From assembly GCA_017503015.1 (NCBI GenBank), contig JAFVTX010000009.1, positions 1 through 64,000 on the forward strand: a stretch of 64,000 nucleotides of DNA, read 5' to 3'. Below, in pieces: positions 1 to 64,000 of the stretch (the first letter of the stretch is position 1; each line of letters opens with the position of its first letter). This DNA is from Fibrobacter sp. GTDB lineage: Bacteria; Fibrobacterota; Fibrobacteria; Fibrobacterales; Fibrobacteraceae. The notes beneath the pieces are model-generated. The model did no database searches. It was not told where the DNA came from and saw only the letters and a list, made by a program, of their open reading frames with translations. Both the position numbers and the translations under genes were made by a program.

Positions 1-199
1 CGGCTCCCTTGTGCACGTGAAGCTCCGGAATCGCCTCACTCTCGCCTTCATAGCCAGCTTGCGCCTGGCTATTACGGCTCACGGGCGACCGTTCGGCTCC
101 CTTGCGCACGTGAAGCTCCGGAATCGCCTCATTCTCGCCTTCATAGCCAGCTTGCGCCTGGCTATTACGGCTCACGGGCGACAGTTCGGCTTTCAGGAC
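1..199. repeat. 93-bp tandem repeat, two full copies plus a broken third
   Basis: Two nearly identical units start at 1 and 94; a third begins at 187 and diverges within a few bases. Unit length is 93 bp, so a reading frame stays open through it. Each unit contains the inverted repeat atagccag/ctggctat, and the sequences outside it on the two sides also pair imperfectly, so each unit can fold as one long hairpin. No gene is recognised here. The window edge may hide further copies. Confidence 0.85.
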
Positions 200-330
200 A
201 CATCTCACACTTCACACCACACTACATCCCGAGCCTCCCACCACGAACCTCTTGTCCCCCGCAACCCTACAACCTACAACCTAGCCCCTAGATCCTATCT
301 CCTATCCCCTTTTTTACTATCCTTTATCCC
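200..330. repeat. Degenerate C-rich word array upstream of 331
   Basis: The stretch up to the start codon at 331 is built of short related words such as cctacaacct, acctagcccc, tagatcct and ctatcccc. A very similar string (ttgtcccc..gc, cctacaacct, acctagcccctagatcc) occurs at 59025-59098, and its complement lies at 57618-57660. No coding potential is recognised; any promoter for the 331 gene must lie in or before this array. Confidence 0.7.
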
Positions 331-2187
331 ATGAAACCCGTCGTTTCTTTTTTGCTTCAGCTTTCGCCCCAGACGGCCTATGGTAATCTGGAGTCCGTGG
401 CTCGCAACCTGTCGGACGGTCTCGAGATTTTGCTGAACTACCGGAAGGTGAAGTGCTCCATCTTTATGGACGGTCCGACCATGGAAATGCTGAAGAAGAC
501 GGCGAAGCCCCTTTCCATCGGTAAAATCAAGGCCGGGGTTGACGAGGGTCTTGTTGAATTTTTGGGCGGTGGTTTTTACGACCCGATGCTTCCGCTGTTC
601 CCGAAGGACTTGCAGGTCCGCCAGTTGAAAAAGCACCGGTCCAAGCTGAAATCCTTCTTGGGTCTGGAACCCCAGGGTTATTTCAATTCGTCCCTAGTCT
701 GGGAAATGGGCATGATTTCTGTGCTGGAGGAGTGTGCCTTTGACTATGCGCTGGTGAGCGAGGCCGCCGTTCGGGAGGCCCTGGGCCGCAATTCTCCGGT
801 TTCGGGGTGGTTCACTGTCGAAGACCAGGGCTCGCTGATGCGGGTGGTTCCTGTTTCTGATGAACTGTCCAAGGCTATCGGCGAAGACGACCTTCGCTGG
901 CGGGAAATTGCGGAATCCTACAATCACGAAGAAAAGCCCGTGGTGGTGCTGCTGGACTTGCCCCCGCAGGCCGAAGAAATTGTGGGCTTTTTCGAGCGAC
1001 TGGTAGATTTTGTAGAGACGAACGAGGTGCAGACCTGGCCCGTGAGCTATATCGTGAACCAGCTCCAGCCGGAAGGGGCTCTCAGCAATCTTGTTTCTGC
1101 GGGTCGCAAGCTGGGACTCCCCTTTGCGGCCAACACTTGCCGGGAGATGCTTGTCCAGCGGCCCGAAATCAATACCCTGCAAAAGGACCTGCTGAACCTG
1201 TTTCACAGGGGCAAGGGCAACCTGCAGGGCAAGGACCTGGAAAAGTTCTACGAGGAACTTCTGCCCGCCATGTCGCCGATTTTTTACCGGAACCTGCAAG
1301 ACGATGAGGGCATGCGCAGCCTGAAGGTGCGCCAGTGGGGCTTCCGCTACCTGCAGAAGGCCGCCCACGACCTGGATTCCCGAATGAATTTTTCGGGCCT
1401 GCGTATAGACGTGAGCGATTTTATGCTTCAGGGCATGAAACAGATCTGGGTGGAAAATCCGGAGATTTCTTGCCTGGTGGATTATTACCAGGGGGGAATC
1501 CTCAGGCTGCTCAACCACAAGACTCCTGCCGTGAATTTGGTGAATGCCTGGCACGATGACGGCGGCCCGGCTTTGTTCCTCGCGGAATGCCTGTTGCCCA
1601 ATGAGGACTTGACCACAGAGCAGATAGGCGTGCTGTTGGCCGGGCGCGACCGCCTGTTCCTGGAACATTACGATTACCAGGTGAAACGGGAAAGCGGCAG
1701 TGCCCAGGTGCAGCTGAGCGGAGAGCAGGGCTACCGTGTCGGCGAGAAACAGGGCGTTTTCTTGGTCAAGAAGGAACTGCACTTTGACAACGGGTCTCCC
1801 CGTATAGGAGTGGCTTACGAGGTGGCCAACACCACCTATCAGGAAAATCCCTGCTATTTCGGGACCTTGATGGAACTTGGACTTTTGGAGTCGGGTGAGG
1901 GTCCATGCATTGTCGCGGACGGATCCAAGGTCAAGTGGGACCGCAGGGAGCCTTTCATTTATCCGGATGCAAAGAAGTTCAAGGTTTTCGATTCTAGCCT
2001 GGATGCCGCCATAGAACTGGAATTCGAGACGCCAACGCCGGTATTTATCGGGCCGATTTTCAGTGCGTCTTCGGCGGCGGCCCCCCAGATGTTCCAGGGA
2101 ATTCGTGTTTATCCTTTCTGGAAATCGTCCCTGGCCGCCTCGGAAAAATTCGAGTGCAAGATGAACATGACGCTCTCCAAGAGGTGA
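331..2187 (+). CDS. GH57-like protein lacking the catalytic residues
   Basis: The 618-residue protein aligns along its length with GH57 4-alpha-glucanotransferase / alpha-amylase proteins (DUF1925/1926 architecture). The GFYDP...PKD segment near 81-92 matches the family GFYEP...PKE. Key motifs are lost: HNHQP near the N-terminus reads LQLSPQ; in the nucleophile motif WLTERVW the Glu is Ser121 (FNSSLVW); the DDGEKFG motif reads LDLPPQA. It is therefore probably not a classical GH57 enzyme, though a carbohydrate-binding or regulatory role is possible. No signal peptide, so cytoplasmic. It is the first gene of a tightly packed run; the next gene begins 3 nt after its stop. The alignment is from memory of the Thermococcus litoralis enzyme. 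Confidence 0.75.
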   Translation: MKPVVSFLLQLSPQTAYGNLESVARNLSDGLEILLNYRKVKCSIFMDGPTMEMLKKTAKPLSIGKIKAGVDEGLVEFLGGGFYDPMLPLFPKDLQVRQLKKHRSKLKSFLGLEPQGYFNSSLVWEMGMISVLEECAFDYALVSEAAVREALGRNSPVSGWFTVEDQGSLMRVVPVSDELSKAIGEDDLRWREIAESYNHEEKPVVVLLDLPPQAEEIVGFFERLVDFVETNEVQTWPVSYIVNQLQPEGALSNLVSAGRKLGLPFAANTCREMLVQRPEINTLQKDLLNLFHRGKGNLQGKDLEKFYEELLPAMSPIFYRNLQDDEGMRSLKVRQWGFRYLQKAAHDLDSRMNFSGLRIDVSDFMLQGMKQIWVENPEISCLVDYYQGGILRLLNHKTPAVNLVNAWHDDGGPALFLAECLLPNEDLTTEQIGVLLAGRDRLFLEHYDYQVKRESGSAQVQLSGEQGYRVGEKQGVFLVKKELHFDNGSPRIGVAYEVANTTYQENPCYFGTLMELGLLESGEGPCIVADGSKVKWDRREPFIYPDAKKFKVFDSSLDAAIELEFETPTPVFIGPIFSASSAAAPQMFQGIRVYPFWKSSLAASEKFECKMNMTLSKR

Positions 2188-2190
2188 TGC

Positions 2191-2880
2191 ATGAGGGCGG
2201 ACCTGATTGACATACAGATAGAAGATTTCGGAAACGACGTGGAAATTTCCCTGTCGGGTTCCCTGAGCAAGGCCCAGCTTTCGGCCGTTCGGGAAAAACT
2301 GGACTCCCTGATGTCTGGCCCCGGAGTGTTTTTCTTCTTGAATCTAGAGCGAGCCCATTTTGCCGTAGATGATTACTTGGAGATGTTCCTGGATTTGATG
2401 AACAAGACCAGGGAGCGAAACTCGACCATGGTGCTCCTGTTCAGGAACGAAGAACTATTGGAATATTTTTCCAGATACAAGAATATTTTTGAAATCTATG
2501 AAAGTCGCGAGGCTTACAAGAGTTCTGGTCTTTCCAAGCAGCTGAAGCAGGTGGGCGTCTATTACGGCAAAAAGACGGGACTTCGCCTGAGTCCAAGTGT
2601 GGCCATTGCGGCCGGCGTGCTGATAATGGGTTGGCTTATTACTTTGTTCTTGATCATTGCCGCCCAGGGGAAAGACATTGCCGACAAGCAGTCCCAAATT
2701 ATGGCCCTGGAAAGCCAGCGGGACCGCTATGTCCAGGAAATCGACAAGCTGGAATCTTCAATTGGTCCCTTGAAAAGGCTGGGCGTGGTGGAAGATACAT
2801 CCCAGCTGAATTCCTTCGGGGCTATTCGCGACTGGGTTTCTTACCTGAAGCACCTGGAGAATACCCGGCGTGAAGAATAG
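2191..2880 (+). CDS. STAS-like domain protein with membrane anchor and coiled coil
   Basis: Residues 1-110 have the alternating beta/alpha pattern of a STAS (anti-sigma-antagonist-like) domain, including an LSGSLS strand and an LNLERAHF core. A single hydrophobic segment at about 134-158 is followed by a heptad-rich stretch (DKQSQIMALESQRDRYV) typical of a coiled coil. The protein is likely tethered to the inner membrane with the STAS-like part in the cytoplasm. It lies 3 nt after the GH57-like gene and overlaps the start of the lytic transglycosylase by 11 nt, so the three are probably translated together. Function is unknown; the STAS assignment is moderate. Confidence 0.6.
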   Translation: MRADLIDIQIEDFGNDVEISLSGSLSKAQLSAVREKLDSLMSGPGVFFFLNLERAHFAVDDYLEMFLDLMNKTRERNSTMVLLFRNEELLEYFSRYKNIFEIYESREAYKSSGLSKQLKQVGVYYGKKTGLRLSPSVAIAAGVLIMGWLITLFLIIAAQGKDIADKQSQIMALESQRDRYVQEIDKLESSIGPLKRLGVVEDTSQLNSFGAIRDWVSYLKHLENTRREE

Positions 2881-3556
2881 TCTTGGACTTTCGACGCCTG
2901 TGGCGGGGTTTGTCTTTGGACTTACCTTCGTTGTCCTTTTTTCTTTTGTTTTTTATTGGGGGCTCCAGCGCAGCGAACTGGAAAGCCTTTCCAAAAAAGA
3001 GCGGGCCCTGAGGGCCGAAATTGAACAGCTGGACGTAATCGGCAACTGGACTCTGGAATACGTGAGGATAGACCGGGCCGTAGATTTTTTGTCGGAAAAG
3101 AAACTTTCGGAAGATGCCCGCCGCCGCCTCACGGAGCAGCTTTGGCAGATATCCCATGCCTATTCCATTGACCCCCTGATGGTGCTTGCGGTGGTGGCCC
3201 AGGAAAGCCACGGCAACCCCAACGCCCGGGGCCGCATGCAGTCTGGAGCCTTTTCGGGAGCTCTCGGGCTCATGCAGATAAAGCTTGAAACGGCCCAGAA
3301 GATGGCGTGGCGGTTTGGGCTCCGGGTGAATTCCGAAGAGGACCTGTTCAAGCCCGAGGTGAACGTGACGGTGGGAACGGCCTACCTGATTCGCCTTATC
3401 GGAAAGTACGGCAACTGGAAAGAAGCCCTGGTGGCCTACAACCTGGGGCATTCCGCCGTGGACAAGCTGCTGGAGCGGGGGAGGCCCTTGCCCATGCGTT
3501 ACTATGAGCGTGTCATTTCCAAGTATAAAATGCTTGTAAATCAATCTTTTTTATAA
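2870..3556 (+). CDS. Membrane-anchored lytic transglycosylase (SLT domain)
   Basis: This 228-residue protein has an N-terminal membrane segment (about 10-32), a short coiled coil, and a soluble lytic transglycosylase domain from about 90 to 215. The catalytic Glu is E112 in VVAQESHG, and the GLMQIK motif near 132-138 and the AYNLG motif near 198 are intact. Such enzymes cleave the MurNAc-GlcNAc bond of peptidoglycan with formation of 1,6-anhydroMurNAc. The start is GTG at 2870, inside the previous gene, consistent with translational coupling. An imperfect 160-bp hairpin follows the gene before the TolC-like gene. Confidence 0.88.
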   Translation: MKNSLGLSTPVAGFVFGLTFVVLFSFVFYWGLQRSELESLSKKERALRAEIEQLDVIGNWTLEYVRIDRAVDFLSEKKLSEDARRRLTEQLWQISHAYSIDPLMVLAVVAQESHGNPNARGRMQSGAFSGALGLMQIKLETAQKMAWRFGLRVNSEEDLFKPEVNVTVGTAYLIRLIGKYGNWKEALVAYNLGHSAVDKLLERGRPLPMRYYERVISKYKMLVNQSFL

Positions 3557-3568
3557 ATTTAGGTTGAT

Positions 3569-3728
3569 GGCCACCTTTAAAAATTCATTTTCAAAAATTT
3601 GGCTGCGACGCATCGTGCTGTTTCGTCACTCTAAGTGGCAAATACATCCAGTATTCGCCACTTTTCGTTCCTGCCAGCACTCGGTCTCGCTCAAATTTTT
3701 TTCATCAAAGCAATTTCCAAAGGTGGCC
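3569..3728. repeat. 160-bp imperfect hairpin that pairs with the downstream RBS
   Basis: The two halves of this interval are imperfect reverse complements. The outer arms are exact: ggccaccttt at 3569-3578 and aaaggtggcc at 3719-3728. The inner arms aagtggc (3633-3639) and gccactt (3657-3663) flank a 17-nt loop, and the bases between also pair in blocks. The right outer arm contains the aaagg(tgg) that serves as ribosome-binding site for the ATG at 3732, so RNA folding would hide that site. It may be a MITE-like insertion, a processing site or a regulatory leader. Confidence 0.75.
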
Positions 3729-3731
3729 TTG

Positions 3732-5087
3732 ATGAAAAAGTTTTTGCTCTTGACGATGCTTGCAGGCATTGCCGTAGCGGGAGAAGTCCGTTACGACTGT
3801 TTGCGCTTTGTCGAGGCTGGGCTTGCAAATGACCCGCAAATTGCAGAAGCCCGATTTGGAACCGAATCGAAAAAGGAAAAAATCCAGAGCCTGAAGGCCG
3901 AAGCCATTTTGCCCACCCTGGACGTTTCCATGATGGTGGGCCCCGCCCCCGGTCTTAAGGAATCTGTAGATAACTGGGGCGATACGGTTGACGTGTATGA
4001 CTTTTCCAAGATGGGCCCTTTCTGGGGAGTGCAGGCCAAGTTCGTGCAGCCCCTGAACTTGGGGCAGTACCGCTCCGGCAAGCGGGCCCTGGAAGCGGAT
4101 GTGCAGCAGAAGTCCTTTGCCATCGAAAACGCCCTCTTGCGAAAAGAAGTGGAACTGCAGACCTATTATTACAACTACCTGCTGGCCCTTGAAATGAAAC
4201 GACTGGCCGCCGATGCCCAGAAGCGTGTAGATGAAGCCTACGAGCAGATGGAAGAAGCCCTGGACGACGACGATCCCAATGTGAGCCAGATGGACTTTTT
4301 GAACCTGAAGGCGAAAATGCATACGGTCAAGGAGGGCGTGACCGAGGCGGAGCTGGGCATGAAACGGGTGCAACTGGCTATTCGTTTTTCGCTGAACCTG
4401 CAGGATGGCGATGTTTTTGCCACAGAAGATACGGTGCTTGTCCCCCGCAAGGAAAAATTGCCGCCCTTAGAAGAGGTGCGGATGCTCACCTTGCAGAGCA
4501 ATCCGGAACTGAAACAGCTTTCGGCGGGGCTAATCGCCAAGAGAACCCAGATGGATCTGGCAGAAGCGAAGCTCGCGCCGGAGTTCTTTGTGCTGGGTGA
4601 AGTGGAATACGTAAAAAGCTGGGCCGGAAACCGCAAGGTGATGCAGAAGGATGCCTTTGCCGAAGACGCCGTGAACAAGCTTTCGGGCGTTATCGGTATC
4701 GGGCTCAGGTACAGGCTGAATTTCTGGAAGCAGTGGGCGGGCTACCGCGAAGCCCGGGTAGAATACCGTGGCCTGAAAATGAAAGAAGCCTATGCGGCGG
4801 ACGGCCTGATGGCCAAGGCCGAAGAACAGTATTACCAGGTGGTTGCCGCCCAGGAGAAGATGGAAGCCCTGAAAGAAAGCCTCAAGGCCTCCGAAGCCAT
4901 TCTGAAGGGGGCCGCCATGCAGTACGACCTGGACAAGTCCAAGACGGGCGAACTGGTAAGCGCCTACACCCAGAACGTGACCTTGCAGAAAGATTACCTT
5001 TTTGCGGTGTGTAAGTACAATGTGGAAGTGGCGGAACTCATTGCCAGGATGGGGTTGAGTTTAAAAGACTATCAAGCCAGATTTTAA
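3732..5087 (+). CDS. TolC-family outer-membrane efflux protein
   Basis: The start at 3732 gives a classic signal peptide (MKKFLLLTMLAGIAVA) directly before the mature protein; the frame is open further upstream only because the hairpin element has no stop in it. The 451-residue product shows the long amphipathic helices of TolC-like outer-membrane factors, with two related halves (EARFGTESKKEKIQSLKAEA and, near the C-terminus, AEEQYYQVVAAQEKMEALK). Members form trimeric channels that connect inner-membrane pumps to the outside. No membrane-fusion protein or pump is adjacent; the next gene, 16 nt on, is MlaC-like. The RBS aaagg lies in the arm of the preceding hairpin. Confidence 0.82.
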   Translation: MKKFLLLTMLAGIAVAGEVRYDCLRFVEAGLANDPQIAEARFGTESKKEKIQSLKAEAILPTLDVSMMVGPAPGLKESVDNWGDTVDVYDFSKMGPFWGVQAKFVQPLNLGQYRSGKRALEADVQQKSFAIENALLRKEVELQTYYYNYLLALEMKRLAADAQKRVDEAYEQMEEALDDDDPNVSQMDFLNLKAKMHTVKEGVTEAELGMKRVQLAIRFSLNLQDGDVFATEDTVLVPRKEKLPPLEEVRMLTLQSNPELKQLSAGLIAKRTQMDLAEAKLAPEFFVLGEVEYVKSWAGNRKVMQKDAFAEDAVNKLSGVIGIGLRYRLNFWKQWAGYREARVEYRGLKMKEAYAADGLMAKAEEQYYQVVAAQEKMEALKESLKASEAILKGAAMQYDLDKSKTGELVSAYTQNVTLQKDYLFAVCKYNVEVAELIARMGLSLKDYQARF

Positions 5088-5103
5088 AAAGGAGTAAATC
5101 CCT

Positions 5104-5679
5104 ATGTTTAAGAAGTTGATGATTTTGGTTGTTGGCCTTTCTCTGGTGGCCTTTGCCGCCGAAGACCCTGTTGCCGCCATCAAGAAAAAGGACGGTGAAC
5201 TGCAGGCCTTGCTGAAAAAATCCAACCATACCGCCAAGGAAAAGGAGCGCGTCAAGGACTTGCTGAGCGATAGTTTCGACTTCGAGATGCTTGCCAAGAA
5301 GAGCCTTTCGGCCAAGGACTGGGACGCCCAGGACGCCGCCTCCCAAGAAAAGTTTGTGTCCGAATTCAAGCGCATGGTCCGCAACTCCAGCGCAAAACGC
5401 CTGGAACTCTACCGTGCGGATTCTACGATTTACGAACCCGCCAAGATGAAAAAGGATAACGAGGCTCGCGTGGTGGCCCACCTGTGGAACAAGGGCAAGG
5501 AAGCCGTTCTGGAATACAAGATGACCCAACTAAACGGCAAGTGGATGGCCTGGGACCTGGTCATTGACGACCTTTCTACCGCCCGTAACTACAAGGATCA
5601 GTTCAGCCAGATTCTCAAGACCAAGTCCTTTGCCGAACTGATTGACATTATCAGCAAGAAGGCCGACGAAGCGGAATAA
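5104..5679 (+). CDS. MlaC/Ttg2D-like periplasmic phospholipid-binding protein
   Basis: The 191-residue protein has a signal peptide (cleavage likely near VAFAAE, residue 18) and the MlaC pattern: an N-terminal helical part, SDSFDFEMLAKKSL, then a beta-sheet part with EAVLEYKMTQLNGKWMAWDL and a C-terminal YKDQFSQIL...SFAELIDII. MlaC proteins ferry phospholipids between the outer-membrane MlaA complex and the inner-membrane MlaFEDB transporter. None of the other Mla genes is next to it; instead it sits between a TolC-like gene and a DUF2953-like gene, with a stop/start overlap (taatg) to the latter. The name mlaC is therefore a family call, not a pathway assignment. Confidence 0.78.
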   Translation: MFKKLMILVVGLSLVAFAAEDPVAAIKKKDGELQALLKKSNHTAKEKERVKDLLSDSFDFEMLAKKSLSAKDWDAQDAASQEKFVSEFKRMVRNSSAKRLELYRADSTIYEPAKMKKDNEARVVAHLWNKGKEAVLEYKMTQLNGKWMAWDLVIDDLSTARNYKDQFSQILKTKSFAELIDIISKKADEAE

Positions 5680-6575
5680 TGAGCGTCTTCAGCCTGGTCC
5701 TGATTCTTGTCGCCATCATCGCAGCAGTTGTCTTGCTGTTCCCTGTGGTGTTCCGGCTGGACTTTCACCTGACGGAATCGGGATTCGTGGCAGACCTGTT
5801 CGTGTTCAAGAAAAGGCTCTGGAACTACACGAAGGAATGGAAGGCGAAGGAGGAGCAGGAATCAGAACCGGAGCCGCCTACAGAAGAAAGGCCTGCGGAG
5901 GAGACTGCGCCGAACCCCGCACCTGAAGCTTCGAGCTCCGAACCCCGCGCCTCGAACCCCGAACCTCAAACCTCGCGCCCCGCACCTGAATCCCCGTGCC
6001 CCGAGCCTGAAGCCTCTCAAGCGGATCCTCACTTTCGTGAGGATGACGAATCCCGCGCCTCGCGCCCCGCACCTGAGGCTTCGACTTCAGAGCCTCAACC
6101 CTCAACCCCCGAACCCGAAGCCAAGAAAAGCCTGACGGAACGGGAATTCTGGACCCTGCTGCTGACTCCGGACATTGACGAACGAGGCCTGCGTTACAGC
6201 AAGAAAATCCTGAACAGCTTTTTAAACGTATTCCAAGTGCGTTTCAGGGATTGCTACGTAGAAGGAATCCGCATGGACTACAAGTCCATGGGCTATGGAG
6301 CCGCCCTGAACGCCATGCTCAAGGGCTATCCGTTTCTAGAAGATTGGGACCTGCGGATGGACTGGACCCGCGATCATGACTTGCAGTCGGCAGGCCATAT
6401 CGAGGCGACCGTTAATTTGTGCAGAACGGTTTGGTTCTTGACGGTCAGTTCCGTATATGGCGGAATTTTCGCCTTTGTATTCTGGCGTCGCCGTGCAGCG
6501 GTCCTCAAGACCGGAGAACTCCCTGAACTGGGCTATGTGCGTACGAAAATCCTGAACTGGCTGGTGGAGGAATAA
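5679..6575 (+). CDS. Membrane protein with DUF2953-like ends and a repeat-derived Pro/Glu/Ser linker
   Basis: Residues 1-25 form a membrane segment, followed by HLTESGFVADLFVFKKRLW. Residues about 66-147 are a low-complexity linker of PEPEAS/PAPEAS type. The C-terminal part (148-298) resembles DUF2953-type proteins and ends with a second hydrophobic stretch. The linker DNA is made of the same kind of C-rich degenerate words seen in intergenic arrays and contains the palindrome at 6025-6044. The gene overlaps both neighbours by 1 nt (taatg), placing it in the envelope gene run. Function unknown; the DUF2953 link is tentative. Confidence 0.6.
   Translation: MSVFSLVLILVAIIAAVVLLFPVVFRLDFHLTESGFVADLFVFKKRLWNYTKEWKAKEEQESEPEPPTEERPAEETAPNPAPEASSSEPRASNPEPQTSRPAPESPCPEPEASQADPHFREDDESRASRPAPEASTSEPQPSTPEPEAKKSLTEREFWTLLLTPDIDERGLRYSKKILNSFLNVFQVRFRDCYVEGIRMDYKSMGYGAALNAMLKGYPFLEDWDLRMDWTRDHDLQSAGHIEATVNLCRTVWFLTVSSVYGGIFAFVFWRRRAAVLKTGELPELGYVRTKILNWLVEE
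6025..6044. repeat. Palindromic repeat unit translated inside the 5679 gene
   Basis: Perfect arms atcctcac (6025-6032) and gtgaggat (6037-6044) around a 4-nt loop, followed by gacg. The layout 'g-gatcc...ggatgacg' is the same as in the rlmD copy, where gatcccc...ggggatgac is found. Here it is read as ADPHFREDD, matching the reading GDPRLRGDD in rlmD: the same frame of a related repeat. Confidence 0.65.
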
Positions 6576-7279
6576 TGCCTGCTTTGACTGTGGAACGACT
6601 GCTTGCATCCATCGGCTTCGGTAGCCGCAAGGAATCCCGCGCCCTGGTCCGCATGGGTCTGGTGGAACTGAACGGGAACGTGGTGGAAGACCCTTTTCTG
6701 GAACTCAAGGAACGGCCCGAATTCATCACGGTAAACGGTGAAGAAATCCCAACGGTGGAAAAGCTCTACGTGATGCTGTACAAGCCCGTAGATGTGGAGT
6801 GCAGCCACAACGCTCGCGATTATCCGTCGGTCTATAGCCTGCTACCGGACCGCTTTACGGCCATGGGAATCCAGACCGTGGGCCGCCTGGACGCCAATTC
6901 ATCGGGACTGATTTTGCTTTCGAACCAGGGGGACTTTATCCACAAGGTGGAAAGCCCCAAGAAAGGCCTGCTGAAAAAGTACCGCGTGACTCTGGCCCGG
7001 CCCTTTACCGAAGGCCAGAAAAGCGACCTGCTGAAGGGTGTGATGCTTAAGGACGAACGCCGCCCGGTGGAAGCCAAGGAGATTTCCGTAGAGAACGGCT
7101 CCGTGGTCATTTCTATCGGCGAGGGCCTGTACCATCAGGTGCGCCGCATGTTCGCCGCCGTCGGCAATCACGTGGAGACCCTGGAGCGGGTCGCCATTGG
7201 ACCGGTGCTGCTGGACAGGTCTCTGGGCACGGGCGGTTGGCGGTTCTTGACAGAAGACGAAATAAAGGCCCTCTCCTGA
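6575..7279 (+). CDS. RsuA-family 16S/23S rRNA pseudouridine synthase
   Basis: An S4 RNA-binding domain (residues 1-55; VERLLASIGFGSRKESRALV) precedes a RluB/RsuA-type catalytic domain. The catalytic Asp is D106 in GRLDANSSGLILL, followed by the KKYRVTL and GxYHQVRRM motifs of the family. The enzyme isomerises a uridine in ribosomal RNA to pseudouridine; RsuA itself acts on U516 of 16S rRNA, but target choice cannot be read from sequence. The start codon overlaps the stop of the preceding gene. The gene converges on the HU gene. Confidence 0.88.
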   Translation: MPALTVERLLASIGFGSRKESRALVRMGLVELNGNVVEDPFLELKERPEFITVNGEEIPTVEKLYVMLYKPVDVECSHNARDYPSVYSLLPDRFTAMGIQTVGRLDANSSGLILLSNQGDFIHKVESPKKGLLKKYRVTLARPFTEGQKSDLLKGVMLKDERRPVEAKEISVENGSVVISIGEGLYHQVRRMFAAVGNHVETLERVAIGPVLLDRSLGTGGWRFLTEDEIKALS

Positions 7280-7290
7280 GAGAAGGCCTG
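7267..7290 (+). terminator. Hairpin overlapping the end of the pseudouridine synthase gene
   Basis: The sequence aggcc-ctctc-ct-gagag-aa-ggcct forms a stem that includes the stop codon at 7277-7279. It is followed by ggctttatc, so only a weak T-run. It could end the 331-7279 transcription unit, with moderate confidence. Confidence 0.45.
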
Positions 7291-7338
7291 GCTTTATCAA
7301 TTCTTGATTTTGTGTCGCGGGCACGAGGCCGACTCGGG

Positions 7339-7695
7339 TCAGCCTTCGGAGTCCTGTGCCGTTTCCGATGCGACCTCGGGGAGGCTTTCGGCTTCGGCGG
7401 CAATGTTTTCCAACGTGTTGATCTTGTCCTTGATGTCGTTACTGAACTTGAAGGTGGGCACCAGGCGCTCCTCGATGAGGACGGTCTCGCCGGTGCGGGG
7501 GTTGCGGGCCGGACGAGCCTTGCGGGGTTTGCAGGCGAAGGTCCCGAAGCCACGGATTTCGATGGTATTGCCATCGATGAGTTTTTCACCCACCAGGTCC
7601 AGGAACTGTTCCACCACGACCTTGATGTCGTTGCGGGCTAGTCCTGTGGACTTGGCTATATCAAGAATAAGAGATTGTTTTGTTACGTTAGGCAC
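7339..7695 (-). CDS. HU/IHF-family DNA-binding protein
   Basis: Residues 1-92 match the HU/IHF fold: TKQSLILDIAKSTGL at the N-terminus, GFGTFACKPRKARPARNPRTG forming the DNA-binding arm, and VPTFKFSN at the end of the domain. The arm carries RNPRTGE as in HU and IHF, which bend DNA as dimers and compact the nucleoid. The extra acidic tail (about 93-118, AAEAESLPEVASE) is unusual for the family and could modulate DNA affinity. The gene is monocistronic, converging on the pseudouridine synthase and divergent from dus across a 96-bp AT-rich gap. Confidence 0.9.
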   Translation of the reverse strand: MPNVTKQSLILDIAKSTGLARNDIKVVVEQFLDLVGEKLIDGNTIEIRGFGTFACKPRKARPARNPRTGETVLIEERLVPTFKFSNDIKDKINTLENIAAEAESLPEVASETAQDSEG

Positions 7696-7791
7696 GACTT
7701 AAATATAGGATTAACAACGAATTAGCGTATAGGTCTAGCGAAAAATAAATATTTTTTTCGGGCTTTCATTGCGGAAAATTTGTGAATAAAT

Positions 7792-9009
7792 GTGGTAAGA
7801 ATGTTGAAAGTTGTGAAAAAGCCGAAAAGGACCTCTTTTAGGCTCCGGGACAGGGAGATTTTCCCAAATACGATCCTCAGTCCTATGGACGGGGTGACGG
7901 ATGCGCCTTTCCGCAGGCTCTGTCGGGTGCTGTCGGGCAACCGCATGGGCCTTCTGGTGTCGGAGTTCGTGCCTACCGACGGTGACGCCATCTTTAGGCT
8001 GGACGGCCACAAGCAGCTGAAGTTTTTTCCGGAAGAGCGTCCCTTCGGTATCCAGATTTTCGGGAGGTTTCCGGACAAGATGGCGGAAGCCGCCCGGAAA
8101 ATCGCGCTGGAGCTCCATCCGGAGTTCATAGAGGTCAACGCCGGATGCCCCGCCCCGAAGGTGGCGGGGAAGGGGAGCGGCTCGGGCCTGCTTCGGGACC
8201 TGCCCCGCCTGCAGGAGATACTGCACGAGGTCCGCACCGCACTGGACCGTTCTTGCCCGGAGATGCCGCTCACCCTCAAGTGCCGTATCGGCTGGGATTC
8301 CGAAAGTATCAACGTGATGGAGACTTTGAAGATTGCCGAAGGCGAGGGAGTGGAAATGCTCACCGTCCACGGACGGACTCGCCTGCAGGGCTACAACGGC
8401 CTTGCCGACTGGGACTGGATAGGGAAGGTGGCTGCCGTAGCGAAGATTCCTGTAATCGGAAACGGCGACGTGAACAGCGTGAAGACGGCTTTTGACCGTA
8501 TTGAAAATTACGGAGTCTCCGGCGTGTCCATCGGGCGTGGCGCCATGCACAATCCCTGGTTGTTTGGCCAGATTGCCGACGCCTGGGAAGGTCTAGCCCC
8601 TAAGGAAATTTCTGCAGTAGATGCCTTGGACGTGTTCCCGCTTTACTACAAGTTCAAGCTAGAAGACGGTTCTACGGAAATGGGCGCGCTAGGCCGCCTC
8701 AAGCAGCTGGCGGCGAGACTTTGCAAGGGGTTCTGTTTAGACGGGAGTGAAAAGTCTCTGAATGGCTACGGAGACTCAAACCTTCGTCATTCTCGCGAAG
8801 GCGAGAATCTGGCAGATTCCGACGATGCCGCTATGCAGGTGCGGCAGACCTTGCTTACGGCTCAAGAGCCGGCGGAATTTTTCGACAGGTTGCACGCGCT
8901 CCGCGATGGCCTGGCTCGAAATATGCGTTACGACCCTAGCCGTCTCGTGAATTTGAACGGCTCGAAGGAAACGGAAATTAGACCTGGCGACCAGTTTGCC
9001 GGCCGGTAA
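7792..9009 (+). CDS. tRNA-dihydrouridine synthase (Dus family)
   Basis: This FMN-dependent TIM-barrel enzyme reduces uridines in tRNA. It shows LSPMDGVTDAPFRRL at the N-terminus, GIQIFG, the catalytic Cys in NAGCPAPKVAGKGSGSGLL, LKCRIGW, TVHGRTR, IGNGDV and SIGRGAM, all in order. The start may be GTG 7792 or ATG 7801. At 405 residues it is longer than usual because residues about 327-348 (NLRHSREGENLADSD) are encoded by a palindromic repeat inserted in the C-terminal helical domain. An imperfect hairpin begins at the stop codon. Confidence 0.88.
   Translation: MVRMLKVVKKPKRTSFRLRDREIFPNTILSPMDGVTDAPFRRLCRVLSGNRMGLLVSEFVPTDGDAIFRLDGHKQLKFFPEERPFGIQIFGRFPDKMAEAARKIALELHPEFIEVNAGCPAPKVAGKGSGSGLLRDLPRLQEILHEVRTALDRSCPEMPLTLKCRIGWDSESINVMETLKIAEGEGVEMLTVHGRTRLQGYNGLADWDWIGKVAAVAKIPVIGNGDVNSVKTAFDRIENYGVSGVSIGRGAMHNPWLFGQIADAWEGLAPKEISAVDALDVFPLYYKFKLEDGSTEMGALGRLKQLAARLCKGFCLDGSEKSLNGYGDSNLRHSREGENLADSDDAAMQVRQTLLTAQEPAEFFDRLHALRDGLARNMRYDPSRLVNLNGSKETEIRPGDQFAGR
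8789..8808. repeat. Palindromic repeat unit translated inside dus
   Basis: Perfect arms attctcgc (8789-8796) and gcgagaat (8801-8808) with loop gaag, preceded by cgtc. It is read in frame as RHSREGENL, a peptide of the kind produced when 'gtcattctcgcg' type intergenic repeats are translated. It lies between the conserved ARLCKGF and MQVRQTLL segments of the Dus C-terminal domain, so it is an insertion in a tolerant loop. Confidence 0.65.
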
Positions 9010-9112
9010 ATTTTCACGATAATCTTCGTATAGCTTCGTTGTCGGACTCTCGCTGTACCGCTTGTACAGCTTCGGTCCTGCCGCCTCGCTCTACTCGATT
9101 CTCCTGAAAATT
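9009..9112. repeat. 104-bp imperfect hairpin after dus
   Basis: Outer arms aattttca (9009-9016) and tgaaaatt (9105-9112) and inner arms gctgtac (9052-9058) and gtacagc (9064-9070) are exact; the bases between pair in shorter blocks. It begins at the last base of the dus stop codon. Its design (long, imperfect, small loop) is like the element at 3569-3728. Confidence 0.65.
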
Positions 9113-9132
9113 GTTTTAATGAAAAAGATTGC

Positions 9133-9172
9133 AAAAGAAAAACCGTATCGAATCTCGCTGCGGTTTTCTTTT
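9133..9172. terminator. Bidirectional terminator between convergent dus and radical-SAM genes
   Basis: Stem aaaagaaaaaccg (9133-9145) and cggttttctttt (9161-9172). The arm is A-rich on one side and T-rich on the other, so each strand ends in a U-run after the stem. It lies between two convergent genes, as expected for a shared terminator. Confidence 0.75.
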
Positions 9173-9192
9173 AATTGTTTGCGGTCTATCGC

Positions 9193-10698
9193 TTACTCTT
9201 TCACCGTCGGGGCCTGGCGCGCCACAGGGGCGAGCTGCCCGTGCTTCCTAAACAGGTGCTTCACCAGCGTGCCGAAACCACGCATCACGCGGTAGCGTTC
9301 ACGCGGGTTCTTGAGGGCCATGATTCCCTGGCGGAATATGTAGCTCGGACGCAGGTAGAACTCGCGGCGGGCCTTGTCGCAGAAGTCCACAAGCGCCTGG
9401 CTGCTGAGTTCGCCGCGCTGGATGGTGGTGCGGTGGAACCCGTCCTTGTCGAGCCACTGGTTATAATCCTTTGTCTGTAATGCGCCGCTCTCGAGGGCTT
9501 CCTTGTAGGCCTCGGTGCCGGGGTACGCCATGATGGGGTAGAACTGCGCGGTGTTGGGGTTCAACTTCTTGGCGTAGTTGAGCGTCATGCGGAGTGTTTC
9601 CGGAGTGTCGCCCGGGTTACCCACCATGAAGCAGCCGTGCACCAGCAGTCCTGCCTTGCGGGCGTTCTTCGTGAATTCGATTGCCTTGTCAGTGTTCTTC
9701 ACGCCCTTGTGAATGTTCTCGAGAACCACAGGCGAAGCGCTTTCAAAACCCACGCACATCTCGCGGCCGCCCGCCTTCTTCATCAGCTTGAGCAAATCCA
9801 GCGGAACATCGGCGCGGGCGTTGCAGCTCCACGTAATCTTGAGGCCGCGTTCCAGAATCAGGTTGCAGATTTCGCGCACATGCTCGTGGCTTGCGGTGAA
9901 CGTGTCGTCTTCGAAGAAGACTTCGCCCAAATCCTCGAAATTGTCCTTGATGTACTGCAGTTCGTCCACCACGTCCTTGGGCGTGCGGCGGCGGAACTTG
10001 TGGCCGTTGAGCGTTTGCGGAATCACGCAGTAACTGCAGCGGTTCGGGCAACCGCGGCCCGAGAGAATTACAATCAGCGGGTTCAGGTTCGCACCGTAGA
10101 AATATTTCTTATAGCAGCTGTACAAATGTTTGCGGTAGACCTTCGAGACCCACGGGAGCTCGTCCAAGTTCTCGATCTTCGGGCCTTCGGGCTGAAAATC
10201 GGTGGTGCCGTCCGCCTTACGGAAGGCAAGTCCCGCAATCTGGTTCACGGGAACTCCGTCGCCCCGCAGGCTCCTCGCGAGGTTCCGGCAGGTGTAGTCC
10301 GCCTCGCCGATAATCACGAAGTCGAGTGCGGGCTCCATCTCCATGGATTCTAGCGGCTCTGCGGTGGCATGCGTACCCATGATGGCGACCTTTACATTCG
10401 GGAGCATGTCCTTGATGGCATGCACCACCTTGAGGTCGTTCAGGATACTCGGGGTGCTCGTGCTGCAGACGACCAATGCCGGGTCAAACTTCTTGATGCC
10501 CTCCAGCGTCTTGGGCAGGTCAAGTTCCATGGCGGGACTGTCGATTAACTGAATCTCATTGCCGTCTGCTTCCGTCGACCCTGCAGCATAGCTCAGGAAC
10601 ATAGGCCAGTAAAGAGTGCTCGATTTAGTCACGCAGGGACTGCGGGACTCGCGACTGAACATCGGATGGAACGGAGGATTTAAGAAAGTAATACGCAT
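9193..10698 (-). CDS. B12-binding-domain radical SAM protein
   Basis: The start at 10698 (MRITFLNPPFHP) fits the family better than the upstream in-frame codon at 10710. Residues 1-180 form a cobalamin-binding-like Rossmann domain, containing VVCSTSTPSILNDLKVVH and GTHATAEP. The radical SAM domain follows, with the cluster motif C-P-N-R-C-S-Y-C (GRGCPNRCSYC). FFEDDTF, GFESAS and GCFMVGNPGDT match the BchE/HpnJ/methylthiotransferase-like B12-radical-SAM group. Substrate cannot be predicted; no pathway genes are adjacent. It is monocistronic and divergent from the MORN-repeat gene. Confidence 0.85.
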   Translation of the reverse strand: MRITFLNPPFHPMFSRESRSPCVTKSSTLYWPMFLSYAAGSTEADGNEIQLIDSPAMELDLPKTLEGIKKFDPALVVCSTSTPSILNDLKVVHAIKDMLPNVKVAIMGTHATAEPLESMEMEPALDFVIIGEADYTCRNLARSLRGDGVPVNQIAGLAFRKADGTTDFQPEGPKIENLDELPWVSKVYRKHLYSCYKKYFYGANLNPLIVILSGRGCPNRCSYCVIPQTLNGHKFRRRTPKDVVDELQYIKDNFEDLGEVFFEDDTFTASHEHVREICNLILERGLKITWSCNARADVPLDLLKLMKKAGGREMCVGFESASPVVLENIHKGVKNTDKAIEFTKNARKAGLLVHGCFMVGNPGDTPETLRMTLNYAKKLNPNTAQFYPIMAYPGTEAYKEALESGALQTKDYNQWLDKDGFHRTTIQRGELSSQALVDFCDKARREFYLRPSYIFRQGIMALKNPRERYRVMRGFGTLVKHLFRKHGQLAPVARQAPTVKE

Positions 10699-10749
10699 GA
10701 GCCCACACAAAATACAAAATCGGTATGGATATAGCTACATTTTTGCCCG

Positions 10750-11349
10750 ATGAATCATCTTTTTTTCATCTGTTTTTCGGTAATGTTTGCTATGGCTTGG
10801 GCGGTAGCAGGAGAAATACCGTTAGACACGGTCCGGACGCTTTATCCGGCGGGTAATGTTGCTCGTATCTACACTGTTCGACAAGGGACCGATGTCAAGG
10901 AGGGCTGGTCCGTGTCGTACCACCCGGATGGTAAACTTGCAATCAAGGCGTTTTACCGCAATGGTCTTTTGGAAGGAACCTTTTCCAGTTTTTACGAGAA
11001 CGGCAAGCCCTGGCAAGAAATTGCTTACGAAGCAGGCGTAGAAAACGGACCGTCTGTCAATTATCACGACAATGGACTGAAAAAGTCTAGAGAAATATAC
11101 AAGAACGGCATTCTCGAAGGTGTGAGCGAGGAGTGGGATGAACGGGGAACCTTGCGAAGAAAAATTCCCTATTCTCGTGGCCAAATTCATGGTGTGGCAC
11201 AACTTTACGATGATCTAGGGGCGCTGAAAGAGGAAATGACCTTCGAAAGGGGACTTCGCCACGGTAGCTATCGTCGTTACAACAAGGGCGTTAAAGTTCT
11301 TGAAGCTGAGTTTCAGGCCAATCGCTGTGTTAAAAATTGCGACTTTTAG
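10750..11349 (+). CDS. Secreted MORN-2 (YwqK-type) repeat protein
   Basis: The N-terminal 21 residues (MNHLFFICFSVMFAMAWAVAG) are a signal peptide. The rest is at least five repeats of about 23 residues with the pattern Y.NG.LEG....Y..G....E..Y, the MORN-2 variant found in YwqK-family proteins. Although annotated in databases as antitoxins, proteins of this repeat type in Bacteroidota and Fibrobacterota are mostly exported and of unknown function. No toxin gene is adjacent. Start ATG 10750 lies 51 bp from the divergent radical-SAM gene. Confidence 0.75.
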   Translation: MNHLFFICFSVMFAMAWAVAGEIPLDTVRTLYPAGNVARIYTVRQGTDVKEGWSVSYHPDGKLAIKAFYRNGLLEGTFSSFYENGKPWQEIAYEAGVENGPSVNYHDNGLKKSREIYKNGILEGVSEEWDERGTLRRKIPYSRGQIHGVAQLYDDLGALKEEMTFERGLRHGSYRRYNKGVKVLEAEFQANRCVKNCDF

Positions 11350-11431
11350 CTTTGACGACTGTTTTTGATTCGCAAACAGTTGAGCATATTATGTATCTTA
11401 TGGACAGATAATGAACGAAAGGGTTTGGTGT

Positions 11432-12100
11432 ATGAACAAGTGGATTGCATGTATTTGTCTAATGGGGCTTATCTCTGTTTCCGTTGCGGCTCCCGCCAAG
11501 GGCTCCTTTAAGGACAATCGCGATGGGAAAACCTACAAGACTATCAAACTTGGAAAGCAGACTTGGATGGCTGAGAACCTCAACCTGCACATGGATGATT
11601 CCTGGTGCTATGAGAGAAAGACCGAAAATTGCAAAAAATACGGTCGACTTTATACCTGGAAAAAAGCCGAAAAGGCGTGCCCCGTCGGTTGGCATCTTCC
11701 TTCCCGTTCGGAATGGCGTGACCTGGTATCTTATGTATCGGAGAATTCCAAGACAAAGCCCGGAAACACTTTGAGGACAAAGGACGACTGGAAAGTTAAG
11801 AAGAAAAAGAAGAAAATTTACGACCAGCACACGGGTGAAGCCATTTATCTGGACGAATACGAAGTCATAAATAATGGCACGGATGAACTGGGATTTTCTG
11901 TGCTGCCGGCTGGTTACGTTTCTAAGGAAGGCCGTTCTGACAAGCTTAAAGAACGGGCCTTGTTCTGGAGTTCTTCCAAGGAAAAGGGCAAAAAGACCAA
12001 GAAAGCCTATGCCCGTATGCTAGAATTTGGTGACGAAAGCATCCACGAAAACAAGTATTCGACGGACAATGCTTTCTCGGTCCGTTGTGTCAAGGACTAA
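11432..12100 (+). CDS. FISUMP-domain secreted protein (TIGR02145 family)
   Basis: Start at 11432 gives a signal peptide (MNKWIACICLMGLISVSVAA). The mature part shows the hallmark of the Fibrobacter succinogenes major paralogous domain: FKDNRDGKTYKTIKLGKQTWMAENL, then GRLYTW, CPVGWHLPSRSEW, LGFSVLPAGY, FWSSS and the terminal FSVRCVKD. The family is massively expanded in Fibrobacter and is presumed surface-exposed; its function is unknown. This copy has a Lys-rich insert (VKKKKKKIYD). Its stop codon shares three bases with the stop of the convergent DedA gene. Confidence 0.9.
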   Translation: MNKWIACICLMGLISVSVAAPAKGSFKDNRDGKTYKTIKLGKQTWMAENLNLHMDDSWCYERKTENCKKYGRLYTWKKAEKACPVGWHLPSRSEWRDLVSYVSENSKTKPGNTLRTKDDWKVKKKKKKIYDQHTGEAIYLDEYEVINNGTDELGFSVLPAGYVSKEGRSDKLKERALFWSSSKEKGKKTKKAYARMLEFGDESIHENKYSTDNAFSVRCVKD

Positions 12101-12837
12101 GTTTTTTTTCGAGGCTTGACCGCGCTCCACACCATATAACCGATAAAGAGTGCTCCAAAGGCAAGCAAAGCGATTGCCAGTTCGGAGTTGTACTTTTCGA
12201 TAATGTCTTTTTGACCGTGAGCCAGGTAGCCAAGGACTGCCAGGACACAGTTCCAGATGGTGGCGCCTAGGAAGGTGTAGAGTGTAAAAGGCAGGAGCTT
12301 CATGTTGGATAGCCCTGCAGGTATAGAAATCAGCTGCCGTATGACGGTAATGAGCCTGCCCACGAAAGTGGATATTGCACCGTGGTCACGGAAGTAGTTT
12401 TCTGCCTTTTCGACTTTTTGTGTGTCTATCAGCAAAAAATGTCCAAGTCTGGAATCGGCAAATTTGTACACAATAGGGCGCCCCAGGAACTTAGCCAAGA
12501 AATAGTTGATAAACGCGCCTATAAGGGCTCCCATGCTGGCGAACAGGACAATCAGCACGATGCTCAAGTCGGAACCGGGCTGCAGGGCCTTGTAGGCCGC
12601 TGGCGGCACCACCAGCTCCGACGGGAACGGGATAAAGGAACTCTCTACGGCCATAAGGAGGGTGATGGTGCCATAGTTCAAGTTGTTGTTATACCAGTCA
12701 ATAACTTGGGTGTAAATCCCTGTAGCGGCAGAATCCTGCACTGCCGGAGGATTCTGTGTGGCGACTTCGCCCCCTGGTTGAGCGAGAACAAACGAGCACA
12801 GTAGGGCTAGCAAAAATGCAAGTGTTTTAAAGTTCAT
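12097..12837 (-). CDS. DedA-family (SNARE-associated) inner-membrane protein
   Basis: The 246-residue protein has an N-terminal hydrophobic signal, then the DedA core: ESSFIPFPSELVVPPAAY, GALIGAFINYFLAKFLGRPI, YFRDHGAISTFVGRLITVIRQLISIPAGLSNM, and terminal membrane helices. The F.GR..P..R..... motif and membrane-embedded acidic/arginine residues are those of DedA/DUF697-like flippases implicated in undecaprenyl-phosphate and lipid recycling. The N-terminal 60 residues, with an Ala/Gln/Pro-rich stretch, are atypical. Its stop overlaps the stop of the FISUMP gene (ctaa). Confidence 0.85.
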   Translation of the reverse strand: MNFKTLAFLLALLCSFVLAQPGGEVATQNPPAVQDSAATGIYTQVIDWYNNNLNYGTITLLMAVESSFIPFPSELVVPPAAYKALQPGSDLSIVLIVLFASMGALIGAFINYFLAKFLGRPIVYKFADSRLGHFLLIDTQKVEKAENYFRDHGAISTFVGRLITVIRQLISIPAGLSNMKLLPFTLYTFLGATIWNCVLAVLGYLAHGQKDIIEKYNSELAIALLAFGALFIGYMVWSAVKPRKKT

Positions 12838-12851
12838 ATGATGTTAAGTGA

Positions 12852-12880
12852 AAAATAAAGGTGCGACAACCGCCGCACCT
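12852..12880 (-). terminator. Terminator of the 12887-14443 gene
   Basis: On the minus strand aggtgcg...cgcacct (12859-12880) is followed by a T-rich run (complement of 12852-12858). It lies 7 bp beyond the stop at 12887. Confidence 0.7.
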
Positions 12881-12886
12881 CAATGC

Positions 12887-14443
12887 TTATTTCTTCTTTT
12901 TGCCCTTGGATTTCTTCTGGGACTTTTTGTGGTTTTTCTTGCTGGGCGCCGGTTCTGCTTCGGCTTCCGATTCGCCTGTCTGAGCCTCTATCATGGAGGG
13001 AGCGTCGGCATTGGCTCCCTTGAGGGCCGCCTTCGCTTCTTCCACAAACTTACCTTCGGGGAACCGCTTCAGGTAAATTTCGTAATCCTTCAGGCGGCCG
13101 CTTCCCTTGACCAGTTCGAAGATTCCGGCTTCGGCTTCGTCGCGGAAGGCTCCGTTGGGATTGTCGTTCAGGTAGGTAAGGTAGGCCTTGAAGGTGTTCT
13201 GGGCCTGAATCTCACGGAACTTGTGGTATTCACCCAGTACCTGCAGCTTGGCTTCCACCTCGGGCCTGTGGGGGGAGTCCGGATAGTATTCCAGGTACAT
13301 GGCCAGCATCTCGGGGTCGTTGGATGCCATGACCTGCTCGAAACGAGAATCTTCTTGCTTGGTCTGGTATTCCTTCAACTGGACCTTTCCGGTATCCAGG
13401 GTGGCATACAGCTTTTCTTTGGTGGCCAGGTCTTCGGGGTGGCAGAAGGCGAGGAAGCTTTCCAGCACGTCGGAGAACTGGGTCTTGGTGAAAGCTTCGC
13501 TCATGTCGGGCAGGTTGCCATCTTCGTCCAAGAAGAACCGGTAGTCGCGTTCGATGGCCATGCAGTCCCAGTCGGACAGGGTGTCCTTGACTTCGCTGTT
13601 CTTGCGGAGCACGTCGTCGCGGTCGTGGAGCACGTACCTCATACGGCGGTCGCGGCGGCTTTCACGGCCAAAGTCAAGAGATAGTTCCAGACCCACGCGT
13701 ACGGGTAACTTGTAGGAAATCTTGTCGAATTCGATGCCGGAGTATCCGGCAGGGATGCTGGCGTCTTCGTTTGCCTTGGGAGCCTTTCCGGTGGCTTTGA
13801 CGTCTTCGTAGGGCAAAAATTCCTTGCGGACGTTTACGCCAATCTTGAAATCAATATCCTTGAAGAGTTCACCAATCTTGTATTCCAGTGCTCCCGAAAC
13901 AAATGCGGTCGGAAGGACGCTGGTCTTTTGGTCTGTGTGGGAAAAACGTTCGTCGTAGAAAGAGAAGAACTGGAATCCGTAACCACCCAGAAGCCTGATG
14001 TCCAGATCGCCGATGAGGTTGAAGGAAAAACCCGCCAAGAATGAGGGCGCGTAAGAACGGAAGGAGAGTGACTCGCCCTTATTGGCGTCGCCGCAACCTT
14101 TTTCCTTGTCGCAGTTGTCGCTTTCAAAATAGAACTTGGGGTTTTTGGCAATCTCTCCGAACTGGATGGAGTTGATTTCGACGCCCAGCCAGAAGGTGAA
14201 GGGAATGTCTGCCTTATAGAAAGGAGTAATCAGTGGGCTCCAGAGGAAGCCCGCATTGATGGGGAAGGTCATTACCTTCTCGTCAATCTTGTCTAACAGT
14301 AGTTCCGGGTCGCTATCCTTGAACTGTAAATAGGCAAATTCGCCTTGAACATAGAGCTGCATTCTCCAGTTGGAACGCTCAAAATCGGCAGCCATGGCGG
14401 CTACGGCAAAAAGCAGGGAAATAAGTAATACTTTACGCATCAT
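12887..14443 (-). CDS. Outer-membrane beta-barrel-like protein with TPR-like C-terminus
   Basis: Signal peptide MMRKVLLISLLFAVAAMA; ATG 14443 or 14440 are the likely starts. Residues to about 270 alternate hydrophobic and polar residues with aromatic edges (FLWSPLITPFYKADIPFTFWLGVEIN), as in a beta-barrel or surface lipoprotein fold. From about 330 a run of helical segments resembles tetratricopeptide/outer-membrane-assembly repeats (MYLEYYPDSPHRPEVEAKL, YLKRFPEGKFVEEAKAAL). The end is a basic KKKNHKKSQKKSKGKKKK-like tail. It lies 84 bp downstream of the PEGA operon on the same strand and may be a separate unit. Confidence 0.55.
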   Translation of the reverse strand: MMRKVLLISLLFAVAAMAADFERSNWRMQLYVQGEFAYLQFKDSDPELLLDKIDEKVMTFPINAGFLWSPLITPFYKADIPFTFWLGVEINSIQFGEIAKNPKFYFESDNCDKEKGCGDANKGESLSFRSYAPSFLAGFSFNLIGDLDIRLLGGYGFQFFSFYDERFSHTDQKTSVLPTAFVSGALEYKIGELFKDIDFKIGVNVRKEFLPYEDVKATGKAPKANEDASIPAGYSGIEFDKISYKLPVRVGLELSLDFGRESRRDRRMRYVLHDRDDVLRKNSEVKDTLSDWDCMAIERDYRFFLDEDGNLPDMSEAFTKTQFSDVLESFLAFCHPEDLATKEKLYATLDTGKVQLKEYQTKQEDSRFEQVMASNDPEMLAMYLEYYPDSPHRPEVEAKLQVLGEYHKFREIQAQNTFKAYLTYLNDNPNGAFRDEAEAGIFELVKGSGRLKDYEIYLKRFPEGKFVEEAKAALKGANADAPSMIEAQTGESEAEAEPAPSKKNHKKSQKKSKGKKKK

Positions 14444-14527
14444 GCACAAATCTAGTTTTTTTGTGTGATTTTGCGCATGAAAGGGGGGGTAGGTGTCTTT
14501 TTTTCGGGGTGTTTTGATGAATTGTTT

Positions 14528-16087
14528 CTAGAAAGAAATGAAGAACCCTACACCGAGCACCAAGATGCCTGCCCCGATGAGCGTAAGCCCTATGATTGTT
14601 TTCTGGTCACCGTCACTTACCAGGTCCTTGTTCTCTTTCACCTTTTTCTGATAGAACTCCCCACCCGCGGTGGCGGAACCGTTCAGCTCTTCCTTGATGT
14701 CTTCGGCGTCTTCGTAATCCAACTGGCCGAGGTAGGTGAACAGGGCCCCGACGATTAAGGGTGCGATGGAAACTCCCATCATGGTGTGGCCGAGACGGAT
14801 TTTTTTACGGGCTTTTTCCCATTCCTGTTGCGACTGGATTTTTTTGAAATCGGTTTCTTGCGTCAAATCTACATTAACGGTCACATCAGAAATGGGCGGA
14901 ACATAGACCGCAACCAAAGAGTCCTTGAATCCGAATTTGCGAAGCTTAAACTGGACAAGTCCCGGCTCCATGATGGGGTAGCGGGCGGGAGTGGTGCCGA
15001 TAGTCTTGCTGCGCTTGGTGATTTCCCCTCTGCTGGAGAAGATTTCTGCACCTGCCGGGTTGGTGATAATCCGGAGTTCGGGGTTGACCCGTTTCAGTTT
15101 CATCGATCTCCAGACGGTATCGCCCATAATCGGGTGGACTGTAGTGGACCCACCCCACAAATGCTGGTCTACGTTCCAAAAGGCATGAATGGTAACGGCA
15201 GCGGTGTCCGTAACCGGAATTGTACAGGGAGACCTGCAAAGGGCGTTGTCCTCGGCTCTAGAAAGTGTGGCCCCTTCGGGGTCAGTATCGATATAGATGT
15301 AGCCTTTTTTTTCTTTTAAGTTAGAGGCGTCTTTGCCTTGGGCTTCTAAAAGAAAGATTTTCAGATTGTCTTTGGAGAGAGCGTCGGTGACAGCCTTGGA
15401 ACGGGAAATTCTAAGTTCGCTCTTGTAGATGGTGGGCAGCTCTTCTTCGAATACCACCCGCATAAGCTGAAGTTTCAGGGAATCTTTCTTTTGTACGGGG
15501 GAAATCTTTCCAAAGTAGATGGTAGTGGCGCCCTTGGCAGAAAGGGAGTCTTGCAGGCAGATGTTGTCGCTGCAGTCGGGAATGTCCTTTTTCTTTAGAA
15601 TGTGAATTTTTTCTCCGCTTTCCAACAAAAATCTGGCGGCGAAGGTGTTGATTTGCATCGCCAAAGTGGAGTCGCCGATTTCGTCTTCGAAACTGACTAG
15701 AACGGTGGGAGAAGATAGTTCAAGGGGCTTCGTTGCGGTAGGAGAGTCGTCTTGGAGGGTGTCGTTCGTGGCAACCTGTGCAGAATCGTTTGCGTTGGTT
15801 GTGCTGTCCGGAGATGCTGCCTGTACAGAATCTGCGGGGCTTGCCAGAAGTAAATCTGTACCTGAAGTATCTATGATGGACTTGAATTTGCTCTTGGCAA
15901 TACGGACAACGGTAAACTTGTTGTTGATGTAGCCGCCCAGCTGGACGGTATCGTTTTGAATACCGAGAAACTGGGCTTTTTGTTTGGTGCCAGATAAAAG
16001 TTCCACGCTGACAGACGGCCCTTGCGGCTCTGCGGCAAGCAGGACTTGGGCGAGTAGAAGGATTAATGCGATGCACGTGGATTTCAT
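14528..16087 (-). CDS. PEGA-domain membrane protein, large (operon gene 5)
   Basis: A signal peptide (MKSTCIALILLLAQVLLA) leads to a short beta domain (VSVELLSGTKQKAQFLGIQN), a Ser/Asp/Thr-rich linker, a TolB-N/CsgG-like alpha/beta domain (about 130-250) and two PEGA domains (YIYIDTDPEGATLSRAED and RIITNPAGAEIFSSRGEIT). The C-terminus has two hydrophobic segments about 45 residues apart, ending GVGFFISF. The same ending occurs in the smaller PEGA protein upstream (GLFLSF), so the two are paralogues in their C-terminal part. Seven bases separate it from that gene. PEGA domains are thought to bind surface structures or proteins; the role is unknown. Confidence 0.72.
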   Translation of the reverse strand: MKSTCIALILLLAQVLLAAEPQGPSVSVELLSGTKQKAQFLGIQNDTVQLGGYINNKFTVVRIAKSKFKSIIDTSGTDLLLASPADSVQAASPDSTTNANDSAQVATNDTLQDDSPTATKPLELSSPTVLVSFEDEIGDSTLAMQINTFAARFLLESGEKIHILKKKDIPDCSDNICLQDSLSAKGATTIYFGKISPVQKKDSLKLQLMRVVFEEELPTIYKSELRISRSKAVTDALSKDNLKIFLLEAQGKDASNLKEKKGYIYIDTDPEGATLSRAEDNALCRSPCTIPVTDTAAVTIHAFWNVDQHLWGGSTTVHPIMGDTVWRSMKLKRVNPELRIITNPAGAEIFSSRGEITKRSKTIGTTPARYPIMEPGLVQFKLRKFGFKDSLVAVYVPPISDVTVNVDLTQETDFKKIQSQQEWEKARKKIRLGHTMMGVSIAPLIVGALFTYLGQLDYEDAEDIKEELNGSATAGGEFYQKKVKENKDLVSDGDQKTIIGLTLIGAGILVLGVGFFISF

Positions 16088-16094
16088 GATTTAC

Positions 16095-16727
16095 CTAGAA
16101 AGATAGAAAGAGTCCGACCGAAAGGATAACGCCGCCTGCAACGAGTGAAACAAGAGCCGCTTTTTTTGCCGTTTTGGCATTGTCCCGGTACTCCTTGAAA
16201 TCCTTTTTGTCTTGTTGGTAATTGTCCCCAGATGTAATGACGGTGTTTTCGATATTTCGTTTGCAGTCATTGGCCTTGTTGATTTCGTAAGCGGAGACCC
16301 CTGCGGCAATGGCACTTGCAGCTAGCGGGACGATGGAGGCGATCATTAGACGGTGTCCCAGGTTTCGTCTGCTTCGGTGGTTCAAGTCCGCTTGTTGCTC
16401 TTGCAGAAACGTCTCGTCAAAGGCAGGGGCGAGGCCCACGATTAGGAAGGAAGTGTCTTTCTGAGAAAGGGTTACGTTGATGCTAGTGTCCTTAAAATCC
16501 GGACGGAAAAGTGTAATGAGAACCTGGTCTTTGTCCAAGGGCACAGGGACAAATGCCGGTATACGGTAATCGGGGTTCTTGGAAAAATCGGGGTGTGCGT
16601 CCCCGACATAAAGGTCTGCACCGGAGGGGTTGGTGGATACATGCAGGTACCGCTCCCGTGGGGCGTTTTCATCGGCGAAACAAAGACCTAAAAGTAGGAG
16701 GACGGGAATGATTATTTTGAAAACCAT
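16095..16727 (-). CDS. PEGA-domain membrane protein, small (operon gene 4)
   Basis: This 210-residue protein has a signal peptide (MVFKIIIPVLLLLGLCFA), one PEGA domain (LHVSTNPSGADLYVGD, then PVPLDKDQVLITLFRPDF), and two C-terminal hydrophobic segments separated by a charged loop (DCKRNIENTVITSGDNYQQD). Its start codon shares one base with the stop of lipoprotein gene 3 (taatg), which points to translational coupling. It is likely the partner of the large PEGA protein encoded next. Confidence 0.72.
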   Translation of the reverse strand: MVFKIIIPVLLLLGLCFADENAPRERYLHVSTNPSGADLYVGDAHPDFSKNPDYRIPAFVPVPLDKDQVLITLFRPDFKDTSINVTLSQKDTSFLIVGLAPAFDETFLQEQQADLNHRSRRNLGHRLMIASIVPLAASAIAAGVSAYEINKANDCKRNIENTVITSGDNYQQDKKDFKEYRDNAKTAKKAALVSLVAGGVILSVGLFLSF

Positions 16728-18142
16728 TATTGATCCTCCGTTTGGACAAAGGGACCTGTAATCCGGAGGGAATCCTTGTCCGGCACCATTCTCCAGAATA
16801 GTTCGGAATTACGATTTCGGGCATTGTCGGGGACAGGGATCCTGATTTGGCAATCTTTGCGGCAGGGATTTGCGAAAGAAAGAATGTTGGATTCGTAAGT
16901 CACGGTGACGGTGTCGAAATCGGCGATGACGAATTTCTTTTGGGTGGGGTTGATTCCTGATCCGCTATCCATGAAGTAGAACCTGACGCTGTCGGTGAGG
17001 GCGAGAGAGGTTTTTACGGGAGATGCCTTGGGTGGAATCTTGTCGGTAAAGACAAGGCTGTCTCCTAGGCGGATCATGGTACGTTCAGGAATGTCAATTG
17101 TGATGGGATTGGCCTCGTAGTCCGTCAGTTTTGTTTCGTAGGTGTAGATGCGTAGTCCACTTTGAGGTTGGACATTGATGTTTAATGGCTCGTTAGGCTT
17201 TTCGTAGCTTACTGTTTTTAGGGTGTCGCCCAAAGCGTTGATGAGAACGATTTTGGTAGAAACTTTGGAGCCTGGGGTTAGTCCTTCGTAGATGGGTTTG
17301 ACCTGGATAACCGAGTTCCTTCGCTCTGTGAACTTTGTGCTGAAAGACGACGCGTCTCTGGCCTGTTCTTCAAAACCGTTGTCGGTGAATGCTGTTGCCT
17401 TGACGCCCCAATAGACCATGAGGGATGTGTCCTTGAGGTCGAGCCCGTTCATTTGAAGCCATTTTTCTGAAATTAGGGGACCCTTGAGGCGCATCCCGCT
17501 TTTGCAGTCCCCGATGGATAGGGCGTTTATGGAGTCCAGAATGTCAAGCCAATGCGTGCTTTTGGAAAGGGAAACGCCTTCGGCGACAACGGCATAGACG
17601 GTACATTCGGAACTTTCCCATGGGTCAATGCCCGTAATGTTCCAATTCAGTTCAATGTAGTCGTCGGATAGAGGTTCAATATGTGCGTCTGAAGCAGGCG
17701 TTACAAGAGTAATGCTCAGAGGCGAGCCCACGAAAATGTGGAGGGTGTCTCTTAAAGTGTCTCCGGAAAAGTCGATAGTATTCAAGACAACAATGCGGTA
17801 ACCGACGGAATCAAAACGACTTTCAATGGTTGTAGAATTGATGCTTTCGCCTTCCAGTTCCCAATAGTGGGAGCTGTAAAGATTCATGGCACTGTCCGAG
17901 GAAATGATGTTGCCGTTTATCGCGTAACCAGCGGTGAAAAGGACTTGTTCGCCCTGATTGATGTAGAGGGTGTCCAATTGTTCGGTGTATTTAGAGTAAT
18001 GGTCTTCATCGCTCCAGTGGGTGACCAGAATTCCCTGCTGCAAGAACTGGATGTCTGTTCTTGAAATTACGGCGTCTTCGCGACAACCTGCAAGAAACAG
18101 GAAAAGGCAGGCGAGAGCAGCGCCAAAAAATAGCCTAGTCAT
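16727..18142 (-). CDS. Ig/PKD-like lipoprotein (operon gene 3)
   Basis: Start at 18142 (MTRLFFGAALACLFLFLAGC) gives a lipobox LAGC; the frame is open further upstream but those codons lie inside the preceding gene. The 471-residue product has Ig-like or PKD-like beta modules, including GDTLRDTLHIFVGSPLSITLVTPA. A near-identical string, GDTLRDTLRLWVSNPP, occurs in the neighbouring lipoprotein. It overlaps gene 2 by 8 nt (gatgactag). Anchored in the outer membrane or its periplasmic face. Function unknown. Confidence 0.72.
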   Translation of the reverse strand: MTRLFFGAALACLFLFLAGCREDAVISRTDIQFLQQGILVTHWSDEDHYSKYTEQLDTLYINQGEQVLFTAGYAINGNIISSDSAMNLYSSHYWELEGESINSTTIESRFDSVGYRIVVLNTIDFSGDTLRDTLHIFVGSPLSITLVTPASDAHIEPLSDDYIELNWNITGIDPWESSECTVYAVVAEGVSLSKSTHWLDILDSINALSIGDCKSGMRLKGPLISEKWLQMNGLDLKDTSLMVYWGVKATAFTDNGFEEQARDASSFSTKFTERRNSVIQVKPIYEGLTPGSKVSTKIVLINALGDTLKTVSYEKPNEPLNINVQPQSGLRIYTYETKLTDYEANPITIDIPERTMIRLGDSLVFTDKIPPKASPVKTSLALTDSVRFYFMDSGSGINPTQKKFVIADFDTVTVTYESNILSFANPCRKDCQIRIPVPDNARNRNSELFWRMVPDKDSLRITGPFVQTEDQ

Positions 18143-19643
18143 CTTTGCCTCCCGCACTGCTGGAATTTTCTGCGCTGGAAGAACTGGACTCCGGTTCAGG
18201 TCTTTCAAAGCTTGGCCTGATGACGTAGGTCTTGGAATTTAGGTTGCCACTGTAGTCATAGGCGCTGATGGACAGTAACTGGTAGGTCCAGCTCTTGTAT
18301 GTCTTGGGCAGCACTAAGAAGACTGTGTCTGCAGTCCGGTCCTCATTGTAGGAAATTTCACGGAAGAAAGAGGAGCCTCGCAGTTCCTGCCCGTTCCAGA
18401 AAAAATTTTGGTAGACGCCACCACCGTGTTCCTCAAAATAGAATCGGAGGGTGTCCAAAAAATCCAGGGTGTCGAGGTCTTGTAGGAGGCCTTCGGGAGA
18501 GGGGTGCTTGTTGGATGGAGGTATGGTGTCCAACAGCCGTAGCGTGTCTGCAATGGCGATTTCTCCGGGTTGTACCACCACATCGGCTGTGTCGGGGCTA
18601 AAATCCGTGAGTTTCGGTAGGTTTGCGATGATTTTGTATTTGCCGGGTTTCAGCGGAGAAACGACGAATTGATTTGTGTCTAGACCTATCTCGTGCTCAA
18701 CCACCGGATTAGATAAGGAATCCAGGATGTCTAGATGGATTTTTCCGTGGTTGCTAGAGTAGTATCTGTCGTAAAGGGATTCGTTGGAGAAACGGATGAA
18801 TGTCTGGATTCCGCCTTCGTTTTTGTTCCCTTTGGTAAAGAAATCCCCCTGGATGAGCGAGTCGGATTCCAGACCGAACTCGTTGACCGCGCGGACACTC
18901 CAGGTGTAGAATTTCAGGTTTTCTAGCCGGTGGTAGAAATTCGGGTTGTCCCAGTAGGTGAAGTACGGTGTATCGATAAGGGTGTCCAGGATAGAATGGC
19001 TGACCGTATAGAGTTTTGGATGTCGGTCGTCGGTATAGCGGATACCCCGAGGTTCCTGGATCTCGAACTTGTAATACACTTTCGAAATGGAATCGGGGTC
19101 GTAGCCGTGCCAGGCGAAGGTGATGCCCTCTTTTGGCGAAAGTCCCTGGCTCCCTATGGCGGGAATGAACCCTTGGGTCTCTAAGACAGGCGGGTTTGAA
19201 ACCCAGAGCCGTAGAGTGTCTCGCAGGGTGTCACCGTAGTGGTCAGTCACCACGAAACAGATTTCGTGGTATCCCGGCTTGGTTACAGGCTTGCGGAAGT
19301 TCATGTCGTTGGAAAAGTCTTCGCCGTCCAAGGTCCAATAGTATTCGCGGTAATGGGCCTGCCTGTTTGGCGTAATTTCTCCAATAAAGATCAGGGTGTC
19401 CTTGGAGGTGACGGTGTCGGCTCTGACCCGAGAAGGCTTGACTTGGGGCGTGCAGTTGTCAATACACGGATATTGGTCGTCCCATGACTCGGCGGATTCT
19501 ATTTCGTAGGTGCGGGTCATTTCGGCGTGAATCTGGAGGGCGACGGAATCTTCTTCATCGTAGAGGTACTGGTCGCTATCAGAACAGGCGACTAAAAATA
19601 CGAGGGCTGCGAAGGGAGCGAAGATGGAGGCGTGAAACTTCAT
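18135..19643 (-). CDS. Ig/PKD-like lipoprotein with Ser tail (operon gene 2)
   Basis: The 502-residue protein starts MKFHASIFAPFAALVFLVAC, with lipobox LVAC. It carries the module HYGDTLRDTLRLWVSNPPVL, followed by fibronectin/Ig-like beta-rich domains (ITFAWHGYDPDSISKVYYKFEI) and ends in a Ser-rich tail (ESSSSSAENSSSAGGKDD). Domain order is like that of gene 3, so the two are probably paralogues. The start overlaps the stop of gene 1 (ATGA type). Probably surface-exposed. Confidence 0.72.
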   Translation of the reverse strand: MKFHASIFAPFAALVFLVACSDSDQYLYDEEDSVALQIHAEMTRTYEIESAESWDDQYPCIDNCTPQVKPSRVRADTVTSKDTLIFIGEITPNRQAHYREYYWTLDGEDFSNDMNFRKPVTKPGYHEICFVVTDHYGDTLRDTLRLWVSNPPVLETQGFIPAIGSQGLSPKEGITFAWHGYDPDSISKVYYKFEIQEPRGIRYTDDRHPKLYTVSHSILDTLIDTPYFTYWDNPNFYHRLENLKFYTWSVRAVNEFGLESDSLIQGDFFTKGNKNEGGIQTFIRFSNESLYDRYYSSNHGKIHLDILDSLSNPVVEHEIGLDTNQFVVSPLKPGKYKIIANLPKLTDFSPDTADVVVQPGEIAIADTLRLLDTIPPSNKHPSPEGLLQDLDTLDFLDTLRFYFEEHGGGVYQNFFWNGQELRGSSFFREISYNEDRTADTVFLVLPKTYKSWTYQLLSISAYDYSGNLNSKTYVIRPSFERPEPESSSSSAENSSSAGGKDD

Positions 19644-20338
19644 TTTTTCGACTCCAGGGTGTCAACCACGTAAAACTTGACCAAAGGCAGGGTGTCGGTA
19701 TCCCCTTCCGAATCTTTCACGATGACCTGGAAAAGGTGGATGCCTGCACGGAGACCTGACTGCTGAATTTTTTCCAAGGCTCCGACGTAGTAGTGGGTCG
19801 TATCCAGTTCTAGAATGTAATCCAGGGAGGCGTCTTCGTTGTCGTGGGCTTTCCAGCTGAAGGTGAAGGATGTGCGTACGGTACCGTACAGGGTGTCGCC
19901 CTGAGCTGGGAAGAAATCTTCAGTGAAAGCGGGCGGACTGTTGACCGTAATCTCGAAATCTGATGAAACAGAATTTCCCTCATCGTCCTTTACCACAAGC
20001 CTGTTGGGGATTTCGTCTTCTTCTGGGTAGGCGGGAATCTTGAAGGTGACGCCACTCCCTAGCAGGGAATCCCTGTACCAGCTGAAGTTTAGTTCGGACT
20101 CCAGACCTCTGGGGTGAACCACGGCCTTGAGGGTGGCGGGATCTTCGGGATGGATTTTCAGACTGGTGGAATCCGCGTTGTCTTTTTGGACGGCATAGAC
20201 CGTCACATAAGATGCCGTGTTTTTGGGCTCGGGAGTGTTCGGAATGTCTAGGCAGGCTGCAAGCAGGAACGCCGCCGCCACAGGGAGGAGACGGACCCGT
20301 GCCAAAACAGGATGCCTATGCCACATGTTGAAATCCAT
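19640..20338 (-). CDS. Ig-like lipoprotein (operon gene 1)
   Basis: The first gene of the five-gene operon encodes a 232-residue lipoprotein with lipobox LAAC (VAAAFLLAACLDIPNTPEP). It has a single Ig-like module (SDFEITVNSPPAFTEDFFPAQGD) that matches, in shorter form, those of genes 2 and 3. The start may be 20338 or the internal Met at 20326. It is divergent from xseB across a 29-bp gap, so promoters for both must overlap. Confidence 0.72.
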   Translation of the reverse strand: MDFNMWHRHPVLARVRLLPVAAAFLLAACLDIPNTPEPKNTASYVTVYAVQKDNADSTSLKIHPEDPATLKAVVHPRGLESELNFSWYRDSLLGSGVTFKIPAYPEEDEIPNRLVVKDDEGNSVSSDFEITVNSPPAFTEDFFPAQGDTLYGTVRTSFTFSWKAHDNEDASLDYILELDTTHYYVGALEKIQQSGLRAGIHLFQVIVKDSEGDTDTLPLVKFYVVDTLESKK

Positions 20339-20367
20339 GTCTGTTAAATGTAACTATATTTTCGGGT

Positions 20368-20589
20368 ATGAGTACCGAAAATTTGGAATACAAGAACTCC
20401 ATGGACCGTCTGGAAAGCATCCTGACGCGTATCGACAACTCGGAAATGGGAATCGACGAGCTTTCGGACCAGGTCAAGGAGGCTACGGAACTGCTGAAAA
20501 AGTGCCGGCAGATTCTCTTGAAGACGGAACAGAATGTTCAAGAAGCCCTGAACAGCCTGGAAGAAGAATCGGGCAAGGAACAGGGGTAA
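20368..20589 (+). CDS. xseB: Exodeoxyribonuclease VII small subunit
   Basis: The 73-residue protein has the XseB signature: helix 1 with YKNSMDRLESILTRIDNSEMGIDELSDQVKEA (family pattern FE.A...LE.IV..LE.....LE..L..YE.G..L...C...L), then LLKKCRQILLKTEQNVQ. XseB associates with XseA in several copies to form exonuclease VII, which degrades single-stranded DNA. No xseA is in this window. It is followed 6 nt later by the OppF-like gene. Confidence 0.88.
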   Translation: MSTENLEYKNSMDRLESILTRIDNSEMGIDELSDQVKEATELLKKCRQILLKTEQNVQEALNSLEEESGKEQG

Positions 20590-20595
20590 TTTCGG

Positions 20596-21411
20596 TTGTC
20601 CGAAAATACGGAAATTTCTGTGCTGGAAGTCCGGGACCTGTCGGTCCGGTTTCCCCGTCGTGGAGGAGTCCTGGGAAAGGTCCAGGATTATTTTACGGCG
20701 GTGGACGGGGTTTCTTTTGACTTGCCCCAGGGGAAGATTCTTTCGGTGGTGGGAGAGTCCGGCTGTGGCAAGACCACCTTGGTAAAGTCCCTGGTAGGGC
20801 TTGTCCCTGTGGCGGAGGGGCGGTTCAGGCTGTTTGGAGAAAATGTGGCGAAAGGGCGGCTGGAACCTTCGGGCAGGCGGGTTTCGGACCTGGTGCAGAT
20901 GATATTCCAGGATCCCTACAGCAGCTTGAATCCGAGACAGACGGTTTCTGAAATTTTGACAGTGCCGCTGCTTGCCCGTGGTGTAAAGCAGGTTGAGGCG
21001 GAGGCACGGGCAAAGGAACTTTTGGAGCGGGTCTCCTTACCTGCTCAGTCTCTCCAAAAGTTCCCCCACGAATTCTCGGGGGGGCAGCGGCAGCGCCTCT
21101 GCATTGCCCGGAGCCTGATGGTCCGGCCGAAGATTTTGCTTTGCGACGAGGTGACCAGCGCCCTGGACGTTTCGGTTCAGGCCCAGATTCTGCACCTGCT
21201 GGACGACCTGCGCAAGGAGCTGGACTTGTCCATCGTGTTTATCAGTCACGACATGCAGGTGGTGCGTGCCCTGAGCGATTTGGTTCTGGTCATGTACTTC
21301 GGGAAAATTGTAGAGCGGGGCGAGGCGAAAACTGTTCTGACCGCCCCCCAGCACGAATACACCAAGACGCTTCTCGCCGCCGTGCCGACCATTAGACGGC
21401 AGGGCGGCTAG
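20596..21411 (+). CDS. ABC transporter ATP-binding protein, OppF/DppF type
   Basis: This 271-residue protein carries the peptide-transporter ATPase features: Walker A GESGCGKTT (about 53-61), the signature SGGQRQRL, Walker B ILLCDEVTSALD and the switch His in FISHD. The QDPYSSLNPRQTV segment is typical of OppF/DppF. The start is TTG (20596), 6 nt after xseB. No permease or OppD gene is adjacent; the peptide-binding lipoprotein at 33907 is a possible partner elsewhere in the window. Its TAG stop shares bases with the convergent lipoprotein gene's TAG stop (ctag). Confidence 0.85.
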   Translation: MSENTEISVLEVRDLSVRFPRRGGVLGKVQDYFTAVDGVSFDLPQGKILSVVGESGCGKTTLVKSLVGLVPVAEGRFRLFGENVAKGRLEPSGRRVSDLVQMIFQDPYSSLNPRQTVSEILTVPLLARGVKQVEAEARAKELLERVSLPAQSLQKFPHEFSGGQRQRLCIARSLMVRPKILLCDEVTSALDVSVQAQILHLLDDLRKELDLSIVFISHDMQVVRALSDLVLVMYFGKIVERGEAKTVLTAPQHEYTKTLLAAVPTIRRQGG

Positions 21412-22472
21412 TTGAGTTCGCCGTCGTAGCCTTGTCCATTGCTGCTTGAAGCCGGGGCAACGGACTTGACGCACTTCTCGAATTCCTCCTGGTTGTTGGC
21501 CAGGTAGGCAACGGCATATTCCAGGGTGTTTCCCTGTCCGTCAATAATTTCCTTGTTTATGTCAAGGTAGTCCTTATTTTCGCTTTTGCACAGGGACTTT
21601 TCCATAAAGGTCCGTTCAAAGTCCAGGTTGCAGGTGGTTTTTCCCGAAGATAGTTCCAGCTTTACGGTGCGGTTCACCTTTTCGCTGCCATCCTTGGCCA
21701 AGGTCTCTTCGGCCTCGTTGTACTTGAGGGCGTATTCCTTGCCATCCATCTTGAGGTTGATGGATGTCTTGGTTTGCGAAACTGTGGTAATCTTGTATTC
21801 CTGAATAAGGCTCAGGACTCTTGCGGAGTCATCGATGAATGCTCCTGGAATGTAGAGTTCGAATGTTCCTTTCAAAGCCCGGAGAATGTCTGCCGTCAAT
21901 TCAGAAAGTACCAGGTTCCCGCTTTTCTGGGCGCTGTACCTTTCAAAGTCATATTGAGTTTCGGTAATCATTTCTCCCTTGGAAAGGGTAATGGTTTTTG
22001 TGGTAAAGACGTCGCCAGTTGCGCAGAAGGTGTTTTTTTCTACCGGGTCAAAGTCGCAGAAAAGGGCCCTCCAAGTGCCGTATATCTTGCCCGCCGTACC
22101 GCCTAGGTACATGCGACCGAATCGTTCTTGTTCGCCGTTTTTGTAAACCAGGGAGTATAGTACCAGGGTGTCGCCTCGGAATTCGTATCGGGCGGATTCC
22201 TTAGAGGTTCCCAGGTTCACTGTTTTCCACGTGAACGAGCCGTTTTCAAGGAGGCACAAGTCTTTGGAATTTTCGGTAGTCCAGGTAATTATGTTGTGCT
22301 CTTCGTCCACTTCCAGGGAACTGGTCTTCGAAGATACGGTGGACTCGTCACCTGCACTGGAGGAACTGTCGTCGCTGCATGCCAAAAGTACAGCAATTCC
22401 GGCGCAAAGGAACGTTGCGAGCAAAACGCGAATGGCGAATTTTTTGCTGTGACTTGTGTAATCGTATCCCAT
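21408..22472 (-). CDS. Fibrobacter-type lipoprotein with Ser linker
   Basis: A 354-residue protein with lipobox-like VLLACSDDSSSS after a hydrophobic segment, then a Ser-rich linker (SSSSAGDESTVSSKTSS), a tether design repeated in other lipoproteins here. The rest is beta-rich with regular turns and has no recognised domain. A C-terminal stretch (EFEKCVKSVAPASSS) repeats the Ser theme. Probably outer-membrane associated. No function can be given. The start at 22472 is tentative. Confidence 0.65.
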   Translation of the reverse strand: MGYDYTSHSKKFAIRVLLATFLCAGIAVLLACSDDSSSSAGDESTVSSKTSSLEVDEEHNIITWTTENSKDLCLLENGSFTWKTVNLGTSKESARYEFRGDTLVLYSLVYKNGEQERFGRMYLGGTAGKIYGTWRALFCDFDPVEKNTFCATGDVFTTKTITLSKGEMITETQYDFERYSAQKSGNLVLSELTADILRALKGTFELYIPGAFIDDSARVLSLIQEYKITTVSQTKTSINLKMDGKEYALKYNEAEETLAKDGSEKVNRTVKLELSSGKTTCNLDFERTFMEKSLCKSENKDYLDINKEIIDGQGNTLEYAVAYLANNQEEFEKCVKSVAPASSSNGQGYDGELN

Positions 22473-22503
22473 TGTTTCTCCACGTCTGTTTCATTTACAA
22501 TAT

Positions 22504-22527
22504 AAAAAAAGCCGCGTTGCCGCGGCT
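22504..22527 (-). terminator. Terminator of the small lipoprotein gene
   Basis: On the minus strand agccgcg-gcaa-cgcggct (22510-22527) is followed by a run of seven T. It lies 20 bp past the stop at 22548 and is a strong intrinsic terminator. Confidence 0.88.
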
Positions 22528-22547
22528 CCTTGAGGGTAATTTGATAA

Positions 22548-22904
22548 TTACTTGCCCACCTTGGCGAGGCACTTTTCCAGGGGATCCCTGGTCTTTTCGC
22601 CGGTAGCTTCGCAGGATGTCTTTTGTTCGGTGTCCTTGACGAACTTAGTGACGGCGACTTTCTTGCCGTCGACGAGGAACTCGAAGTTTCCGTGCTTCAT
22701 GCCCTTGTGGCAGGCGCCGGTTACATCCAGGGCAAGGCCGTTGGCGTCGGTGAAGTGCCACTGGGCGTGCTTCATGTGGAGGCCTGTGCAGTCCAGGGGC
22801 TGGTTTTGCTGTTCAGTGGTCTGGGTCTTGGCAAAATGCCCGCCGCAGGCCGTGAGGGAGAGGGCCATTGTGGCCAAAATGGGGAGTAGGATTATTTTCT
22901 TCAT
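22548..22904 (-). CDS. Small lipoprotein
   Basis: The true start is 22904 (MKKIILLPILATMALSLTAC), which gives a clear lipobox LTAC at residue 20; longer upstream reading frames are not coding. The 118-residue product contains paired cysteines (DCTGLH, GACHKG, SCEATG, KCLAKV), which could form disulphides, and a W-H-F-T-D motif (AQWHFTDANG). No known domain. It has its own terminator. Confidence 0.7.
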   Translation of the reverse strand: MKKIILLPILATMALSLTACGGHFAKTQTTEQQNQPLDCTGLHMKHAQWHFTDANGLALDVTGACHKGMKHGNFEFLVDGKKVAVTKFVKDTEQKTSCEATGEKTRDPLEKCLAKVGK

Positions 22905-22948
22905 AATGCAGTAATATAGGTTTATTTTTTTGCAAAAGGTAGAGCAGG

Positions 22949-24340
22949 GTGCACGGATGCTATATTTTCTCCGTGATTTGTGAACTTTCCATAGAAAAAC
23001 TGGTGCAGGGGGGCGAGGGACTTGCCCGCCTGGACGACGGTCGCGTGTGTTTTGTGCGGGGAGGACTCCCCGGGGAACGCTGCCGGGTGGAACTGACCAC
23101 GGGCAAGAAGGACTTTGCACGGGGTCGGGTGGTGGAAGTGCTGGAAAAGAGCGCCGACCGCGTGCAGCCCCGCTGTCCATTATATGGGAAATGCGGTGGC
23201 TGTAGCTTGCAGCATCTGGACTCCGCGAAACAGGTTCCATACCTGGAACGGGTTGAGCGGGAAAACTTCAAGCGGATAGCCCATCGGGAATTGCCTGCGA
23301 ACTTCAAGATTTATCAGGCCGAACCCTGGGGCTACAGGAACCGGGCCCGGGTGGTTTACCTGGGAGAGCGGGATGGCCGTTGCCGTTTCGGATTTCGCAA
23401 GCAAGAGAGCAACGGAGTGGTGGCCATAGAGAATTGTCCGGTGCTCGCTCCCGGGCTGAACGAATTTTTGAAAAATGCCAAGTCCGCAGATGTTTTCAAG
23501 GGACTGAAGCGAATTCCGAAAGATTTGGAGTTGAACCTGTTCGACGATGGCAGGGGTCGTGTGGCCTACTACTACCGTGGTATGCCCGAATCCCGCAGGC
23601 AGGAGTGTTCCGTCAGCACCGTCAAGATGGGCGGAAAAGAAATTGTAAGCGATGCCTCCGTGTTTTTCCAGAGCAACCTTTCCCTGTTGCCCCGTCTGGT
23701 AGAGTCCGTGCGGGAGGCTGTGGACGAGGGCATTGCCTCGGGCGCGGCGTCAGACCAGTGGCTGATAGACCTTTTCAGCGGTGTCGGGTTCTTTGCCGCC
23801 ATATTGCAGGACAAGTTCAAGCGGGTCACTACGGTGGAACGGGAACCGCTGTGCCTTAGGTATGCGAAGGTTAATTTATGTGGAAACGGGGGCGTTGCGG
23901 GGGTGTCCCCCGCAGAGAGGGTAGCGGAAGCGGCGGAGAGCTCGCTTTCGAAGCAGGGACAACAGGGGGATCCCCGCCTGCGCGGGGATGACAAGAAGGT
24001 GGTGAAGGAGGACAGCCGCTGGAGCGAGGGGGAGGCTTCCCCCTTTACGCAAGTAGAAAACGTCTCTGCGCCGGCGGAGGAATGGCTCGCGAAAAACGTG
24101 GTGGACAAGCCAGCTACCCTGATAGTGGACCCTCCCAGGACGGGGCTTCCGCCGGAGGCACTTACGGCAATTGTGAAGAGTTCCGTGAACCGGCTGATTT
24201 ACGTTTCTTGCGACCCGGTGACCCTGGCCAGGGATTTTGCAAAGTTCAGTACGGCGGGGTTTACCCTGAAACGTGCAGAAGGTTTCGCCTTTTATCCCCA
24301 GACGCCCCATCTGGAAATGATGTTCGTGCTTGCCCGCTAG
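22949..24340 (+). CDS. rlmD: 23S rRNA (uracil-5-)-methyltransferase RlmD-like, with an inserted palindromic element
   Basis: TRAM-like N-terminal domain (GEGLARLDDGRVCFVRGGLPGE), a [4Fe-4S] cysteine set (CPLYGKCGGC plus ENCPV), SAM motif DLFSGVGFFA, and the catalytic nucleophile in IYVSCDPVTLARD. RlmD/TrmA-type enzymes methylate uridine C5 in 23S rRNA (U1939 for RlmD) or tRNA; the rRNA target is inferred. The start could be ATG 22949 or GTG 22973. Residues about 312-368 are encoded by a composite repeat element (23888-24045) between two conserved helices, which makes the protein about 50 residues longer than usual. Confidence 0.85.
   Translation: MHGCYIFSVICELSIEKLVQGGEGLARLDDGRVCFVRGGLPGERCRVELTTGKKDFARGRVVEVLEKSADRVQPRCPLYGKCGGCSLQHLDSAKQVPYLERVERENFKRIAHRELPANFKIYQAEPWGYRNRARVVYLGERDGRCRFGFRKQESNGVVAIENCPVLAPGLNEFLKNAKSADVFKGLKRIPKDLELNLFDDGRGRVAYYYRGMPESRRQECSVSTVKMGGKEIVSDASVFFQSNLSLLPRLVESVREAVDEGIASGAASDQWLIDLFSGVGFFAAILQDKFKRVTTVEREPLCLRYAKVNLCGNGGVAGVSPAERVAEAAESSLSKQGQQGDPRLRGDDKKVVKEDSRWSEGEASPFTQVENVSAPAEEWLAKNVVDKPATLIVDPPRTGLPPEALTAIVKSSVNRLIYVSCDPVTLARDFAKFSTAGFTLKRAEGFAFYPQTPHLEMMFVLAR
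23888..24045. repeat. Composite three-hairpin palindromic element inserted in rlmD
   Basis: Three perfect or near-perfect hairpins lie in series: gcggggg/cccccgc (23897-23913), atccccgc/gcggggat (23970-23989) and aggggga/tccccct (24027-24044). The left, middle and right blocks match those at 57091-57243 almost exactly; the spacers differ. It is translated as a Gly/Ala/Ser/Lys-rich peptide (ERVAEAAESSLSKQGQQGD). The frame stays open on both strands across most of it. Confidence 0.85.
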
Positions 24341-24431
24341 AAACGGGCGGTTGTCTGTGGACATTGGGTACCGGGCGTTGGGCGTCGGACGCTGTAATTT
24401 GCTAGATTGTGAAGGTTAAGAAGAGGTGATT

Positions 24432-24869
24432 ATGAAAAAATCATTGTTTTTGTTGTTGCTGGCTTTTGGGCTTTTGTTTTCGGCCTGCTCCGTGGAAGAG
24501 CCTTCTGTAGTTTGCGGCAGGGAATGGAACCCGGGCACCCAGGTGGTGGCCGATACCGCTAGCGAGTTCGCCCTGAACGACCCGCTGATTGTGCAGTTCC
24601 GCTACGGCAAGAATTTCGACTTTACCAAGTTGACCATCGCCTTTTACGAAGGAACCTTGGCTGCCAAGGGCAAGAAGATTTGGGACCGCGAAGTCCCCGT
24701 GAACGAGAAGCTGGGTTCCTACACCCTGCAGGGAAAGTCCAAGAGCGGCGGCCTCATGACTGTCCGTGAACTGGCCCGCCAGAAACACCCCGGTATCGTG
24801 GTGGTGGAATTCAGCACCGAGGGCCGAGTCCTTGCCTCTAAGGAACTGAACATTACGAAGAACAAGTAA
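24432..24869 (+). CDS. Lipoprotein, hypothetical
   Basis: Start at 24432 (second Met of the frame; preceded by aagaggtgat) gives a signal peptide MKKSLFLLLLAFGLLFSAC with lipobox FSAC. The mature 125 residues are beta-rich (DPLIVQFRYGKNFDFTKLTIAFYEG) without a recognised domain. It heads a run of four genes: two more lipoproteins and the MetH-like gene follow with no or almost no spacing. Function unknown. Confidence 0.68.
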   Translation: MKKSLFLLLLAFGLLFSACSVEEPSVVCGREWNPGTQVVADTASEFALNDPLIVQFRYGKNFDFTKLTIAFYEGTLAAKGKKIWDREVPVNEKLGSYTLQGKSKSGGLMTVRELARQKHPGIVVVEFSTEGRVLASKELNITKNK

Positions 24870-24896
24870 CCGATTTTTGCGACAGGTTTGTTAGGA

Positions 24897-25838
24897 ATGC
24901 GATTGAGTAGATGTCTTGATATTTGTGGCGTGGCCCTTGCGGCTTTTGGCCTTGTGCTTTTGTCGGGTTGTAACGAATCTACGGTGACGGTGGGCTACAG
25001 CCTCCCGGCCCCAGTGGATTTGGAACTTTATGCCGAAAGTTATTATGCTACAGTAGATATGGAAGGCACGGAGCAGATGGGGACCATCACCGCCGCCTAC
25101 GACGACTTGAACTATTCCTCCAGTGGCGACACCCTGAAGGTAAAACGCAAGTACGTGATGGACAAGTCCCGTGGCTACCTGAAGAACTTTATGCCTACGG
25201 AACTGGCCTTCCGCATCAAGGAAGTGGACCTTACCGCCGTGGACCGTGCGGTGATTTCTTTGGAAGGAATTGACGACGGCTACGATTCTCTCCTGGCCCA
25301 CATTCCCATGCCGGAGCGCTGGCGCAAGCAGCTTTTGAATCCAGAATACAAGCCCCACCTGAAACGCCTGGAAAAGCACCGCTGGGAAATGACTCACCTG
25401 CTTAAAGGGGAAGTGCCCACCAAGGGGAACATTACCAAGCTGCTGGAAGAACAGGGGCGCCTGAACTTTGCGCTGATCAAGATTGATTCCGTGGTGGTGA
25501 AGGGTTTTGAAAACCGGGATCACCGCCGTTGCCTGGACTACGTGGTGTACCTGACGGAAACGGAGAGTTTCCCTTACTATATCTGGGAGCAGCACGTGAA
25601 CAGCAACATCATTCCTGAAAAGTACCAGGCTTACAATTCCGGACTCAAGGCGGAATACAGCACCGCCTTCGAGGTGATGATGGAACCCGAGACGGGAATC
25701 CCCTGCCAGGAACGCGAGGTGAAGGTGGGGAAGCATACCATGGTGCACCCTGTCACCAAGGATACGGTGGTCTTTAAAAGCCACATTACCAATGAACGCC
25801 TGTTCAACCTGAAAAGGGCCGAGGAGAGCGCCGAGTAA
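24897..25838 (+). CDS. Lipoprotein, hypothetical
   Basis: ATG 24897 is chosen; a TTG at 24888 is an alternative. A lipobox LSGC follows a hydrophobic run (ICGVALAAFGLVLLSGC). The 313-residue product has no recognised domain; it is rich in charged residues and contains a long segment LNPEYKPHLKRLEKHRWEM. It is followed by the next lipoprotein with a 1-nt overlap (taatg at 25836-25840). The two probably act together. Confidence 0.65.
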   Translation: MRLSRCLDICGVALAAFGLVLLSGCNESTVTVGYSLPAPVDLELYAESYYATVDMEGTEQMGTITAAYDDLNYSSSGDTLKVKRKYVMDKSRGYLKNFMPTELAFRIKEVDLTAVDRAVISLEGIDDGYDSLLAHIPMPERWRKQLLNPEYKPHLKRLEKHRWEMTHLLKGEVPTKGNITKLLEEQGRLNFALIKIDSVVVKGFENRDHRRCLDYVVYLTETESFPYYIWEQHVNSNIIPEKYQAYNSGLKAEYSTAFEVMMEPETGIPCQEREVKVGKHTMVHPVTKDTVVFKSHITNERLFNLKRAEESAE

Positions 25839-26335
25839 TGTTTTTTAGGGAACGTAACGGATTGGGTGGTGTGAACTTCGCGAAGGGCTTTGCGAAGTCG
25901 CTCTTTGCGTTGCTTCCGCTATTGATGCTGGCCATGCTTTCGGGTTGCGCGAACCACCCCTCGCCCCAGCAGACTATGGTGGACGACCGCTACATGGTTT
26001 ACGAACAGACCTACAAGGCCTACGCCGAAGCGGAGAAGAAATACTTGAACCTGCTTTTCAACATCGAACGCCTGCCCGAAGAAGAAGAACTGTGGATGAT
26101 GAAGCGGGACCAGATGCTGGAACTTTTGCAGTTGCGGGATCTGATGCTCCAGGCCCGTGGCGAGCTGGACGATGCCGTGCAGGACTGGGAAAAGCATCTG
26201 CAAGAACTTCAAGCTGAGGCAAAGCAGGCTCAGATAAAGCAGTTCAATCCGAACTTTACGGGGCGAGACGGCCAGCGGTCGAGCCCCGGGCAGTTGCTGC
26301 CCGGCGAAGTGAAGGGCAAGAACCAGCGGTGGTAA
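25838..26335 (+). CDS. Lipoprotein with coiled coil, hypothetical
   Basis: The signal is atypically long (about 35 residues, ending LAMLSGC, lipobox). The mature part is short (about 130 residues) and highly helical (YKAYAEAEKKYLNLLFNIERL, EELWMMKRDQMLELLQLRDLM), suggestive of a coiled coil or helical bundle. Its C-terminal ARGELDDAVQDWEKHLQELQ continues this. The start shares a base with the stop of the previous gene; the MetH-like gene begins 4 nt after its stop. Function unknown. Confidence 0.65.
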   Translation: MFFRERNGLGGVNFAKGFAKSLFALLPLLMLAMLSGCANHPSPQQTMVDDRYMVYEQTYKAYAEAEKKYLNLLFNIERLPEEEELWMMKRDQMLELLQLRDLMLQARGELDDAVQDWEKHLQELQAEAKQAQIKQFNPNFTGRDGQRSSPGQLLPGEVKGKNQRW

Positions 26336-26339
26336 GACT

Positions 26340-28667
26340 ATGGCCATGAATCTTTCCAAATCCTACCAGGAGCTGATTTCTTGCTGTAACCACCAGGTGT
26401 TGGTTCTGGATGGCGGTTTCAATGCCGTGCTCCAGCGGCTGAATCTGTCCGAGGCCGATTTCCGCGGGAAGATGTTTGCAGATCACTTTGTGGAACTGAA
26501 AGGCGACAACAACGTGCTGTGCCTTACCGCGCCGGACAAGGTGAAAGGGATTCACCTGGCATTTTTGGAAGCGGGCGCGGACCTGATAGAGGCGAATACC
26601 GCTTGTGCTTCCAGTTTTGGCCAGACCAAGTACCGTCTGGAGCACATGGCCTACGACATAGCCAAGGCGGGCGCCCAGGCGGCTTGCGAAGCCGTTAAGG
26701 AATTTAACGCCTGGCGCAGGGTCCAGGGAAAGATGGTGACGCCCAAGTTTGTGGTTGGGGCTATTGCGTCTATTTCTTCTGTGACGGACTTTGGCGAACT
26801 TTCGATGGCCTACGGTGAGCAAGTGCGTGGGCTTTTGGACGGTGGTGCCGACGTGCTTTTGGTGAAATCGGTTTCCGATATGCGAAATTGCAAGGCCGCT
26901 CTTTACGCCATCTGCAAGGAATGCGAAAAACGGGGCGAACTTTTCCCCATTATGGTTTCGGGAAGTTTTGTTGGCTCAGGCGGCCGCATGGCGGCAGGGC
27001 TTTCGGCCAAGGCCTTTTGGCATAGCGTTTCCAGTTTTCCGATTTTCAGTATTGGGTTCAACTGTGGCCTAGAAGCCGCTGACATACGCTCCCTTATGCG
27101 GGATGTGGATAGTGCCCGCGTGCGCTTGAGCGTGTGTGCCGACAAGATAATCCCGGACGAGGTCTCGGTGAACATCGTAGGGGGCTGTAGCGAGACTACG
27201 CCCGAGGCAATCCGGACCTTTGCCCGTGTGTATGCGGCAAGAGATCCCCGCAAGGTGCCTGCCCGTGACTACAACATGCTGTTGAGCGGGCTTGAACCTT
27301 TGGAACTAGCCCCTGAACACAAGCTTGTTTCCATTGTGCCGCCTGGGAAACCGGGAGCTGTCGTGCGTGTGGACCTAGACGGAGGGCTTGCGGACCCGAA
27401 AGCCGAGATGCCCCGATTCTTGAAGGATTTGTTAGAAACGCCATCCATAGCCAAGTGCCCGGTGATGATAGAATCCATCCGGTGGGATACCTTGCTTTCG
27501 GGCATGGAAAACGTGCAAGGCAAGGGAATCGTCAAGTCCATCAGCCTCAAAAAGGGGGAGGACGTTTTCTTCTTTGAGGCCGAAGAGATTCGCCGTCACG
27601 GCTTTGCCGTGGTCTGCAGGGCCGAGGATGAACAGGGACCTGCCCTGACCTATGAGCGTCGCACGGAATTGATGGAACGTATGTACCGAATGTTGGTGGG
27701 CCGTCTGGATTTTGCGCCCGAAGATATCCTGTTCGATCCGGTGGTCTTGCCGGTGGGTACAGGCCGGGATGAATATCCGGATTCGGCCAAGGAATTCATT
27801 GAGGCCTGCCGTTTTGTGAAGGACAATCTGCCTCACGCCCATGTGGTGGGTGACCTTTCTTTGCTGGGGTATGCCTTCAAGGAAGACGCCTACTTGCGGG
27901 ACTGTATGAATTCCGTGTTCCTGAACCATGCGACCATAGCGGGAATGGATTTTGGAATTGTAGAAGACGGCGCCATGCTGGCTTACGAGGATATTCCGCT
28001 GGAGCTTCGCCACCTGATAGAAGACCTGCTGTTCAACCGCAGTCCGGAGGCTACGGACGCCCTGCTGGAATATGCGGAATCGTCGGTCAAGAAAAGGGCG
28101 GGTTCTGCCGGAGCGAAAATTTTCATGCCCCGGCTGGAAAAACGTTTTGCCGAATTGAAACGGAATTTGGCTGCCAAGCGGGAATCTCTTGGGAGCGAAG
28201 CCCGTGTGAATCCTCCTTTTGCCTCTAAGTTCGTTCTTGCCTCGATGGATTCCCTTGTCCACGATATCGACAGGGATATTCTGGACGAACTGCTTATGAA
28301 CTACGGGTTTCCGGTGGTGGACCTGCAGCAGGGGTGCTCCTGCGAAAAGATTCTGGAAACCCTGGTCTGCGAACAGCCGGACATTGTCTACCTGTCGGCA
28401 CAGTTCAATTCGGGACTCCTGGAAATGATGCATGTGGTCCGGGAATTCAAGAAACAGGAAATTGGAATTCCCCTGCTTCTCGGTGGCAGTGCCGTGTCCG
28501 ACGGACTTGTGGCGGCACGGATTGCACCCGAGGCCCTTGGGCCTGTGGTCTATGTTTCCGACGTGCGGAAAGTGGTCAAGGTGGCAGAAGCCCTTGTGGA
28601 CGAAACCAAGCGCCCGGCGTTCCTCGAAGCCCTGAAGGCTCACCAGAAGAAGGTGGCGGTGGTGTGA
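26340..28667 (+). CDS. MetH-like protein with degenerate catalytic and cobalamin sites
   Basis: The 775-residue protein keeps the MetH domain order: a homocysteine-methyltransferase barrel (residues 15-330), a pterin-binding barrel (about 340-610) and a B12-binding Rossmann domain (630-770), without the activation domain. Long runs match E. coli MetH, e.g. LDGG, QGKGIVKSISLKKG, FDPVVLPVGTG. The zinc site keeps Cys242 and Cys283 but the third Cys is Ser284 (GGCSETTP for GGCCGTTP). The folate motif SNVSFSFRG reads SLLGYAFKE, and the first pterin strand is shortened. The cobalamin motif DVHDIG reads LVHDID: the His (641) remains, Asp and Gly do not. It may be non-catalytic. It follows three lipoprotein genes. 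Confidence 0.82.
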   Translation: MAMNLSKSYQELISCCNHQVLVLDGGFNAVLQRLNLSEADFRGKMFADHFVELKGDNNVLCLTAPDKVKGIHLAFLEAGADLIEANTACASSFGQTKYRLEHMAYDIAKAGAQAACEAVKEFNAWRRVQGKMVTPKFVVGAIASISSVTDFGELSMAYGEQVRGLLDGGADVLLVKSVSDMRNCKAALYAICKECEKRGELFPIMVSGSFVGSGGRMAAGLSAKAFWHSVSSFPIFSIGFNCGLEAADIRSLMRDVDSARVRLSVCADKIIPDEVSVNIVGGCSETTPEAIRTFARVYAARDPRKVPARDYNMLLSGLEPLELAPEHKLVSIVPPGKPGAVVRVDLDGGLADPKAEMPRFLKDLLETPSIAKCPVMIESIRWDTLLSGMENVQGKGIVKSISLKKGEDVFFFEAEEIRRHGFAVVCRAEDEQGPALTYERRTELMERMYRMLVGRLDFAPEDILFDPVVLPVGTGRDEYPDSAKEFIEACRFVKDNLPHAHVVGDLSLLGYAFKEDAYLRDCMNSVFLNHATIAGMDFGIVEDGAMLAYEDIPLELRHLIEDLLFNRSPEATDALLEYAESSVKKRAGSAGAKIFMPRLEKRFAELKRNLAAKRESLGSEARVNPPFASKFVLASMDSLVHDIDRDILDELLMNYGFPVVDLQQGCSCEKILETLVCEQPDIVYLSAQFNSGLLEMMHVVREFKKQEIGIPLLLGGSAVSDGLVAARIAPEALGPVVYVSDVRKVVKVAEALVDETKRPAFLEALKAHQKKVAVV

Positions 28668-28675
28668 GGCTAGTA

Positions 28676-28795
28676 ATGAGTTGTGAGTTGTGAGTTATGA
28701 GTAACATTGTGTTTCTATTCTCAACAAGTCTTATTTCTTCTATAACTGACGACTGATAACTCACAACTGATAACTGGTAACTGCGCCAAAGGCGC
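28676..28795. repeat. Inverted word array (gagttgtgag family) with triloop palindrome
   Basis: The left side has repeated gagttgtgag/gagttatgag words (28676-28704); the right side has their complements (ctcacaact, ataactgat; 28741-28780). The two sides could pair as one long imperfect hairpin. It ends in the perfect palindrome gcgcc-aaa-ggcgc (28783-28795). It fills the gap between the MetH-like gene and the YceD-like gene. Confidence 0.75.
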
Positions 28796-28831
28796 ATATC
28801 CCTTGACCTTCTAGCCCCCTTTTGCTAAATT

Positions 28832-29371
28832 TTGCCCGCTTTGAAAATTGAACTTGTAAAGACTCTTGCCGAACCCGAAGACCGCTCCACGGTCTGGTCC
28901 CGCGACGATGCTCCGGAACTGTTCGACGAACTGCACCTGGTGGGTAAGCTTGAAGCGAAACTGCTCATAAGTCCCGAAAGCGGGGACCGTTTCCTTTTGA
29001 CGGGCAAGCTTTCCGGTGTGCAGAACCTGGTCTGTTCCCGCACGTTGGAACCCTTCGACAGGCCGTTTTCTACCGAGATGGTGGTGGAGGTGACCCGCTG
29101 CCAGGTGGCAAATCAGGAACTTGACGACGAAGACGCCGACGTGTACGCCTACCGGATTCCCCAGAATCAGGAGTTCGTGGAGGTGTCCGAGTGCGTTCGG
29201 GAGCTTGTTATCCTACAGGAACCCCAGGCTCCCGTGAAAAATCCCGAAGAAAATTTTATCTTTGAACCAAACAATCAAGCCGACGAAGGTTCCGATGGTG
29301 CCGAAAAGCCCATGGACCCCCGTTGGGACAAACTGAAAGCTCTCAAGAGCAAAATGGAAAATAGGAGTTAA
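28832..29371 (+). CDS. DUF177/YceD-family protein
   Basis: The 179-residue protein lies directly upstream of rpmF, the usual position of yceD/DUF177 genes. Motifs: [31 protein letters not shown] (family pattern ...GxVxLxCxRCLEP), the conserved Cys, and acidic [12 protein letters not shown], followed by REL VILQEP. Role: associated with 23S rRNA/ribosome assembly or fatty-acid control in the family; exact function unknown. The start is TTG at 28832, possibly TTG 28841. Confidence 0.75.
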
Positions 29372-29373
29372 AA

Positions 29374-29562
29374 ATGGCCGTACCTAAAAGAAAGACCTCT
29401 ACCGCCCGTCGTGACAAGCGCCGCACCCACTGGAAGATGGAAGCGCCCGCCATGGCTACTTGCGACCACTGCGGTTCTGTGAAGCGCCCGCACCGCGTGT
29501 GCCCGGTCTGCGGTTTCTACAATGGTGTAGAAGTTGTCGACATGAAGGGTGCCGAAGCCTAA
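29374..29562 (+). CDS. rpmF: 50S ribosomal protein L32
   Basis: Short basic protein with the L32 N-terminus ([20 protein letters not shown]), two zinc-type CXXC pairs ([18 protein letters not shown]) and GFYNG. Part of the large ribosomal subunit. Two nt after YceD; 33 nt before plsX, the common yceD-rpmF-plsX order. Confidence 0.97.
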
Positions 29563-29595
29563 TTGTTCTAAATTAAACGAAAACGGGAGGTTTCC

Positions 29596-30579
29596 ATGAT
29601 TCGTGTAGCTCTGGATGCTCTGGGTGGCGATTTTGCCCCCGATGTGGTTGTTGAAGGCGCCGTCAATGCGGTGAACAAGAACCCCAATGTCCACGTTGTC
29701 CTCTGCGGCCCCGAGGCCGTGGTCAAGGAGAAACTGGCAAAGCTCGGCTATGCGGGTCAGGGAATTTCTGTCGTCGATGCCCCCGATCCGGTGGCCATGG
29801 ACGAACATCCTGTCCAGGTTCTCAAGAAGAAGCCCCATTCCGGTCTGGTGACCTGCGTCGCCCTCCAGAAGAAGGGCATGGTGGACGCCTCCGTGAGCGC
29901 CGGTAACTCCGGTGCCATGATGGCCAGCTGCCTCATGCTTCTGGGCAAGTCCAGCGAAAAGTTCAGCCGTCCGCCTATCGGTTGCGTGATTCCTACTGCC
30001 GACCGTCCCATCATCTTGGTGGATGCCGGTGCCAACGTAGATGAACGCGCCTCTACCCTGGTGGATTTCGCCATCGCCGGTTCCGCCTTCGCCGAGACCT
30101 ACTTCGGTTACCAGAACCCGAAGGTGGGCCTCTTGAACATGGGCGAAGAGGAACACAAGGGTCCGGCTGTGCTGCAGGAAGCGCACCAGCTGTTGAAGTC
30201 CGCCCCGGTGAACTTCATCGGTAACATCGAAGGTGAGACCCTTATTATGGGTGCCGCCGACGTGGTGGTGACCTCCGGCTTTACGGGCAACGTGGTTCTG
30301 AAGATGCTGGAAGGTTTCTTCGAACTGCACCAGAAGATGTTCGGGACTATTGATACCGAAGCGGGCCGTCGCTTTGCCGAGATGTGGGACTACCGCATGA
30401 CCGGTGGCGCCTTGCTCCTGGGCCTGAACGGCACGGGCATTATCGCCCACGGACGCTCCGATGCTCTCGCTATCGAGAAGGCAGTGGAAGTGGCCGCCAA
30501 GTACGCCGAGAAGGGCGTGTCCAAGAACGTGAACGAACGCCTGGCCGCTATCAAGGACGAACCTGCCGAGGCCAAGTAA
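29596..30579 (+). CDS. plsX: Phosphate acyltransferase PlsX
   Basis: Residues 1-30 show the PlsX N-terminus (MIRVALDALGGDFAPDVVVEGAV). Further motifs: GNSGAMMAS, PTADRPIILVDAGANVD, NMGEEEHKG, GNIEGE, SGFTGNVVLKMLEG and NGTGIIAHGRSD. The enzyme makes acyl-phosphate from acyl-ACP, feeding glycerol-3-phosphate acyltransferase PlsY in membrane lipid synthesis. A good Shine-Dalgarno (gggagg) precedes the ATG. An intrinsic terminator follows the gene, so fabD starts a new unit. Confidence 0.95.
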   Translation: MIRVALDALGGDFAPDVVVEGAVNAVNKNPNVHVVLCGPEAVVKEKLAKLGYAGQGISVVDAPDPVAMDEHPVQVLKKKPHSGLVTCVALQKKGMVDASVSAGNSGAMMASCLMLLGKSSEKFSRPPIGCVIPTADRPIILVDAGANVDERASTLVDFAIAGSAFAETYFGYQNPKVGLLNMGEEEHKGPAVLQEAHQLLKSAPVNFIGNIEGETLIMGAADVVVTSGFTGNVVLKMLEGFFELHQKMFGTIDTEAGRRFAEMWDYRMTGGALLLGLNGTGIIAHGRSDALAIEKAVEVAAKYAEKGVSKNVNERLAAIKDEPAEAK

Positions 30580-30617
30580 TAGGTTTTCGTTAATTTATCT
30601 GCAACAAACTTTTGAGG

Positions 30618-30647
30618 ACGGAGTTGAATGACTCCGTTCTTTTTTTG
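30618..30647 (+). terminator. Intrinsic terminator after plsX
   Basis: Perfect 7-bp stem acggagt/actccgt (30618-30637), 6-nt loop, then tctttttttg. It separates yceD-rpmF-plsX from fabD. Confidence 0.92.
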
Positions 30648-30780
30648 TTTCCGTTATACCGAAATGTTGACGTTACAAAAATGTTTTATTTCTCTTTGAT
30701 TTGCTGGGAAAGCCTAGTAATGGCATGATATTATTTTAAATTTGGATAGTAACAAAAAGCGGTTTTCCGCAGAGGTGATA

Positions 30781-31701
30781 ATGTCCAAGACGATTTTGCT
30801 TTTCCCTGGTCAGGGTGCCCAGTATGTGGGCATGGGCCAGACTCTCGCATCCACTTTCGAGCCTGCCAAGAAACTGATGATGCAGGCCGACGAGATTCTC
30901 GGCTTCTCGCTGTCGAAGCTTATGGCGGAAGGCCCGGAAGATGTGTTGAAGAGCACCGACAATACCCAGCCGGCACTGTTTACCGTGTCTGCCATGGTGA
31001 TGGAACTTTTGAAGTCCGAAGGCTTTGCCTTTGACTATGTGGCAGGTCACTCTCTGGGTGAATATTCCGCCATTTACGCTGCCGGCGGTTTCAGTTTTGA
31101 AGAAGGCCTTCGCTTGGTGCGTACCCGCGGAGAACTGATGGCTAGCGCGGGCAGTAAGAACCCCGGTGCCATGGCCGCCATCATGGGTCAGGACGAAGCC
31201 AAGATTCAGGAACTCTGCGAAGCCGTGAAGGACGCCGGCGTGGTGGTTCCGGCCAACATCAACTGCCCGGGCCAGATTGTGGTGTCCGGCGCTGTTGCTG
31301 GCGTGAACAAGCTGGTGGAAAACTGCGCAGCCGCAGGCATCAAGGCCATTCCGCTGGCTGTTTCGGGCGCTTTCCATAGCCCGCTGATGCAGTTTGCCCA
31401 GGCCGGCCTTGCCGAGGCTATCGCAAAGACTACCTTCAAGGACGTAGAAAAGCCGGTGATTGCCAACGTGGTGGCAGAACCTGTTACCAAGGGTGCGGAA
31501 ATTGCCGACCTGCTGGTGCGCCAGCTGGTAAGCCCTGTTCGCTGGAACGACTGCATGAACAAGGCCATGTCTCTGGGAGTGACCCAGGGCGTGGAAGTGG
31601 GCTCCGGCAAGGTGCTGATGGGCCTCATGAGAAAGATCAGCCGCGACGTGAAGGTCACGCCGGTGGAAACCATCGAGGCGTTTGAGGCTCTGAAGGGGTA
31701 A
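30781..31701 (+). CDS. fabD: Malonyl-CoA:ACP transacylase
   Basis: Start at 30781, behind a good Shine-Dalgarno (agaggtga). The protein begins with LFPGQGAQYVGMG, contains the catalytic Ser in GHSLGEYSA (acyl-enzyme), the GAFHSPLM motif with the active-site His, and the Arg/Gln set of FabD. It loads malonyl groups onto acyl carrier protein in fatty-acid elongation. It is followed, after a 175-bp gap filled with repeats, by fabG and acpP. fabH and fabF are not in the cluster. Confidence 0.95.
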   Translation: MSKTILLFPGQGAQYVGMGQTLASTFEPAKKLMMQADEILGFSLSKLMAEGPEDVLKSTDNTQPALFTVSAMVMELLKSEGFAFDYVAGHSLGEYSAIYAAGGFSFEEGLRLVRTRGELMASAGSKNPGAMAAIMGQDEAKIQELCEAVKDAGVVVPANINCPGQIVVSGAVAGVNKLVENCAAAGIKAIPLAVSGAFHSPLMQFAQAGLAEAIAKTTFKDVEKPVIANVVAEPVTKGAEIADLLVRQLVSPVRWNDCMNKAMSLGVTQGVEVGSGKVLMGLMRKISRDVKVTPVETIEAFEALKG

Positions 31702-31704
31702 GAG

Positions 31705-31855
31705 CGCGGCACTGCGTGCCTTTGAGGTATGAGCTCGCTCGTTTCACTCGCTTTGAGCAGAAAGCAGGGCGCCGAAGGCTCGATTGTGCAAGCTCAAAGG
31801 GGCGTAGCCCCGACCTCATACCTCGAAGTGCGAAGCACGACCTCAAAGCTATTAA
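31705..31855. repeat. Imperfect inverted repeat with nested triloop palindromes between fabD and fabG
   Basis: Left side tttgaggtatgagct...ctttgagc (31721-31758) and right side gctcaaag...cctcatacctcg (31791-31825) are complementary in part. Small perfect palindromes with 3-nt loops are ggcac-tgc-gtgcc (31708-31720), ggggc-gta-gcccc (31799-31811) and gtgc-gaa-gcac (about 31828-31838). No ORF is recognised. It could form a long hairpin in the fabD-fabG transcript. Confidence 0.7.
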
Positions 31856-31876
31856 CTACAAACCACAGGAACTATT

Positions 31877-32617
31877 ATGGGAAAACTTACAGGTAAAAAA
31901 GCGATTGTGACGGGAGCTTCCCGTGGTATCGGCCTTGCTATTGCCACCGAACTGGCCCGGGAAGGGGCCGACGTGGCGATTCTCTCTACCTCCGTCAAGG
32001 AGGACCTGGCCGCCAAACTTTCTTCCGAACTTGGGGTGCAGGTCAAGAGCTACGCCTGCAACGTGGCCGACTCCGAAACGGTGCAGTCCGTGTTCAAGCA
32101 GATTATCGCCGACATGGGTACGGTGGACATTCTGGTCAACAATGCGGGAATCACCCGCGACGGTCTGCTCATGCGCATGAAGGACGAGGATTTTGACGCC
32201 GTCATCGCCACGAACCTCCGTTCCGTGTTCCTTTGCACCCGCGCCGTGGCCCGCACCATGATGGGCAACCGCTCGGGCCATATCGTGAACGTTTCCAGCA
32301 TCAACGCCCTGCGTGGCCAGGCTGGCCAGTCCAACTATGCCGCCGCCAAGGCGGGGGTGATCGGCCTTACCCGGACCAACGCCATGGAACTGTCCTCCAG
32401 GGGCATTACGGTGAACGCCGTGGCACCCGGATTTATCGATACGGACATGACGGCCAAGCTGAGCCCCGAAGTCAGGGAAAAATATGCTGCCCAGATCCCT
32501 CTGGGACGCCTGGGCCAGCCCGAAGATGTGGCGAAATTGGTGGCTTTTTTGGCATCTGACGATGCGAAATACATCACAGGCCAAATAATTGGCGTGGACG
32601 GGGGCTTGAACGCCTAG
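31877..32617 (+). CDS. fabG: 3-oxoacyl-ACP reductase
   Basis: Classical short-chain dehydrogenase: NADPH-binding TGASRGIG (residues 12-20), NNAG, catalytic Ser near 140, Tyr154 and Lys158 (SNYAAAKAG), NAVAPGFIDTDMT and the C-terminal GxxIGVDGGLNA. It reduces 3-oxoacyl-ACP in fatty-acid elongation. It lies 175 bp after fabD and 47 bp before acpP. The start at 31877 has a plausible upstream aggaa. Confidence 0.95.
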   Translation: MGKLTGKKAIVTGASRGIGLAIATELAREGADVAILSTSVKEDLAAKLSSELGVQVKSYACNVADSETVQSVFKQIIADMGTVDILVNNAGITRDGLLMRMKDEDFDAVIATNLRSVFLCTRAVARTMMGNRSGHIVNVSSINALRGQAGQSNYAAAKAGVIGLTRTNAMELSSRGITVNAVAPGFIDTDMTAKLSPEVREKYAAQIPLGRLGQPEDVAKLVAFLASDDAKYITGQIIGVDGGLNA

Positions 32618-32664
32618 CCAATAATTTCTAAATTTTAACTAAACAAATCCAAATGGAGTAAACA

Positions 32665-32907
32665 ATGACACAAGAAGAAATTTTTAAGAAGATCACCGAC
32701 GTTATCGTTTCCAAGCTGGAAGTGAAGGCCGAGGACGTGAAGATGGAATCCGAGTTCAGCAACGACCTCGGTGCCGACTCTCTCGACCGCGTTGAACTGG
32801 TGATGGCTCTCGAAGACGAATTCGAAGTCGAAATTCTCGACTCCGACGCCGAGAAGTTCCAGAAGGTCGCCGACGTGGTTGCCTTCATCGAAGCCAAGAA
32901 GGCATAA
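32665..32907 (+). CDS. acpP: Acyl carrier protein
   Basis: The 80-residue acidic protein has the phosphopantetheine site Ser39 in LGADSLDRVE, followed by the helix VMALEDEFEVEI and the DAEKFQKVADVVAFIE tail. It carries growing acyl chains. Strong Shine-Dalgarno (ggag) before ATG 32665. A terminator follows. Confidence 0.97.
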   Translation: MTQEEIFKKITDVIVSKLEVKAEDVKMESEFSNDLGADSLDRVELVMALEDEFEVEILDSDAEKFQKVADVVAFIEAKKA

Positions 32908-32937
32908 TTTAGGCCTGCTTCGATAAAGAAACTGGAC

Positions 32938-32967
32938 AGGGTGGCCCGGATGAGGCTGCCCTTTTTT
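32938..32967 (+). terminator. Intrinsic terminator after acpP
   Basis: Stem agggtggcc/ggctgccct (32938-32962, two wobble pairs) with 7-nt loop, followed by six or more T. It ends the fabD-fabG-acpP unit. Confidence 0.88.
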
Positions 32968-33085
32968 AGTTTTGAGTAATGAGTCCTGAGCTCGCCCTGC
33001 TTTGCAGGGCTCTGAGTAAAAGAAGGCGGCAATGCCGCGATTATAGGAACTCATGACTCATAGCGAAGCGGACTCACAACTCACT
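32968..33085. repeat. Inverted word array with two triloop palindromes
   Basis: Words gagtaatgagtcctgag (32974-32990) on the left and actcatgactcatagcg...ctcacaactcact (33050-33085) on the right are complementary. Palindromes with 3-nt loops: gccctgc-ttt-gcagggc (32994-33010) and gcggc-aat-gccgc (33026-33038). It ends just before the rnc start. Confidence 0.78.
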
Positions 33086-33092
33086 ACCGTAT

Positions 33093-33842
33093 ATGGAACA
33101 AACCAACCTTTTACACAAGATTTTCAAACTCTGGTTTCGCCAGAAGTCCGGTGGCGGGCTTGAGGCGAAGCTCGGGTACAGGTTCAAGGACCCGGAACTT
33201 TTGGCCCACGCCCTGGTCCACCGGTCCTTCTTGTCGGGCACGGACATGCCCTACGAAAGCAATAACGAACGCCTGGAATTTTTGGGCGATTCCGTGCTGA
33301 ACATGCTTACCACTGAGTTCCTTTACAAGATGTACCCCGACGACCCGGAAGGGGAGCTTTCCAAGCGGAAAAGCGCCATTGTTTCTGGCCATGCCTGCGC
33401 CCAGTCCTCTAAGGAATGGAGCCTGAGCGAGTTCATCAAGATGGGCAAGGCCGAAGCCAAGATGGGCGGTCGGGGCAAGGAAAGCATTCTGGCCGACGCC
33501 TACGAGGCGGTGCTGGGGGCGGTGTATCTGGATGGCGGGCTGGAAGAAGTCCGTGCCATTCTAAACAAGTTCCATTTCCCTCGGGCCAAGGAAATTATCG
33601 TGGCCGAAGATTTTGTGAACCACAAGAGTGCCCTGCTGGAATACCTGCAAGGAAAGCTCCACACGGTGCCGGAATACGTGCTGGTGGAAGAATCCGGACC
33701 CGAACACCAGAAACTGTTCACCACCGAAGTCCATGTGAACGGCAAGGTTTACGGTCGCGGCCAGGGTGGCAACAAGAAAAAGGCCGAACAGGAAGCCTCC
33801 CGCGTGACGCTGGAGATGCTCTTGAAAGAGAATGACGGTTAG
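33093..33842 (+). CDS. rnc: Ribonuclease III
   Basis: N-terminal catalytic domain with the signature NERLEFLGDS (about 57-66), the upstream HRSFLSG and the second acidic site ILADAYEAVLGAVYLDGG. A C-terminal double-stranded-RNA-binding domain (about 168-245) has KSALLEYLQGK and NKKKAEQEASRVTLEMLLK. It cleaves double-stranded RNA and processes rRNA and mRNA. The repeat hairpins in this region could be its substrates. fabF, often between acpP and rnc, is absent. Confidence 0.95.
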   Translation: MEQTNLLHKIFKLWFRQKSGGGLEAKLGYRFKDPELLAHALVHRSFLSGTDMPYESNNERLEFLGDSVLNMLTTEFLYKMYPDDPEGELSKRKSAIVSGHACAQSSKEWSLSEFIKMGKAEAKMGGRGKESILADAYEAVLGAVYLDGGLEEVRAILNKFHFPRAKEIIVAEDFVNHKSALLEYLQGKLHTVPEYVLVEESGPEHQKLFTTEVHVNGKVYGRGQGGNKKKAEQEASRVTLEMLLKENDG

Positions 33843-33846
33843 AGTC

Positions 33847-33890
33847 TCGTCATCCTGAACGGAGTGCGAAGCACGAAGTGAAGGATCTAG
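33847..33890. repeat. Dispersed intergenic repeat of 'cgtcatcctgaa' type
   Basis: The string cgtcatcctgaac...gtgc-gaa-gcac...gaaggatctag has the form of dispersed repeats in this lineage: a 'cgtcatcctga' head, a triloop palindrome gtgc/gcac (also seen at 31828) and a 'gaaggatctag' tail complementary to the head. It separates rnc from the binding-protein gene. Confidence 0.6.
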
Positions 33891-33906
33891 ACCTGAGGAT
33901 TTGATT

Positions 33907-35727
33907 ATGAAAAGAGATAAAATGCAATTACGGCCTACGGTGTTGGCTGTCGCGACGTCCCTGATGGTGGTATCCCTCGCCCTAACCGCCTGCAATGAAC
34001 AGGGATCTGCGGGTACGAAGTCCGCGGGCAAGAACGTTGATTTAAACTGTCCCGAGATGCCGATCGATTCCACCGCTACGGGCGAGTTCGACCCCATAGC
34101 TTCGAAGGATGCCCGCCCCTGTGGCGCGATTACGCTTTGGGGCTCCGCGATGCCGAAGTCTTTTAACATGTGGGAAGATTACAACAGCTTCTCGGCGGAA
34201 CTCATGGGCATGATGTTCGAGCCTCTCGTGAGCCTGCACAGTACCGAAGACCGGGAAGTGGGAATCCTCGCCGACAGCTGGAACGTGTCCGAAGACGGCA
34301 AGACGTTCACCTTCCACGTGGACCCGCGCGCCAAGTGGAGCGACGGCAAGCCGGTGACCGCCGAAGATGTGCAGTTCTACTACGACGTCATCATGGATGA
34401 GAAGAACCTGACGCCCATATTCAAGGTGGGACTCAGCCGCTTTGACCGCCCCGAGGTCGTGGACAGCTTGACCATCAAGATGACTGCGAAGGAATCTCAC
34501 TGGGGTAACTTCTGGGAAGCTGCGGGAATGCTCGCCTTTCCGAAGCACGCCTGGGCAGGGAAGGACTTCAATCAAATTCGTTATGATTTTCCGGTGGTGT
34601 CCGGTCCGTACAAGATCAAGACCTTCCGCGAAGACCGCTATGTGGAACTTGCCCGCCGTGCCGACTGGTGGGGCTTCAAGAAGAACTGGAACCGCGGTAA
34701 GTACAACTTCGAAAAAATCCGCTACCGCTTCATGAACGACCAGACCAAAGCGCTGGAAGCCTTCAAGAAGCAGGACATCAACGCCTACGCCATTTATACT
34801 AGCAGTATCTGGATGAAACAGACTGACTTTGACGCCTTGCAGAAGGGTTGGGCGGTCAAGCAGCGCATTTTCAACAAGGAACCTATCGGATTCCAGGGCA
34901 TGGCCATCAACTTGCGCAAGCCGCAATTCCAAGACGTACGTGTGCGCCGCGCCCTCAACATGCTCCTGAACCGCGAAGCCATGAACGAAAAGTACATGTA
35001 CAACCAGTACTTCTTGCTCAACAGCTATTACCCTGACTTGTGGGAAGGTAACCAGAATCCGACGGCGCCGCTCTACAAGTTCAATCCGGACAGCGCTCGT
35101 GCCCTCTTTGCCGAGGCGGGCTACAAGGTGAATGCCCAGGGCGTTCTGGAGAAGGACGGCAAACCGTTTGCGATTAATTTCATTACTAGCCAAGAAGATT
35201 TGCGCCACCTGACGCTGTTCCAGGAAGACTTGAAGAAAGTGGGCGTTGTCGCAACCATCGAACAGATGTCGCAGAGTACCTTACGCAAGCGTCTGGATGA
35301 CGCCGACTTCGACCTTTATTGGGTGAACTGGGGTGCAGGCCGCCTCCGCGATCCGGAAGCCAGCTGGTATTCTACAACCGCGCTTCAGAAGGGTACAAAT
35401 AACCTTGCCGGCGTGCAGGACAAGGTGGTGGATAGCTTAATCAACTTGCAGAAGACTGAATTCGATCTCGCGAAGCGTAACGAAATCCTGAAGGCGCTGG
35501 ATAACCGCCTCGCCGAAATCGTGCCTTACGTGCTTATGTGGCAATGCGACCACCACCGCATTCTTTACTGGAATCGCTACGGCACTCCGGAAAAAGTATT
35601 CGACCGCTTCAACCGCGAAGACGCCATTCCGGTTTACTGGTGGCTTGACCCCACGAAGTCCGCAGCTCTTGACAAGGCCATGAAGGCGGGGGAGAACCTG
35701 CCGATTCCGGAATACGACGTGAAGTAA
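33907..35727 (+). CDS. Extracellular solute-binding lipoprotein, family 5 (peptide-type)
   Basis: Signal peptide with lipobox LTAC (LALTACNEQGSAG). The mature part matches SBP family 5: FEPLVS, WNVSEDGKTFTFHVDPRAKWSDGKPVTAEDV, the FVVSGPYK-like VVSGPYKIK, QDVRVRRALNMLLNREAM, and SARALFAEAGYK. Members bind oligopeptides, dipeptides, nickel or sugars for ABC importers. No permease or ATPase is next to it; the OppF-like gene at 20596 is 13 kb away. Start 33907 (MKRDKMQL) or 33922. Confidence 0.85.
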   Translation: MKRDKMQLRPTVLAVATSLMVVSLALTACNEQGSAGTKSAGKNVDLNCPEMPIDSTATGEFDPIASKDARPCGAITLWGSAMPKSFNMWEDYNSFSAELMGMMFEPLVSLHSTEDREVGILADSWNVSEDGKTFTFHVDPRAKWSDGKPVTAEDVQFYYDVIMDEKNLTPIFKVGLSRFDRPEVVDSLTIKMTAKESHWGNFWEAAGMLAFPKHAWAGKDFNQIRYDFPVVSGPYKIKTFREDRYVELARRADWWGFKKNWNRGKYNFEKIRYRFMNDQTKALEAFKKQDINAYAIYTSSIWMKQTDFDALQKGWAVKQRIFNKEPIGFQGMAINLRKPQFQDVRVRRALNMLLNREAMNEKYMYNQYFLLNSYYPDLWEGNQNPTAPLYKFNPDSARALFAEAGYKVNAQGVLEKDGKPFAINFITSQEDLRHLTLFQEDLKKVGVVATIEQMSQSTLRKRLDDADFDLYWVNWGAGRLRDPEASWYSTTALQKGTNNLAGVQDKVVDSLINLQKTEFDLAKRNEILKALDNRLAEIVPYVLMWQCDHHRILYWNRYGTPEKVFDRFNREDAIPVYWWLDPTKSAALDKAMKAGENLPIPEYDVK

Positions 35728-35772
35728 TGCGGCCTGTGGTCGTTAATTGCTCCCGTTCCAGGAACTACGTCA

Positions 35773-35793
35773 TGGCGGACAACGATCCGCCAT
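35773..35793 (+). other. Hairpin downstream of the solute-binding protein gene
   Basis: Perfect arms atggcgga (35773-35780) and tccgccat (35786-35793 or adjacent) around a short loop, 46 nt past the stop. No T-run follows, so it may stabilise the transcript end rather than terminate it. Confidence 0.55.
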
Positions 35794-35802
35794 CTAGCAA
35801 AT

Positions 35803-35827
35803 AAAAAAGGCGTGCTTTTGGGCACGC
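35803..35827 (-). terminator. Terminator of the outer-membrane protein gene
   Basis: On the minus strand ggcgtgc-ccaaaa-gcacgcc is followed by six T (complement of 35803-35808). It lies 24 bp downstream of the stop at 35851. Confidence 0.88.
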
Positions 35828-35850
35828 CATTCTTAGCAAAATACTTACGA

Positions 35851-36627
35851 CTAGAAGAAGAATTCGGCACCGACATAGAGGCCGGTTGCGTCGCCGTCGT
35901 CAACCTTTCCGCTGCGGACAAAGAGTTTGGCAATCAAGTCCAACTGGTTGGGAATCACGAAGTAGTCTGCACCCAGCCAGATGTTGATTTGCTTGTTGCC
36001 GTCGTCATTGTGTCCTCTTTCCGTTCCGTGGTCGTCCCAGGTGCTTTCGGTCAAGCGGTATTTGAGTTGCAGGCCAACGAAGGGGGTCACGCCCACGTCG
36101 GGAACGGTGTATGCCAATTCGCCGCCCAGATGGATGTCAAGTCCGCGTTCATTGTCGTCGTGCTCAAAGCCCCAGAGAACGCCGGCTTCGGTACCGAACT
36201 TCATGCCGGGAACTTCGTTAATGGGCATGCTGAACTGGGCACCGGCGTAAATGAAGATTTCATCACTGGTGACTTCGTCACCGCCGATAGGCAAATGAAC
36301 ATCGCCAAAGATGGTAATCATGGGAGCAATTCCATAACGGACTCCCAAAGTCAGGTCACGAAGTCCGTCACCGCCATTGGCGCAGCCATCACAATCCGTT
36401 TCGCTCCAGAGCTGATAACCCCAGCCTTGCAGGGACAGTTCCAAATTCTGAATCAGGCTGTAGCGAGCTCCGATTTTGAGACCTGCTTGAGACCAGTCGT
36501 GGTCCCAGTCGTAGTAGAGGCCGGCTTCGGCAGAACCCTTGCCGGCTTCGAGAACCGGGTAGTAGTTCCAGGTGGCGAATGCGGCACTTACGGCGAGAGC
36601 TGAGGCCAGAGCGATTTTCTTGAACAT
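35851..36627 (-). CDS. Outer-membrane beta-barrel protein (porin-like)
   Basis: Signal peptide MFKKIALASALAVSAAFA. The mature 240 residues alternate polar and hydrophobic residues with aromatic pairs (YYPVLEAGKGSAEAGLYYDW, IGARYSLIQNLELSLQGWGY) and end with GLYVGAEFFF, the typical C-terminal Phe of barrel proteins. Possibly a channel or calcium/acid-binding barrel. Monocistronic, with its own terminator. Function unknown. Confidence 0.72.
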   Translation of the reverse strand: MFKKIALASALAVSAAFATWNYYPVLEAGKGSAEAGLYYDWDHDWSQAGLKIGARYSLIQNLELSLQGWGYQLWSETDCDGCANGGDGLRDLTLGVRYGIAPMITIFGDVHLPIGGDEVTSDEIFIYAGAQFSMPINEVPGMKFGTEAGVLWGFEHDDNERGLDIHLGGELAYTVPDVGVTPFVGLQLKYRLTESTWDDHGTERGHNDDGNKQINIWLGADYFVIPNQLDLIAKLFVRSGKVDDGDATGLYVGAEFFF

Positions 36628-36693
36628 GGAAAACTCCTTGAATGCGTTATTTTCGAGCGCAAATATAGAAAAAGGAGTGGCGAGGTTCTTGCG

Positions 36694-37893
36694 CTAACCC
36701 TTGAACTTCAGGAATTTCCAGAGGTATTTGGCTGATTGCAAAGGAGTCTTGAGGAACGCCGACTTTTTGTAGCCGCTGAGGGCGAAACCCTGCAACACCT
36801 TGTAGAGCCCGATTTGTTCGTCACGGTCGATGTTCAGCAGGAACTTGCGGAACTTGAATTCAAAGTCGTGGGTGCTTCCGAACTTGAGGTAGCAGGTGTT
36901 TTCGTAGTTCTTGAGGAAAGCCTTTGAAAGGTTCCCGCATTCTAGGCCCTGGTGCACGGTATTGGCACAATACCGTCCGGCCCGCATGGCCGCCGCGATG
37001 CCGCCTCCGGTGAGGGGGTTCGTGTGGTGGGCGGCGTCGCCCACCAGGGCAAAACGGTCCAGGATGTAACTCTTGAGGGTGCTGGAGACCGGCACGAGAC
37101 CACCCACCACCTTGTTCACTTTGGAACCGGGGAAAAGTTTGTCTAGCCATTCCTGGGTGGTTTCCAGGATGTTCTTTTCGTGCTTGCCGCCGAACAGGAA
37201 TCCCGCACCGAAGTTGGTGACGTTCGATTTCTGTTTGGGGAAACTCCAGATGTAGCCATCGTTGATAAAGTCGTGGCCCTGCCAGAAGGTGAGGTAGTCG
37301 GGCTTGGTCAGCAGGCCTTCTACTTGAATGTCCACGCCGGTGCAGGTCATGGTGGGGGCCTGCAGGCTCTTGAGCCCGAGACTCCGTCCGATGCGGGCCT
37401 CTACGCCTTCTGCCGAAATGACCATCTTGGCCCGGACTTCGGACGTGCGCGCGGCATCCCCGAGCCCCTCTACCACGCGGACTGTGCGGTAGCCGTTGGG
37501 TTCCTTGCCCATCACGTCGCTTACGGATTCGGCTCGGGCAAGGGTCACCAGTTCCACGCCGTCATTTTCGGCTAGATGGGCGAGCAGGGGGTCGAACTTT
37601 TCGCGGTTCAGCATGAGCCCCATGCCGGGCTTCGGGACCTCGATGTTCACGCCTGCAGGGCCGTAGATGTAGATGCCGTTGATGATGGTCTCGATACAGT
37701 CTTCGTCAATAGGGCCGTAGCTTTCCAGGTCTGAAAGGTTTGTGCTGGCCTCGCCGCAACGCACCGGGTAGCCGATTTTTTCCCGCTTCTCTAAAAGCAG
37801 CACGGAGCGGCCACGCTTTGCAAGTTCTCGGGCAGCAACGGAACCGCCGGGGCCCGCACCGATAACCACAACGTCATATTCTTCACGAAGCAT
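36694..37893 (-). CDS. Geranylgeranyl-reductase-family flavoprotein
   Basis: FAD-dependent oxidoreductase with GxGxxG (VVIGAGPGGSVAARELAKRG), KREKIGYPVRCGEA, the FAD motif GDAAHHTNPLTGGGIAAAMRAG and a C-terminal alpha part. Family members reduce geranylgeranyl groups of lipids (archaeal GGR, chlorophyll, menaquinone). Start MLREEYDV at 37893 overlaps the ferredoxin gene stop by 11 nt. The gene pair resembles the archaeal GGR-ferredoxin pair, in which the ferredoxin supplies electrons. Substrate is unknown here. Confidence 0.8.
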   Translation of the reverse strand: MLREEYDVVVIGAGPGGSVAARELAKRGRSVLLLEKREKIGYPVRCGEASTNLSDLESYGPIDEDCIETIINGIYIYGPAGVNIEVPKPGMGLMLNREKFDPLLAHLAENDGVELVTLARAESVSDVMGKEPNGYRTVRVVEGLGDAARTSEVRAKMVISAEGVEARIGRSLGLKSLQAPTMTCTGVDIQVEGLLTKPDYLTFWQGHDFINDGYIWSFPKQKSNVTNFGAGFLFGGKHEKNILETTQEWLDKLFPGSKVNKVVGGLVPVSSTLKSYILDRFALVGDAAHHTNPLTGGGIAAAMRAGRYCANTVHQGLECGNLSKAFLKNYENTCYLKFGSTHDFEFKFRKFLLNIDRDEQIGLYKVLQGFALSGYKKSAFLKTPLQSAKYLWKFLKFKG

Positions 37894-38077
37894 CGGCCAC
37901 CTCCTCAAGTGTCAGTGCCCCTACGGGGCATGCCCTGGTGCAGGTGCCGCACTTGGTGCATTTCTCGTGGTCGATTTGCAGGTCCAGGTTGTACATGTCA
38001 AGCGCCATGGCGGGGCATGCGCCAACGCAGCCTGCGCATTCCAGGCATTCTTCTCTGTTGTGGACCAGTCTTTTCAT
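37883..38077 (-). CDS. 2x[4Fe-4S] ferredoxin, probable partner of the reductase
   Basis: 64-residue protein with two cluster motifs CxxCxxCxxxCP (CLECAGCVGACP and CTKCGTCTRACP). The order and spacing of Cys are those of bacterial dicluster ferredoxins. It is upstream of, and overlaps, the reductase gene, so the two are likely translated together. The intergenic space before it holds repeat palindromes (38102-38168). Confidence 0.88.
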   Translation of the reverse strand: MKRLVHNREECLECAGCVGACPAMALDMYNLDLQIDHEKCTKCGTCTRACPVGALTLEEVADAS

Positions 38078-38101
38078 GTTGTGAAATATATAAAATATGG
38101 G

Positions 38102-38168
38102 GGATCCCCGACCAAGTCGGGGATGACAAGGGAGAGTAATCGGGGATGACCCCGGAACAGGTCCGGGG
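38102..38168. repeat. Palindromic repeat cluster upstream of ferredoxin
   Basis: Perfect inverted repeats atccccgac/gtcggggat (loop caa..) around 38103-38124, and ccccgga/tccgggg around 38149-38166, with related gatgac/atgacc words between. The first is of the same form as the central hairpin in the rlmD and gluQ insertions. Confidence 0.7.
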
Positions 38169-38208
38169 CAGGCTCGGGGAGGGATGCGTGGGGTTGACTA
38201 TGGAAAGG

Positions 38209-39723
38209 TTATGTTTCGGGCTCTTGTTCGGGAGCTTCGCTCTCTTCCTTGGCGGGCTTCAAGCTTTCGGCCTTGGCAAGCATCTTGCGGGCCTGCACCG
38301 CCAAAATGTCGCCGTCGCCCAGTTCTAGCACCTTGTTTAGGCGGGCGATGCCCTGCTCCAAATCCCAGTTTTTGTTGACTCGGATTTCGCCGATGTTGTA
38401 GAGGGCGCGTCGAGCCAGGGTCACGTTGGTTTCCAGGGAAAGTCCTTTTTCCAGAAGGACAAGGGCAGAATCCAGGCTGGTCTTGGATTTGGCTGTTTCG
38501 CCCCATTCCAGCCACTGGGCGCTGGGAACCTCGATAAACACGCTGGGGCTGGTCATCAGGTCTGCGAGTTTCTTGATGGCGGGGGCATCGACGGGGTGTT
38601 CCTGCAAGAGGGCGTTCATCGCCTGGCTCAAAATGCGCTGTGCCGATTCGAAGTGGGCCTTGTTGGCCTCGTCCAGTCCTTGGTCTATGAGGGCCCTGTT
38701 CCGAGCTTTTCGTGCGGCCATCGGGTTTGCCGCCGCGTTTTTCTTGAGGCGTTCGGCCAGGGCGTCGGCCTGGTGCTCCTGGAGGGTCTTGAACCTGCGG
38801 GGAATCTTGCATCCGGCCAAGGCGCCAAGCCCAAAGGTTACGAGGCTTGCAACGCCCACGGCGCTGAAAATTCCTCCGTTCAGCGCGAAGTTCACCAGAA
38901 CATCTAGGGCAACACCTGCGATGGCAACACCTTTTGTGAGTGCCGAGACCTTGTCGTTAGAAGGCGGGAACGCTACCGCTCCCAACATAAAGCACAGGGC
39001 GACACTTGCGCCCATGTACCGCTCCACCGCGTAGTGGTCAAAGAAGGATGTTGCCGTAAAGAGAGATACGAAAATTCCGCCCACAAGGACAAGTCCTGCT
39101 GCAATGCCGGATGCAACCGCCACGCCCCACCGGTCCGAAAGCCTGTAGTAGGCGAAGCAGAAGAATCCTGCGAACAGCAAGAAGCTTAATACCCCCGGAA
39201 AAAGAATCCAGCTAGTCAGAAGCCTGTCATATTCTTCTTCGGCAGGCACAAAAGCTAGGCGGTAGCGCAGGTGCTTGTCGGTGTAAGCCTTGATCCACTT
39301 GTTCTGCTCGCGGACAAAGTCATTTTCTTTAGGATAGTAGTTGTGCTCCTTGATAAACTCATCCTTGCCGCCCTTGATTTCCCACCATTCCCTGAATTCC
39401 TTTTTCATCTGCTCTACGCGGTCTTCTACCACCAGGGCGCCGTTCTCTTTCAGGTAGCGTTCACGGAACTGCTCGAATTCTTCGTTACGGGTCTTTTCGT
39501 CGGCCTTGAGGCCAACGGATTCGAACTGCTTGGCTCCTTCATCTTCCCACCACTGGTCAAAGGTTTTCTCGATGTTGGATTCCCGCTGTTTCTGCTTGAT
39601 TTGCGGCGAAAGGGCGGTGACGGCGTTGAATATGCCGATGGCAATCACCAGTCCGAAAACGATATAGTGGTGGACCTTGAGTCCTTTCAAAAAATCCTTG
39701 ACGCTGTTCAAAATGTCTCCCAT
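38209..39723 (-). CDS. Membrane protein with TPR-like C-terminus
   Basis: The 504-residue protein has an N-terminal membrane segment (HHYIVFGLVIAIGIFNAVTA), a charged coiled coil (about 45-150), four to five central membrane segments (about 165-300, e.g. LFPGVLSFLLFAGFFCFAYY), and a helical C-terminal part with TPR-like pairs (ALVLLEKGLSLETNVTLARRAL). The start lies 4 nt after the stop of the Ser/Thr kinase, so the two are probably made together. It may be a target or scaffold of the kinase. Function unknown. Confidence 0.62.
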   Translation of the reverse strand: MGDILNSVKDFLKGLKVHHYIVFGLVIAIGIFNAVTALSPQIKQKQRESNIEKTFDQWWEDEGAKQFESVGLKADEKTRNEEFEQFRERYLKENGALVVEDRVEQMKKEFREWWEIKGGKDEFIKEHNYYPKENDFVREQNKWIKAYTDKHLRYRLAFVPAEEEYDRLLTSWILFPGVLSFLLFAGFFCFAYYRLSDRWGVAVASGIAAGLVLVGGIFVSLFTATSFFDHYAVERYMGASVALCFMLGAVAFPPSNDKVSALTKGVAIAGVALDVLVNFALNGGIFSAVGVASLVTFGLGALAGCKIPRRFKTLQEHQADALAERLKKNAAANPMAARKARNRALIDQGLDEANKAHFESAQRILSQAMNALLQEHPVDAPAIKKLADLMTSPSVFIEVPSAQWLEWGETAKSKTSLDSALVLLEKGLSLETNVTLARRALYNIGEIRVNKNWDLEQGIARLNKVLELGDGDILAVQARKMLAKAESLKPAKEESEAPEQEPET

Positions 39724-39727
39724 GACA

Positions 39728-40825
39728 CTACCTGTTGTATTCCCTGAGCTGGTTCCACAAGAAGTCGGTGTTCACGTCCCGATAACCCAGGGCGTTGACC
39801 TTTTCCCTTAATTTGTGCGCGATTTCGAAAAGGTTCGGGCAGCTTTGCATCCGCTCGAAACTGTCAAAAATGGTGAGCCGGTCGATCCATTCCGAAAGCT
39901 CCGGGAATCTTGGGTCCTGGAACTTGTTTTCCCTGCCTGTCTTCAGGTATCCCAGGTAGCGGTCCGTAATACGGTAACCGTCTTCGGTAAAGATGTCCAT
40001 GGCCCGAGGGAACAGTTTTTCGCCGGTGAGGTATTCGTGGACGATGATGCCGAAGCTGAAATAGTCCACCGAAGACGAAAGGTTCTCTCCCATGATGGCC
40101 TGCTCCGGGGCACTGTAGCAGGGCGTCAGCTGCCCGCCGTACTCATTCACCGTCTCTCGCAGTTTTGCCTGGGCGTAACCGAAATCGCAGATGAGAATCT
40201 TGTGGTTGTTCTTGTGCAGGGGATTTTGGCACAAGAGCAGGTTCTTGGGCTTCAAGTCCTTGTGGATGACCTGGTAGTAGTGCAGCTGGCTGATGGTGTT
40301 GGCCAGGTAGGCTATCTGGGCGATGCGATGGAGAATCTCGTCGTCGGTGAGCTTTGTCTTGAACATCTTGTCCAGGGAGCAGCCCTTGATGAATTCCATC
40401 TTGAGGTAGGGGTGCCTGCCGGCGAGGCCTCCGCCAAAACTCTGGACCACGCCTTCGATGTTGGTGGCGCGAATCAGGTTGTTGATGCGAATTTCGTCTT
40501 GGAATGCGCTCAGGAGCATGTTCAGACGGTGGAGGCGATTCTTGCCCGGTGCCGCCCAGAATTTGCAGATTTTCACGACGATTTCCCGCTCGCCAAAGTG
40601 GTCGCTGTAACCGGGATGTTCAATCCAGAAATTTGCACGGTAAAGGTTGTTGGTGCCTTCCAGGGTGAGGGGCTCCACCAGCTCGATTTTTTCCATGGCG
40701 CCGCTGTGCAAGAATTCCGGGTTCTGGTCGAACCACCTTTGGTATTCTTCCATGGTGTAATGTGGCCGGAGTGCCAGGTTTCTTGACACTCTGTCCAAGG
40801 TCTCGGCAAGGATGTTCCTGAGCAT
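39728..40825 (-). CDS. Serine/threonine protein kinase
   Basis: A eukaryotic-like kinase: catalytic loop HKDLKPKNLLL (about 188-198), DFG (ICDFGYA), and SAPEQAI as the APE motif. The Lys of VVKICKFW could be the ATP-binding Lys and an acidic EIR near it the helix-C Glu. HKD replaces HRD, which is common in the group. All catalytic residues are present, so it should be active. It has no membrane segment. The membrane TPR protein follows directly. Confidence 0.85.
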   Translation of the reverse strand: MLRNILAETLDRVSRNLALRPHYTMEEYQRWFDQNPEFLHSGAMEKIELVEPLTLEGTNNLYRANFWIEHPGYSDHFGEREIVVKICKFWAAPGKNRLHRLNMLLSAFQDEIRINNLIRATNIEGVVQSFGGGLAGRHPYLKMEFIKGCSLDKMFKTKLTDDEILHRIAQIAYLANTISQLHYYQVIHKDLKPKNLLLCQNPLHKNNHKILICDFGYAQAKLRETVNEYGGQLTPCYSAPEQAIMGENLSSSVDYFSFGIIVHEYLTGEKLFPRAMDIFTEDGYRITDRYLGYLKTGRENKFQDPRFPELSEWIDRLTIFDSFERMQSCPNLFEIAHKLREKVNALGYRDVNTDFLWNQLREYNR

Positions 40826-40842
40826 GCGTCCAAAGATAGCTA

Positions 40843-40918
40843 ATTCGGAATTCAGAGTTCAGAATTCAGAGTTGCATTTTAAATAATTCTGAAATCCGAA
40901 ATCCGAATTCTGAAATTT
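40843..40918. repeat. Inverted word array (aattcagag family)
   Basis: Left side: aattcggaattcagagttcagaattc. Right side: attctgaaatccgaaatccgaattc. The two sides are partly complementary. It lies between the LOG-family gene and the kinase. A related array is at 60386-60416. Confidence 0.72.
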
Positions 40919-40919
40919 C

Positions 40920-41720
40920 TTATTCCATCGTCTTTTCTAGGGCATTGGTAATCACGTTGTAGGCGTCTTCTACCGTATCGCAGAAATGGAACAGCTTGAT
41001 ATCGTCCTTGTCGATCATTCCCGTTTCGGCCAGGTAGTTCCAGTTGATGACCTTGTTCCAGTACTTGCTGCCGTAAATCACCACGGGCATGCGGTCACCG
41101 TATTTCTTGGTCTGGATGAGGGTGAGGATTTCGAACATCTCGTCAAGGGTTCCAAACCCGCCGGGGAACACCACCAGGGCCTTGGCCATCTTCATGAACC
41201 AGTACTTGCGGATAAAGAAGTAGCGGAACTGCAGGTTCAGCTCGTCGTCTATATAGGGGTTGGGGTGTTGCTCGAAGGGCAGCCTGATGTTGAGGCCAAT
41301 GGAGGATGTTCCCACGTCGTTGGCACCCCGGTTGCCCGCTTCCATGATGCCCGGGCCACCGCCGGTCATGATGGCGAAACCCTTGTGCTGCTTGTTGGCC
41401 CAGCGGCCCAGCTTTGCGCTCAGTTCGTGGGCGGCGTCGTAGTATTCCGCTACGGCCTCTAGTTGCTTTAGACGGGCAACCTCTTTCTTGTTCTTGCAGC
41501 CCTTCAGGCGTTTCTTGATTTCGCTCATGGGCAGCGTGCGGGCCGAACCGAAGAACACGATGGTGTTCTGCACTCCCTCTTGCTGGAAAATCTGGTTGGG
41601 TGCCATGAATTCGGCGATAATCCTGATGGGGCGGCCAATTTCGCTGTCGATAAAGTCCATGTTGTGGTAAATCATCTTGCCAGGAATTGTCGAAATAGCC
41701 TTTTTACCTTTTGCAGCCAT
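40920..41720 (-). CDS. LOG-family (TIGR00730) Rossmann-fold protein
   Basis: The 266-residue protein has GGGPGIMEAGNRGA and PGGFGTLDE, the nucleotide-binding motifs of the lysine-decarboxylase-like LOG family. Members split AMP or cytokinin ribotides to give the free base, or serve as pyrimidine/purine 5'-nucleotide nucleosidases (PpnN type). The N-terminal extension (1-50) is charged. Catalytic Arg/Glu residues PGG-GT-E are intact. It is monocistronic. Confidence 0.85.
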   Translation of the reverse strand: MAAKGKKAISTIPGKMIYHNMDFIDSEIGRPIRIIAEFMAPNQIFQQEGVQNTIVFFGSARTLPMSEIKKRLKGCKNKKEVARLKQLEAVAEYYDAAHELSAKLGRWANKQHKGFAIMTGGGPGIMEAGNRGANDVGTSSIGLNIRLPFEQHPNPYIDDELNLQFRYFFIRKYWFMKMAKALVVFPGGFGTLDEMFEILTLIQTKKYGDRMPVVIYGSKYWNKVINWNYLAETGMIDKDDIKLFHFCDTVEDAYNVITNALEKTME

Positions 41721-41833
41721 GGTAGTCTCCTTTGCTTATCTTTTCCTATGACAAAATACCTTAAGAATGGGCAAAAAGCAACAAAAAAACACTTTTTTTT
41801 GCTTTCATTTGAAAAATTCGTTATATTTAGGGT

Positions 41834-42046
41834 ATGCTAGTAAAAATCTGGACAGACAGCTTTATCATCACCGGCGAAATCGACACCCTCCGTGACGAGC
41901 GCCTTACCGACTACATCCGCGAGAACAAGGACTTTATCGCCGTGACCCAGGTAAAGGTCAGCGACAAGACCGAAAAGGACCTGTTCCGTACCCACTTCTT
42001 GAACGTGAGCACCAGCCACATCGAGATTATTCTCCCGGCGGAGTAG
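41834..42046 (+). CDS. Small conserved hypothetical protein
   Basis: A 70-residue protein with alternating beta strands (VKIWTDSFIITGEID, IAVTQVKVSDK, NVSTSHIEIILP), suggesting a compact beta domain, perhaps of the DUF6812 type found beside nucleic-acid genes. ATG 41834 has no strong upstream Shine-Dalgarno. It converges on the SNF2 helicase with 8 bp between stops. Function unknown. Confidence 0.6.
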   Translation: MLVKIWTDSFIITGEIDTLRDERLTDYIRENKDFIAVTQVKVSDKTEKDLFRTHFLNVSTSHIEIILPAE

Positions 42047-42054
42047 TCTCGCGG

Positions 42055-45000
42055 CTAGCTTGCGGGGGTATCCAGGCGGAACACTTCGCCTAGCTCGCTA
42101 TCGCTCAGGTCCGTAAGCCAGGTTTCCCCTGCGCTCACCGTCATTTCGGCAATCGCCTTCTTGGTTTCCAGGAGGGCGTTAATTTTTTCCTCGAAGGTTC
42201 CCTTGGTGATAAACCGGTGGACCTGTACGTTCTTGGTCTGGCCGATACGGAAGGCCCGGTCGGTGGCCTGTGCTTCGATGGCGGGGTTCCACCACAGGTC
42301 GTAATGAATCACCTGCGAGGCGGCGGTGAGGTTCAGGCCTGTGCCGCCCGCCTTCAGCGAAAGGATCAGAATCTTGGATTCGGGATTTTGCTGGAAGCTG
42401 TCCACCATCTCCTTGCGCTGGTTCTGGGTGCAGCCCCCGTGGTAGAAGTTCACGGACATTCCCAGCTCCTTCTCGATGGACTCCTGCAGCAAGAATCCCA
42501 TCTCGGCGAACTGGGTGAAGATGAGGGTCTTTTCGCCCTGTTCCTGGATAGAGGTAAGCAGGTCCAGCAGCAGCTGGAGCTTGCCTGAGGAGAGATGTCG
42601 ATTCTCAGATTTGTCCACGCCTTTCAAGAACGTGGCGGGGTGGTTGCAGATCTGCTTCAGGGCAAGGATCATCTGCAAGATGATGCCCTTCCGCTTGAAC
42701 AGCCCGTGGCTATCCTTGGAAAGTTCGGCCAGCTGTTTTTCTTCTTCCAGTTCCGCCATGAACTTGTCCAGGGTGCGCTTGTACAGGGCCGCCTGATCGC
42801 GGGTCAGTTCGGCGTATTCGTCCTGGATAATCTTGTCGGGCAGGTCGCTGATGATGGTCTTGTCCGTCTTGAGACGGCGGAGCATGAAGGGGGCGGTAAT
42901 CTTTCTGAAGGTCTCGGCGGCCACCTTGTCGCCGTTCTTCTGGATGGGCGTCTCGTACTTTTCCCGGAACTCCTGGGCCGAGGGGAAGAAGCCTCGGTTC
43001 GCAAAGTCCATGATGGTCCAGAATTCCATAAGCCGGTTCTCTACGGGGGTGCCGCTCATGGCAATCTTAACGGGAGCTTCCATGCTGCGCAAAAGCCTGC
43101 TCTGGTCGCTGTCCGCGTTCTTGATATTCTGGGCTTCGTCGATGACCACGGCCTGCCAGGTCATGGCTTTTAGGGCCTCGAAATCCTTGCGGAAGGTGGC
43201 GTAGGTGGTGAGTAGCACATCGGAATCGAACTTCTGCAGGTCACGATTCCCGCCGTGGTAGGCCGTAAAGGATAGGGTAGGGGCGAACTTCTGGATTTCG
43301 ACCTGCCAGTTGCACAGCAGGCCCGCAGGCATCACCACAAGGGCTTTGTTTTGCAGGAACTTTCCCTCTTCCTTGATCTTTAGCAGGTAGGCGATGACCT
43401 GCAGGGTTTTTCCTAAGCCCATGTCGTCGGCCAGAATGCACCCGAAACCGATTTCCAGGTTCTTGTACATCCAGGAGTATCCACGTTTCTGGTAGGGGCG
43501 GAGGATGGCATTCAGACCCTGTGGCAGCGGGATTTCGGTCTCGCCCCGCCAGGCGTCAATCTGGGCCTTGGTCTCTGGCGTAAGGGTGATGGGCACGCCG
43601 TCGCACTCTCCGGTAAGGGCCGCCTGCACCAGCTTGGACTGCTCCGCCTGTGCCGCCTCTTTTGGGGTTTCCACCTGCTTCTTGATTTCTTCGATATCCT
43701 GGGCCGAAATTTCGATGTACTCCGACTTGTATTTCAGCAGGCCGTCAGCCTTTTCTGCCAGCGCCAGGAATTCTTCTGGAGAAATATGCTCGTCGCCCAG
43801 GGCCACCTGCCAGTCGAAATCCAGCAGGTCTTTTGCGGCAAAGGCTCCAAAGCTCACGCTCCCTTGCAGGCGCATCTTGGCCTTGGGCTTGCCGATGTGC
43901 AGAAGCTTTTCGGGAATCTCCGTACGGATGCCCATGATTTCCAGCTTCTTCAGGCTGTCCTGCAAGAACTGGAGCAGCTTGGCGCCCTGAAGGAGTAGGG
44001 GAGTCTCGCCTCGGGAATCCAGGTATGATTCCAGTGGCTTGAAAAATTCCGCCACGCCGTAGAGGATTTTTTGCAGCGGCACAAGCCTGGAATCGTTTGT
44101 CTGGAACAGGGTAGAAAGGGGCTGCCCCTCTACATAGACTTCCAGCGACACGCTGTCGCCGGATTCCCACGCCTTGAAAAGAATCTGGCTCCGCAGGTCG
44201 AAATGCCCGAACACCGAGAACCACTGCCGGATTTTTTCGGGAATGGCATGCCCGCTGGCCCCCAGTTTCCCGGAAACCCCGTCAAAGAAAAAGCTCAGCA
44301 GGTTCCCGTGGTTGGACTTGACCGGCCGCTTGTAGGTCCGGGCAAAACGGAGCAGTGCCCCGATAAACAGCGAAAGCACGTGGAGGGCGGGGGAGTCAAT
44401 TTCCAGGTATTCTTCGTCCTTGGCGGTGAAGGCGAACTTTTCGGGGGCCTTCTGTTCCAGCTGGTCCACCAGCGCCTTGATTTCGGGAATGAATGTAGTG
44501 GGGAGCCAGCGCATCTGGGCGGTGTCCCGCTGGACCCAGAAAATCTGCGGATAAATGCAGCCCTTGCGCACCAGGTGGAATGCCGTGAGGAGCGAAAGGT
44601 GCAGGTAACGCACCGTGTAGTGGTGCCACGAAAAGTTCCCCGGCGAAATGCAGCACAGGGCTCCCATGAGACCCGCCACCGCAAGCCCCGACTGGATGAT
44701 GCCCCCGTCTTTCTCCTGCTGGAAACTCCAGTGCCAGGGCGCCTTGTGGAAAAGCTTCAGGTTTTCCCCTTCCATCAGGAAGGTCTTGAAGTTGTAGGCC
44801 CTGAAATGTTCCGTGAAGGTCTTGAAATCCTCGTAGCCCGAAAGAAAATCCGTGCAGGAGGTAAGCTCGTCGGCGTAGCTCTTGCGGAAATTGCCGGCGG
44901 GGCAAAAGTCCGGAAAGTTCGGCAGCATGGTGGGCAATATGCGGGAATAGTCCTTCAGACTCTCGAAATCGAAATCTGGGAGCTGCGGGTGCGCCTCTGT

Positions 45001-45075
45001 CACCCGCTCGCCTGCCACGACCTGCACCAATGCGGATTCGGCGGGCACGTCCATTTCAAGAGCCTCTTCGACCAT
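42055..45075 (-). CDS. SNF2-family DNA helicase/translocase
   Basis: Start at 45075 (MVEEALEMDV) is chosen because the upstream frame is occupied by the divergent GH53 gene. The 1006-residue protein has motif I GCILADDMGLGKT (about 545-555), DEAQ (about 645), and C-terminal SNF2 motifs: VNFYHGG, LILSLKAGGTGLNLT and QATDRAFRIGQTKNVQVHR. The N-terminal 500 residues are a typical bacterial SNF2-associated region. It remodels or moves DNA-bound proteins with ATP; its in vivo target is not known. Confidence 0.9.
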   Translation of the reverse strand: MVEEALEMDVPAESALVQVVAGERVTEAHPQLPDFDFESLKDYSRILPTMLPNFPDFCPAGNFRKSYADELTSCTDFLSGYEDFKTFTEHFRAYNFKTFLMEGENLKLFHKAPWHWSFQQEKDGGIIQSGLAVAGLMGALCCISPGNFSWHHYTVRYLHLSLLTAFHLVRKGCIYPQIFWVQRDTAQMRWLPTTFIPEIKALVDQLEQKAPEKFAFTAKDEEYLEIDSPALHVLSLFIGALLRFARTYKRPVKSNHGNLLSFFFDGVSGKLGASGHAIPEKIRQWFSVFGHFDLRSQILFKAWESGDSVSLEVYVEGQPLSTLFQTNDSRLVPLQKILYGVAEFFKPLESYLDSRGETPLLLQGAKLLQFLQDSLKKLEIMGIRTEIPEKLLHIGKPKAKMRLQGSVSFGAFAAKDLLDFDWQVALGDEHISPEEFLALAEKADGLLKYKSEYIEISAQDIEEIKKQVETPKEAAQAEQSKLVQAALTGECDGVPITLTPETKAQIDAWRGETEIPLPQGLNAILRPYQKRGYSWMYKNLEIGFGCILADDMGLGKTLQVIAYLLKIKEEGKFLQNKALVVMPAGLLCNWQVEIQKFAPTLSFTAYHGGNRDLQKFDSDVLLTTYATFRKDFEALKAMTWQAVVIDEAQNIKNADSDQSRLLRSMEAPVKIAMSGTPVENRLMEFWTIMDFANRGFFPSAQEFREKYETPIQKNGDKVAAETFRKITAPFMLRRLKTDKTIISDLPDKIIQDEYAELTRDQAALYKRTLDKFMAELEEEKQLAELSKDSHGLFKRKGIILQMILALKQICNHPATFLKGVDKSENRHLSSGKLQLLLDLLTSIQEQGEKTLIFTQFAEMGFLLQESIEKELGMSVNFYHGGCTQNQRKEMVDSFQQNPESKILILSLKAGGTGLNLTAASQVIHYDLWWNPAIEAQATDRAFRIGQTKNVQVHRFITKGTFEEKINALLETKKAIAEMTVSAGETWLTDLSDSELGEVFRLDTPAS

Positions 45076-45131
45076 AGTGGGCCAAATATAGTAAGCACAA
45101 TAATCTATCTTAGACCTAGAAGGGTTCCCGT

Positions 45132-46451
45132 ATGCGTATTCTGCTGCTTGTATCGTGTGCCTGCCTCTTGTGGGCTTGCAGCGAAGATTCCGATTCGTCG
45201 GTATCTTTGAATGTGCCTGAGTTAGACTTGTCCTCGTCGGCAACAGCCGAATCCTCGTCGCTAGCGGGAAAGCTTTCTTCTAATGCTGTAGAATCCTCTT
45301 CGTCCGATGCCGTGGAATCCTCTTCGTCTGATGTCGTTGGATCTTCTTCGTCCGATGCAGTTGAGTCTTCTTCTTCGGATGAGGCTCGGCCTATTTCGTC
45401 GTCAATTGTTTTTGACTTTTACAGGGGCGCTGACATTTCAACAGTTCAGGAATACGAGCATTACCATACCCGTATCTTTGATGTGGACGGTTCTGAAACG
45501 GATATATTTACCCTGCTCAAAAGGCATGGATTCAATGCGGTCCGCCTAAAGACTTTTGTTTCGCCTAGTGCGCAATACGGATACGCCGCGGTAGGTTGCG
45601 GCCATGCCGAAGAATCGTACGGCGATAAGGAACATGTGGTTGCCTACGCGCAAAAGGTTAAGGCGGCAGGCATGGCGTTCCTCCTTGACATTCATTACAG
45701 TGACAACTGGGCTGATCCGGGTAAGCAGATTATCCCGAGCCGTTGGCGTGGTGTCAAAAGCTCAGATGAACTAGCGGATTCGGTGTATCAATACACATAT
45801 GACCTGATTAGCTCGCTGAAAAAAGTGAATGCCATACCTGACATGGTGCAAATAGGAAACGAGACCACACCCGGAATATTGATTCATGTTCCCAACAGCG
45901 GAACAGATTGTTGGGGCAATGGTGTTGAAAAGGCTTCTACAAGTATAAATGGTGACATGGGAACTTCTAGCGGAAAGGCTAATGCGGCCAAGTACTTTAA
46001 GGCGGGTATTCGCGCCGTCAAGGCGGTTTCGCCCCAAACCAAGGCGGTGCTACATATCGAAAGTATCCGCAAACCTCAGACAGTCAATTGGTGGATGGAA
46101 GAGATTTTCAAGAATCAGAAAGTTCCTGCCGAGGTGATGGGTTTTTCGGCCTATACAGCCTACGGTGATGGCTCTCCAGAGGATTGGAAGAGCCTGTTTG
46201 AAGAACTAGTCTCGAAATACCCGGACCTTGAATTCATCGTTGCTGAGTACAACGGTGGTGACAAAGGTGATCACTACGCATACGACGGCTCGCGCAAGCA
46301 CACTGATCAGATGATACGTGGGTTGGACCGTTGGATTGGAGCTTTCCTGTGGGAGCCGACCCAGGGAGGAGACTGGGGCGCAGCCCTTTTTGAATGGAAA
46401 GGGAATGACCTTTATGCAGATAAAAGGTCTTTTGACGAATACGACCCCTAA
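45132..46451 (+). CDS. GH53 endo-beta-1,4-galactanase lipoprotein
   Basis: Lipobox LWACSED (residues 11-17) with a Ser/Asp-rich linker (about 33-95; repeated AVESSSSD units), then the GH53 barrel. Catalytic acid Glu244 in QIGNETTPG and nucleophile near 372 in VAEYNG. The linker is encoded by a repeated 18-24 bp unit. It hydrolyses arabinogalactan type I from plant walls and is likely surface-anchored. It is divergent from SNF2 and upstream of the IS3 element; its terminator hairpin has been split by that insertion. Confidence 0.92.
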   Translation: MRILLLVSCACLLWACSEDSDSSVSLNVPELDLSSSATAESSSLAGKLSSNAVESSSSDAVESSSSDVVGSSSSDAVESSSSDEARPISSSIVFDFYRGADISTVQEYEHYHTRIFDVDGSETDIFTLLKRHGFNAVRLKTFVSPSAQYGYAAVGCGHAEESYGDKEHVVAYAQKVKAAGMAFLLDIHYSDNWADPGKQIIPSRWRGVKSSDELADSVYQYTYDLISSLKKVNAIPDMVQIGNETTPGILIHVPNSGTDCWGNGVEKASTSINGDMGTSSGKANAAKYFKAGIRAVKAVSPQTKAVLHIESIRKPQTVNWWMEEIFKNQKVPAEVMGFSAYTAYGDGSPEDWKSLFEELVSKYPDLEFIVAEYNGGDKGDHYAYDGSRKHTDQMIRGLDRWIGAFLWEPTQGGDWGAALFEWKGNDLYADKRSFDEYDP

Positions 46452-46538
46452 TGTATAGGGATCCTGAATAATCTATCAAAAAGGCTCCCTTGTGAGCTGA
46501 ACCCAAAAAGTTGGACAAAACGTTCGGGGTTTTCATAT

Positions 46539-47054
46539 ATGCAATACACAAAAGAAGAATGGGGCAAGGTCTTTGAACTCTACCAAAAAGGGTATGGGGC
46601 AGCACACATTTCAAGGATTACCGGTATGCACAAAAAAACTATCCAACATAGATGCCGGCAATATGACCTCACAGGCTGTCAATACACGCAAAGGAAAGTG
46701 AATGTTCGCCCAAATGCGGAACTAAAAAAGGCCGTCATAAAGGCCGTTGAACAACAATCGCTATCTTTGGCTGAGGTTACTGTCAGGTACGGAATTAGCC
46801 GTGATTGTCTACTAACCTGGTTGAGCAAGTTCCGTCATGGCGGCTACGAGGAACTACTTGCAATCAAACCAAAAGGGAGGCCACCCAAGGTGCCCAAGCC
46901 AAAGCGAACCAAAGGAATGAGCGAGGTAGAGAGGCTCAAGGAAAGGATAGCCTACCTCGAAGCGGAGAACGCCTACTTAAAAAAATTAAAGGCCCTAGAC
47001 CAGGAAGAAAGTGCCGAGATGTTCGGTATAGGGCCCAAGTCATCCAAGAATTAA
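46539..47054 (+). CDS. IS3 OrfA (transposase N-terminal part)
   Basis: 171-residue protein with a helix-turn-helix (ISRITGMHKKTIQHRCRQYDL and ITVRYGISRDCLLTWLSKF-like), ending in a coiled-coil leucine zipper (SEVERLKERIAYLEAENAYLKKLK). It binds the IS ends and can be fused to OrfB by -1 frameshift. Codon boundary before the slippery A run is in frame. Confidence 0.9.
   Translation: MQYTKEEWGKVFELYQKGYGAAHISRITGMHKKTIQHRCRQYDLTGCQYTQRKVNVRPNAELKKAVIKAVEQQSLSLAEVTVRYGISRDCLLTWLSKFRHGGYEELLAIKPKGRPPKVPKPKRTKGMSEVERLKERIAYLEAENAYLKKLKALDQEESAEMFGIGPKSSKN
46979..47035 (+). promoter_or_regulatory. Programmed -1 frameshift signal of IS3
   Basis: Slippery A AAA AAA at 46979-46985, in the OrfA frame as xxA AAA AAA. 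Five nt after it, ggcccta (46991-46997) pairs with tagggcc (47029-47035) as a stimulatory stem-loop. It would make the OrfAB fusion. Confidence 0.82.
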
Positions 47055-47875
47055 GCGACAATCACGCCCTGAAACATCTCCTGAAGGCGAGTGGCCTATC
47101 CCGTTCCACATACTACTACCACCTTAGACAGAAGGTGGACCGCTACGCCGACGAGCGTAGTCGGGTCAAAGCCGTTCATACGCAGAATAAAGGTCGTTAC
47201 GGCTATCGCCGTATTTTGGCCCGGCTCAGAAACGAAGGCTACACGATCAACCACAAGACCGTCTACCGGTTAATGAAAGAAGAAGGCCTAAAAAACGTGC
47301 GTAGGCGCAGCAAGTACCGCTCGTACAGGGGCGAAGTCGGCAAGACGGCGCCCAATATCCTGAACAGGGACTTCGGAACGACAGGTCCAAACCAGAAATG
47401 GACAACCGACGTGACACAGATAAACGTCGGTGCGGATAAGTGCTTCCTGTCCCCGATACTGGACATGTACAACGGCGAGATAGTCAGTTACGCCATATCC
47501 GATCGCCCCGACTTGAAGATGGTCATGGAGATGCTGGACCGTGCCTACGCCGCAAGGGAGGTCAAGGCGGGGCTGATGTTGCACTCGGATCAGGGGTGGC
47601 AATACCAGCACTACTCCCACCAAAGGTCCCTCAGGGACCACGATATAGTCCAGAGCATGAGCCGAAAAGGCAACTGCCTGGACAACGCCATGATGGAGAA
47701 CTTCTTCGGTATAATGAAGTCAGAACTACTTTACCCGAATACGTTCCGCGATGTGGACCACTTCAAGCAGGAACTGAGGAAATACATCAAATACTACAAC
47801 AACGACCGGATAAAACTGCGCCTAAAAGGAATGAGCCCGGTACAATACCGGACTCATAACGCTGTTTTATCCTAA
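46979..47875 (+). CDS. IS3 OrfB (DDE transposase, by -1 frameshift)
   Basis: The frame has no start codon of its own and is entered from OrfA at the A-run 46979-46985. It contains the HTH_21 motif (KGRYGYRRILARLRNEGY), the DDE core with WTTDVTQINV (Asp), LHSDQGWQY (Asp), and the Glu of SRKGNCLDNAMMENFFGIMK, and ends with YNNDRIKLRLKGMSP. All three catalytic acids are present, so the element could be active. Confidence 0.9.
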   Translation, partial: KKIKGPRPGRKCRDVRYRAQVIQELSDNHALKHLLKASGLSRSTYYYHLRQKVDRYADERSRVKAVHTQNKGRYGYRRILARLRNEGYTINHKTVYRLMKEEGLKNVRRRSKYRSYRGEVGKTAPNILNRDFGTTGPNQKWTTDVTQINVGADKCFLSPILDMYNGEIVSYAISDRPDLKMVMEMLDRAYAAREVKAGLMLHSDQGWQYQHYSHQRSLRDHDIVQSMSRKGNCLDNAMMENFFGIMKSELLYPNTFRDVDHFKQELRKYIKYYNNDRIKLRLKGMSPVQYRTHNAVLS

Positions 47876-47944
47876 CTTTAAACTGTCCAACTTTTGGGGT
47901 TCAGCTCAGTGCGGGGAGCCTTTTGTTTTTATGGGAGAGCCTTT

Positions 47945-49825
47945 CTAGTGTAACTTTTTGCCGCGCAGGTTGAAGTACCTCTTGGTGCCATCCGGTGCGG
48001 TTCTTTCCAGAAGGACGCTGTTGTCTTTGATGATGAGGCGATTACCGGCCTTTATGGGGCTGAATTTGGCCTTGCTGGAGGGAATAGAGACGAGATCGTA
48101 GGAGGAACTGCTTTTGGCTGTGGAAGTGTCGTAAACCTTTCCCGTTGCAAGGATTGCCTGAATGCTGCCTACCAGGTATGCAAAGGGTGCGTTCCAGTTG
48201 ATGGCGACCTCATTGGTGGCATAGCTACAAGAATTATCGTAGTATGATTTTGCAACGGCGTCTTTGTCTACATAGTTCTTAGCGCAATCCGTTGCTGATG
48301 AGTTCGGCCCACCGGCAACCATCCCGGGAACGGGAGCTTCGATTTCATCTGCCTGGCTGGGACGATGGTGAGGGTTCATTACCTGATTAACTCCGTATCC
48401 GGTCAAATAGGATAAATCGAGAGGATTACGGCCTAAAATGTAGTCTGCGATGCCAATGGCTGCATTGAGGTATTTTTTGTCTTTGCTGAGAATATAGGCG
48501 TGAATGAGAACCATGCCTTTATTGGCAGCACCCCCATTAGAACCCCAATAGAAATCGCCTCTTTCTAAGGCAATGCCGAAACCGTTATTCTCAAGAGATT
48601 CAACATACTTGTCTGCGAGGCGGAAAATCATCGCTTTTGCTGTGTCCACATCGGCTTTCTCGAAGACGTTGGGATTTGTGGCGATAGTGAATGCTTCAAG
48701 CATCGCGCTATGGGACCAGCTTTGCAGAGTAGCGTCTTTGCTACCAAATTTTACAGAGTGTATGACATCTGTGAAATTTTTATTATGTGATATGCGGTAA
48801 AGTTCTGCATTGGCCCAGACTTTCAGCGACCAAATGCTAGATCCTGTATAAGAACCGGTTGATACGTCGCTCGGTTGTGTGTACCTTTCCGTTGCATTGG
48901 GTATTGCCCATTGGTGTGCTTTTTCGGCTGCTTTCGCACAGGAACTTGCAAATTTTGAGTCAAAAGAACTGTATATGTCAGCGGCAAGGGCCATTACGGC
49001 GGCAAAATTCCATGTTGCCTCGACACCCTTTCCAATAGCATACCTTTGCGCGGTGGCCTTCTCTGGCATGACCATCCCGGCGAATTTCAGGGTAGTGAGC
49101 TTGTGGAAGACGCCGCCGTCTTCGTCTTGCATGGCTATCATCCAATCCAGGTTCCAACGGATTTCGTCAAGAATGTCAGGAATCTTGTTTCCACTTTCAG
49201 GAATGTTCAAGTTGAGGGTGTCAAAATAGGCTTTGTTTTGCTGGTAAAGCTGCAGAAGGGTGTAGGTCGTGATGCCTGAGTTGACGATGTATTTACCATA
49301 GTCTCCGGCATCGTACCAGCCTTTGGGGGCTTTAAAAGTTTCACCCAGGGAAACGTCATGTCCGGTGGATGCATGGTATTTGACAGAAGTGTCTGGGTGG
49401 CCGGCTTCGCGAGCGTACTTTCCGGCGTATTTTTCCTCCAGCTCTGTAGAGGCTCGCTGGAAATAAAAGAATTTTAGGGAGCCTTTGGTAACGTCTTCAA
49501 GAGCATTGTCGGAAATAATGACAGGGTGGCCAACTTCCTCATCGCCTAAAAAAATCTTGTATGTGCCCGCAGTTTTGAAATCGCTAAAATCCACCAGCGA
49601 ACCATCGGTTCCAGCAGGTATCCACGGCTGGGCTTCTGGAACAGTTTTGCTGAAAACAACTTTCCCGTCGGAGTCTTTTAAGGAAACGGTCTTACCGACT
49701 CCATCGATGACAACAAGCTGTTTTAAGCCGTTTGTGACGAATCCTACCTGATTTTGGTAAATTGTGGCTGCAAATATGGCATTGACAGCACAAAGGGCGG
49801 GAATGAGGATTTTATTGAAATTCAT
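47945..49825 (-). CDS. GH9 cellulase (endoglucanase) with Ig-like N-domain
   Basis: Start at 49825 (MNFNKILIPALCAVNAIFAA) gives a signal peptide; codons further upstream are not a natural start. An N-terminal Ig-like CelD domain (NQVGFVTNGLKQLVVID) leads to the GH9 alpha/alpha barrel. The catalytic Asp pair lies in WYDAGDYGKY (about 172), HHRPS near 485, and the general-acid Glu in NEVAINWNAPF near 537. The C-terminus (NRLIIKDNSVLLERTAPDG, then YFNLRGKKLH) is a basic, beta-like tail of the type seen on Fibrobacter secreted enzymes. It hydrolyses cellulose. Confidence 0.93.
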   Translation of the reverse strand: MNFNKILIPALCAVNAIFAATIYQNQVGFVTNGLKQLVVIDGVGKTVSLKDSDGKVVFSKTVPEAQPWIPAGTDGSLVDFSDFKTAGTYKIFLGDEEVGHPVIISDNALEDVTKGSLKFFYFQRASTELEEKYAGKYAREAGHPDTSVKYHASTGHDVSLGETFKAPKGWYDAGDYGKYIVNSGITTYTLLQLYQQNKAYFDTLNLNIPESGNKIPDILDEIRWNLDWMIAMQDEDGGVFHKLTTLKFAGMVMPEKATAQRYAIGKGVEATWNFAAVMALAADIYSSFDSKFASSCAKAAEKAHQWAIPNATERYTQPSDVSTGSYTGSSIWSLKVWANAELYRISHNKNFTDVIHSVKFGSKDATLQSWSHSAMLEAFTIATNPNVFEKADVDTAKAMIFRLADKYVESLENNGFGIALERGDFYWGSNGGAANKGMVLIHAYILSKDKKYLNAAIGIADYILGRNPLDLSYLTGYGVNQVMNPHHRPSQADEIEAPVPGMVAGGPNSSATDCAKNYVDKDAVAKSYYDNSCSYATNEVAINWNAPFAYLVGSIQAILATGKVYDTSTAKSSSSYDLVSIPSSKAKFSPIKAGNRLIIKDNSVLLERTAPDGTKRYFNLRGKKLH

Positions 49826-50036
49826 AGGAGTTCCTTTTCTATGCCCTCTAAAAGTAAATTTAGGGGAGGCTTTTTGAACGGTCTGGAATAGAAAAAATGT
49901 TTTCACTAGAAAACACCTTTTTGTCGTGATTTAAACCGGTTGTATGTAAAAAAAGTTTATCCATGCTGCTTTTTATTTGTCTGGTCAGGTTAGATTTCTT
50001 AAATAAGCTATTTTAGAACTATAAAAGGAAGGTTTT

Positions 50037-50306
50037 ATGCGAATCAAAAAAGGTTTTGTGCTACGTGAAGTCTGTGGCGAACAGGTGATTATGGGTGAGG
50101 GCATCGGGGCTCTTGATTTTGGGAAACTCCTGTGCCTAAACGAGACCGCGGCATTTTTGTGGAATACGGCCACTGAACAGGGTGACTTTACCGTAGCTTC
50201 CCTGACGGACAGACTTTGCGATGTATATGAGGTGGAACGCTCCCGCGCAGAGGCTGATGTGCAGGCCATCGTGGATAGCTGGCAGAAGGTGAACGTGCTG
50301 GAATGA
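50037..50306 (+). CDS. PqqD-family peptide chaperone-like protein
   Basis: The 89-residue protein matches PqqD/RRE proteins: an N-terminal beta hairpin (GFVLREVCGEQVIMGEGIGALDFGKLLCLNETAAFLWN) and a helical C-terminus (DRLCDVYEVERSRAEADVQAIVDSW). LNETAAFLW is the family hallmark. Such domains bind leader peptides of ribosomally made modified peptides. It overlaps the ABC exporter by 4 nt. Confidence 0.82.
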   Translation: MRIKKGFVLREVCGEQVIMGEGIGALDFGKLLCLNETAAFLWNTATEQGDFTVASLTDRLCDVYEVERSRAEADVQAIVDSWQKVNVLE

Positions 50307-52003
50307 ATTACCTTTCGTGGCTATGGCAAAGTATCCGCGGAGTTCGCCTGAACGTGGCCCTTCGTGTGGCGGTGGGAACCCTGCAGGTTTCCCTCGGCCT
50401 TGCCATGGTTTGGCTCAGCAAGCGCTTTATCGACGATACCATCAAGAACGGTTCTGACCAGGACGTGGCCCGCATGGTGGGCCTGCTAGTGCTTACGGTG
50501 GTGGGGAACGTGGTGCTCCGCCAGGTGTATTACTACCTCACGTCGGTGGCTACCATCCGGCAGTCCAACGCGCTTAGGCTCTCCATGTTCGGGCGGCTGT
50601 TTACCCGCAAGCTCTACAGCGAAAAGGAACTTCTTTCGGGCGACGTGACTTCCCGTTTTTCCAAAGACGTGGAACTGGTAAGCGAAGTGGCTACGGCGAA
50701 AATTCCCCAGATGATGGTGACGGCGATACAGCTTCTGGGGGCATTCTTGATGCTTCGCTGGTTTGACCCGCGGCTTGCCTGGGCCCTAGTGGTCCTCACG
50801 CCGCTGGCCCTTGTGTTCGGGAAGTTCGTCTCTTACCGCCTGCGGAAAATGACCCTCAAGATTCGCGAAGGGGAGAGCCGTATCCAGATGCATGTGCAGG
50901 AGGGCGTAGAGAACAACGCCGTGCTCCGGAGTTTGGGAAGTGCCCCCTGGGTTTCGGAGCGGCTGGATTCCATGCAGCGCACCCTCCATCACGACGTGGT
51001 GCGGCAGACCCGTTTTTCTGTGATTTCTCGGCTGGCCTTTGGCGGTGCTTTTGGGCTTGGCTACCTGTTGGCCTTTGTGTGGGGCGGTCTCGGGCTCCGT
51101 AACGGCACCATCACTTTTGGCGTCATGACCTCTTTCTTGCAGCTGGTGGGGCAGATTCAGGGGCCAATCCTCTCGATATTGAACAACGCGCCCCGCCTGA
51201 TTCACGCTACCGCCAGCATCGACCGCCTGCAGGAGCTGCAGGGCGACGGTTCGGTCAATGGCGCGGAAGGCACTTCGAAGGGTGCGATGGGTGATGTTTC
51301 GGACGGCGCAAAAACCGTGCCCGAAGGCTCATCTGGCCTGGGCGTCCGTCTGGAAAATGTCAGCTTCCGTTACGCCACCGCCGACCACGATGCTGTCCGG
51401 AATTACTCTCACGACTTTAAGCCAGGAAGCAAGACCGCCATCATGGGCACGACAGGTGCCGGTAAGACGACGCTTTTCCGCCTGATGCTTGGGCTTGTGG
51501 AACCTCGGGAGGGCCACGTGCTTGTTTATTCTACGGACTCCAGTGGCTCCGCAGGTGCTTTTGAACGGCCTGTTTCGGCAAATACATGCGATTACTTTGT
51601 CTATGTTCCCCAGGGGAATACCCTAATGAGCGGAACGGTTCGGTATAATTTGCAGTTGGCCAAACCGGATGCTACCGAAGAGGAACTGCGACATGTGCTG
51701 CAGGTGGCCTGTGCGGAATTCGTGTTCGATCTGCCCCACGGTCTGGACATGGAACTGGGGGAGCGGGGCATGGGGCTTAGCGAAGGCCAGGCGGAACGTA
51801 TTGCAGTGGCCCGCGGACTCCTGCGGCCCGGGAGCGTCTTGCTGCTGGACGAAATCAGCTCGGCGCTGGACGAGCCTACGGAGAGGGAATTGTTCCGCAG
51901 GCTTTTTGCGGCCTATCCGAACAAGACCATGATTTTTATTACCCACCGGAGTGCCGTTGCCGAAATGGACGGGGTGGAAACCGAGAAAATTTTTTATAAT
52001 TGA
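50303..52003 (+). CDS. ABC exporter (membrane domain plus ATPase)
   Basis: The 566-residue protein has six membrane segments (1-300) and an ATPase: Walker A GTTGAGKTT, signature LSEGQ, Walker B LLLDEISSALD and ITHR. It resembles lipid or peptide exporters such as PCAT or MsbA. A Gly/Ser/Ala-rich insert (about 308-335) precedes the ATPase. Overlap with the PqqD-like gene suggests it exports a processed peptide. No precursor or protease is visible nearby. Confidence 0.87.
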   Translation: MNYLSWLWQSIRGVRLNVALRVAVGTLQVSLGLAMVWLSKRFIDDTIKNGSDQDVARMVGLLVLTVVGNVVLRQVYYYLTSVATIRQSNALRLSMFGRLFTRKLYSEKELLSGDVTSRFSKDVELVSEVATAKIPQMMVTAIQLLGAFLMLRWFDPRLAWALVVLTPLALVFGKFVSYRLRKMTLKIREGESRIQMHVQEGVENNAVLRSLGSAPWVSERLDSMQRTLHHDVVRQTRFSVISRLAFGGAFGLGYLLAFVWGGLGLRNGTITFGVMTSFLQLVGQIQGPILSILNNAPRLIHATASIDRLQELQGDGSVNGAEGTSKGAMGDVSDGAKTVPEGSSGLGVRLENVSFRYATADHDAVRNYSHDFKPGSKTAIMGTTGAGKTTLFRLMLGLVEPREGHVLVYSTDSSGSAGAFERPVSANTCDYFVYVPQGNTLMSGTVRYNLQLAKPDATEEELRHVLQVACAEFVFDLPHGLDMELGERGMGLSEGQAERIAVARGLLRPGSVLLLDEISSALDEPTERELFRRLFAAYPNKTMIFITHRSAVAEMDGVETEKIFYN

Positions 52004-52007
52004 TGTC

Positions 52008-52421
52008 ATGAAATCGTCTATTGCTTTTATTGTCGGATTTGCAGCGGCACTGTCTTTTGCCGGAGACCCTACGGACATGGATTCCCTTTTCCGCGGGAAC
52101 GAGTATTCTCCCGAGCTTTCCGCTTCTTTGCGGGACACTTCTGCTGCCGCAGGCCCTGCCGTTCCCGGCAAGGCGAGTGCCGACAAGAAGGCCTCTAAGG
52201 ACCTTTACGTTTTGCAGTTTGAGGCCGTAGGTGATTTCGATGCGGCCCAGCGCCGCCGTGCAGAACTTTCTGCCAGCACGGGTTACGCTATCCAGGTGGT
52301 GTTCGACGCTCCCTTCTACAAGTTGCGCGCCGGCGGTTGGAACAACAAGAAAGCCGCCGACGACAAGGCCCGCGAACTTTCGGCCTACAACATCAGCGCT
52401 TTCGTCGTGAAAGTGCGGTAA
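52008..52421 (+). CDS. SPOR-domain protein
   Basis: Start at 52008 (MKSSIAFIVGFAAALSFA) gives a signal peptide. The C-terminal part has the SPOR pattern (DLYVLQFEAVGDFDAAQRRRAELSAS, then YKLRAGGWNNKKAADDKARELSAYNISAFVVKVR). SPOR domains bind septal denuded glycan. The N-terminal half is short and Ser/Pro-rich. It lies 5 nt after the ABC exporter. Confidence 0.82.
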   Translation: MKSSIAFIVGFAAALSFAGDPTDMDSLFRGNEYSPELSASLRDTSAAAGPAVPGKASADKKASKDLYVLQFEAVGDFDAAQRRRAELSASTGYAIQVVFDAPFYKLRAGGWNNKKAADDKARELSAYNISAFVVKVR

Positions 52422-52430
52422 AATATCCGC

Positions 52431-55400
52431 TTATTCCAGCAGTCCAAGCAATTGCTTGATGTCCCGTTCGTCCATAGACGACGGTATGAACGTGCGCTCT
52501 TCGGGTGAGACGTAGATCATCTTCCGTTCCGAAGATGGCCGGAAACTTCTGTCTCTCAGCTCTACCGCGGGGTTCTTGAGGGAATACAGGAACTTACCCG
52601 TCTGGATAAACTTCTGGCCCTTGATGCCCTGCTTGATGGCGTCCATAATCTGGGGCACGAGTTTCTGGTTCGGCCAGGGCTCCTTGTGGAGCTCGAAAAG
52701 CCTCTGCTGCAGCAACTCTTCGTGAATGGGGGATTCGTGGTCCACATAGAACTTGAGCTGCGTGATGATGGATGCCGCCGAAAGTTCGGCGATGGGCCTG
52801 TCGTGGGGCGTCCCTTCGATTTTCGGGTGCAGCACCGTATAGGGAATCACGCTCAGGTTTTCGGCACTGATGGCGTCGACGCTTTCGGATTCCTCTTCGG
52901 AGGCGTCCTTGGGTGGGGGAGCCACGCTCTGCTCGATGGCGATGGTAGTGACCATGTGGCTTACTTCGTCGCTGTTGGCCATGTACCAGAAGGGGGTCCA
53001 CAGGTTCAGCACCTTCCAGCCGATTTGACGGAGCAATGTGTGACGAATGTATATCCGGTCTTCGATGGATTCCCTGAAACGTTCCGTGGTGCAGTCGTCT
53101 TCGACCATGGCGAGGAACCGCTTGGAATTGTTGGCGTCAACCACCACAGGGCCGACAGAAATGCCGCACTGGCAGAAATAGGGCTCCACCTGGATGTTTT
53201 CGTCTTGCAGGGCCTTTAGAGCCTGGGCATAGAGAGCCGATTCCTTGGGCTTTTCGTCGGTAATGTTCAAGGTAAGCACCTTCTGCAGGTACAGAATCCA
53301 TTCCCAGAACAGGTCCGGTTTTTCTTTGGGCTTTTGGGCCATGTCGCTTTCGGAAAGGAACACCTGGAGTTCGCTCTTGGCAAGAGTTGCACAGACAGAA
53401 AGGGAATTGTTGATGGCTTTCTTTTCGGTGGTTTCGTATTCGCCGCACACGAGAATCGTATCTCGCAGGCGGTTGACCGCCCTTTCGGGAGTCTTTACGT
53501 AAAAACTGATGGAAGGGTTTGTAGGCTGGAAAAACCTTGCCGCCGGAGAATCCTTGGGTGTAAGGCTGTTGATGGCCGACTCGATTTCCATGCAGGTGGA
53601 CTGGTGAAGAGCGATAATGCCGAGAGTGCGTCCCGGTTGCCTTTCGGCATGGTGGATAGCGGCCTTCGCGATTTCCAGGACCTTGTCGGATACGACTTTC
53701 AGGGTCTGGTTCTTTACCTTTTCACGGCTGGGTTGCGGCAGTTGCCGAATGTCGCCACCGTAGATTTTGCAGTTCGCAAAATCTATCATGGAGGAATGGG
53801 CGTAGGTGGTGGAGAACCACAGTTCCCTGGTGGGAATCCCCTGCCTTAAGCTCATGGTGAGAATGGATTCCTGGAACGCCTGGGTATGGGGCGTCTTGTC
53901 TTCGGGGTAGCCGTCCAGCGGCAGGTGCTTCAGGAGAGGCGCCTTGGAATCGCCCACCAGCACCGTCTTTTGGCCCTTGAAAATGGCGGGAAGCGCCTCG
54001 CAGACCGAAATGCAGTCCGCGTCCAGAATGACTACGGTCTGGAATTTCTGAGACGGTGGAAGCTGGAAACTCTGCTCCAGCGGGATAAAGGCGAAAAGGC
54101 CCGGATTGTCTTTGACGGTGTTTTGCACCAACCTGAAGTTTGCGTTGCAGAACTGGTCCAGTCGGGAGCGGTAATCCCTGGTCTTTTGGGCGCGGGCCTT
54201 GGGCAAAAGGGAGAACAGGTCGGGACAATCCTTGCCGACCTGCTGGATTTGCGTTCCTGCCCAGAAATGGGCGAAGGCCTGGGCGATATTCTGGCTCACG
54301 TAGTCTGCGTCTTTCAGGTAGTCGACCAGTTCCTTTGCCCCGAATTTTTCGATGGACTGCAAAAGCGACGTGGTGCGCACGTGAATTTCCAGATTGCCCC
54401 AGTTGGCGTTCCACAGCTGGATTTCGTCCAGCCACTTTTCGATGCACAGGCTCTCGAGAGGAGTTTCCAGAGAAAGACCCTTCGTAATCTTGCGGGTGGA
54501 TTCCTGGAGTTCCTTGACGACCTTCGCGTAGTCCTTCATCTGGGGGAGGGCATCCTTGAACAGCTGCCACTGCTCCAGAATCTGGAGAAGCAGGTCCAGC
54601 CGCGGGTCGTTCTTGTGGGTCTCCCTAAAGTCGTAGATGTAGGTAATCTTCTTGTTCAGCTCGAACCAGTTGGAGCGTTCGTAGAGCCAGTCGCGGCCCA
54701 GCAGGTGGTTCCCGAGAACGGAGGTGTCCTTGTAGGCCCGCTTGTTTTCTTGCAACTCGATCAGGGTATCGATCAGGTCCAGCAACTGGTTGTCCGAGGA
54801 GACGGACTTCGGGTCTTTCAGGACTTTCAAAAGCTTTTTCTTGGAACTGCGGTAGCGGTCCGAAAGGCCCTTGAGGGTGGCCTTCAGGCTGTCGGCAAAT
54901 TCTTCGCGGACAGAAAGGATGTTTTCGTCTACGGCGTTGTCGGTGTAGATTTCCGATGTCTGCCTACGGTAGCGGACCCACTTGTCGCCTGCTTCGGGAA
55001 GCGCCTTCAGGGAATCCTGGTAGTCTTCCCAGCTGTTGGAACGCAGTTCCCAGTCTTCAAAGACAGGAGTGTTCCTGTTGAAGTTCTGGAGAATCAGGTC
55101 GATGATGTCCGAAAGTCCGGAAAGGTAGATGCCTGTGGGGAACAGTCCCGTCTTTTCGACCAGCTCGATAAGGGGCTTCAGTTCGTTGGCCTTGCTTGAG
55201 GCACGGGCAAGTTCCTTGGCAATCGCTTCTTGCTCTTCGACGGAGAGGCTCGGGACCCGCACATCCTTGAAGGCGTTCCTGGCCTCCTTGCCCTTCTTTT
55301 CGAAGTAAAGGTAAAGAATCTCGTCCAGGTCCGCCTTGAGTTCGCAGTAGTCCCTGTACGGAATGTTCGCAATTTTCTGGAACAGGGCGTCGGATGCTTT

Positions 55401-55928
55401 AACCTTGACGGCCGGGTTCTGAACGAATTCCGTCAGCAGGTCCGAAAGGGGCGCGTCGGAGGGCTGGATGTTCTTGTTTATGGCGTCGTAATACCGCACA
55501 AAAGAATCGCGGGTCTTCTGGAGTTCCGGCAGAAGGGCGTCCCTTTCGGGGCCTTCGAAATTGCGGAACTGGGGGAACAGCCTATCCCTAAACTTTTGGG
55601 CGGTAGATGCCCTGCGGTAAACCACCAGGGTGCTTTTCTTTTCGGCGATGGAATCGGCCACCAGGTTCGCCGTGGCCCGGTCCCAGTCTGTACCTGGCAG
55701 GGCCTGAATGGCGTAGGCGTTGTTTCCGGCATCCTTTGCGTCTTCTGTGACCTTGGTGGTGTGGGAATCCGTGATGTACAGAGGATAGTGGTCCAGCGGC
55801 GAGTACAGCTTGTCAAAGGTTTCTCCGTCGAACTTGGAATCCTTGGTCTGGAATCCATCGGCGGTAAAGAGGCTTGAACAGTAGAGGCGGCGCTGGTGTT
55901 GGATTCGTCCAGTCCCTGTTCCATGCAT
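52431..55928 (-). CDS. DUF4011/DUF3320 helicase-like protein, C-terminal part, ATPase motifs lost
   Basis: This reading frame carries the larger part of an Upf1-like, DUF4011/DUF3320 protein. The alignment with the family shows: Walker A GPPGTGKSQTIAN reads ALPGTDWDRATAN (about 55668-55705); Walker B DEAS reads DADC (54013-54034); VGDPKQLPP reads VGDSKAPLL; HYRSRHESLI reads TTYAHSSMID. A MTES-1575-like nuclease domain (FCQCGISVGPVVVD...FLAMVEDD) also lacks residues of the active site. DUF3320 is at the C-terminus (SPIHEELLQQRLFEL). The N-terminal part lies in another frame (see 55478-56539). Residues before about 55880 in this frame are not coding. Confidence 0.72.
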   Translation of the reverse strand: MHGTGTGRIQHQRRLYCSSLFTADGFQTKDSKFDGETFDKLYSPLDHYPLYITDSHTTKVTEDAKDAGNNAYAIQALPGTDWDRATANLVADSIAEKKSTLVVYRRASTAQKFRDRLFPQFRNFEGPERDALLPELQKTRDSFVRYYDAINKNIQPSDAPLSDLLTEFVQNPAVKVKASDALFQKIANIPYRDYCELKADLDEILYLYFEKKGKEARNAFKDVRVPSLSVEEQEAIAKELARASSKANELKPLIELVEKTGLFPTGIYLSGLSDIIDLILQNFNRNTPVFEDWELRSNSWEDYQDSLKALPEAGDKWVRYRRQTSEIYTDNAVDENILSVREEFADSLKATLKGLSDRYRSSKKKLLKVLKDPKSVSSDNQLLDLIDTLIELQENKRAYKDTSVLGNHLLGRDWLYERSNWFELNKKITYIYDFRETHKNDPRLDLLLQILEQWQLFKDALPQMKDYAKVVKELQESTRKITKGLSLETPLESLCIEKWLDEIQLWNANWGNLEIHVRTTSLLQSIEKFGAKELVDYLKDADYVSQNIAQAFAHFWAGTQIQQVGKDCPDLFSLLPKARAQKTRDYRSRLDQFCNANFRLVQNTVKDNPGLFAFIPLEQSFQLPPSQKFQTVVILDADCISVCEALPAIFKGQKTVLVGDSKAPLLKHLPLDGYPEDKTPHTQAFQESILTMSLRQGIPTRELWFSTTYAHSSMIDFANCKIYGGDIRQLPQPSREKVKNQTLKVVSDKVLEIAKAAIHHAERQPGRTLGIIALHQSTCMEIESAINSLTPKDSPAARFFQPTNPSISFYVKTPERAVNRLRDTILVCGEYETTEKKAINNSLSVCATLAKSELQVFLSESDMAQKPKEKPDLFWEWILYLQKVLTLNITDEKPKESALYAQALKALQDENIQVEPYFCQCGISVGPVVVDANNSKRFLAMVEDDCTTERFRESIEDRIYIRHTLLRQIGWKVLNLWTPFWYMANSDEVSHMVTTIAIEQSVAPPPKDASEEESESVDAISAENLSVIPYTVLHPKIEGTPHDRPIAELSAASIITQLKFYVDHESPIHEELLQQRLFELHKEPWPNQKLVPQIMDAIKQGIKGQKFIQTGKFLYSLKNPAVELRDRSFRPSSERKMIYVSPEERTFIPSSMDERDIKQLLGLLE

Positions 55929-56539
55929 TTCTTGAGGTTAAGCTTGACGGAATCAAAGAAGGCGAGGCAGATGCCGTGTCGTGTAAATTTCCAGTTTTTC
56001 TTTGCCGCCACCGCTTTTTCGAAGAGGGAAAAATACAGCAAGATGCTGAACTGGCCGTTCAGGGTGGCGTCTTCTATGGTGGGGAGCGAAAGCTCCGTTT
56101 TCAACCGTTCCCGCAGGACGATGTTTTCAAGAGGGGGCTTCGAAGAAAGGGCTACCGTCTGGGTCTGGAGGCTCACATCCAGGGGCACCAGCAGGCTTGG
56201 GGAAAGGGCGTTCCCTTCCCACTTCAAGAATCCCAGCAGCAGGTATAAATCGGTGGTACCGAAGTCCTCCAACTTTTCCTTGAGGGCTTGCAGGATATGT
56301 TCTTTCACCTCTAGTTTTTGCTGGGGTGTGAAATTTTCTGACTTGGGGAGGAATGAGTCCAGGGGCAGCGGGCCTCCGGCCTGTTTCCACTTTTCAAAGA
56401 ACAGGTCGCCGGTTTCAAGCATCAGGGGCGTCTGGTACAGGCCCTTGGTGTTGAAGTTCAAGAGTGAATCTTTGGAATCGAAAAGAGCCGATTCCTGGCG
56501 AATCTTTGAAAGGGTGGCGGACAAGGCTGCGTTGGACAT
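55478..56539 (-). CDS. DUF4011 helicase-like protein, N-terminal part, out of frame
   Basis: Residues 1-220 or so (MSNAALSATLSKIRQESALFD, LLNFNTKGLYQTPLM, LGFLKWEGNALSPSLLVPLDV) match the DUF4011 N-terminus. At about 55870 the family match moves to the other frame: frame 1 continues into LPPMDSRPRIPSS-type noise. The shift is -1 and near cctcttta on the minus strand. It may be a frameshift mutation, programmed shift or sequencing error. The start could also be the upstream Met at 56554. Confidence 0.68.
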   Translation of the reverse strand: MSNAALSATLSKIRQESALFDSKDSLLNFNTKGLYQTPLMLETGDLFFEKWKQAGGPLPLDSFLPKSENFTPQQKLEVKEHILQALKEKLEDFGTTDLYLLLGFLKWEGNALSPSLLVPLDVSLQTQTVALSSKPPLENIVLRERLKTELSLPTIEDATLNGQFSILLYFSLFEKAVAAKKNWKFTRHGICLAFFDSVKLNLKKCMEQGLDESNTSAASTVQASLPPMDSRPRIPSSTEKPLTSCTRRWTTILCTSRIPTPPRSQKTQRMPETTPTPFRPCQVQTGTGPRRTWWPIPSPKRKAPWWFTAGHLPPKSLGIGCSPSSAISKAPKGTPFCRNSRRPAILLCGITTP

Positions 56540-56562
56540 GCCCTGAATATACATTATTTAGG

Positions 56563-56598
56563 AGTAGCGAGTTATGAGTTACGAGTTACGAGTTGTTG
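56563..56598. repeat. Word array (gagttacgagt)
   Basis: gagtagcgagttatgagttacgagttacgagttg is a direct array of the gagttNNgagtt words. It lies in the short gap between the helicase-like gene and gluQ. Confidence 0.72.
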
Positions 56599-56624
56599 AA
56601 TAGGGGTTTCTTTGGACTTCTTTT

Positions 56625-57608
56625 TTACAGATTTCGGCAGACGATGTCCAGGGCGGTATCTAGGTCGGTGGGCGCTTGGGTGGAGGCAAGTCCTGCCTTG
56701 AAAAGGACCCGGCCTAAGAGCTCTTGGGGGGTGACGCCTGCTTCCCGGTCTTGCCTGATACTGTGGGCTTTTTCCCGCTTGGAAAGTTTTTTGCCTGCCG
56801 GGTCCACGACGAGGGGGTGGTGCAGGTACTTGGGCGGTTCGGTCCTGCCCATCAGTTCCATCAGGGCGATTTGCCTTGCGGTGGAATTCCGTATGTCTTC
56901 GCCCCGGATAACATGGGTGATTCCCTCTTCGATGTCGTCGACGCAGACGGCGAATTGGTAGGTCCATTGGCCGACCCTATCCCGGATAGGGAAGTCCCCG
57001 CATTGGAGTTTCGGATTTTCGGCAAAGTCCCCTAGGCGTAGGTCGTGCCAGTTAATTACTTTGTCTGGAATCTTGATTCGGAGGGAGTGGGGGGCGTTGC
57101 GGGGGGAACCCCCGCTGGAGGGGGTAGCGGAAGACGCATGAATATCCCCGCCAGGTTGATGGGAGATCCCCGCCTGCGCGGGGATGACAAGTAAGTGGCG
57201 GGGATGATATGTGGCTGCAGCGAGGGGGAGGCTTCCCCCCTTGCATTTTCCTTGGTATATGATTTCGCCAAATTCGTTCTTTGGATTTTGTTCTTCCAGC
57301 TCCTTGCGGCTGCAGTAGCAGGGGTAGACCAGGTTTTGTGCTTCAAGGTTCTTGAGGGATTTTTCGAACCTGCCGAAGTGGTCGCTCTGGAGGCTTTCGC
57401 TTTGCCACTTGAAGCCAAGCCATTGCAGGTCTTCGCGGATGGCGGCGATGTGTTCGGGCCTTGACCTTTCCTGGTCGTGGTCCTCGATGCGCAGGTGCAC
57501 CGACAGGTCCCATTTTTTGGCGGCGGCCCACACGTACAGGGCCGAAAGCAGGTGGCCTTCGTGGAGGTAGCCGGTGGGGCTGGGCGCAAATCTGGTTTTT
57601 CCGTTCAC
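56625..57608 (-). CDS. gluQ: Glutamyl-Q tRNA(Asp) synthetase with inserted palindromic element
   Basis: Matches GluQRS: RFAPSPTGYLHEGHL (HIGH motif), zinc ligands Cys97, Cys99, Tyr118, Cys122 (YPCYCSRKEL...YQGKC), and KKLSKREKAHSI (KMSKS type). It charges glutamate to queuosine of tRNA-Asp. Residues about 124-174 (SLPLAAATYHPRHLLVIPAQA and on) are encoded by the element 57091-57243, inserted between the zinc site and LRIKIPDKVI. All key motifs are outside it. The start at 57608 has ATG. Confidence 0.9.
   Translation of the reverse strand: MNGKTRFAPSPTGYLHEGHLLSALYVWAAAKKWDLSVHLRIEDHDQERSRPEHIAAIREDLQWLGFKWQSESLQSDHFGRFEKSLKNLEAQNLVYPCYCSRKELEEQNPKNEFGEIIYQGKCKGGSLPLAAATYHPRHLLVIPAQAGISHQPGGDIHASSATPSSGGSPRNAPHSLRIKIPDKVINWHDLRLGDFAENPKLQCGDFPIRDRVGQWTYQFAVCVDDIEEGITHVIRGEDIRNSTARQIALMELMGRTEPPKYLHHPLVVDPAGKKLSKREKAHSIRQDREAGVTPQELLGRVLFKAGLASTQAPTDLDTALDIVCRNL
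57091..57243. repeat. Composite three-hairpin palindromic element inserted in gluQ
   Basis: Hairpins gcggggg/cccccgc (57100-57116), atccccgc/gcggggat (57167-57186) and aggggga/tccccc (57224-57241). The order and end sequences are those of the rlmD copy at 23888-24045, but relative to the gene it is inverted. It is read on the minus strand as the LLVIPAQAGIS-type peptide. Confidence 0.85.
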
Positions 57609-57617
57609 GGGGGGAAA

Positions 57618-57790
57618 ATATAGGTAATAGGGGATAGGTAGTAGGTTGTAGGTATTTGGGCTGACGGGGACTAGAAGATTTAATGTGCAAGGGGTCGTGA
57701 GTTTTGAGTTGTGAGTAATGAGTTTTTATAATCGCGCCATTGGCGCCAAATTACATACTGACGACTCATAACTGACAACTCATTACTAAT
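57618..57790. repeat. Two word arrays between gluQ and the 57854 gene
   Basis: 57618-57660: complement of the cctacaacct family (taggtagtaggttgtagg). 57692-57720: gtgagttttgagttgtgagtaatgag; 57760-57790: ctcataactgacaactcattac, the inverse. A triloop palindrome gcgcc-att-ggcgc is at 57734-57746. Confidence 0.75.
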
Positions 57791-57853
57791 CTCACTTCTC
57801 GTAGCCGTCAAATACTATATTTCTTTTGAAAACGACGAACAATCGGGGTGTTT

Positions 57854-58432
57854 ATGAAATTGAGTGGATTGGTTGGATGTGCTTGCCTGCTTGCCTTTGC
57901 GGCGGGCGCTTTTGCTAACGACATTATCGCGACGACCTCCAACGGCTCTACGGTGATTCTCCACGACAACGGCCGCTGGGAATACTACCAGAACAACGCG
58001 AAGATTCGGGACGTGCGTCCGGAAGCCATGCCCGAAGACGCCAAGTTCAACGTGTCCGTGCTTTATGAAAGTGCCGACAAGTTGAAGAAGAATGTGCGTA
58101 TGGCCATGGAAGCGGACTTTGCCACCGAGGAAGAAATCAAGGACAGCCTGCGCAAGGTGCCCAAGGGCGGTATCATCTATTTCCAGGTACCAACCAAGCA
58201 AATCAAGAAGGGGCTGAACCGGGAGTTTACCTATTCTGTCTTTGATAAGGGCAAGACGCCAATATTCTCGAAGACCGTTGCTGAAACCGAGGCGACTCCT
58301 AGCGAAGACGCAGGAGTTTCGAACCTGGTGGTAGTGCCTGTCTATGGACGGCCCAAGTCCAAGGTCATGAAAGCCCGTGTGGAAAACCGTGCTGCAAGGC
58401 AGACCCTGGATATCGACGTTCCTATCCAGTAA
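57854..58432 (+). CDS. Secreted protein, hypothetical
   Basis: ATG 57854 gives a signal peptide MKLSGLVGCACLLAFAAGAFA. The mature part begins with NDIIATTSNGSTVILHDNGRWEYY, the DUF3157-like pattern for small exported beta proteins. The rest is mixed alpha/beta without a known domain. It lies 25 nt upstream of the DnaQ-like gene. Function unknown. Confidence 0.65.
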   Translation: MKLSGLVGCACLLAFAAGAFANDIIATTSNGSTVILHDNGRWEYYQNNAKIRDVRPEAMPEDAKFNVSVLYESADKLKKNVRMAMEADFATEEEIKDSLRKVPKGGIIYFQVPTKQIKKGLNREFTYSVFDKGKTPIFSKTVAETEATPSEDAGVSNLVVVPVYGRPKSKVMKARVENRAARQTLDIDVPIQ

Positions 58433-58457
58433 GGGAACGCTTCGCAGGGATTAAACC

Positions 58458-59021
58458 GTGAAATTTGCCGTTGTGGACTTGGAAACCACCGGAGGGAAAC
58501 CTTCCGATGGACGCATTACCGAAATAGGCGTCGTTTTGATGGACGATACCAACGTGGAGGGAACGTTCCAGGCCCTGGTAGATCCGGGCATGCCAATCCA
58601 GCCCTTTGTGCAAAGGCTTACGGGAATTACCGACGAGATGGTGCAGGGAAAACCGCAGTTTTCGGCTATCGCCGAAGACCTGTTGGGAATGTTGCAAGGC
58701 CGCATCTTTGTGGCTCACAACGTGCAGTTCGACAGTCGTTTCATGATGGCGGAACTGAAACGCTGTGCCATCAAGTATGACCCGCCCAGGCTTTGCACGG
58801 TGAAGCTCTCCCGAAGATTTTTTCCGGGGCTGCCCAGCTACAGCCTGCACAACCTGACGGAATCCCTGGAGCTTCCGGACTTTAACCACCACAGGGCTCT
58901 GGCCGACGCCCGTGCCGCCGCTGAAATCTTGAAGCTGGTCTATGAAAAAATCGGACCGGAAAAGTTGTTGAAAGAGGTGAAGAACTTGCCGAAGAAAGAT
59001 TCTCGCCCTGGCCGCGGCTGA
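58458..59021 (+). CDS. DnaQ-like 3'-5' exonuclease (DEDDh)
   Basis: GTG start at 58458. Exo I: DLETTGG with D7 and E9; Exo II: VAHNVQFDSRF; Exo III: HRALADARAA. These form the DEDDh catalytic set. At 187 residues it is a stand-alone proofreading-type exonuclease, as in PolC/DnaQ or RNase T. It may work in DNA repair or tRNA trimming. Confidence 0.88.
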   Translation: MKFAVVDLETTGGKPSDGRITEIGVVLMDDTNVEGTFQALVDPGMPIQPFVQRLTGITDEMVQGKPQFSAIAEDLLGMLQGRIFVAHNVQFDSRFMMAELKRCAIKYDPPRLCTVKLSRRFFPGLPSYSLHNLTESLELPDFNHHRALADARAAAEILKLVYEKIGPEKLLKEVKNLPKKDSRPGRG

Positions 59022-59024
59022 CAC

Positions 59025-59098
59025 ATCTTGTCCCCTGCGGCCCTAACACCTACAACCTGTTACCTAAAACCTAGCCCCTAGATCCCAACCACTAACCA
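59025..59098. repeat. Word array (cctacaacct family)
   Basis: ttgtcccctgcgg, cctacaacctg, acctaaaacctagcccctagatcccaacc: nearly the same as 241-300. It fills the gap between convergent dnaQ-like and GH3 genes. Confidence 0.72.
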
Positions 59099-60385
59099 CT
59101 ACTTAATCATCCCCGCCTTATACTTCATCTTGAGTATTCGGGCGGCAGATTCTTCGATGCGCTTGCGGTAGGTCTTGTTGTTCTTGGAAATTTGCACAAG
59201 GTAGTTCACCATCTCTACCGCCTTTGCGGGGTAGGTAATCATGAACATATCGTTGCCTGCGGTAAGGGCGGTGCGGATAAGCTTGCGGAAATCTTTACGG
59301 GGGTAGCCCTTGCTTTTTACCCGTTCTGTTCCGCTGACCCAGGCCCGTAGGGACACTCCCCACAGGTCGTCGGTGAGAATCACCGTTTCCGGGTCCATAT
59401 CCCGGGCCATTTTCACGATTTTCGGCTCGAATACGGCGGGGCGGCTAGAGATGCGGATAAACCGCACGCTGCTCATCATGGTTACGGGAATGTCGTTGGA
59501 AAGCCGCTTGAAAAATTCCACGTTGTAGGCGATTTTCTTTTTGGGGCTTGCACTGATGGCGATTTGATGGTCGCTGTTGGTCCAAGAGTCATAACCCGGG
59601 AAATGCTTGGACACGCATACCACACCGCTTTGGCGCATGCCCTGGACAAAGGCCTGGACTTTTTCGGTACTGGTGGAATCCTTTTCCCAGCTGCGGGCGC
59701 TTTCTTCCATGAAGGAATTCTTCTTGCGGTGGTCCTTGGCGGGGTCCAGCACCGGAGCCAGGTTCATGTTGATGCCCAGTTCCATCAGTTCAGCCCCGAT
59801 TTCTGCGGAGATCAGCTGGACAGAATCCGTGGGCATGTCCCGCATTTCCTTGGCGCTGGGGGCGTGCTTCCATTTTTCGGAGATGCCACCCAGGCGGTTT
59901 ACGAAGCCGCCCTCCTGGTCGCTTGCCACCAGCAGGGGGATTTTCAGGCCTTCGTTGGCTTCCTTGATTCGGGACTTGAATGCCGCCGTGTCCTTCAGGT
60001 GGTTTTTCATGACCAGTACGGCTCCGAATTCGTTCTCTATCAGGAACTGGGCCGGTGATAGATAGACCATGACCATCTGGGCGGCCTTTTGCTTGATGCT
60101 CATGGAATTCCAGAGGGGCATGAGTTCGTCGGGCAGACCGAAAGGGTTTTCTATGACCGCGGCAGTAGTGTCGGCGATGCTGTCGGTGCGGGTGGTGTCT
60201 TGCTGGACCGTATCGGCTGTGCTGGTGACACCGGCGGAACTGCTCGCGGGTTCCGTCTCTTGATTTGCCACGGATTCCGTCAACGAATTCTGCGGAATGA
60301 ATTGCTCGTGCGACAGAGAATCCTCCGCCTGCACAAGAACAGTCGTTGCCAGAAAAACGATTGCTGGTACTATGTTAATTTTCAT
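59099..60385 (-). CDS. GH3/NagZ-like secreted protein with altered His-Asp dyad
   Basis: Signal peptide (MKINIVPAIVFLATTVLVQA) and a Ser/Thr-rich linker (30-70), then GH3 N-domain: DQEGGFVNRL, KHFPGYDSWTNSDHQ (NagZ KHFPGHGAVTADSH), and the nucleophile Asp in LTDDLWG. The His of the NagZ dyad is kept, but the paired Asp position is Ser (S-D-H for D-S-H). It could still be active with other acids; beta-N-acetylglucosaminidase activity is uncertain. It lies downstream of topB and likely periplasmic. Confidence 0.75.
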   Translation of the reverse strand: MKINIVPAIVFLATTVLVQAEDSLSHEQFIPQNSLTESVANQETEPASSSAGVTSTADTVQQDTTRTDSIADTTAAVIENPFGLPDELMPLWNSMSIKQKAAQMVMVYLSPAQFLIENEFGAVLVMKNHLKDTAAFKSRIKEANEGLKIPLLVASDQEGGFVNRLGGISEKWKHAPSAKEMRDMPTDSVQLISAEIGAELMELGINMNLAPVLDPAKDHRKKNSFMEESARSWEKDSTSTEKVQAFVQGMRQSGVVCVSKHFPGYDSWTNSDHQIAISASPKKKIAYNVEFFKRLSNDIPVTMMSSVRFIRISSRPAVFEPKIVKMARDMDPETVILTDDLWGVSLRAWVSGTERVKSKGYPRKDFRKLIRTALTAGNDMFMITYPAKAVEMVNYLVQISKNNKTYRKRIEESAARILKMKYKAGMIK

Positions 60386-60416
60386 TCTGAATTCCGAAAT
60401 CCGAATTCCGAAGTTA
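60386..60416. repeat. Word array (aattccgaaatccg family)
   Basis: attctgaattccgaaatccgaattccgaagtt: the same words as at 40843-40918, in the short gap between topB and the GH3 gene. Confidence 0.7.
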
Positions 60417-60417
60417 C

Positions 60418-62856
60418 TCAGCCACTTTTCTTCCCAAACCGTCTGGGCTTGAATTCCCTAGGCGGGAAATCGAACTTGAGCTTGCCTTTTTCCAAGTACA
60501 GGTAAGCGTCGAATAGCCGGTGGCTCTTGCTGCGGAATCCCTTGATAAGTTCCGTCTTTTCGCCTGCCAATAGCTTCTGGATGGCCTCGAAGGGCAGTTC
60601 CTTGCCCAGGAGAATCTTGGGAAGTGAGATTCCCGAAGGCAGCTTGTCCACATAACTTTGGGAAACGTAGCCCGTGAGGGTCTCGAACACGTCGGTTCCG
60701 TCCACGGGAGAAGATCCCACCTTCTTGCCGGTGTCGATTTCTTCGGGCTTGTCGTCAAAGACGAATTCAATCTTGTTCTGGTCGTTGATGATGACCACCG
60801 CCGAAAATTCGGAACCCTTCTTGCTGCGGAATCCCGTAAGGGGGCCGATCTTGCGCTTGGTCAAGAGCTCCACCACCTCTTCGTCGGTAAGGCGCTTTCC
60901 GCCAATCATCTTGCGGATGACGATACCGTCTTCGGTCTTGTAGCGGCTCACGGTCTCGAAAACCTTCTTGCCGTTTACGGGGCTGAACTTGGCTTCGCCT
61001 TCGGTGTGTTCTTCCTTGAATCCCTTGATGTTCTTTACCATGGTGCGGGTCATCTCCACGATGCCCTTCATGAACTCTTCCCGGGATTCCTTGCCCTTGG
61101 AAATCAGGTCCATCTTGTATTCCCATTCGCCGGTGAGTTCCGGGCTGGTGAGGGCTTCGCAGTTCATGGCCGAAAGCACCTTGATCAGGTCAAAGGCCTT
61201 GGCGGTAGGGATCATGTCCTTGCCGTCGCGGACCACGTACTTGTCGCTGACCAGCTTTTCGATGATGGCGGCGCGGGTGGCGGGGGTGCCGAGACCCCGT
61301 TCCTTCATGGCGTCCCGCAGTTCGTCGTCTTCCACCAGCTTGCCCGCACTTTCCATCATGGAGAGGAGCGAACTTTCGGTGTAGTGGGCAGGAGGCTTGG
61401 TAAAGTCTTCTTCCGCTTCGATGGAAACGGTCTTCGCCTTGTTGCCGTTCAGCTTGGGAATGTTGGACTCGTCGTCGCTATCCTTGCCGTAAACCGCCTT
61501 GAAACCCGGGTCTACCAGGATCTTGCCTTCGGTAAGGAAGGTTTCGCTCTCGACGGTGGTAATGCGGGTGGTGTTTAGGTATTTTGCCGGCGGGAAAAAT
61601 ACGGCGATGAACCGCTGGCAAATCATCTGGTAAATCTTCGCTTCTGCTTCGGAAAGGCTCTTGGGAGCGACCCCGGTGGGGATAATGGCGAAGTGGTCCG
61701 AAATTTTCGAGTTGTCAAAGACCTTTGGGGTGCGCTTGACCCAGTTGTTGTCCAGGGCCAGCTGGGCGAACTTTGCCAGAGGGCCCGTAATCTTACCCAG
61801 GGTAGATTTCACAGGAGCCACGTAGTCTTCGGGCAGGTGGCGACTGTCGGTACGGGGGTAGGTGGTGGCCTTGTGGTGTTCGTACAGGGACTGTGCTATG
61901 GAAAGGGTGGTCTTGGCGCTAAAGCCGAAACGGCTGTTGGCTTCGCGCTGCAGCGTGGTCAGGTCGTAGAGGCCTGCGCATTTCTGCTCACTTTCGGAGG
62001 TGCTTTCTTCAATGGAGCCTGGCTTGCCCTTGCACTTTTCCAAGATGGCCTTGACCGTTTTTTCGTCAAAGATCTGCTTCTGTTTTTCCTTGCCGTCGGC
62101 CTTGAACCATTTGCCCTGGTAGTCGCTTCCGTTGTTGTCGAAATTGGCGGTGACGGTCCAGAACTTTTGGGGCTTGAACTGCAGGCGTTCCTCTTCGCGC
62201 TTGACGATAATGGCGAGGGTGGGGGTCTGCACACGGCCGCAGGGGGTAATCTGGAACCCGCCCATGGAACTGTTGTAGGCGGTAAGCCCGCGGCTCCCGT
62301 TCATGCCCACCAGCCAGTCGGCCTCGGAGCGGCAAAGGGCGGCGTCCTTCAGGTTTTCCATGTCCTCGGCGGTACGCAGGTGCTCAAAGGCATCCTTGAT
62401 GGCCGTAGGCGTCATGCTCTGCATCCAGAGGCGCTTTAGGGTCTTGCCCTTGAAGTTCCCCTTGAGCACGTAGTCCAGTATGTAGAAGAAAATCAGTTCA
62501 CCTTCGCGGCCCGCATCGCAGGCGTTGATGATGGTGGTGACGTCTTTACGTTTGATGAGTTTTCCGAGAGCCGTCAGGTGGCTCTTGGTGGTTGGGAGGG
62601 CCACCAGGGGGAACTTTTCCGGCAGCATGGGGAGGGTTTTCATGTCCCATGCCTTGTAGCGTTCGTCAATATCCTTGGGGTCGGCAATGCCTACCAGGTG
62701 GCCGATGGCGTGGCTCACGATGGTGGTGTCACTTTCCCAGTAGGCGGTCTCTTTCTTGAAATTCTTTGCACCCAGGACTTTTACCAGGTCAGAGGCTACG
62801 CTGGGTTTTTCGGCGATAATCAGGGTCTTTTCGGGAGCTTTCGTTTTAGTTGCCAT
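60418..62856 (-). CDS. topB: DNA topoisomerase III
   Basis: Type IA topoisomerase: TOPRIM LIIAEKPSVA and DAGREGELI (about 112-120), catalytic Tyr in TYPRTDSRHLP (near 333), GRVQTPTLA and the RGLGTPATRA motif. It relaxes and decatenates DNA by single-strand passage. C-terminal half has repeats of topo-C type (GKKVFETVSRYKTEDGIVIRK, VDGTDVFETLTGYVSQSYVD), ending basic. 812 residues is typical for TopB with such repeats. It lies 18 nt after the glycosyltransferase gene. Confidence 0.93.
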   Translation of the reverse strand: MATKTKAPEKTLIIAEKPSVASDLVKVLGAKNFKKETAYWESDTTIVSHAIGHLVGIADPKDIDERYKAWDMKTLPMLPEKFPLVALPTTKSHLTALGKLIKRKDVTTIINACDAGREGELIFFYILDYVLKGNFKGKTLKRLWMQSMTPTAIKDAFEHLRTAEDMENLKDAALCRSEADWLVGMNGSRGLTAYNSSMGGFQITPCGRVQTPTLAIIVKREEERLQFKPQKFWTVTANFDNNGSDYQGKWFKADGKEKQKQIFDEKTVKAILEKCKGKPGSIEESTSESEQKCAGLYDLTTLQREANSRFGFSAKTTLSIAQSLYEHHKATTYPRTDSRHLPEDYVAPVKSTLGKITGPLAKFAQLALDNNWVKRTPKVFDNSKISDHFAIIPTGVAPKSLSEAEAKIYQMICQRFIAVFFPPAKYLNTTRITTVESETFLTEGKILVDPGFKAVYGKDSDDESNIPKLNGNKAKTVSIEAEEDFTKPPAHYTESSLLSMMESAGKLVEDDELRDAMKERGLGTPATRAAIIEKLVSDKYVVRDGKDMIPTAKAFDLIKVLSAMNCEALTSPELTGEWEYKMDLISKGKESREEFMKGIVEMTRTMVKNIKGFKEEHTEGEAKFSPVNGKKVFETVSRYKTEDGIVIRKMIGGKRLTDEEVVELLTKRKIGPLTGFRSKKGSEFSAVVIINDQNKIEFVFDDKPEEIDTGKKVGSSPVDGTDVFETLTGYVSQSYVDKLPSGISLPKILLGKELPFEAIQKLLAGEKTELIKGFRSKSHRLFDAYLYLEKGKLKFDFPPREFKPRRFGKKSG

Positions 62857-62874
62857 GAGACTTCCGTTCTTAAC

Positions 62875-64000
62875 TTATTTCCATTTGAAACGTCCGAACA
62901 GGCCAAACAGCACTGCCAGGACGGTAAAGGGGGCATGGACGATTTCTACGGGAATGCACCACTTGAGCAGGTGCTCCTGCCGGAATATCTTGAGTCCACG
63001 CAAAATGAGGATCAGGTCGCCCAGGCTTTTTAGGGCGAAGGCGATGAGGGTTGCAATTAAAACTTCGGTGCTGAAGGGCGAAAACGCTGCCGTGACGCAG
63101 AGCATGGTCAAAAACAGGAACACCATGGAGAGCACGAACACGATTTTCGGGGAGTAGTAGATGGTCTTGGAGGCCCAGCGCTTGCGCTGCTCCCAGAGTT
63201 CCTTCAGGGTCTCTTTGCCGTTTGTGGTCACGAAGGTGGAGGGGGTAATGCAGTAACGCATGGCGAAAGGCCGGTCGGTGGCCAGCTTTTGCATCAGAAG
63301 GTCGTCGTCGCCGCTCTGGATTTTGATGACGTTCTCGAACCCGTTTACGCTCTTGAAAAAGTCCTTCCGGTAGGCCAGGTTGTTGCCCGTGCTGGTGAGA
63401 GGCAGGTGCATGGCAAGGCCCGCAGTACCCGCTACACGATAAATCAGGGTCTCTACCGCCTGCATGCAGATGATGAAGGGGGACTTTCCGGGGACGGTGG
63501 GGATGTAGGAATGCCCTGCTACCAGTTCGATTCCGGGTTCGAATTCCCGCAAGATGCCCGTAAGCCATTCCCGCTGGACAATGCAATCAGCGTCCGTAAG
63601 GCACAGGATGTCCCCCTCGCAGGCCTCGATCATCTTGCTGATGGCGTGCTTCTTGGGGCTTACGCCTTCGGGAATTTCCTTGATGGTCAAAATATGGAGC
63701 CGTTCGGGGTGGCGGGCGCGGTATTCCTCCAGAATCTGGGGGGTGTCGTCGGTACTGCGGTCATCGGCCACCCAAACATCCCAGACACCGGCATAGTCCT
63801 GGTCCAGTACGGAATCCAGGGTGGCCCGGATCCCTGCGGACTCGTTCCGGGCGGCGATGAGGACGCTGACCCTCGGGGGCGGGTTCACGGTGGAACGGCC
63901 CTCCCGGACGGTGCCCAGGGCACGGTAAAAGCGCACTTCAAGCCACAGGTAGAAGAGGCCGAACAGGGCAAGGAGGGCTATAAGCCCATATGTGACGACG
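62875..64000 (-). CDS. Family 2 glycosyltransferase, N-terminus cut by the window
   Basis: GT2 domain: SVLIAARNE, DDRSTDDT (Asp), DADC (DxD type), GDDDLLMQ and RWASK (QxxRW type, QRKRWASK). C-terminal hydrophobic segments (e.g. IVFVLSMVFLFLTMLCVTAAF). The frame continues upstream to the window edge with a membrane segment (LIALLALFGLFYLW), so the start lies beyond 64000. It may make a polysaccharide or a glycolipid. Confidence 0.88.
   Translation of the reverse strand, partial: VVTYGLIALLALFGLFYLWLEVRFYRALGTVREGRSTVNPPPRVSVLIAARNESAGIRATLDSVLDQDYAGVWDVWVADDRSTDDTPQILEEYRARHPERLHILTIKEIPEGVSPKKHAISKMIEACEGDILCLTDADCIVQREWLTGILREFEPGIELVAGHSYIPTVPGKSPFIICMQAVETLIYRVAGTAGLAMHLPLTSTGNNLAYRKDFFKSVNGFENVIKIQSGDDDLLMQKLATDRPFAMRYCITPSTFVTTNGKETLKELWEQRKRWASKTIYYSPKIVFVLSMVFLFLTMLCVTAAFSPFSTEVLIATLIAFALKSLGDLILILRGLKIFRQEHLLKWCIPVEIVHAPFTVLAVLFGLFGRFKWK

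Follow-up and report, generated by a model that had tools for sequence, protein, structure and literature searches.

Small palindromic repeats are usually specific to one lineage. Two kinds are known to lie in frame within unrelated housekeeping genes whose homologues are uninterrupted in relatives: the Rickettsia palindromic elements (RPE) and the intragenic REPs of the CGTC and GTAG types (PMC3733652), both of which have RNA-modifying enzymes among their targets. A different kind of fold is represented by intrastrand triplex motifs, which, with sequences other than those described here, fold in vitro and mark unstable loci in E. coli (PMC4666352). The G-rich skeleton that is the subject of this analysis is undescribed in the databases and literature searched, yet its copies are scattered through genomes of several unrelated phyla of bacteria. 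Rfam 15 contains no family above the gathering threshold for it, and its own strings turned up in no paper in text searches.

The element was encountered in the window, a 64,000-nucleotide stretch of a Fibrobacter genome. There, rlmD (22949–24340, plus strand), a 463-residue ORF for a 23S rRNA uracil-5 methyltransferase with Pfam TRAM and tRNA_U5-meth_tr matches, is interrupted in frame by a 158-bp block at 23888–24045 (plus strand), which a single open frame crosses. In gluQRS (56625–57608, minus strand, 327 residues) the Pfam tRNA-synt_1c match likewise falls into two stretches, and the frame stays open through a related block at 57090–57239 (plus strand). An earlier note on this DNA had proposed that the blocks are two copies of one composite element, and end-to-end alignment bears this out: the score is 158.5, against 33.5 for the reverse complement, with a BLAST E value of 7e-20 over 156 of 158 bases. 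The shared strings it quoted occur in both copies at the places it gave, and no other part of the window has the full set; the peptides it read from the complementary strand, HHLLVIPAQAGI and RHLLVIPAQAGIS, are as described; and the orientations relative to the host gene do differ, sense in rlmD and antisense in gluQRS, with both keeping frame. The recurrence in gluQ thus stands, and only its bounds of 57091–57243 required correction to those above.

The composite block consists of two different repeat families, one nested in the other. The left, middle and right modules that had been proposed are all present but are not equivalent, since left and right form one skeleton while the middle is an independent and commoner REP. 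The skeleton is 71–90 bp long and is laid out as GGGG, spacer, stem 1, linker, G-run, stem 2 and G/C hairpin, giving an L hairpin, stem 2 and an R hairpin. Form B reads GGGG-CGTT-(GCGGGG..CCCCGC)-AGA-GGGGGTAG-(stem 2)-(GGGGGAGGCTTCCCCC), and form A has GGGG-TTT-(TAGGGG..CCCCTA). A GTAG or GGAG tag adjoins stem 2 in most skeleton copies, and some have TGG or TGAT. In the rlmD copy, all on the plus strand, the form-B left module (23888–23921; CM R1, 62.8 bits) comprises the mirror repeat GGGGCGTTGCGGGG, stem 1 (23897–23913), a linker and G-run 3. It is followed by the 5' arm of stem 2, TAGCGGAAGCGGC (23922–23934), the middle module M (23970–23995), the 3' arm, GCCGCTGGAGCGA (24015–24027), and a right module of G-run 4 plus the hairpin GGGGGAGGCTTCCCCC (24028–24043). 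The corresponding parts of the gluQRS copy, again on the plus strand, are a form-B left module (57090–57133; 65.9 bits), module M (57166–57191) and the right hairpin (57224–57239). On anatomical grounds, the element was judged to have neither an integron attC nor an inverted REPIN layout.

Module M (GGAGATCCCCGCCTNCGCGGGGATGACA; the "VIPAQAGI" module) has about 90 copies in the genome, many with neither left nor right module alongside; its 26 bases gave 89 matches with up to three mismatches in the 2.96 Mb draft, compared with none for a reversed-pattern control. Copies of M within a skeleton occupy the tip of stem 2, and those read all point the same way. Its stem, ATCCCCGC-4 nt-GCGGGGAT, starts with AT and encloses a loop within the 4–5 nt of CGTC-1 REPs (PMC3733652). 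Its tag is mostly TGTC and sometimes CGTC, with CTCC as the opposite tail. This sequence organisation appears to fit the CGTC-1/dRS3 class: like the CGTC-1 REP and Neisseria dRS3, module M has a stem, a loop and a (C/T)GTC tag on one side, but the CGTC-1 REP has a CCA tail, whereas module M ends in CTCC, mostly carries TGTC and is nested in another element. The peptides predicted from the inserts in RlmD and GluQRS include GGVAGVSPAERVAEA and LLVIPAQAGI, and such insert peptides may be kept in the mature protein. Two further repeats were seen. A nested hairpin module, CCTTTGACCACTTAGCGCTTCAGCGCTTATGTGGGCATGGCCACCTTTAGGTGGTGTG, lies within stem 1 at four sites of the genome (C64:26130–26224, C46:72262–72355, C46:79625–79718 and C57:52785–52878), and short GAGTTATGAGTTACGAGTTA-type repeats beside genes, at 56570–56600 and 57680–57790 of the window, represent another intergenic repeat type of the genus.

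Alignment of RlmD and GluQRS from relatives, which the earlier note had suggested for finding the exact ends, revealed both occupied and empty sites. Protein searches of 80 Fibrobacter genomes, with DNA alignments, placed the rlmD insert in five species (G000, the genome analysed here, and G007, G047, G055 and G073), while the site is without the composite element in G048, G049, G050, G056, G068 and G014. A single gain after the split from G048 fits the tree of the flanking coding DNA. In G068 (L119) a different repeat, SGSPDHCPGQALAGMTKDG, occupies the same position, apparently as an independent insertion into the same loop, and the site is therefore regarded as tolerant. Between species the rlmD insert differs at 0–3 of 158 sites, while its flanks differ mostly by 7–9% (one closer pair 4%) and their third positions by 16–20% (insert against flank, Fisher p 2e-6 to 2e-3). 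Conversion between copies or constraint at the nucleotide level could explain this near-identity, but not every copy is more conserved than its flanks, the C74 copy diverging by 4.1% compared with about 2.6% around it. In an AlphaFold model of RlmD (11 sequences, a shallow alignment; mean pLDDT 64.5), the insert joins a helix to a strand of the methyltransferase fold and has a pLDDT of about 25–48, which fits a disordered surface loop. In gluQRS, a long form containing M is found in G000, G055 and G047, a 75-bp short form (left module, stem and right module, without M) in G048, G007 and G073, and an empty site in more distant species. Since G007 has the short form and its sister G047 the long form, the interior of this insert has changed more than once.

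Copies in the draft genome were counted from model and pattern searches together with the stretches around matches. There were 42 matches to the form-B model and 45 to the form-A model, amounting to about 73 distinct skeleton copies, of which those read comprise about 31 of form B and about 42 of form A. The form-B model also has matches in 79 of the 80 Fibrobacter genomes. Genic status was judged by spanning open frames and Pfam, because codon-usage scoring of the flanks misses genic copies such as that in rlmD. Spanning frames that shadow other genes (for example C26:71714 and C11:30398) were rejected as non-coding. The earlier description of an element invading coding genes holds for ten of the roughly 73 copies, eight internal and two near C-termini, the remainder being intergenic or unproven and most copies being intergenic. 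The internal hosts are rlmD, gluQRS, coaBC, hrpB, an rlmL-like gene, tilS, a TonB receptor and a GT4 glycosyltransferase. In tilS, a lone REP module (DSRLRGDD; C3:33426–33451) and a skeleton copy (C3:33579–33629) lie in frame at two sites.

The net length of eight of the ten genic copies is a multiple of three (3n; one third expected, p=0.003), whereas all copies together are evenly distributed among length classes. All three sense genic copies use one frame, which is their sole open frame. The seven antisense genic copies also share a single frame, with other frames open in six (product of chances 0.007). Selection that keeps readable insertions accounts for the length class and the frame of the sense copies; from the antisense frame use, in these few copies, a bias in insertion phase is possible.

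The stems of the skeleton co-vary. Native stem 2 pairs more stably than recombined halves both across phyla (mean -11.9 against -7.7 kcal/mol; z -15.9; 0/300 chimeras) and within Fibrobacter (-8.8 against -5.3 kcal/mol; z -8.7; 0/300 chimeras), in permutation tests that, like the shuffles below, make no correction for copies being related. The outer pairs of stem 1 are TA/TA in 34 copies, GC/GC in 24 and TA/TT in four, with no mixed pairs; alignment A1, in which forms A and B are out of register at stem 1, was left out, and A4, in which stem 2 aligns poorly, was not used for pair counting.

Both halves of the skeleton are also mirror-symmetric in their G-run, spacer and G/C hairpin, and GGGGCGTTGCGGGG is a perfect mirror repeat. 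G-runs 3 and 4 are of equal length in 38 of 42 unique cross-phylum cases (27 expected; 0/20,000 shuffles) and in 23 of 33 Fibrobacter cases (16.7 expected; 82/20,000 shuffles), and the next two bases are mirror-matched in 16/42 and 23/33 respectively (6.7 and 13.9 expected). An antiparallel purine-motif triplex needs such symmetry between a G-run and the G-strand of the hairpin that follows. Plain Watson–Crick alternatives fail for the A/G part of the mirror covariation, as the changed bases lie at the wrong end of the C-run. When fitted as a triplex, the second half has its whole stem as the loop, and the first half needs one C*C.G triad. Most folds computed for individual copies, as DNA or as RNA, do not beat shuffled sequence (z=-3.1 in one of four DNA folds), because G-runs pair promiscuously; the programs omit triplexes. 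The symmetry suggests that each half may fold as an intrastrand triplex.

At orthologous sites the element is either near-identical or has had its tip or left module swapped whole. At C14, form A in one genome corresponds to form B in another with the remainder almost identical, and at C74, C44 and C26 the interiors differ.

Beyond Fibrobacter, a scan of the form-B left module across the genomes of 84,980 species found at least 120 loci. The matches listed come from Treponema, termite-gut Spirochaetaceae, Prevotellaceae, Chitinispirillia, Myxococcales, Oscillospiraceae, several Alphaproteobacteria and others, many of the records being metagenome bins, so that single assignments may be wrong. 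The R hairpin and stem 2, which were absent from the search pattern, trail the left module in most of the cross-phylum matches printed. Whole-genome searches gave at least 150, 149, 140 and 137 matches in four of these genomes and 0–4 in alphaproteobacterial ones. In-frame copies using the same two peptide frames occur in a Treponema carA (L437), in a purF (L482), in a large membrane-protein-like ORF (L370) and in a Fibrobacter binding protein (L408). Plasmid copies were found in Sphingomonadaceae, Agrobacterium, Magnetospira and Treponema. Viral contigs gave 11 matches, compared with none for the reversed pattern, and a form-A search of them gave nothing. Seven Microviridae records have the G-run, stem 2 and right half at the end of a small gene; in bajarodmic virus 342 (L510:1501–1551) and six relatives, this half-element ends the gene that precedes the pilot protein gene. 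It may be a terminator, and may hint at where the element came from. In one Prevotellaceae genome (Ct408_bin72; L517–L536) at least 150 near-identical skeletons, many of them beside AATCACTA-type repeat arrays, represent a recent burst, and the unit conserved in that genome extends about 8 bases to the left of GGGG and about 20 bases beyond the right hairpin. Alphaproteobacterial copies (L400, L407, L477 and others) have CTCTCACTCT-like DNA that abuts the left module on its upstream side and may be a further conserved component in this class.

The skeleton is thus multicopy, lies at many sites that are occupied or empty between related species, and occurs in frame within genes; both of its stems show covariation, and at orthologous sites whole tips and left modules have been swapped. 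The favoured reading, to which a probability of roughly 0.7 is given, is that such skeletons are small fold-back insertion elements, non-autonomous and forming a new family. Each half would consist of a G-rich third strand folded back onto a G/C hairpin in an intrastrand triplex-like structure, which probably arises while the DNA is single-stranded in replication; a trans-acting enzyme would move the folded strand. Selection would then purge genic insertions unless their net length is 3n, their frame is open and their site is a permissive protein loop; housekeeping enzymes would thereby come to carry low-complexity Gly/Ser/Pro/Ala loops. CGTC-type REPs would settle in the exposed tip of stem 2, producing the composite seen in rlmD. 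The single-copy folds, and the negative results below on a mobilising enzyme and on target-site duplications, count against this reading. A bolder extension is offered tentatively, as being rather doubtful: the skeleton would be a kind of mobile DNA that ranges across phyla and moves as a double intrastrand triplex, in which a stem connects two G-run/hairpin units. In gut and soil bacteria it would be copied among replicons, plasmids and phages, with a preferred coding phase by which proteins survive and inter-copy conversion maintaining near-identity.

Two other explanations are about equally improbable. One attributes movement to a RAYT-type (TnpA-REP, Y1/HUH) transposase acting on hairpins with GTAG or GGAG tags. 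REP-tag-like sequence does precede stem 2 (GGGGGTAG), the R hairpin in several phyla (CGTAGGGGG) and module M (GGAG), and Y1_Tnp is found in 27 of 80 Fibrobacter genomes. However, the sole Y1_Tnp (IS200/RAYT-like) match in the genome analysed here (C38:62808–62996; L061) is truncated with an in-frame TAG, and Y1_Tnp is absent from G007, G047, G048, G055 and G073, though each has 24–32 form-B matches; no mobilising enzyme was found in these six. Copy number is not associated with the presence of Y1_Tnp (Mann-Whitney p=0.40), and in non-systematic inspection no copy of the element was seen to flank such a gene. Target-site duplications were neither recognised at the rlmD and gluQRS sites nor evident in the Prevotellaceae genome, and no inverted termini were seen in the copies read.

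The other is that the skeleton is a functional structured RNA or terminator, selected and copied as a regulatory part rather than as a parasite. Strong stem covariation, the T-rich DNA often found 3' of the R hairpin and the near-identity of the rlmD insert between species all favour it. They have to be weighed against the lack of an Rfam match, the presence of both orientations within genes, the free exchange of tips and left modules, and copy numbers that vary from 0 to at least 150 per genome. A further proposal, that only known CGTC/dRS3 REPs and locally grown slippage hairpins are involved, with no separate skeleton family, is very unlikely. Module M is CGTC-1-like and abundant, and CGTC REPs are known within genes without a dedicated transposase (PMC3733652), but M is also found alone and skeletons free of M exist (the gluQRS short form, C18, C41, C45, C30 and other phyla), which largely refutes the proposal. 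A conserved protein insertion domain or an assembly error, the outcomes that the earlier note had said would overturn it, has only the open frames in its favour and is refuted by an rlmD insert that is present in five independent assemblies and absent from other Fibrobacter species, and by the recurrence of this DNA between genes and, in either orientation, within unrelated genes.

The element first noticed in rlmD and gluQRS is therefore confirmed as real but is larger than had been described, a wide-ranging skeleton combined here with a known kind of REP; as claimed, it is a dispersed palindromic element, once or still mobile and inserted in frame. Relatives have empty sites, and the element is not confined to this lineage. 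One skeleton spans Fibrobacterota, Spirochaetota, Bacteroidota, Myxococcota and Pseudomonadota. Its copies in frame within RlmD, GluQRS, TilS, HrpB, CoaBC, CarA and PurF amount to many natural insertion experiments, and empty and occupied alleles in near relatives may show how proteins accept foreign loops. Because of its mirror symmetry, it also lends itself to asking whether mobility and local rearrangement are driven by triplex-like folding of DNA.

In behaviour, by analogy rather than by sequence comparison, the element resembles the Rickettsia palindromic elements. In-frame insertion and empty sites in relatives make that reading apt, but too narrow. Known REPs are single hairpins of 20–40 bp, whereas the skeleton is a two-part G-run/hairpin unit with a sequence of its own. 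Like the E. coli motif TM-ECO (Holder 2015, PMC4666352), it has three successive G/G/C blocks that could form a purine-motif triplex, is multicopy and is linked to local rearrangement. The TM-ECO consensus CCCTCNCCC..GGGNGAGGG..GGGNGAGGG is nevertheless not matched by the skeleton, the block order being C-G-G in the former and G-G-C in the latter and the sequences unrelated; moreover, the skeleton is two units joined by a stem, and its copies also lie inside genes, while TM-ECO is always intergenic in E. coli. With the pneumococcal BOX elements (PMC3049150), which are probably non-autonomous parasites, it shares nested insertions and modular ends (boxA and boxC in BOX) around a dispensable or repeated middle (boxB), but it is set apart from them by its anatomy, with no terminal inverted repeats or target duplication seen, and by its cross-phylum range.

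Follow-up and report, generated by a model that had tools for sequence, protein, structure and literature searches.

A MetH-like protein at the old split methionine synthase locus of Fibrobacter, probably a MetH-derived pseudoenzyme

The methionine synthase MetH has been described in forms whose parts are separate proteins, and also beside reduced enzymes of other descent. A split MetH with a separate activation protein is represented by TM0268 and TM0269 of Thermotoga, as cited in PMC7857596. In Phaeobacter inhibens a MetH in three parts was reported, for which the parts work as separate proteins and supply the methionine synthase activity (PMC5764234). The core methionine synthases MesA-D are reduced methionine synthases homologous to MetE, and they keep the zinc and homocysteine residues (PMC7857596). 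As for cofactor handling, the MetH of Escherichia coli has a His759-Asp757-Ser810 linkage (PMC4915002).

In this study we examined a MetH-like gene, named MHL here, in a Fibrobacter window of 64,000 nucleotides (positions 1 to 64,000 of contig JAFVTX010000009.1, assembly GCA_017503015.1). Among the papers retrieved on methionine synthase together with Fibrobacter, split MetH or pseudoenzyme, none describes this protein as judged by title and abstract. Our analysis leads to the reading that MHL is probably a pseudoenzyme derived in place from MetH, which was left after displacement by a foreign fused metH and would now act as a non-catalytic binding protein.

The window gene and its altered sites

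The first-pass annotation of the window had located the gene 4 nt behind a lipoprotein gene in a run of three, which is indeed its setting:

24426..24869, + strand: lipA, lipoprotein gene, ancestral neighbour (ORF list; locus comparison)
24888..25838, + strand: lipB, lipoprotein gene, found in 79 of 80 genomes of the genus (locus comparison)
25838..26335, + strand: lipC, lipoprotein gene ending 4 nt ahead of the MHL start (ORF list; locus comparison)
26340..28667, + strand: MHL, probable MetH-like pseudoenzyme, 775 aa, ATG start (Pfam, NCBIfam and PDB matches; 19 further copies in the genus)
26400..27227, + strand: barrel derived from the homocysteine domain, PF02574 (S-methyl_trans, residues 21-296, E 3e-45, Pfam)
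27288..28094, + strand: barrel derived from the pterin domain, PF00809 (Pterin_bind, residues 351-541, E 4e-15, Pfam)
28113..28664, + strand: remnant of the B12-binding domain, PF02310 (B12-binding, residues 630-720, E 7e-10, Pfam; alignment)

The domain order of MHL, namely homocysteine barrel, pterin barrel and B12 domain, is that of MetH, and human MTR aligns with it over the full length (phmmer E 3e-131). However, MHL falls below both NCBIfam cut-offs for MetH (590.9 against 1497 bits and 564.2 against 1010.85 bits), and the Pfam search of MHL gave no match to the cap PF02607, the activation domain PF02965 or the MetE-type barrel PF01717. Searches of lipA, lipB and lipC (24426-26335) against Pfam and NCBIfam gave no informative match, and a scan for promoters and terminators returned signal no higher than the shuffle expectation. 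An AlphaFold prediction of MHL from 10 sequences (mean pLDDT 49.5, pTM 0.38) was too poor for reading its fold or pockets.

Residues were compared with human MTR and the MetH of Fibrobacteraceae. The 23 MetH of the family share 247 invariant columns, of which the window protein retains 127, substitutes 93 and is without 27. The positions discussed below are:

27063..27065, + strand: Cys242, first zinc-ligand position, retained in the window clade (alignment)
27186..27191, + strand: Cys283-Ser284, the Cys-Cys zinc pair in MetH, GGCC to GGCS (alignment)
27624..27626, + strand: Glu429, Phe in 23 of 23 MetH and Glu in 18 of 19 MHL copies (alignment columns)
27852..27854, + strand: Asp505, Gly in 23 of 23 MetH; of the 19 MHL copies, 18 have Asp and one has Glu (alignment columns)
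28110..28115, + strand: junction of the cap deletion, where the B12 cap domain has lost about 63 residues (alignment)
28254..28271, + strand: LVHDID in place of DVHDIG (DxHxxG), with L639, H641 and D644 (alignment)
28413..28415, + strand: Gly692, aligned with E. coli Ser810, ITPS to FNSG (alignment; linkage PMC4915002)

These comparisons agree with what had been read on the first pass from the letters, that is, one zinc Cys replaced by Ser284 (C242 and C283 being retained), DxHxxG turned into LxHxxD, and both the B12 cap and the reactivation domain missing. Two further changes at the homocysteine site had escaped that reading, namely a deletion of 21 residues in the zinc-site loop and the exchange of Glu176 in ETxFD for Lys; in MHL of other clades additional zinc Cys are absent. 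The loss of the folate-loop Asn, also claimed earlier, is part of a larger one, for 29 residues of the GERxNxxGS...Q stretch are deleted in the window protein at about 27340. In addition, the folate-pocket motifs are changed from IDS to IES (E378), from VNS to VKS (K399) and from GGxSN to GDLSL (D505, L508), where from motif matching and general knowledge of MetH we take E378, K399 and L508 to be the folate Asp, Asn and Asn positions.

Over both barrels, just three columns switch from one near-fixed residue in MetH (at least 90% of the 23) to another in MHL (at least 85%). Two of the three, F429E and G505D, are in the pterin barrel, within motifs from which the pterin pocket of MetH is built, and the acids D430, E431 and D/E466 are retained. 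The two switches may mark a new ligand pocket in MHL.

The split MetH core and the fused MetH in Fibrobacteraceae

In other genera of Fibrobacteraceae, MetH is mostly split into a core of about 880-950 aa and a separate PF02965 activation protein of about 260-350 aa. The latter also occurs in three Fibrobacter genomes (G032, G042 and G082), which carry a split MetH with a core of about 930 aa and no fused MetH; in our locus table the split cores bear the label of their best query, i.e. fused MetH. In these three genomes the core lies directly behind lipA-lipB-lipC, which is the arrangement of the window. In the tree of MetH-like proteins that the first-pass annotation had proposed, the 19 intact MHL form a single clade (100/99), nearest to the core of G042 and G082 and far from fused MetH. 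Since MHL shares both the locus behind lipA-lipB-lipC and the grouping in the tree, it is the in-place orthologue of the old split MetH core.

The same comparison removes a clue to function. The lipoprotein neighbourhood had been taken as a new association of a metH-like gene; it is in fact ancestral, with intact split cores sharing the order lipA-lipB-lipC-metH. The order lipA-lipB-lipC is constant in all Fibrobacter lip loci examined, and the lipoprotein genes remain in genomes without a MetH-like gene at the locus.

Most of the genus Fibrobacter carries fused metH. The genome of the window (G000, 2.96 Mb, 99.94% complete) encodes a complete fused MetH of 1,219 aa on another contig (C57:43331-46990; L003:3332-6991), which is the second metH that the first pass had advised seeking. 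Its only PF02965 match is inside this fused MetH and there is no separate activation protein; metF is present. The metE of this genome is a broken fragment (contig C2:47345-47626) with PF01717 positions 148-206 and 289-323 and internal stops, and judging from this fragment the B12-independent methionine synthase is lost as well. With a separate complete fused MetH and metE reduced to a fragment, it is very unlikely that the cell makes its methionine with MHL, and the idea that MHL is its only methionine synthase, which would have contradicted the first-pass annotation, is rejected.

Between the genome of the window and G059 or G033, the fused MetH is 98% identical with dS of 0.28-0.29, whereas the neighbours rlm and lipB reach dS of 1.4-2.1 in the same genome pairs. 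The fused metH is flanked by different genes in different Fibrobacter species and behaves like a roaming gene. The low divergence against that of the neighbours, together with the differing surroundings, indicates that fused metH spread horizontally. In two other genera the Fibrobacter-type fused MetH takes the place of the split form in some members, and a fused MetH of native type (1,243-1,259 aa) occurs in two genera; among the sampled members of the phylum outside Fibrobacteraceae, no fused MetH copy exceeded 53% identity.

Fates of the old gene and selection on its copies

In 80 Fibrobacter genomes the locus holds an intact split core in 3, a long MHL in 12, a short MHL in 8 and no copy in 57, where absences in incomplete genomes are soft, many of the related genomes being metagenome-assembled. 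The degenerate MHL is thus found in 20 of the 80. Several of the related Fibrobacter genomes come from ruminants. The long form has 775 aa in the window and the eight short ones about 587-655 aa without the B12 domain. In all 20 copy-less loci examined, rlm-lipA-lipB-lipC is retained with no trace of metH, as expected of clean deletions. Fused MetH sequence is present in every MHL carrier but G050 (82% complete), with only a fragment in G017 (62% complete). A frameshift near residue 125 interrupts the long MHL of G090 (L096:7481-9971), which is then either a pseudogene or the product of an assembly error.

The tree of MHL rejects a parallel origin of the long and short forms (AU p 6e-5, on long branches), while the neighbour-gene tree points mildly in the opposite direction and weakly disfavours a single origin (p 0.039). 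The folate-loop deletion arose more than once, since it is present patchily, in the long clade and some short copies, and is absent in G033, G046 and G081.

Pairwise Nei-Gojobori estimates gave dN/dS of 0.06-0.105 in the window clade, 0.07-0.17 in a clade of about 70% identity and 0.03-0.28 in the short clade, compared with 0.04-0.09 in fused MetH. The ratio is low at all depths and for each of the three domains that the long form has, dS between copies reaching about 2.2; for the B12 domain the ratio is 0.05-0.24, and in the window clade the homocysteine-derived barrel is the most constrained domain. The evolutionary rate of MHL is roughly double that of real MetH, and 145 columns are invariant over the 19 copies. 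Because dN/dS stays within 0.03-0.28 and frames are open without in-frame stops in 19 of 20 copies, at divergence up to about 55%, the degenerate copies are not pseudogenes and are under purifying selection. Taken together with the complete MetH elsewhere in the genome, this makes a purpose other than methionine synthesis likely, as had been supposed on the first pass. Between G000 and G086 (26340-28094), dS is 0.17 in the homocysteine part and 0.59 in the pterin part of MHL, a contrast which suggests recombination within the gene.

Possible roles of MHL and comparison with known systems

The history we propose is as follows. A complete fused metH of foreign origin would have spread in the genus and assumed methionine synthesis; the separate activation protein would then have been lost, and the old core would have been either deleted, in most species, or retained as a degenerate protein. 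In the latter, homocysteine activation would be lost with the zinc Cys and the substrate Glu, folate binding with the residues of the loop and the pocket, and the normal handling of the corrinoid with the cap, DxHxxG and Ser, one clade having lost the entire B12 domain. The most likely role left for MHL would be that of a ligand sensor or a scaffold for protein partners built of two barrels in tandem, to which the B12 module is an optional addition; this module appears dispensable, for the short clade without it is still constrained. With all three substrate and cofactor chemistries apparently gone and the constraint continuing, MHL is more readily explained as a pseudoenzyme than as a gene in decay or a corrinoid enzyme that has been altered.

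A bolder version, which we put forward as rather doubtful, is that the displaced methionine synthase was rebuilt as a new Fibrobacter protein class, with an acidic pocket at E429 and D505, a new ligand or reaction and an optional corrinoid module.

The first-pass annotation had suggested that MHL, which keeps the His for B12, may bind a corrinoid or other cofactor for a different purpose. Spelled out, MHL would be a methyltransferase or sensor for a new substrate that still binds a corrinoid through His641, which could apply to the long form only. His641 and a new HDIDRD stretch are indeed invariant in 11 of 11 long copies, and the B12 domain carries fixed changes at 21 positions besides its low dN/dS. 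However, the His has lost its Asp and Ser partners, the Gly of the motif and the protective cap are gone, the eight sister copies without the whole B12 domain are nonetheless under selection, and an Rfam search at the gathering threshold of the window and five related loci, covering MHL and fused metH, detected no cobalamin riboswitch or other element. The idea is weakened by this and we consider it unlikely.

It is also unlikely that MHL is a displaced core decaying without function, which persists because loss is slow. Its absence from 57 of 80 genomes, the clean deletions, the frameshift in G090 and the clade-by-clade difference in lost sites and domains, with the folate loop deleted more than once, would suit such a relic; but the low dN/dS at every depth and in every domain of the long form, the open frames of 19 copies and the 145 invariant columns speak against it.

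Still less probable seems a new enzyme, in which the pterin barrel was remodelled to an acid-lined active site (E429 and D505 with the kept D430, E431 and D/E466) for another substrate. This would account for F429E and G505D being two of the three near-fixed barrel switches and for their place in pterin-pocket motifs, but the structure prediction is unusable, the pocket loop is deleted in some clades, and no product, partner or pathway gene was identified. Finally, MHL might conceivably still take part in MetH chemistry, acting in trans with a second protein.

Under our preferred reading of MHL as a non-catalytic pseudoenzyme, a single genus displays, step by step, what can become of a core-metabolic enzyme after displacement, from the intact split form through a capless degenerate one and one without the B12 domain to clean loss, and selection persists past the loss of the catalytic sites. 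Annotation pipelines may label MHL genes as methionine synthase and hence misjudge how far rumen bacteria need B12 and methionine, and the near-universal acid changes E429 and D505 offer a handle for finding the new role.

Compared with MetH itself (TIGR02082 and NF007024; human MTR, E. coli and Thermus), MHL shares the domain order and the full-length alignment and differs in its sub-threshold scores and in the loss of the zinc Cys, folate pocket, DxHxxG, cap and activation domain. With split MetH, as in Thermotoga and Fibrobacteraceae, the relation is closest, for MHL is by position and tree the direct orthologue of the Fibrobacteraceae cores; however, its catalytic and cofactor sites are lost and the activation partner exists in the genome only within fused MetH. 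Unlike in Phaeobacter inhibens (PMC5764234), a complete fused MetH is present here and MHL is without the active-site residues. Unlike MesA-D, MHL derives from MetH (PF02574, PF00809 and PF02310, with no PF01717) and has lost zinc and homocysteine residues. As predicted from sequence, MHL combines two features of a pseudoenzyme, namely catalytic residues that are lost and a gene that is retained by selection.
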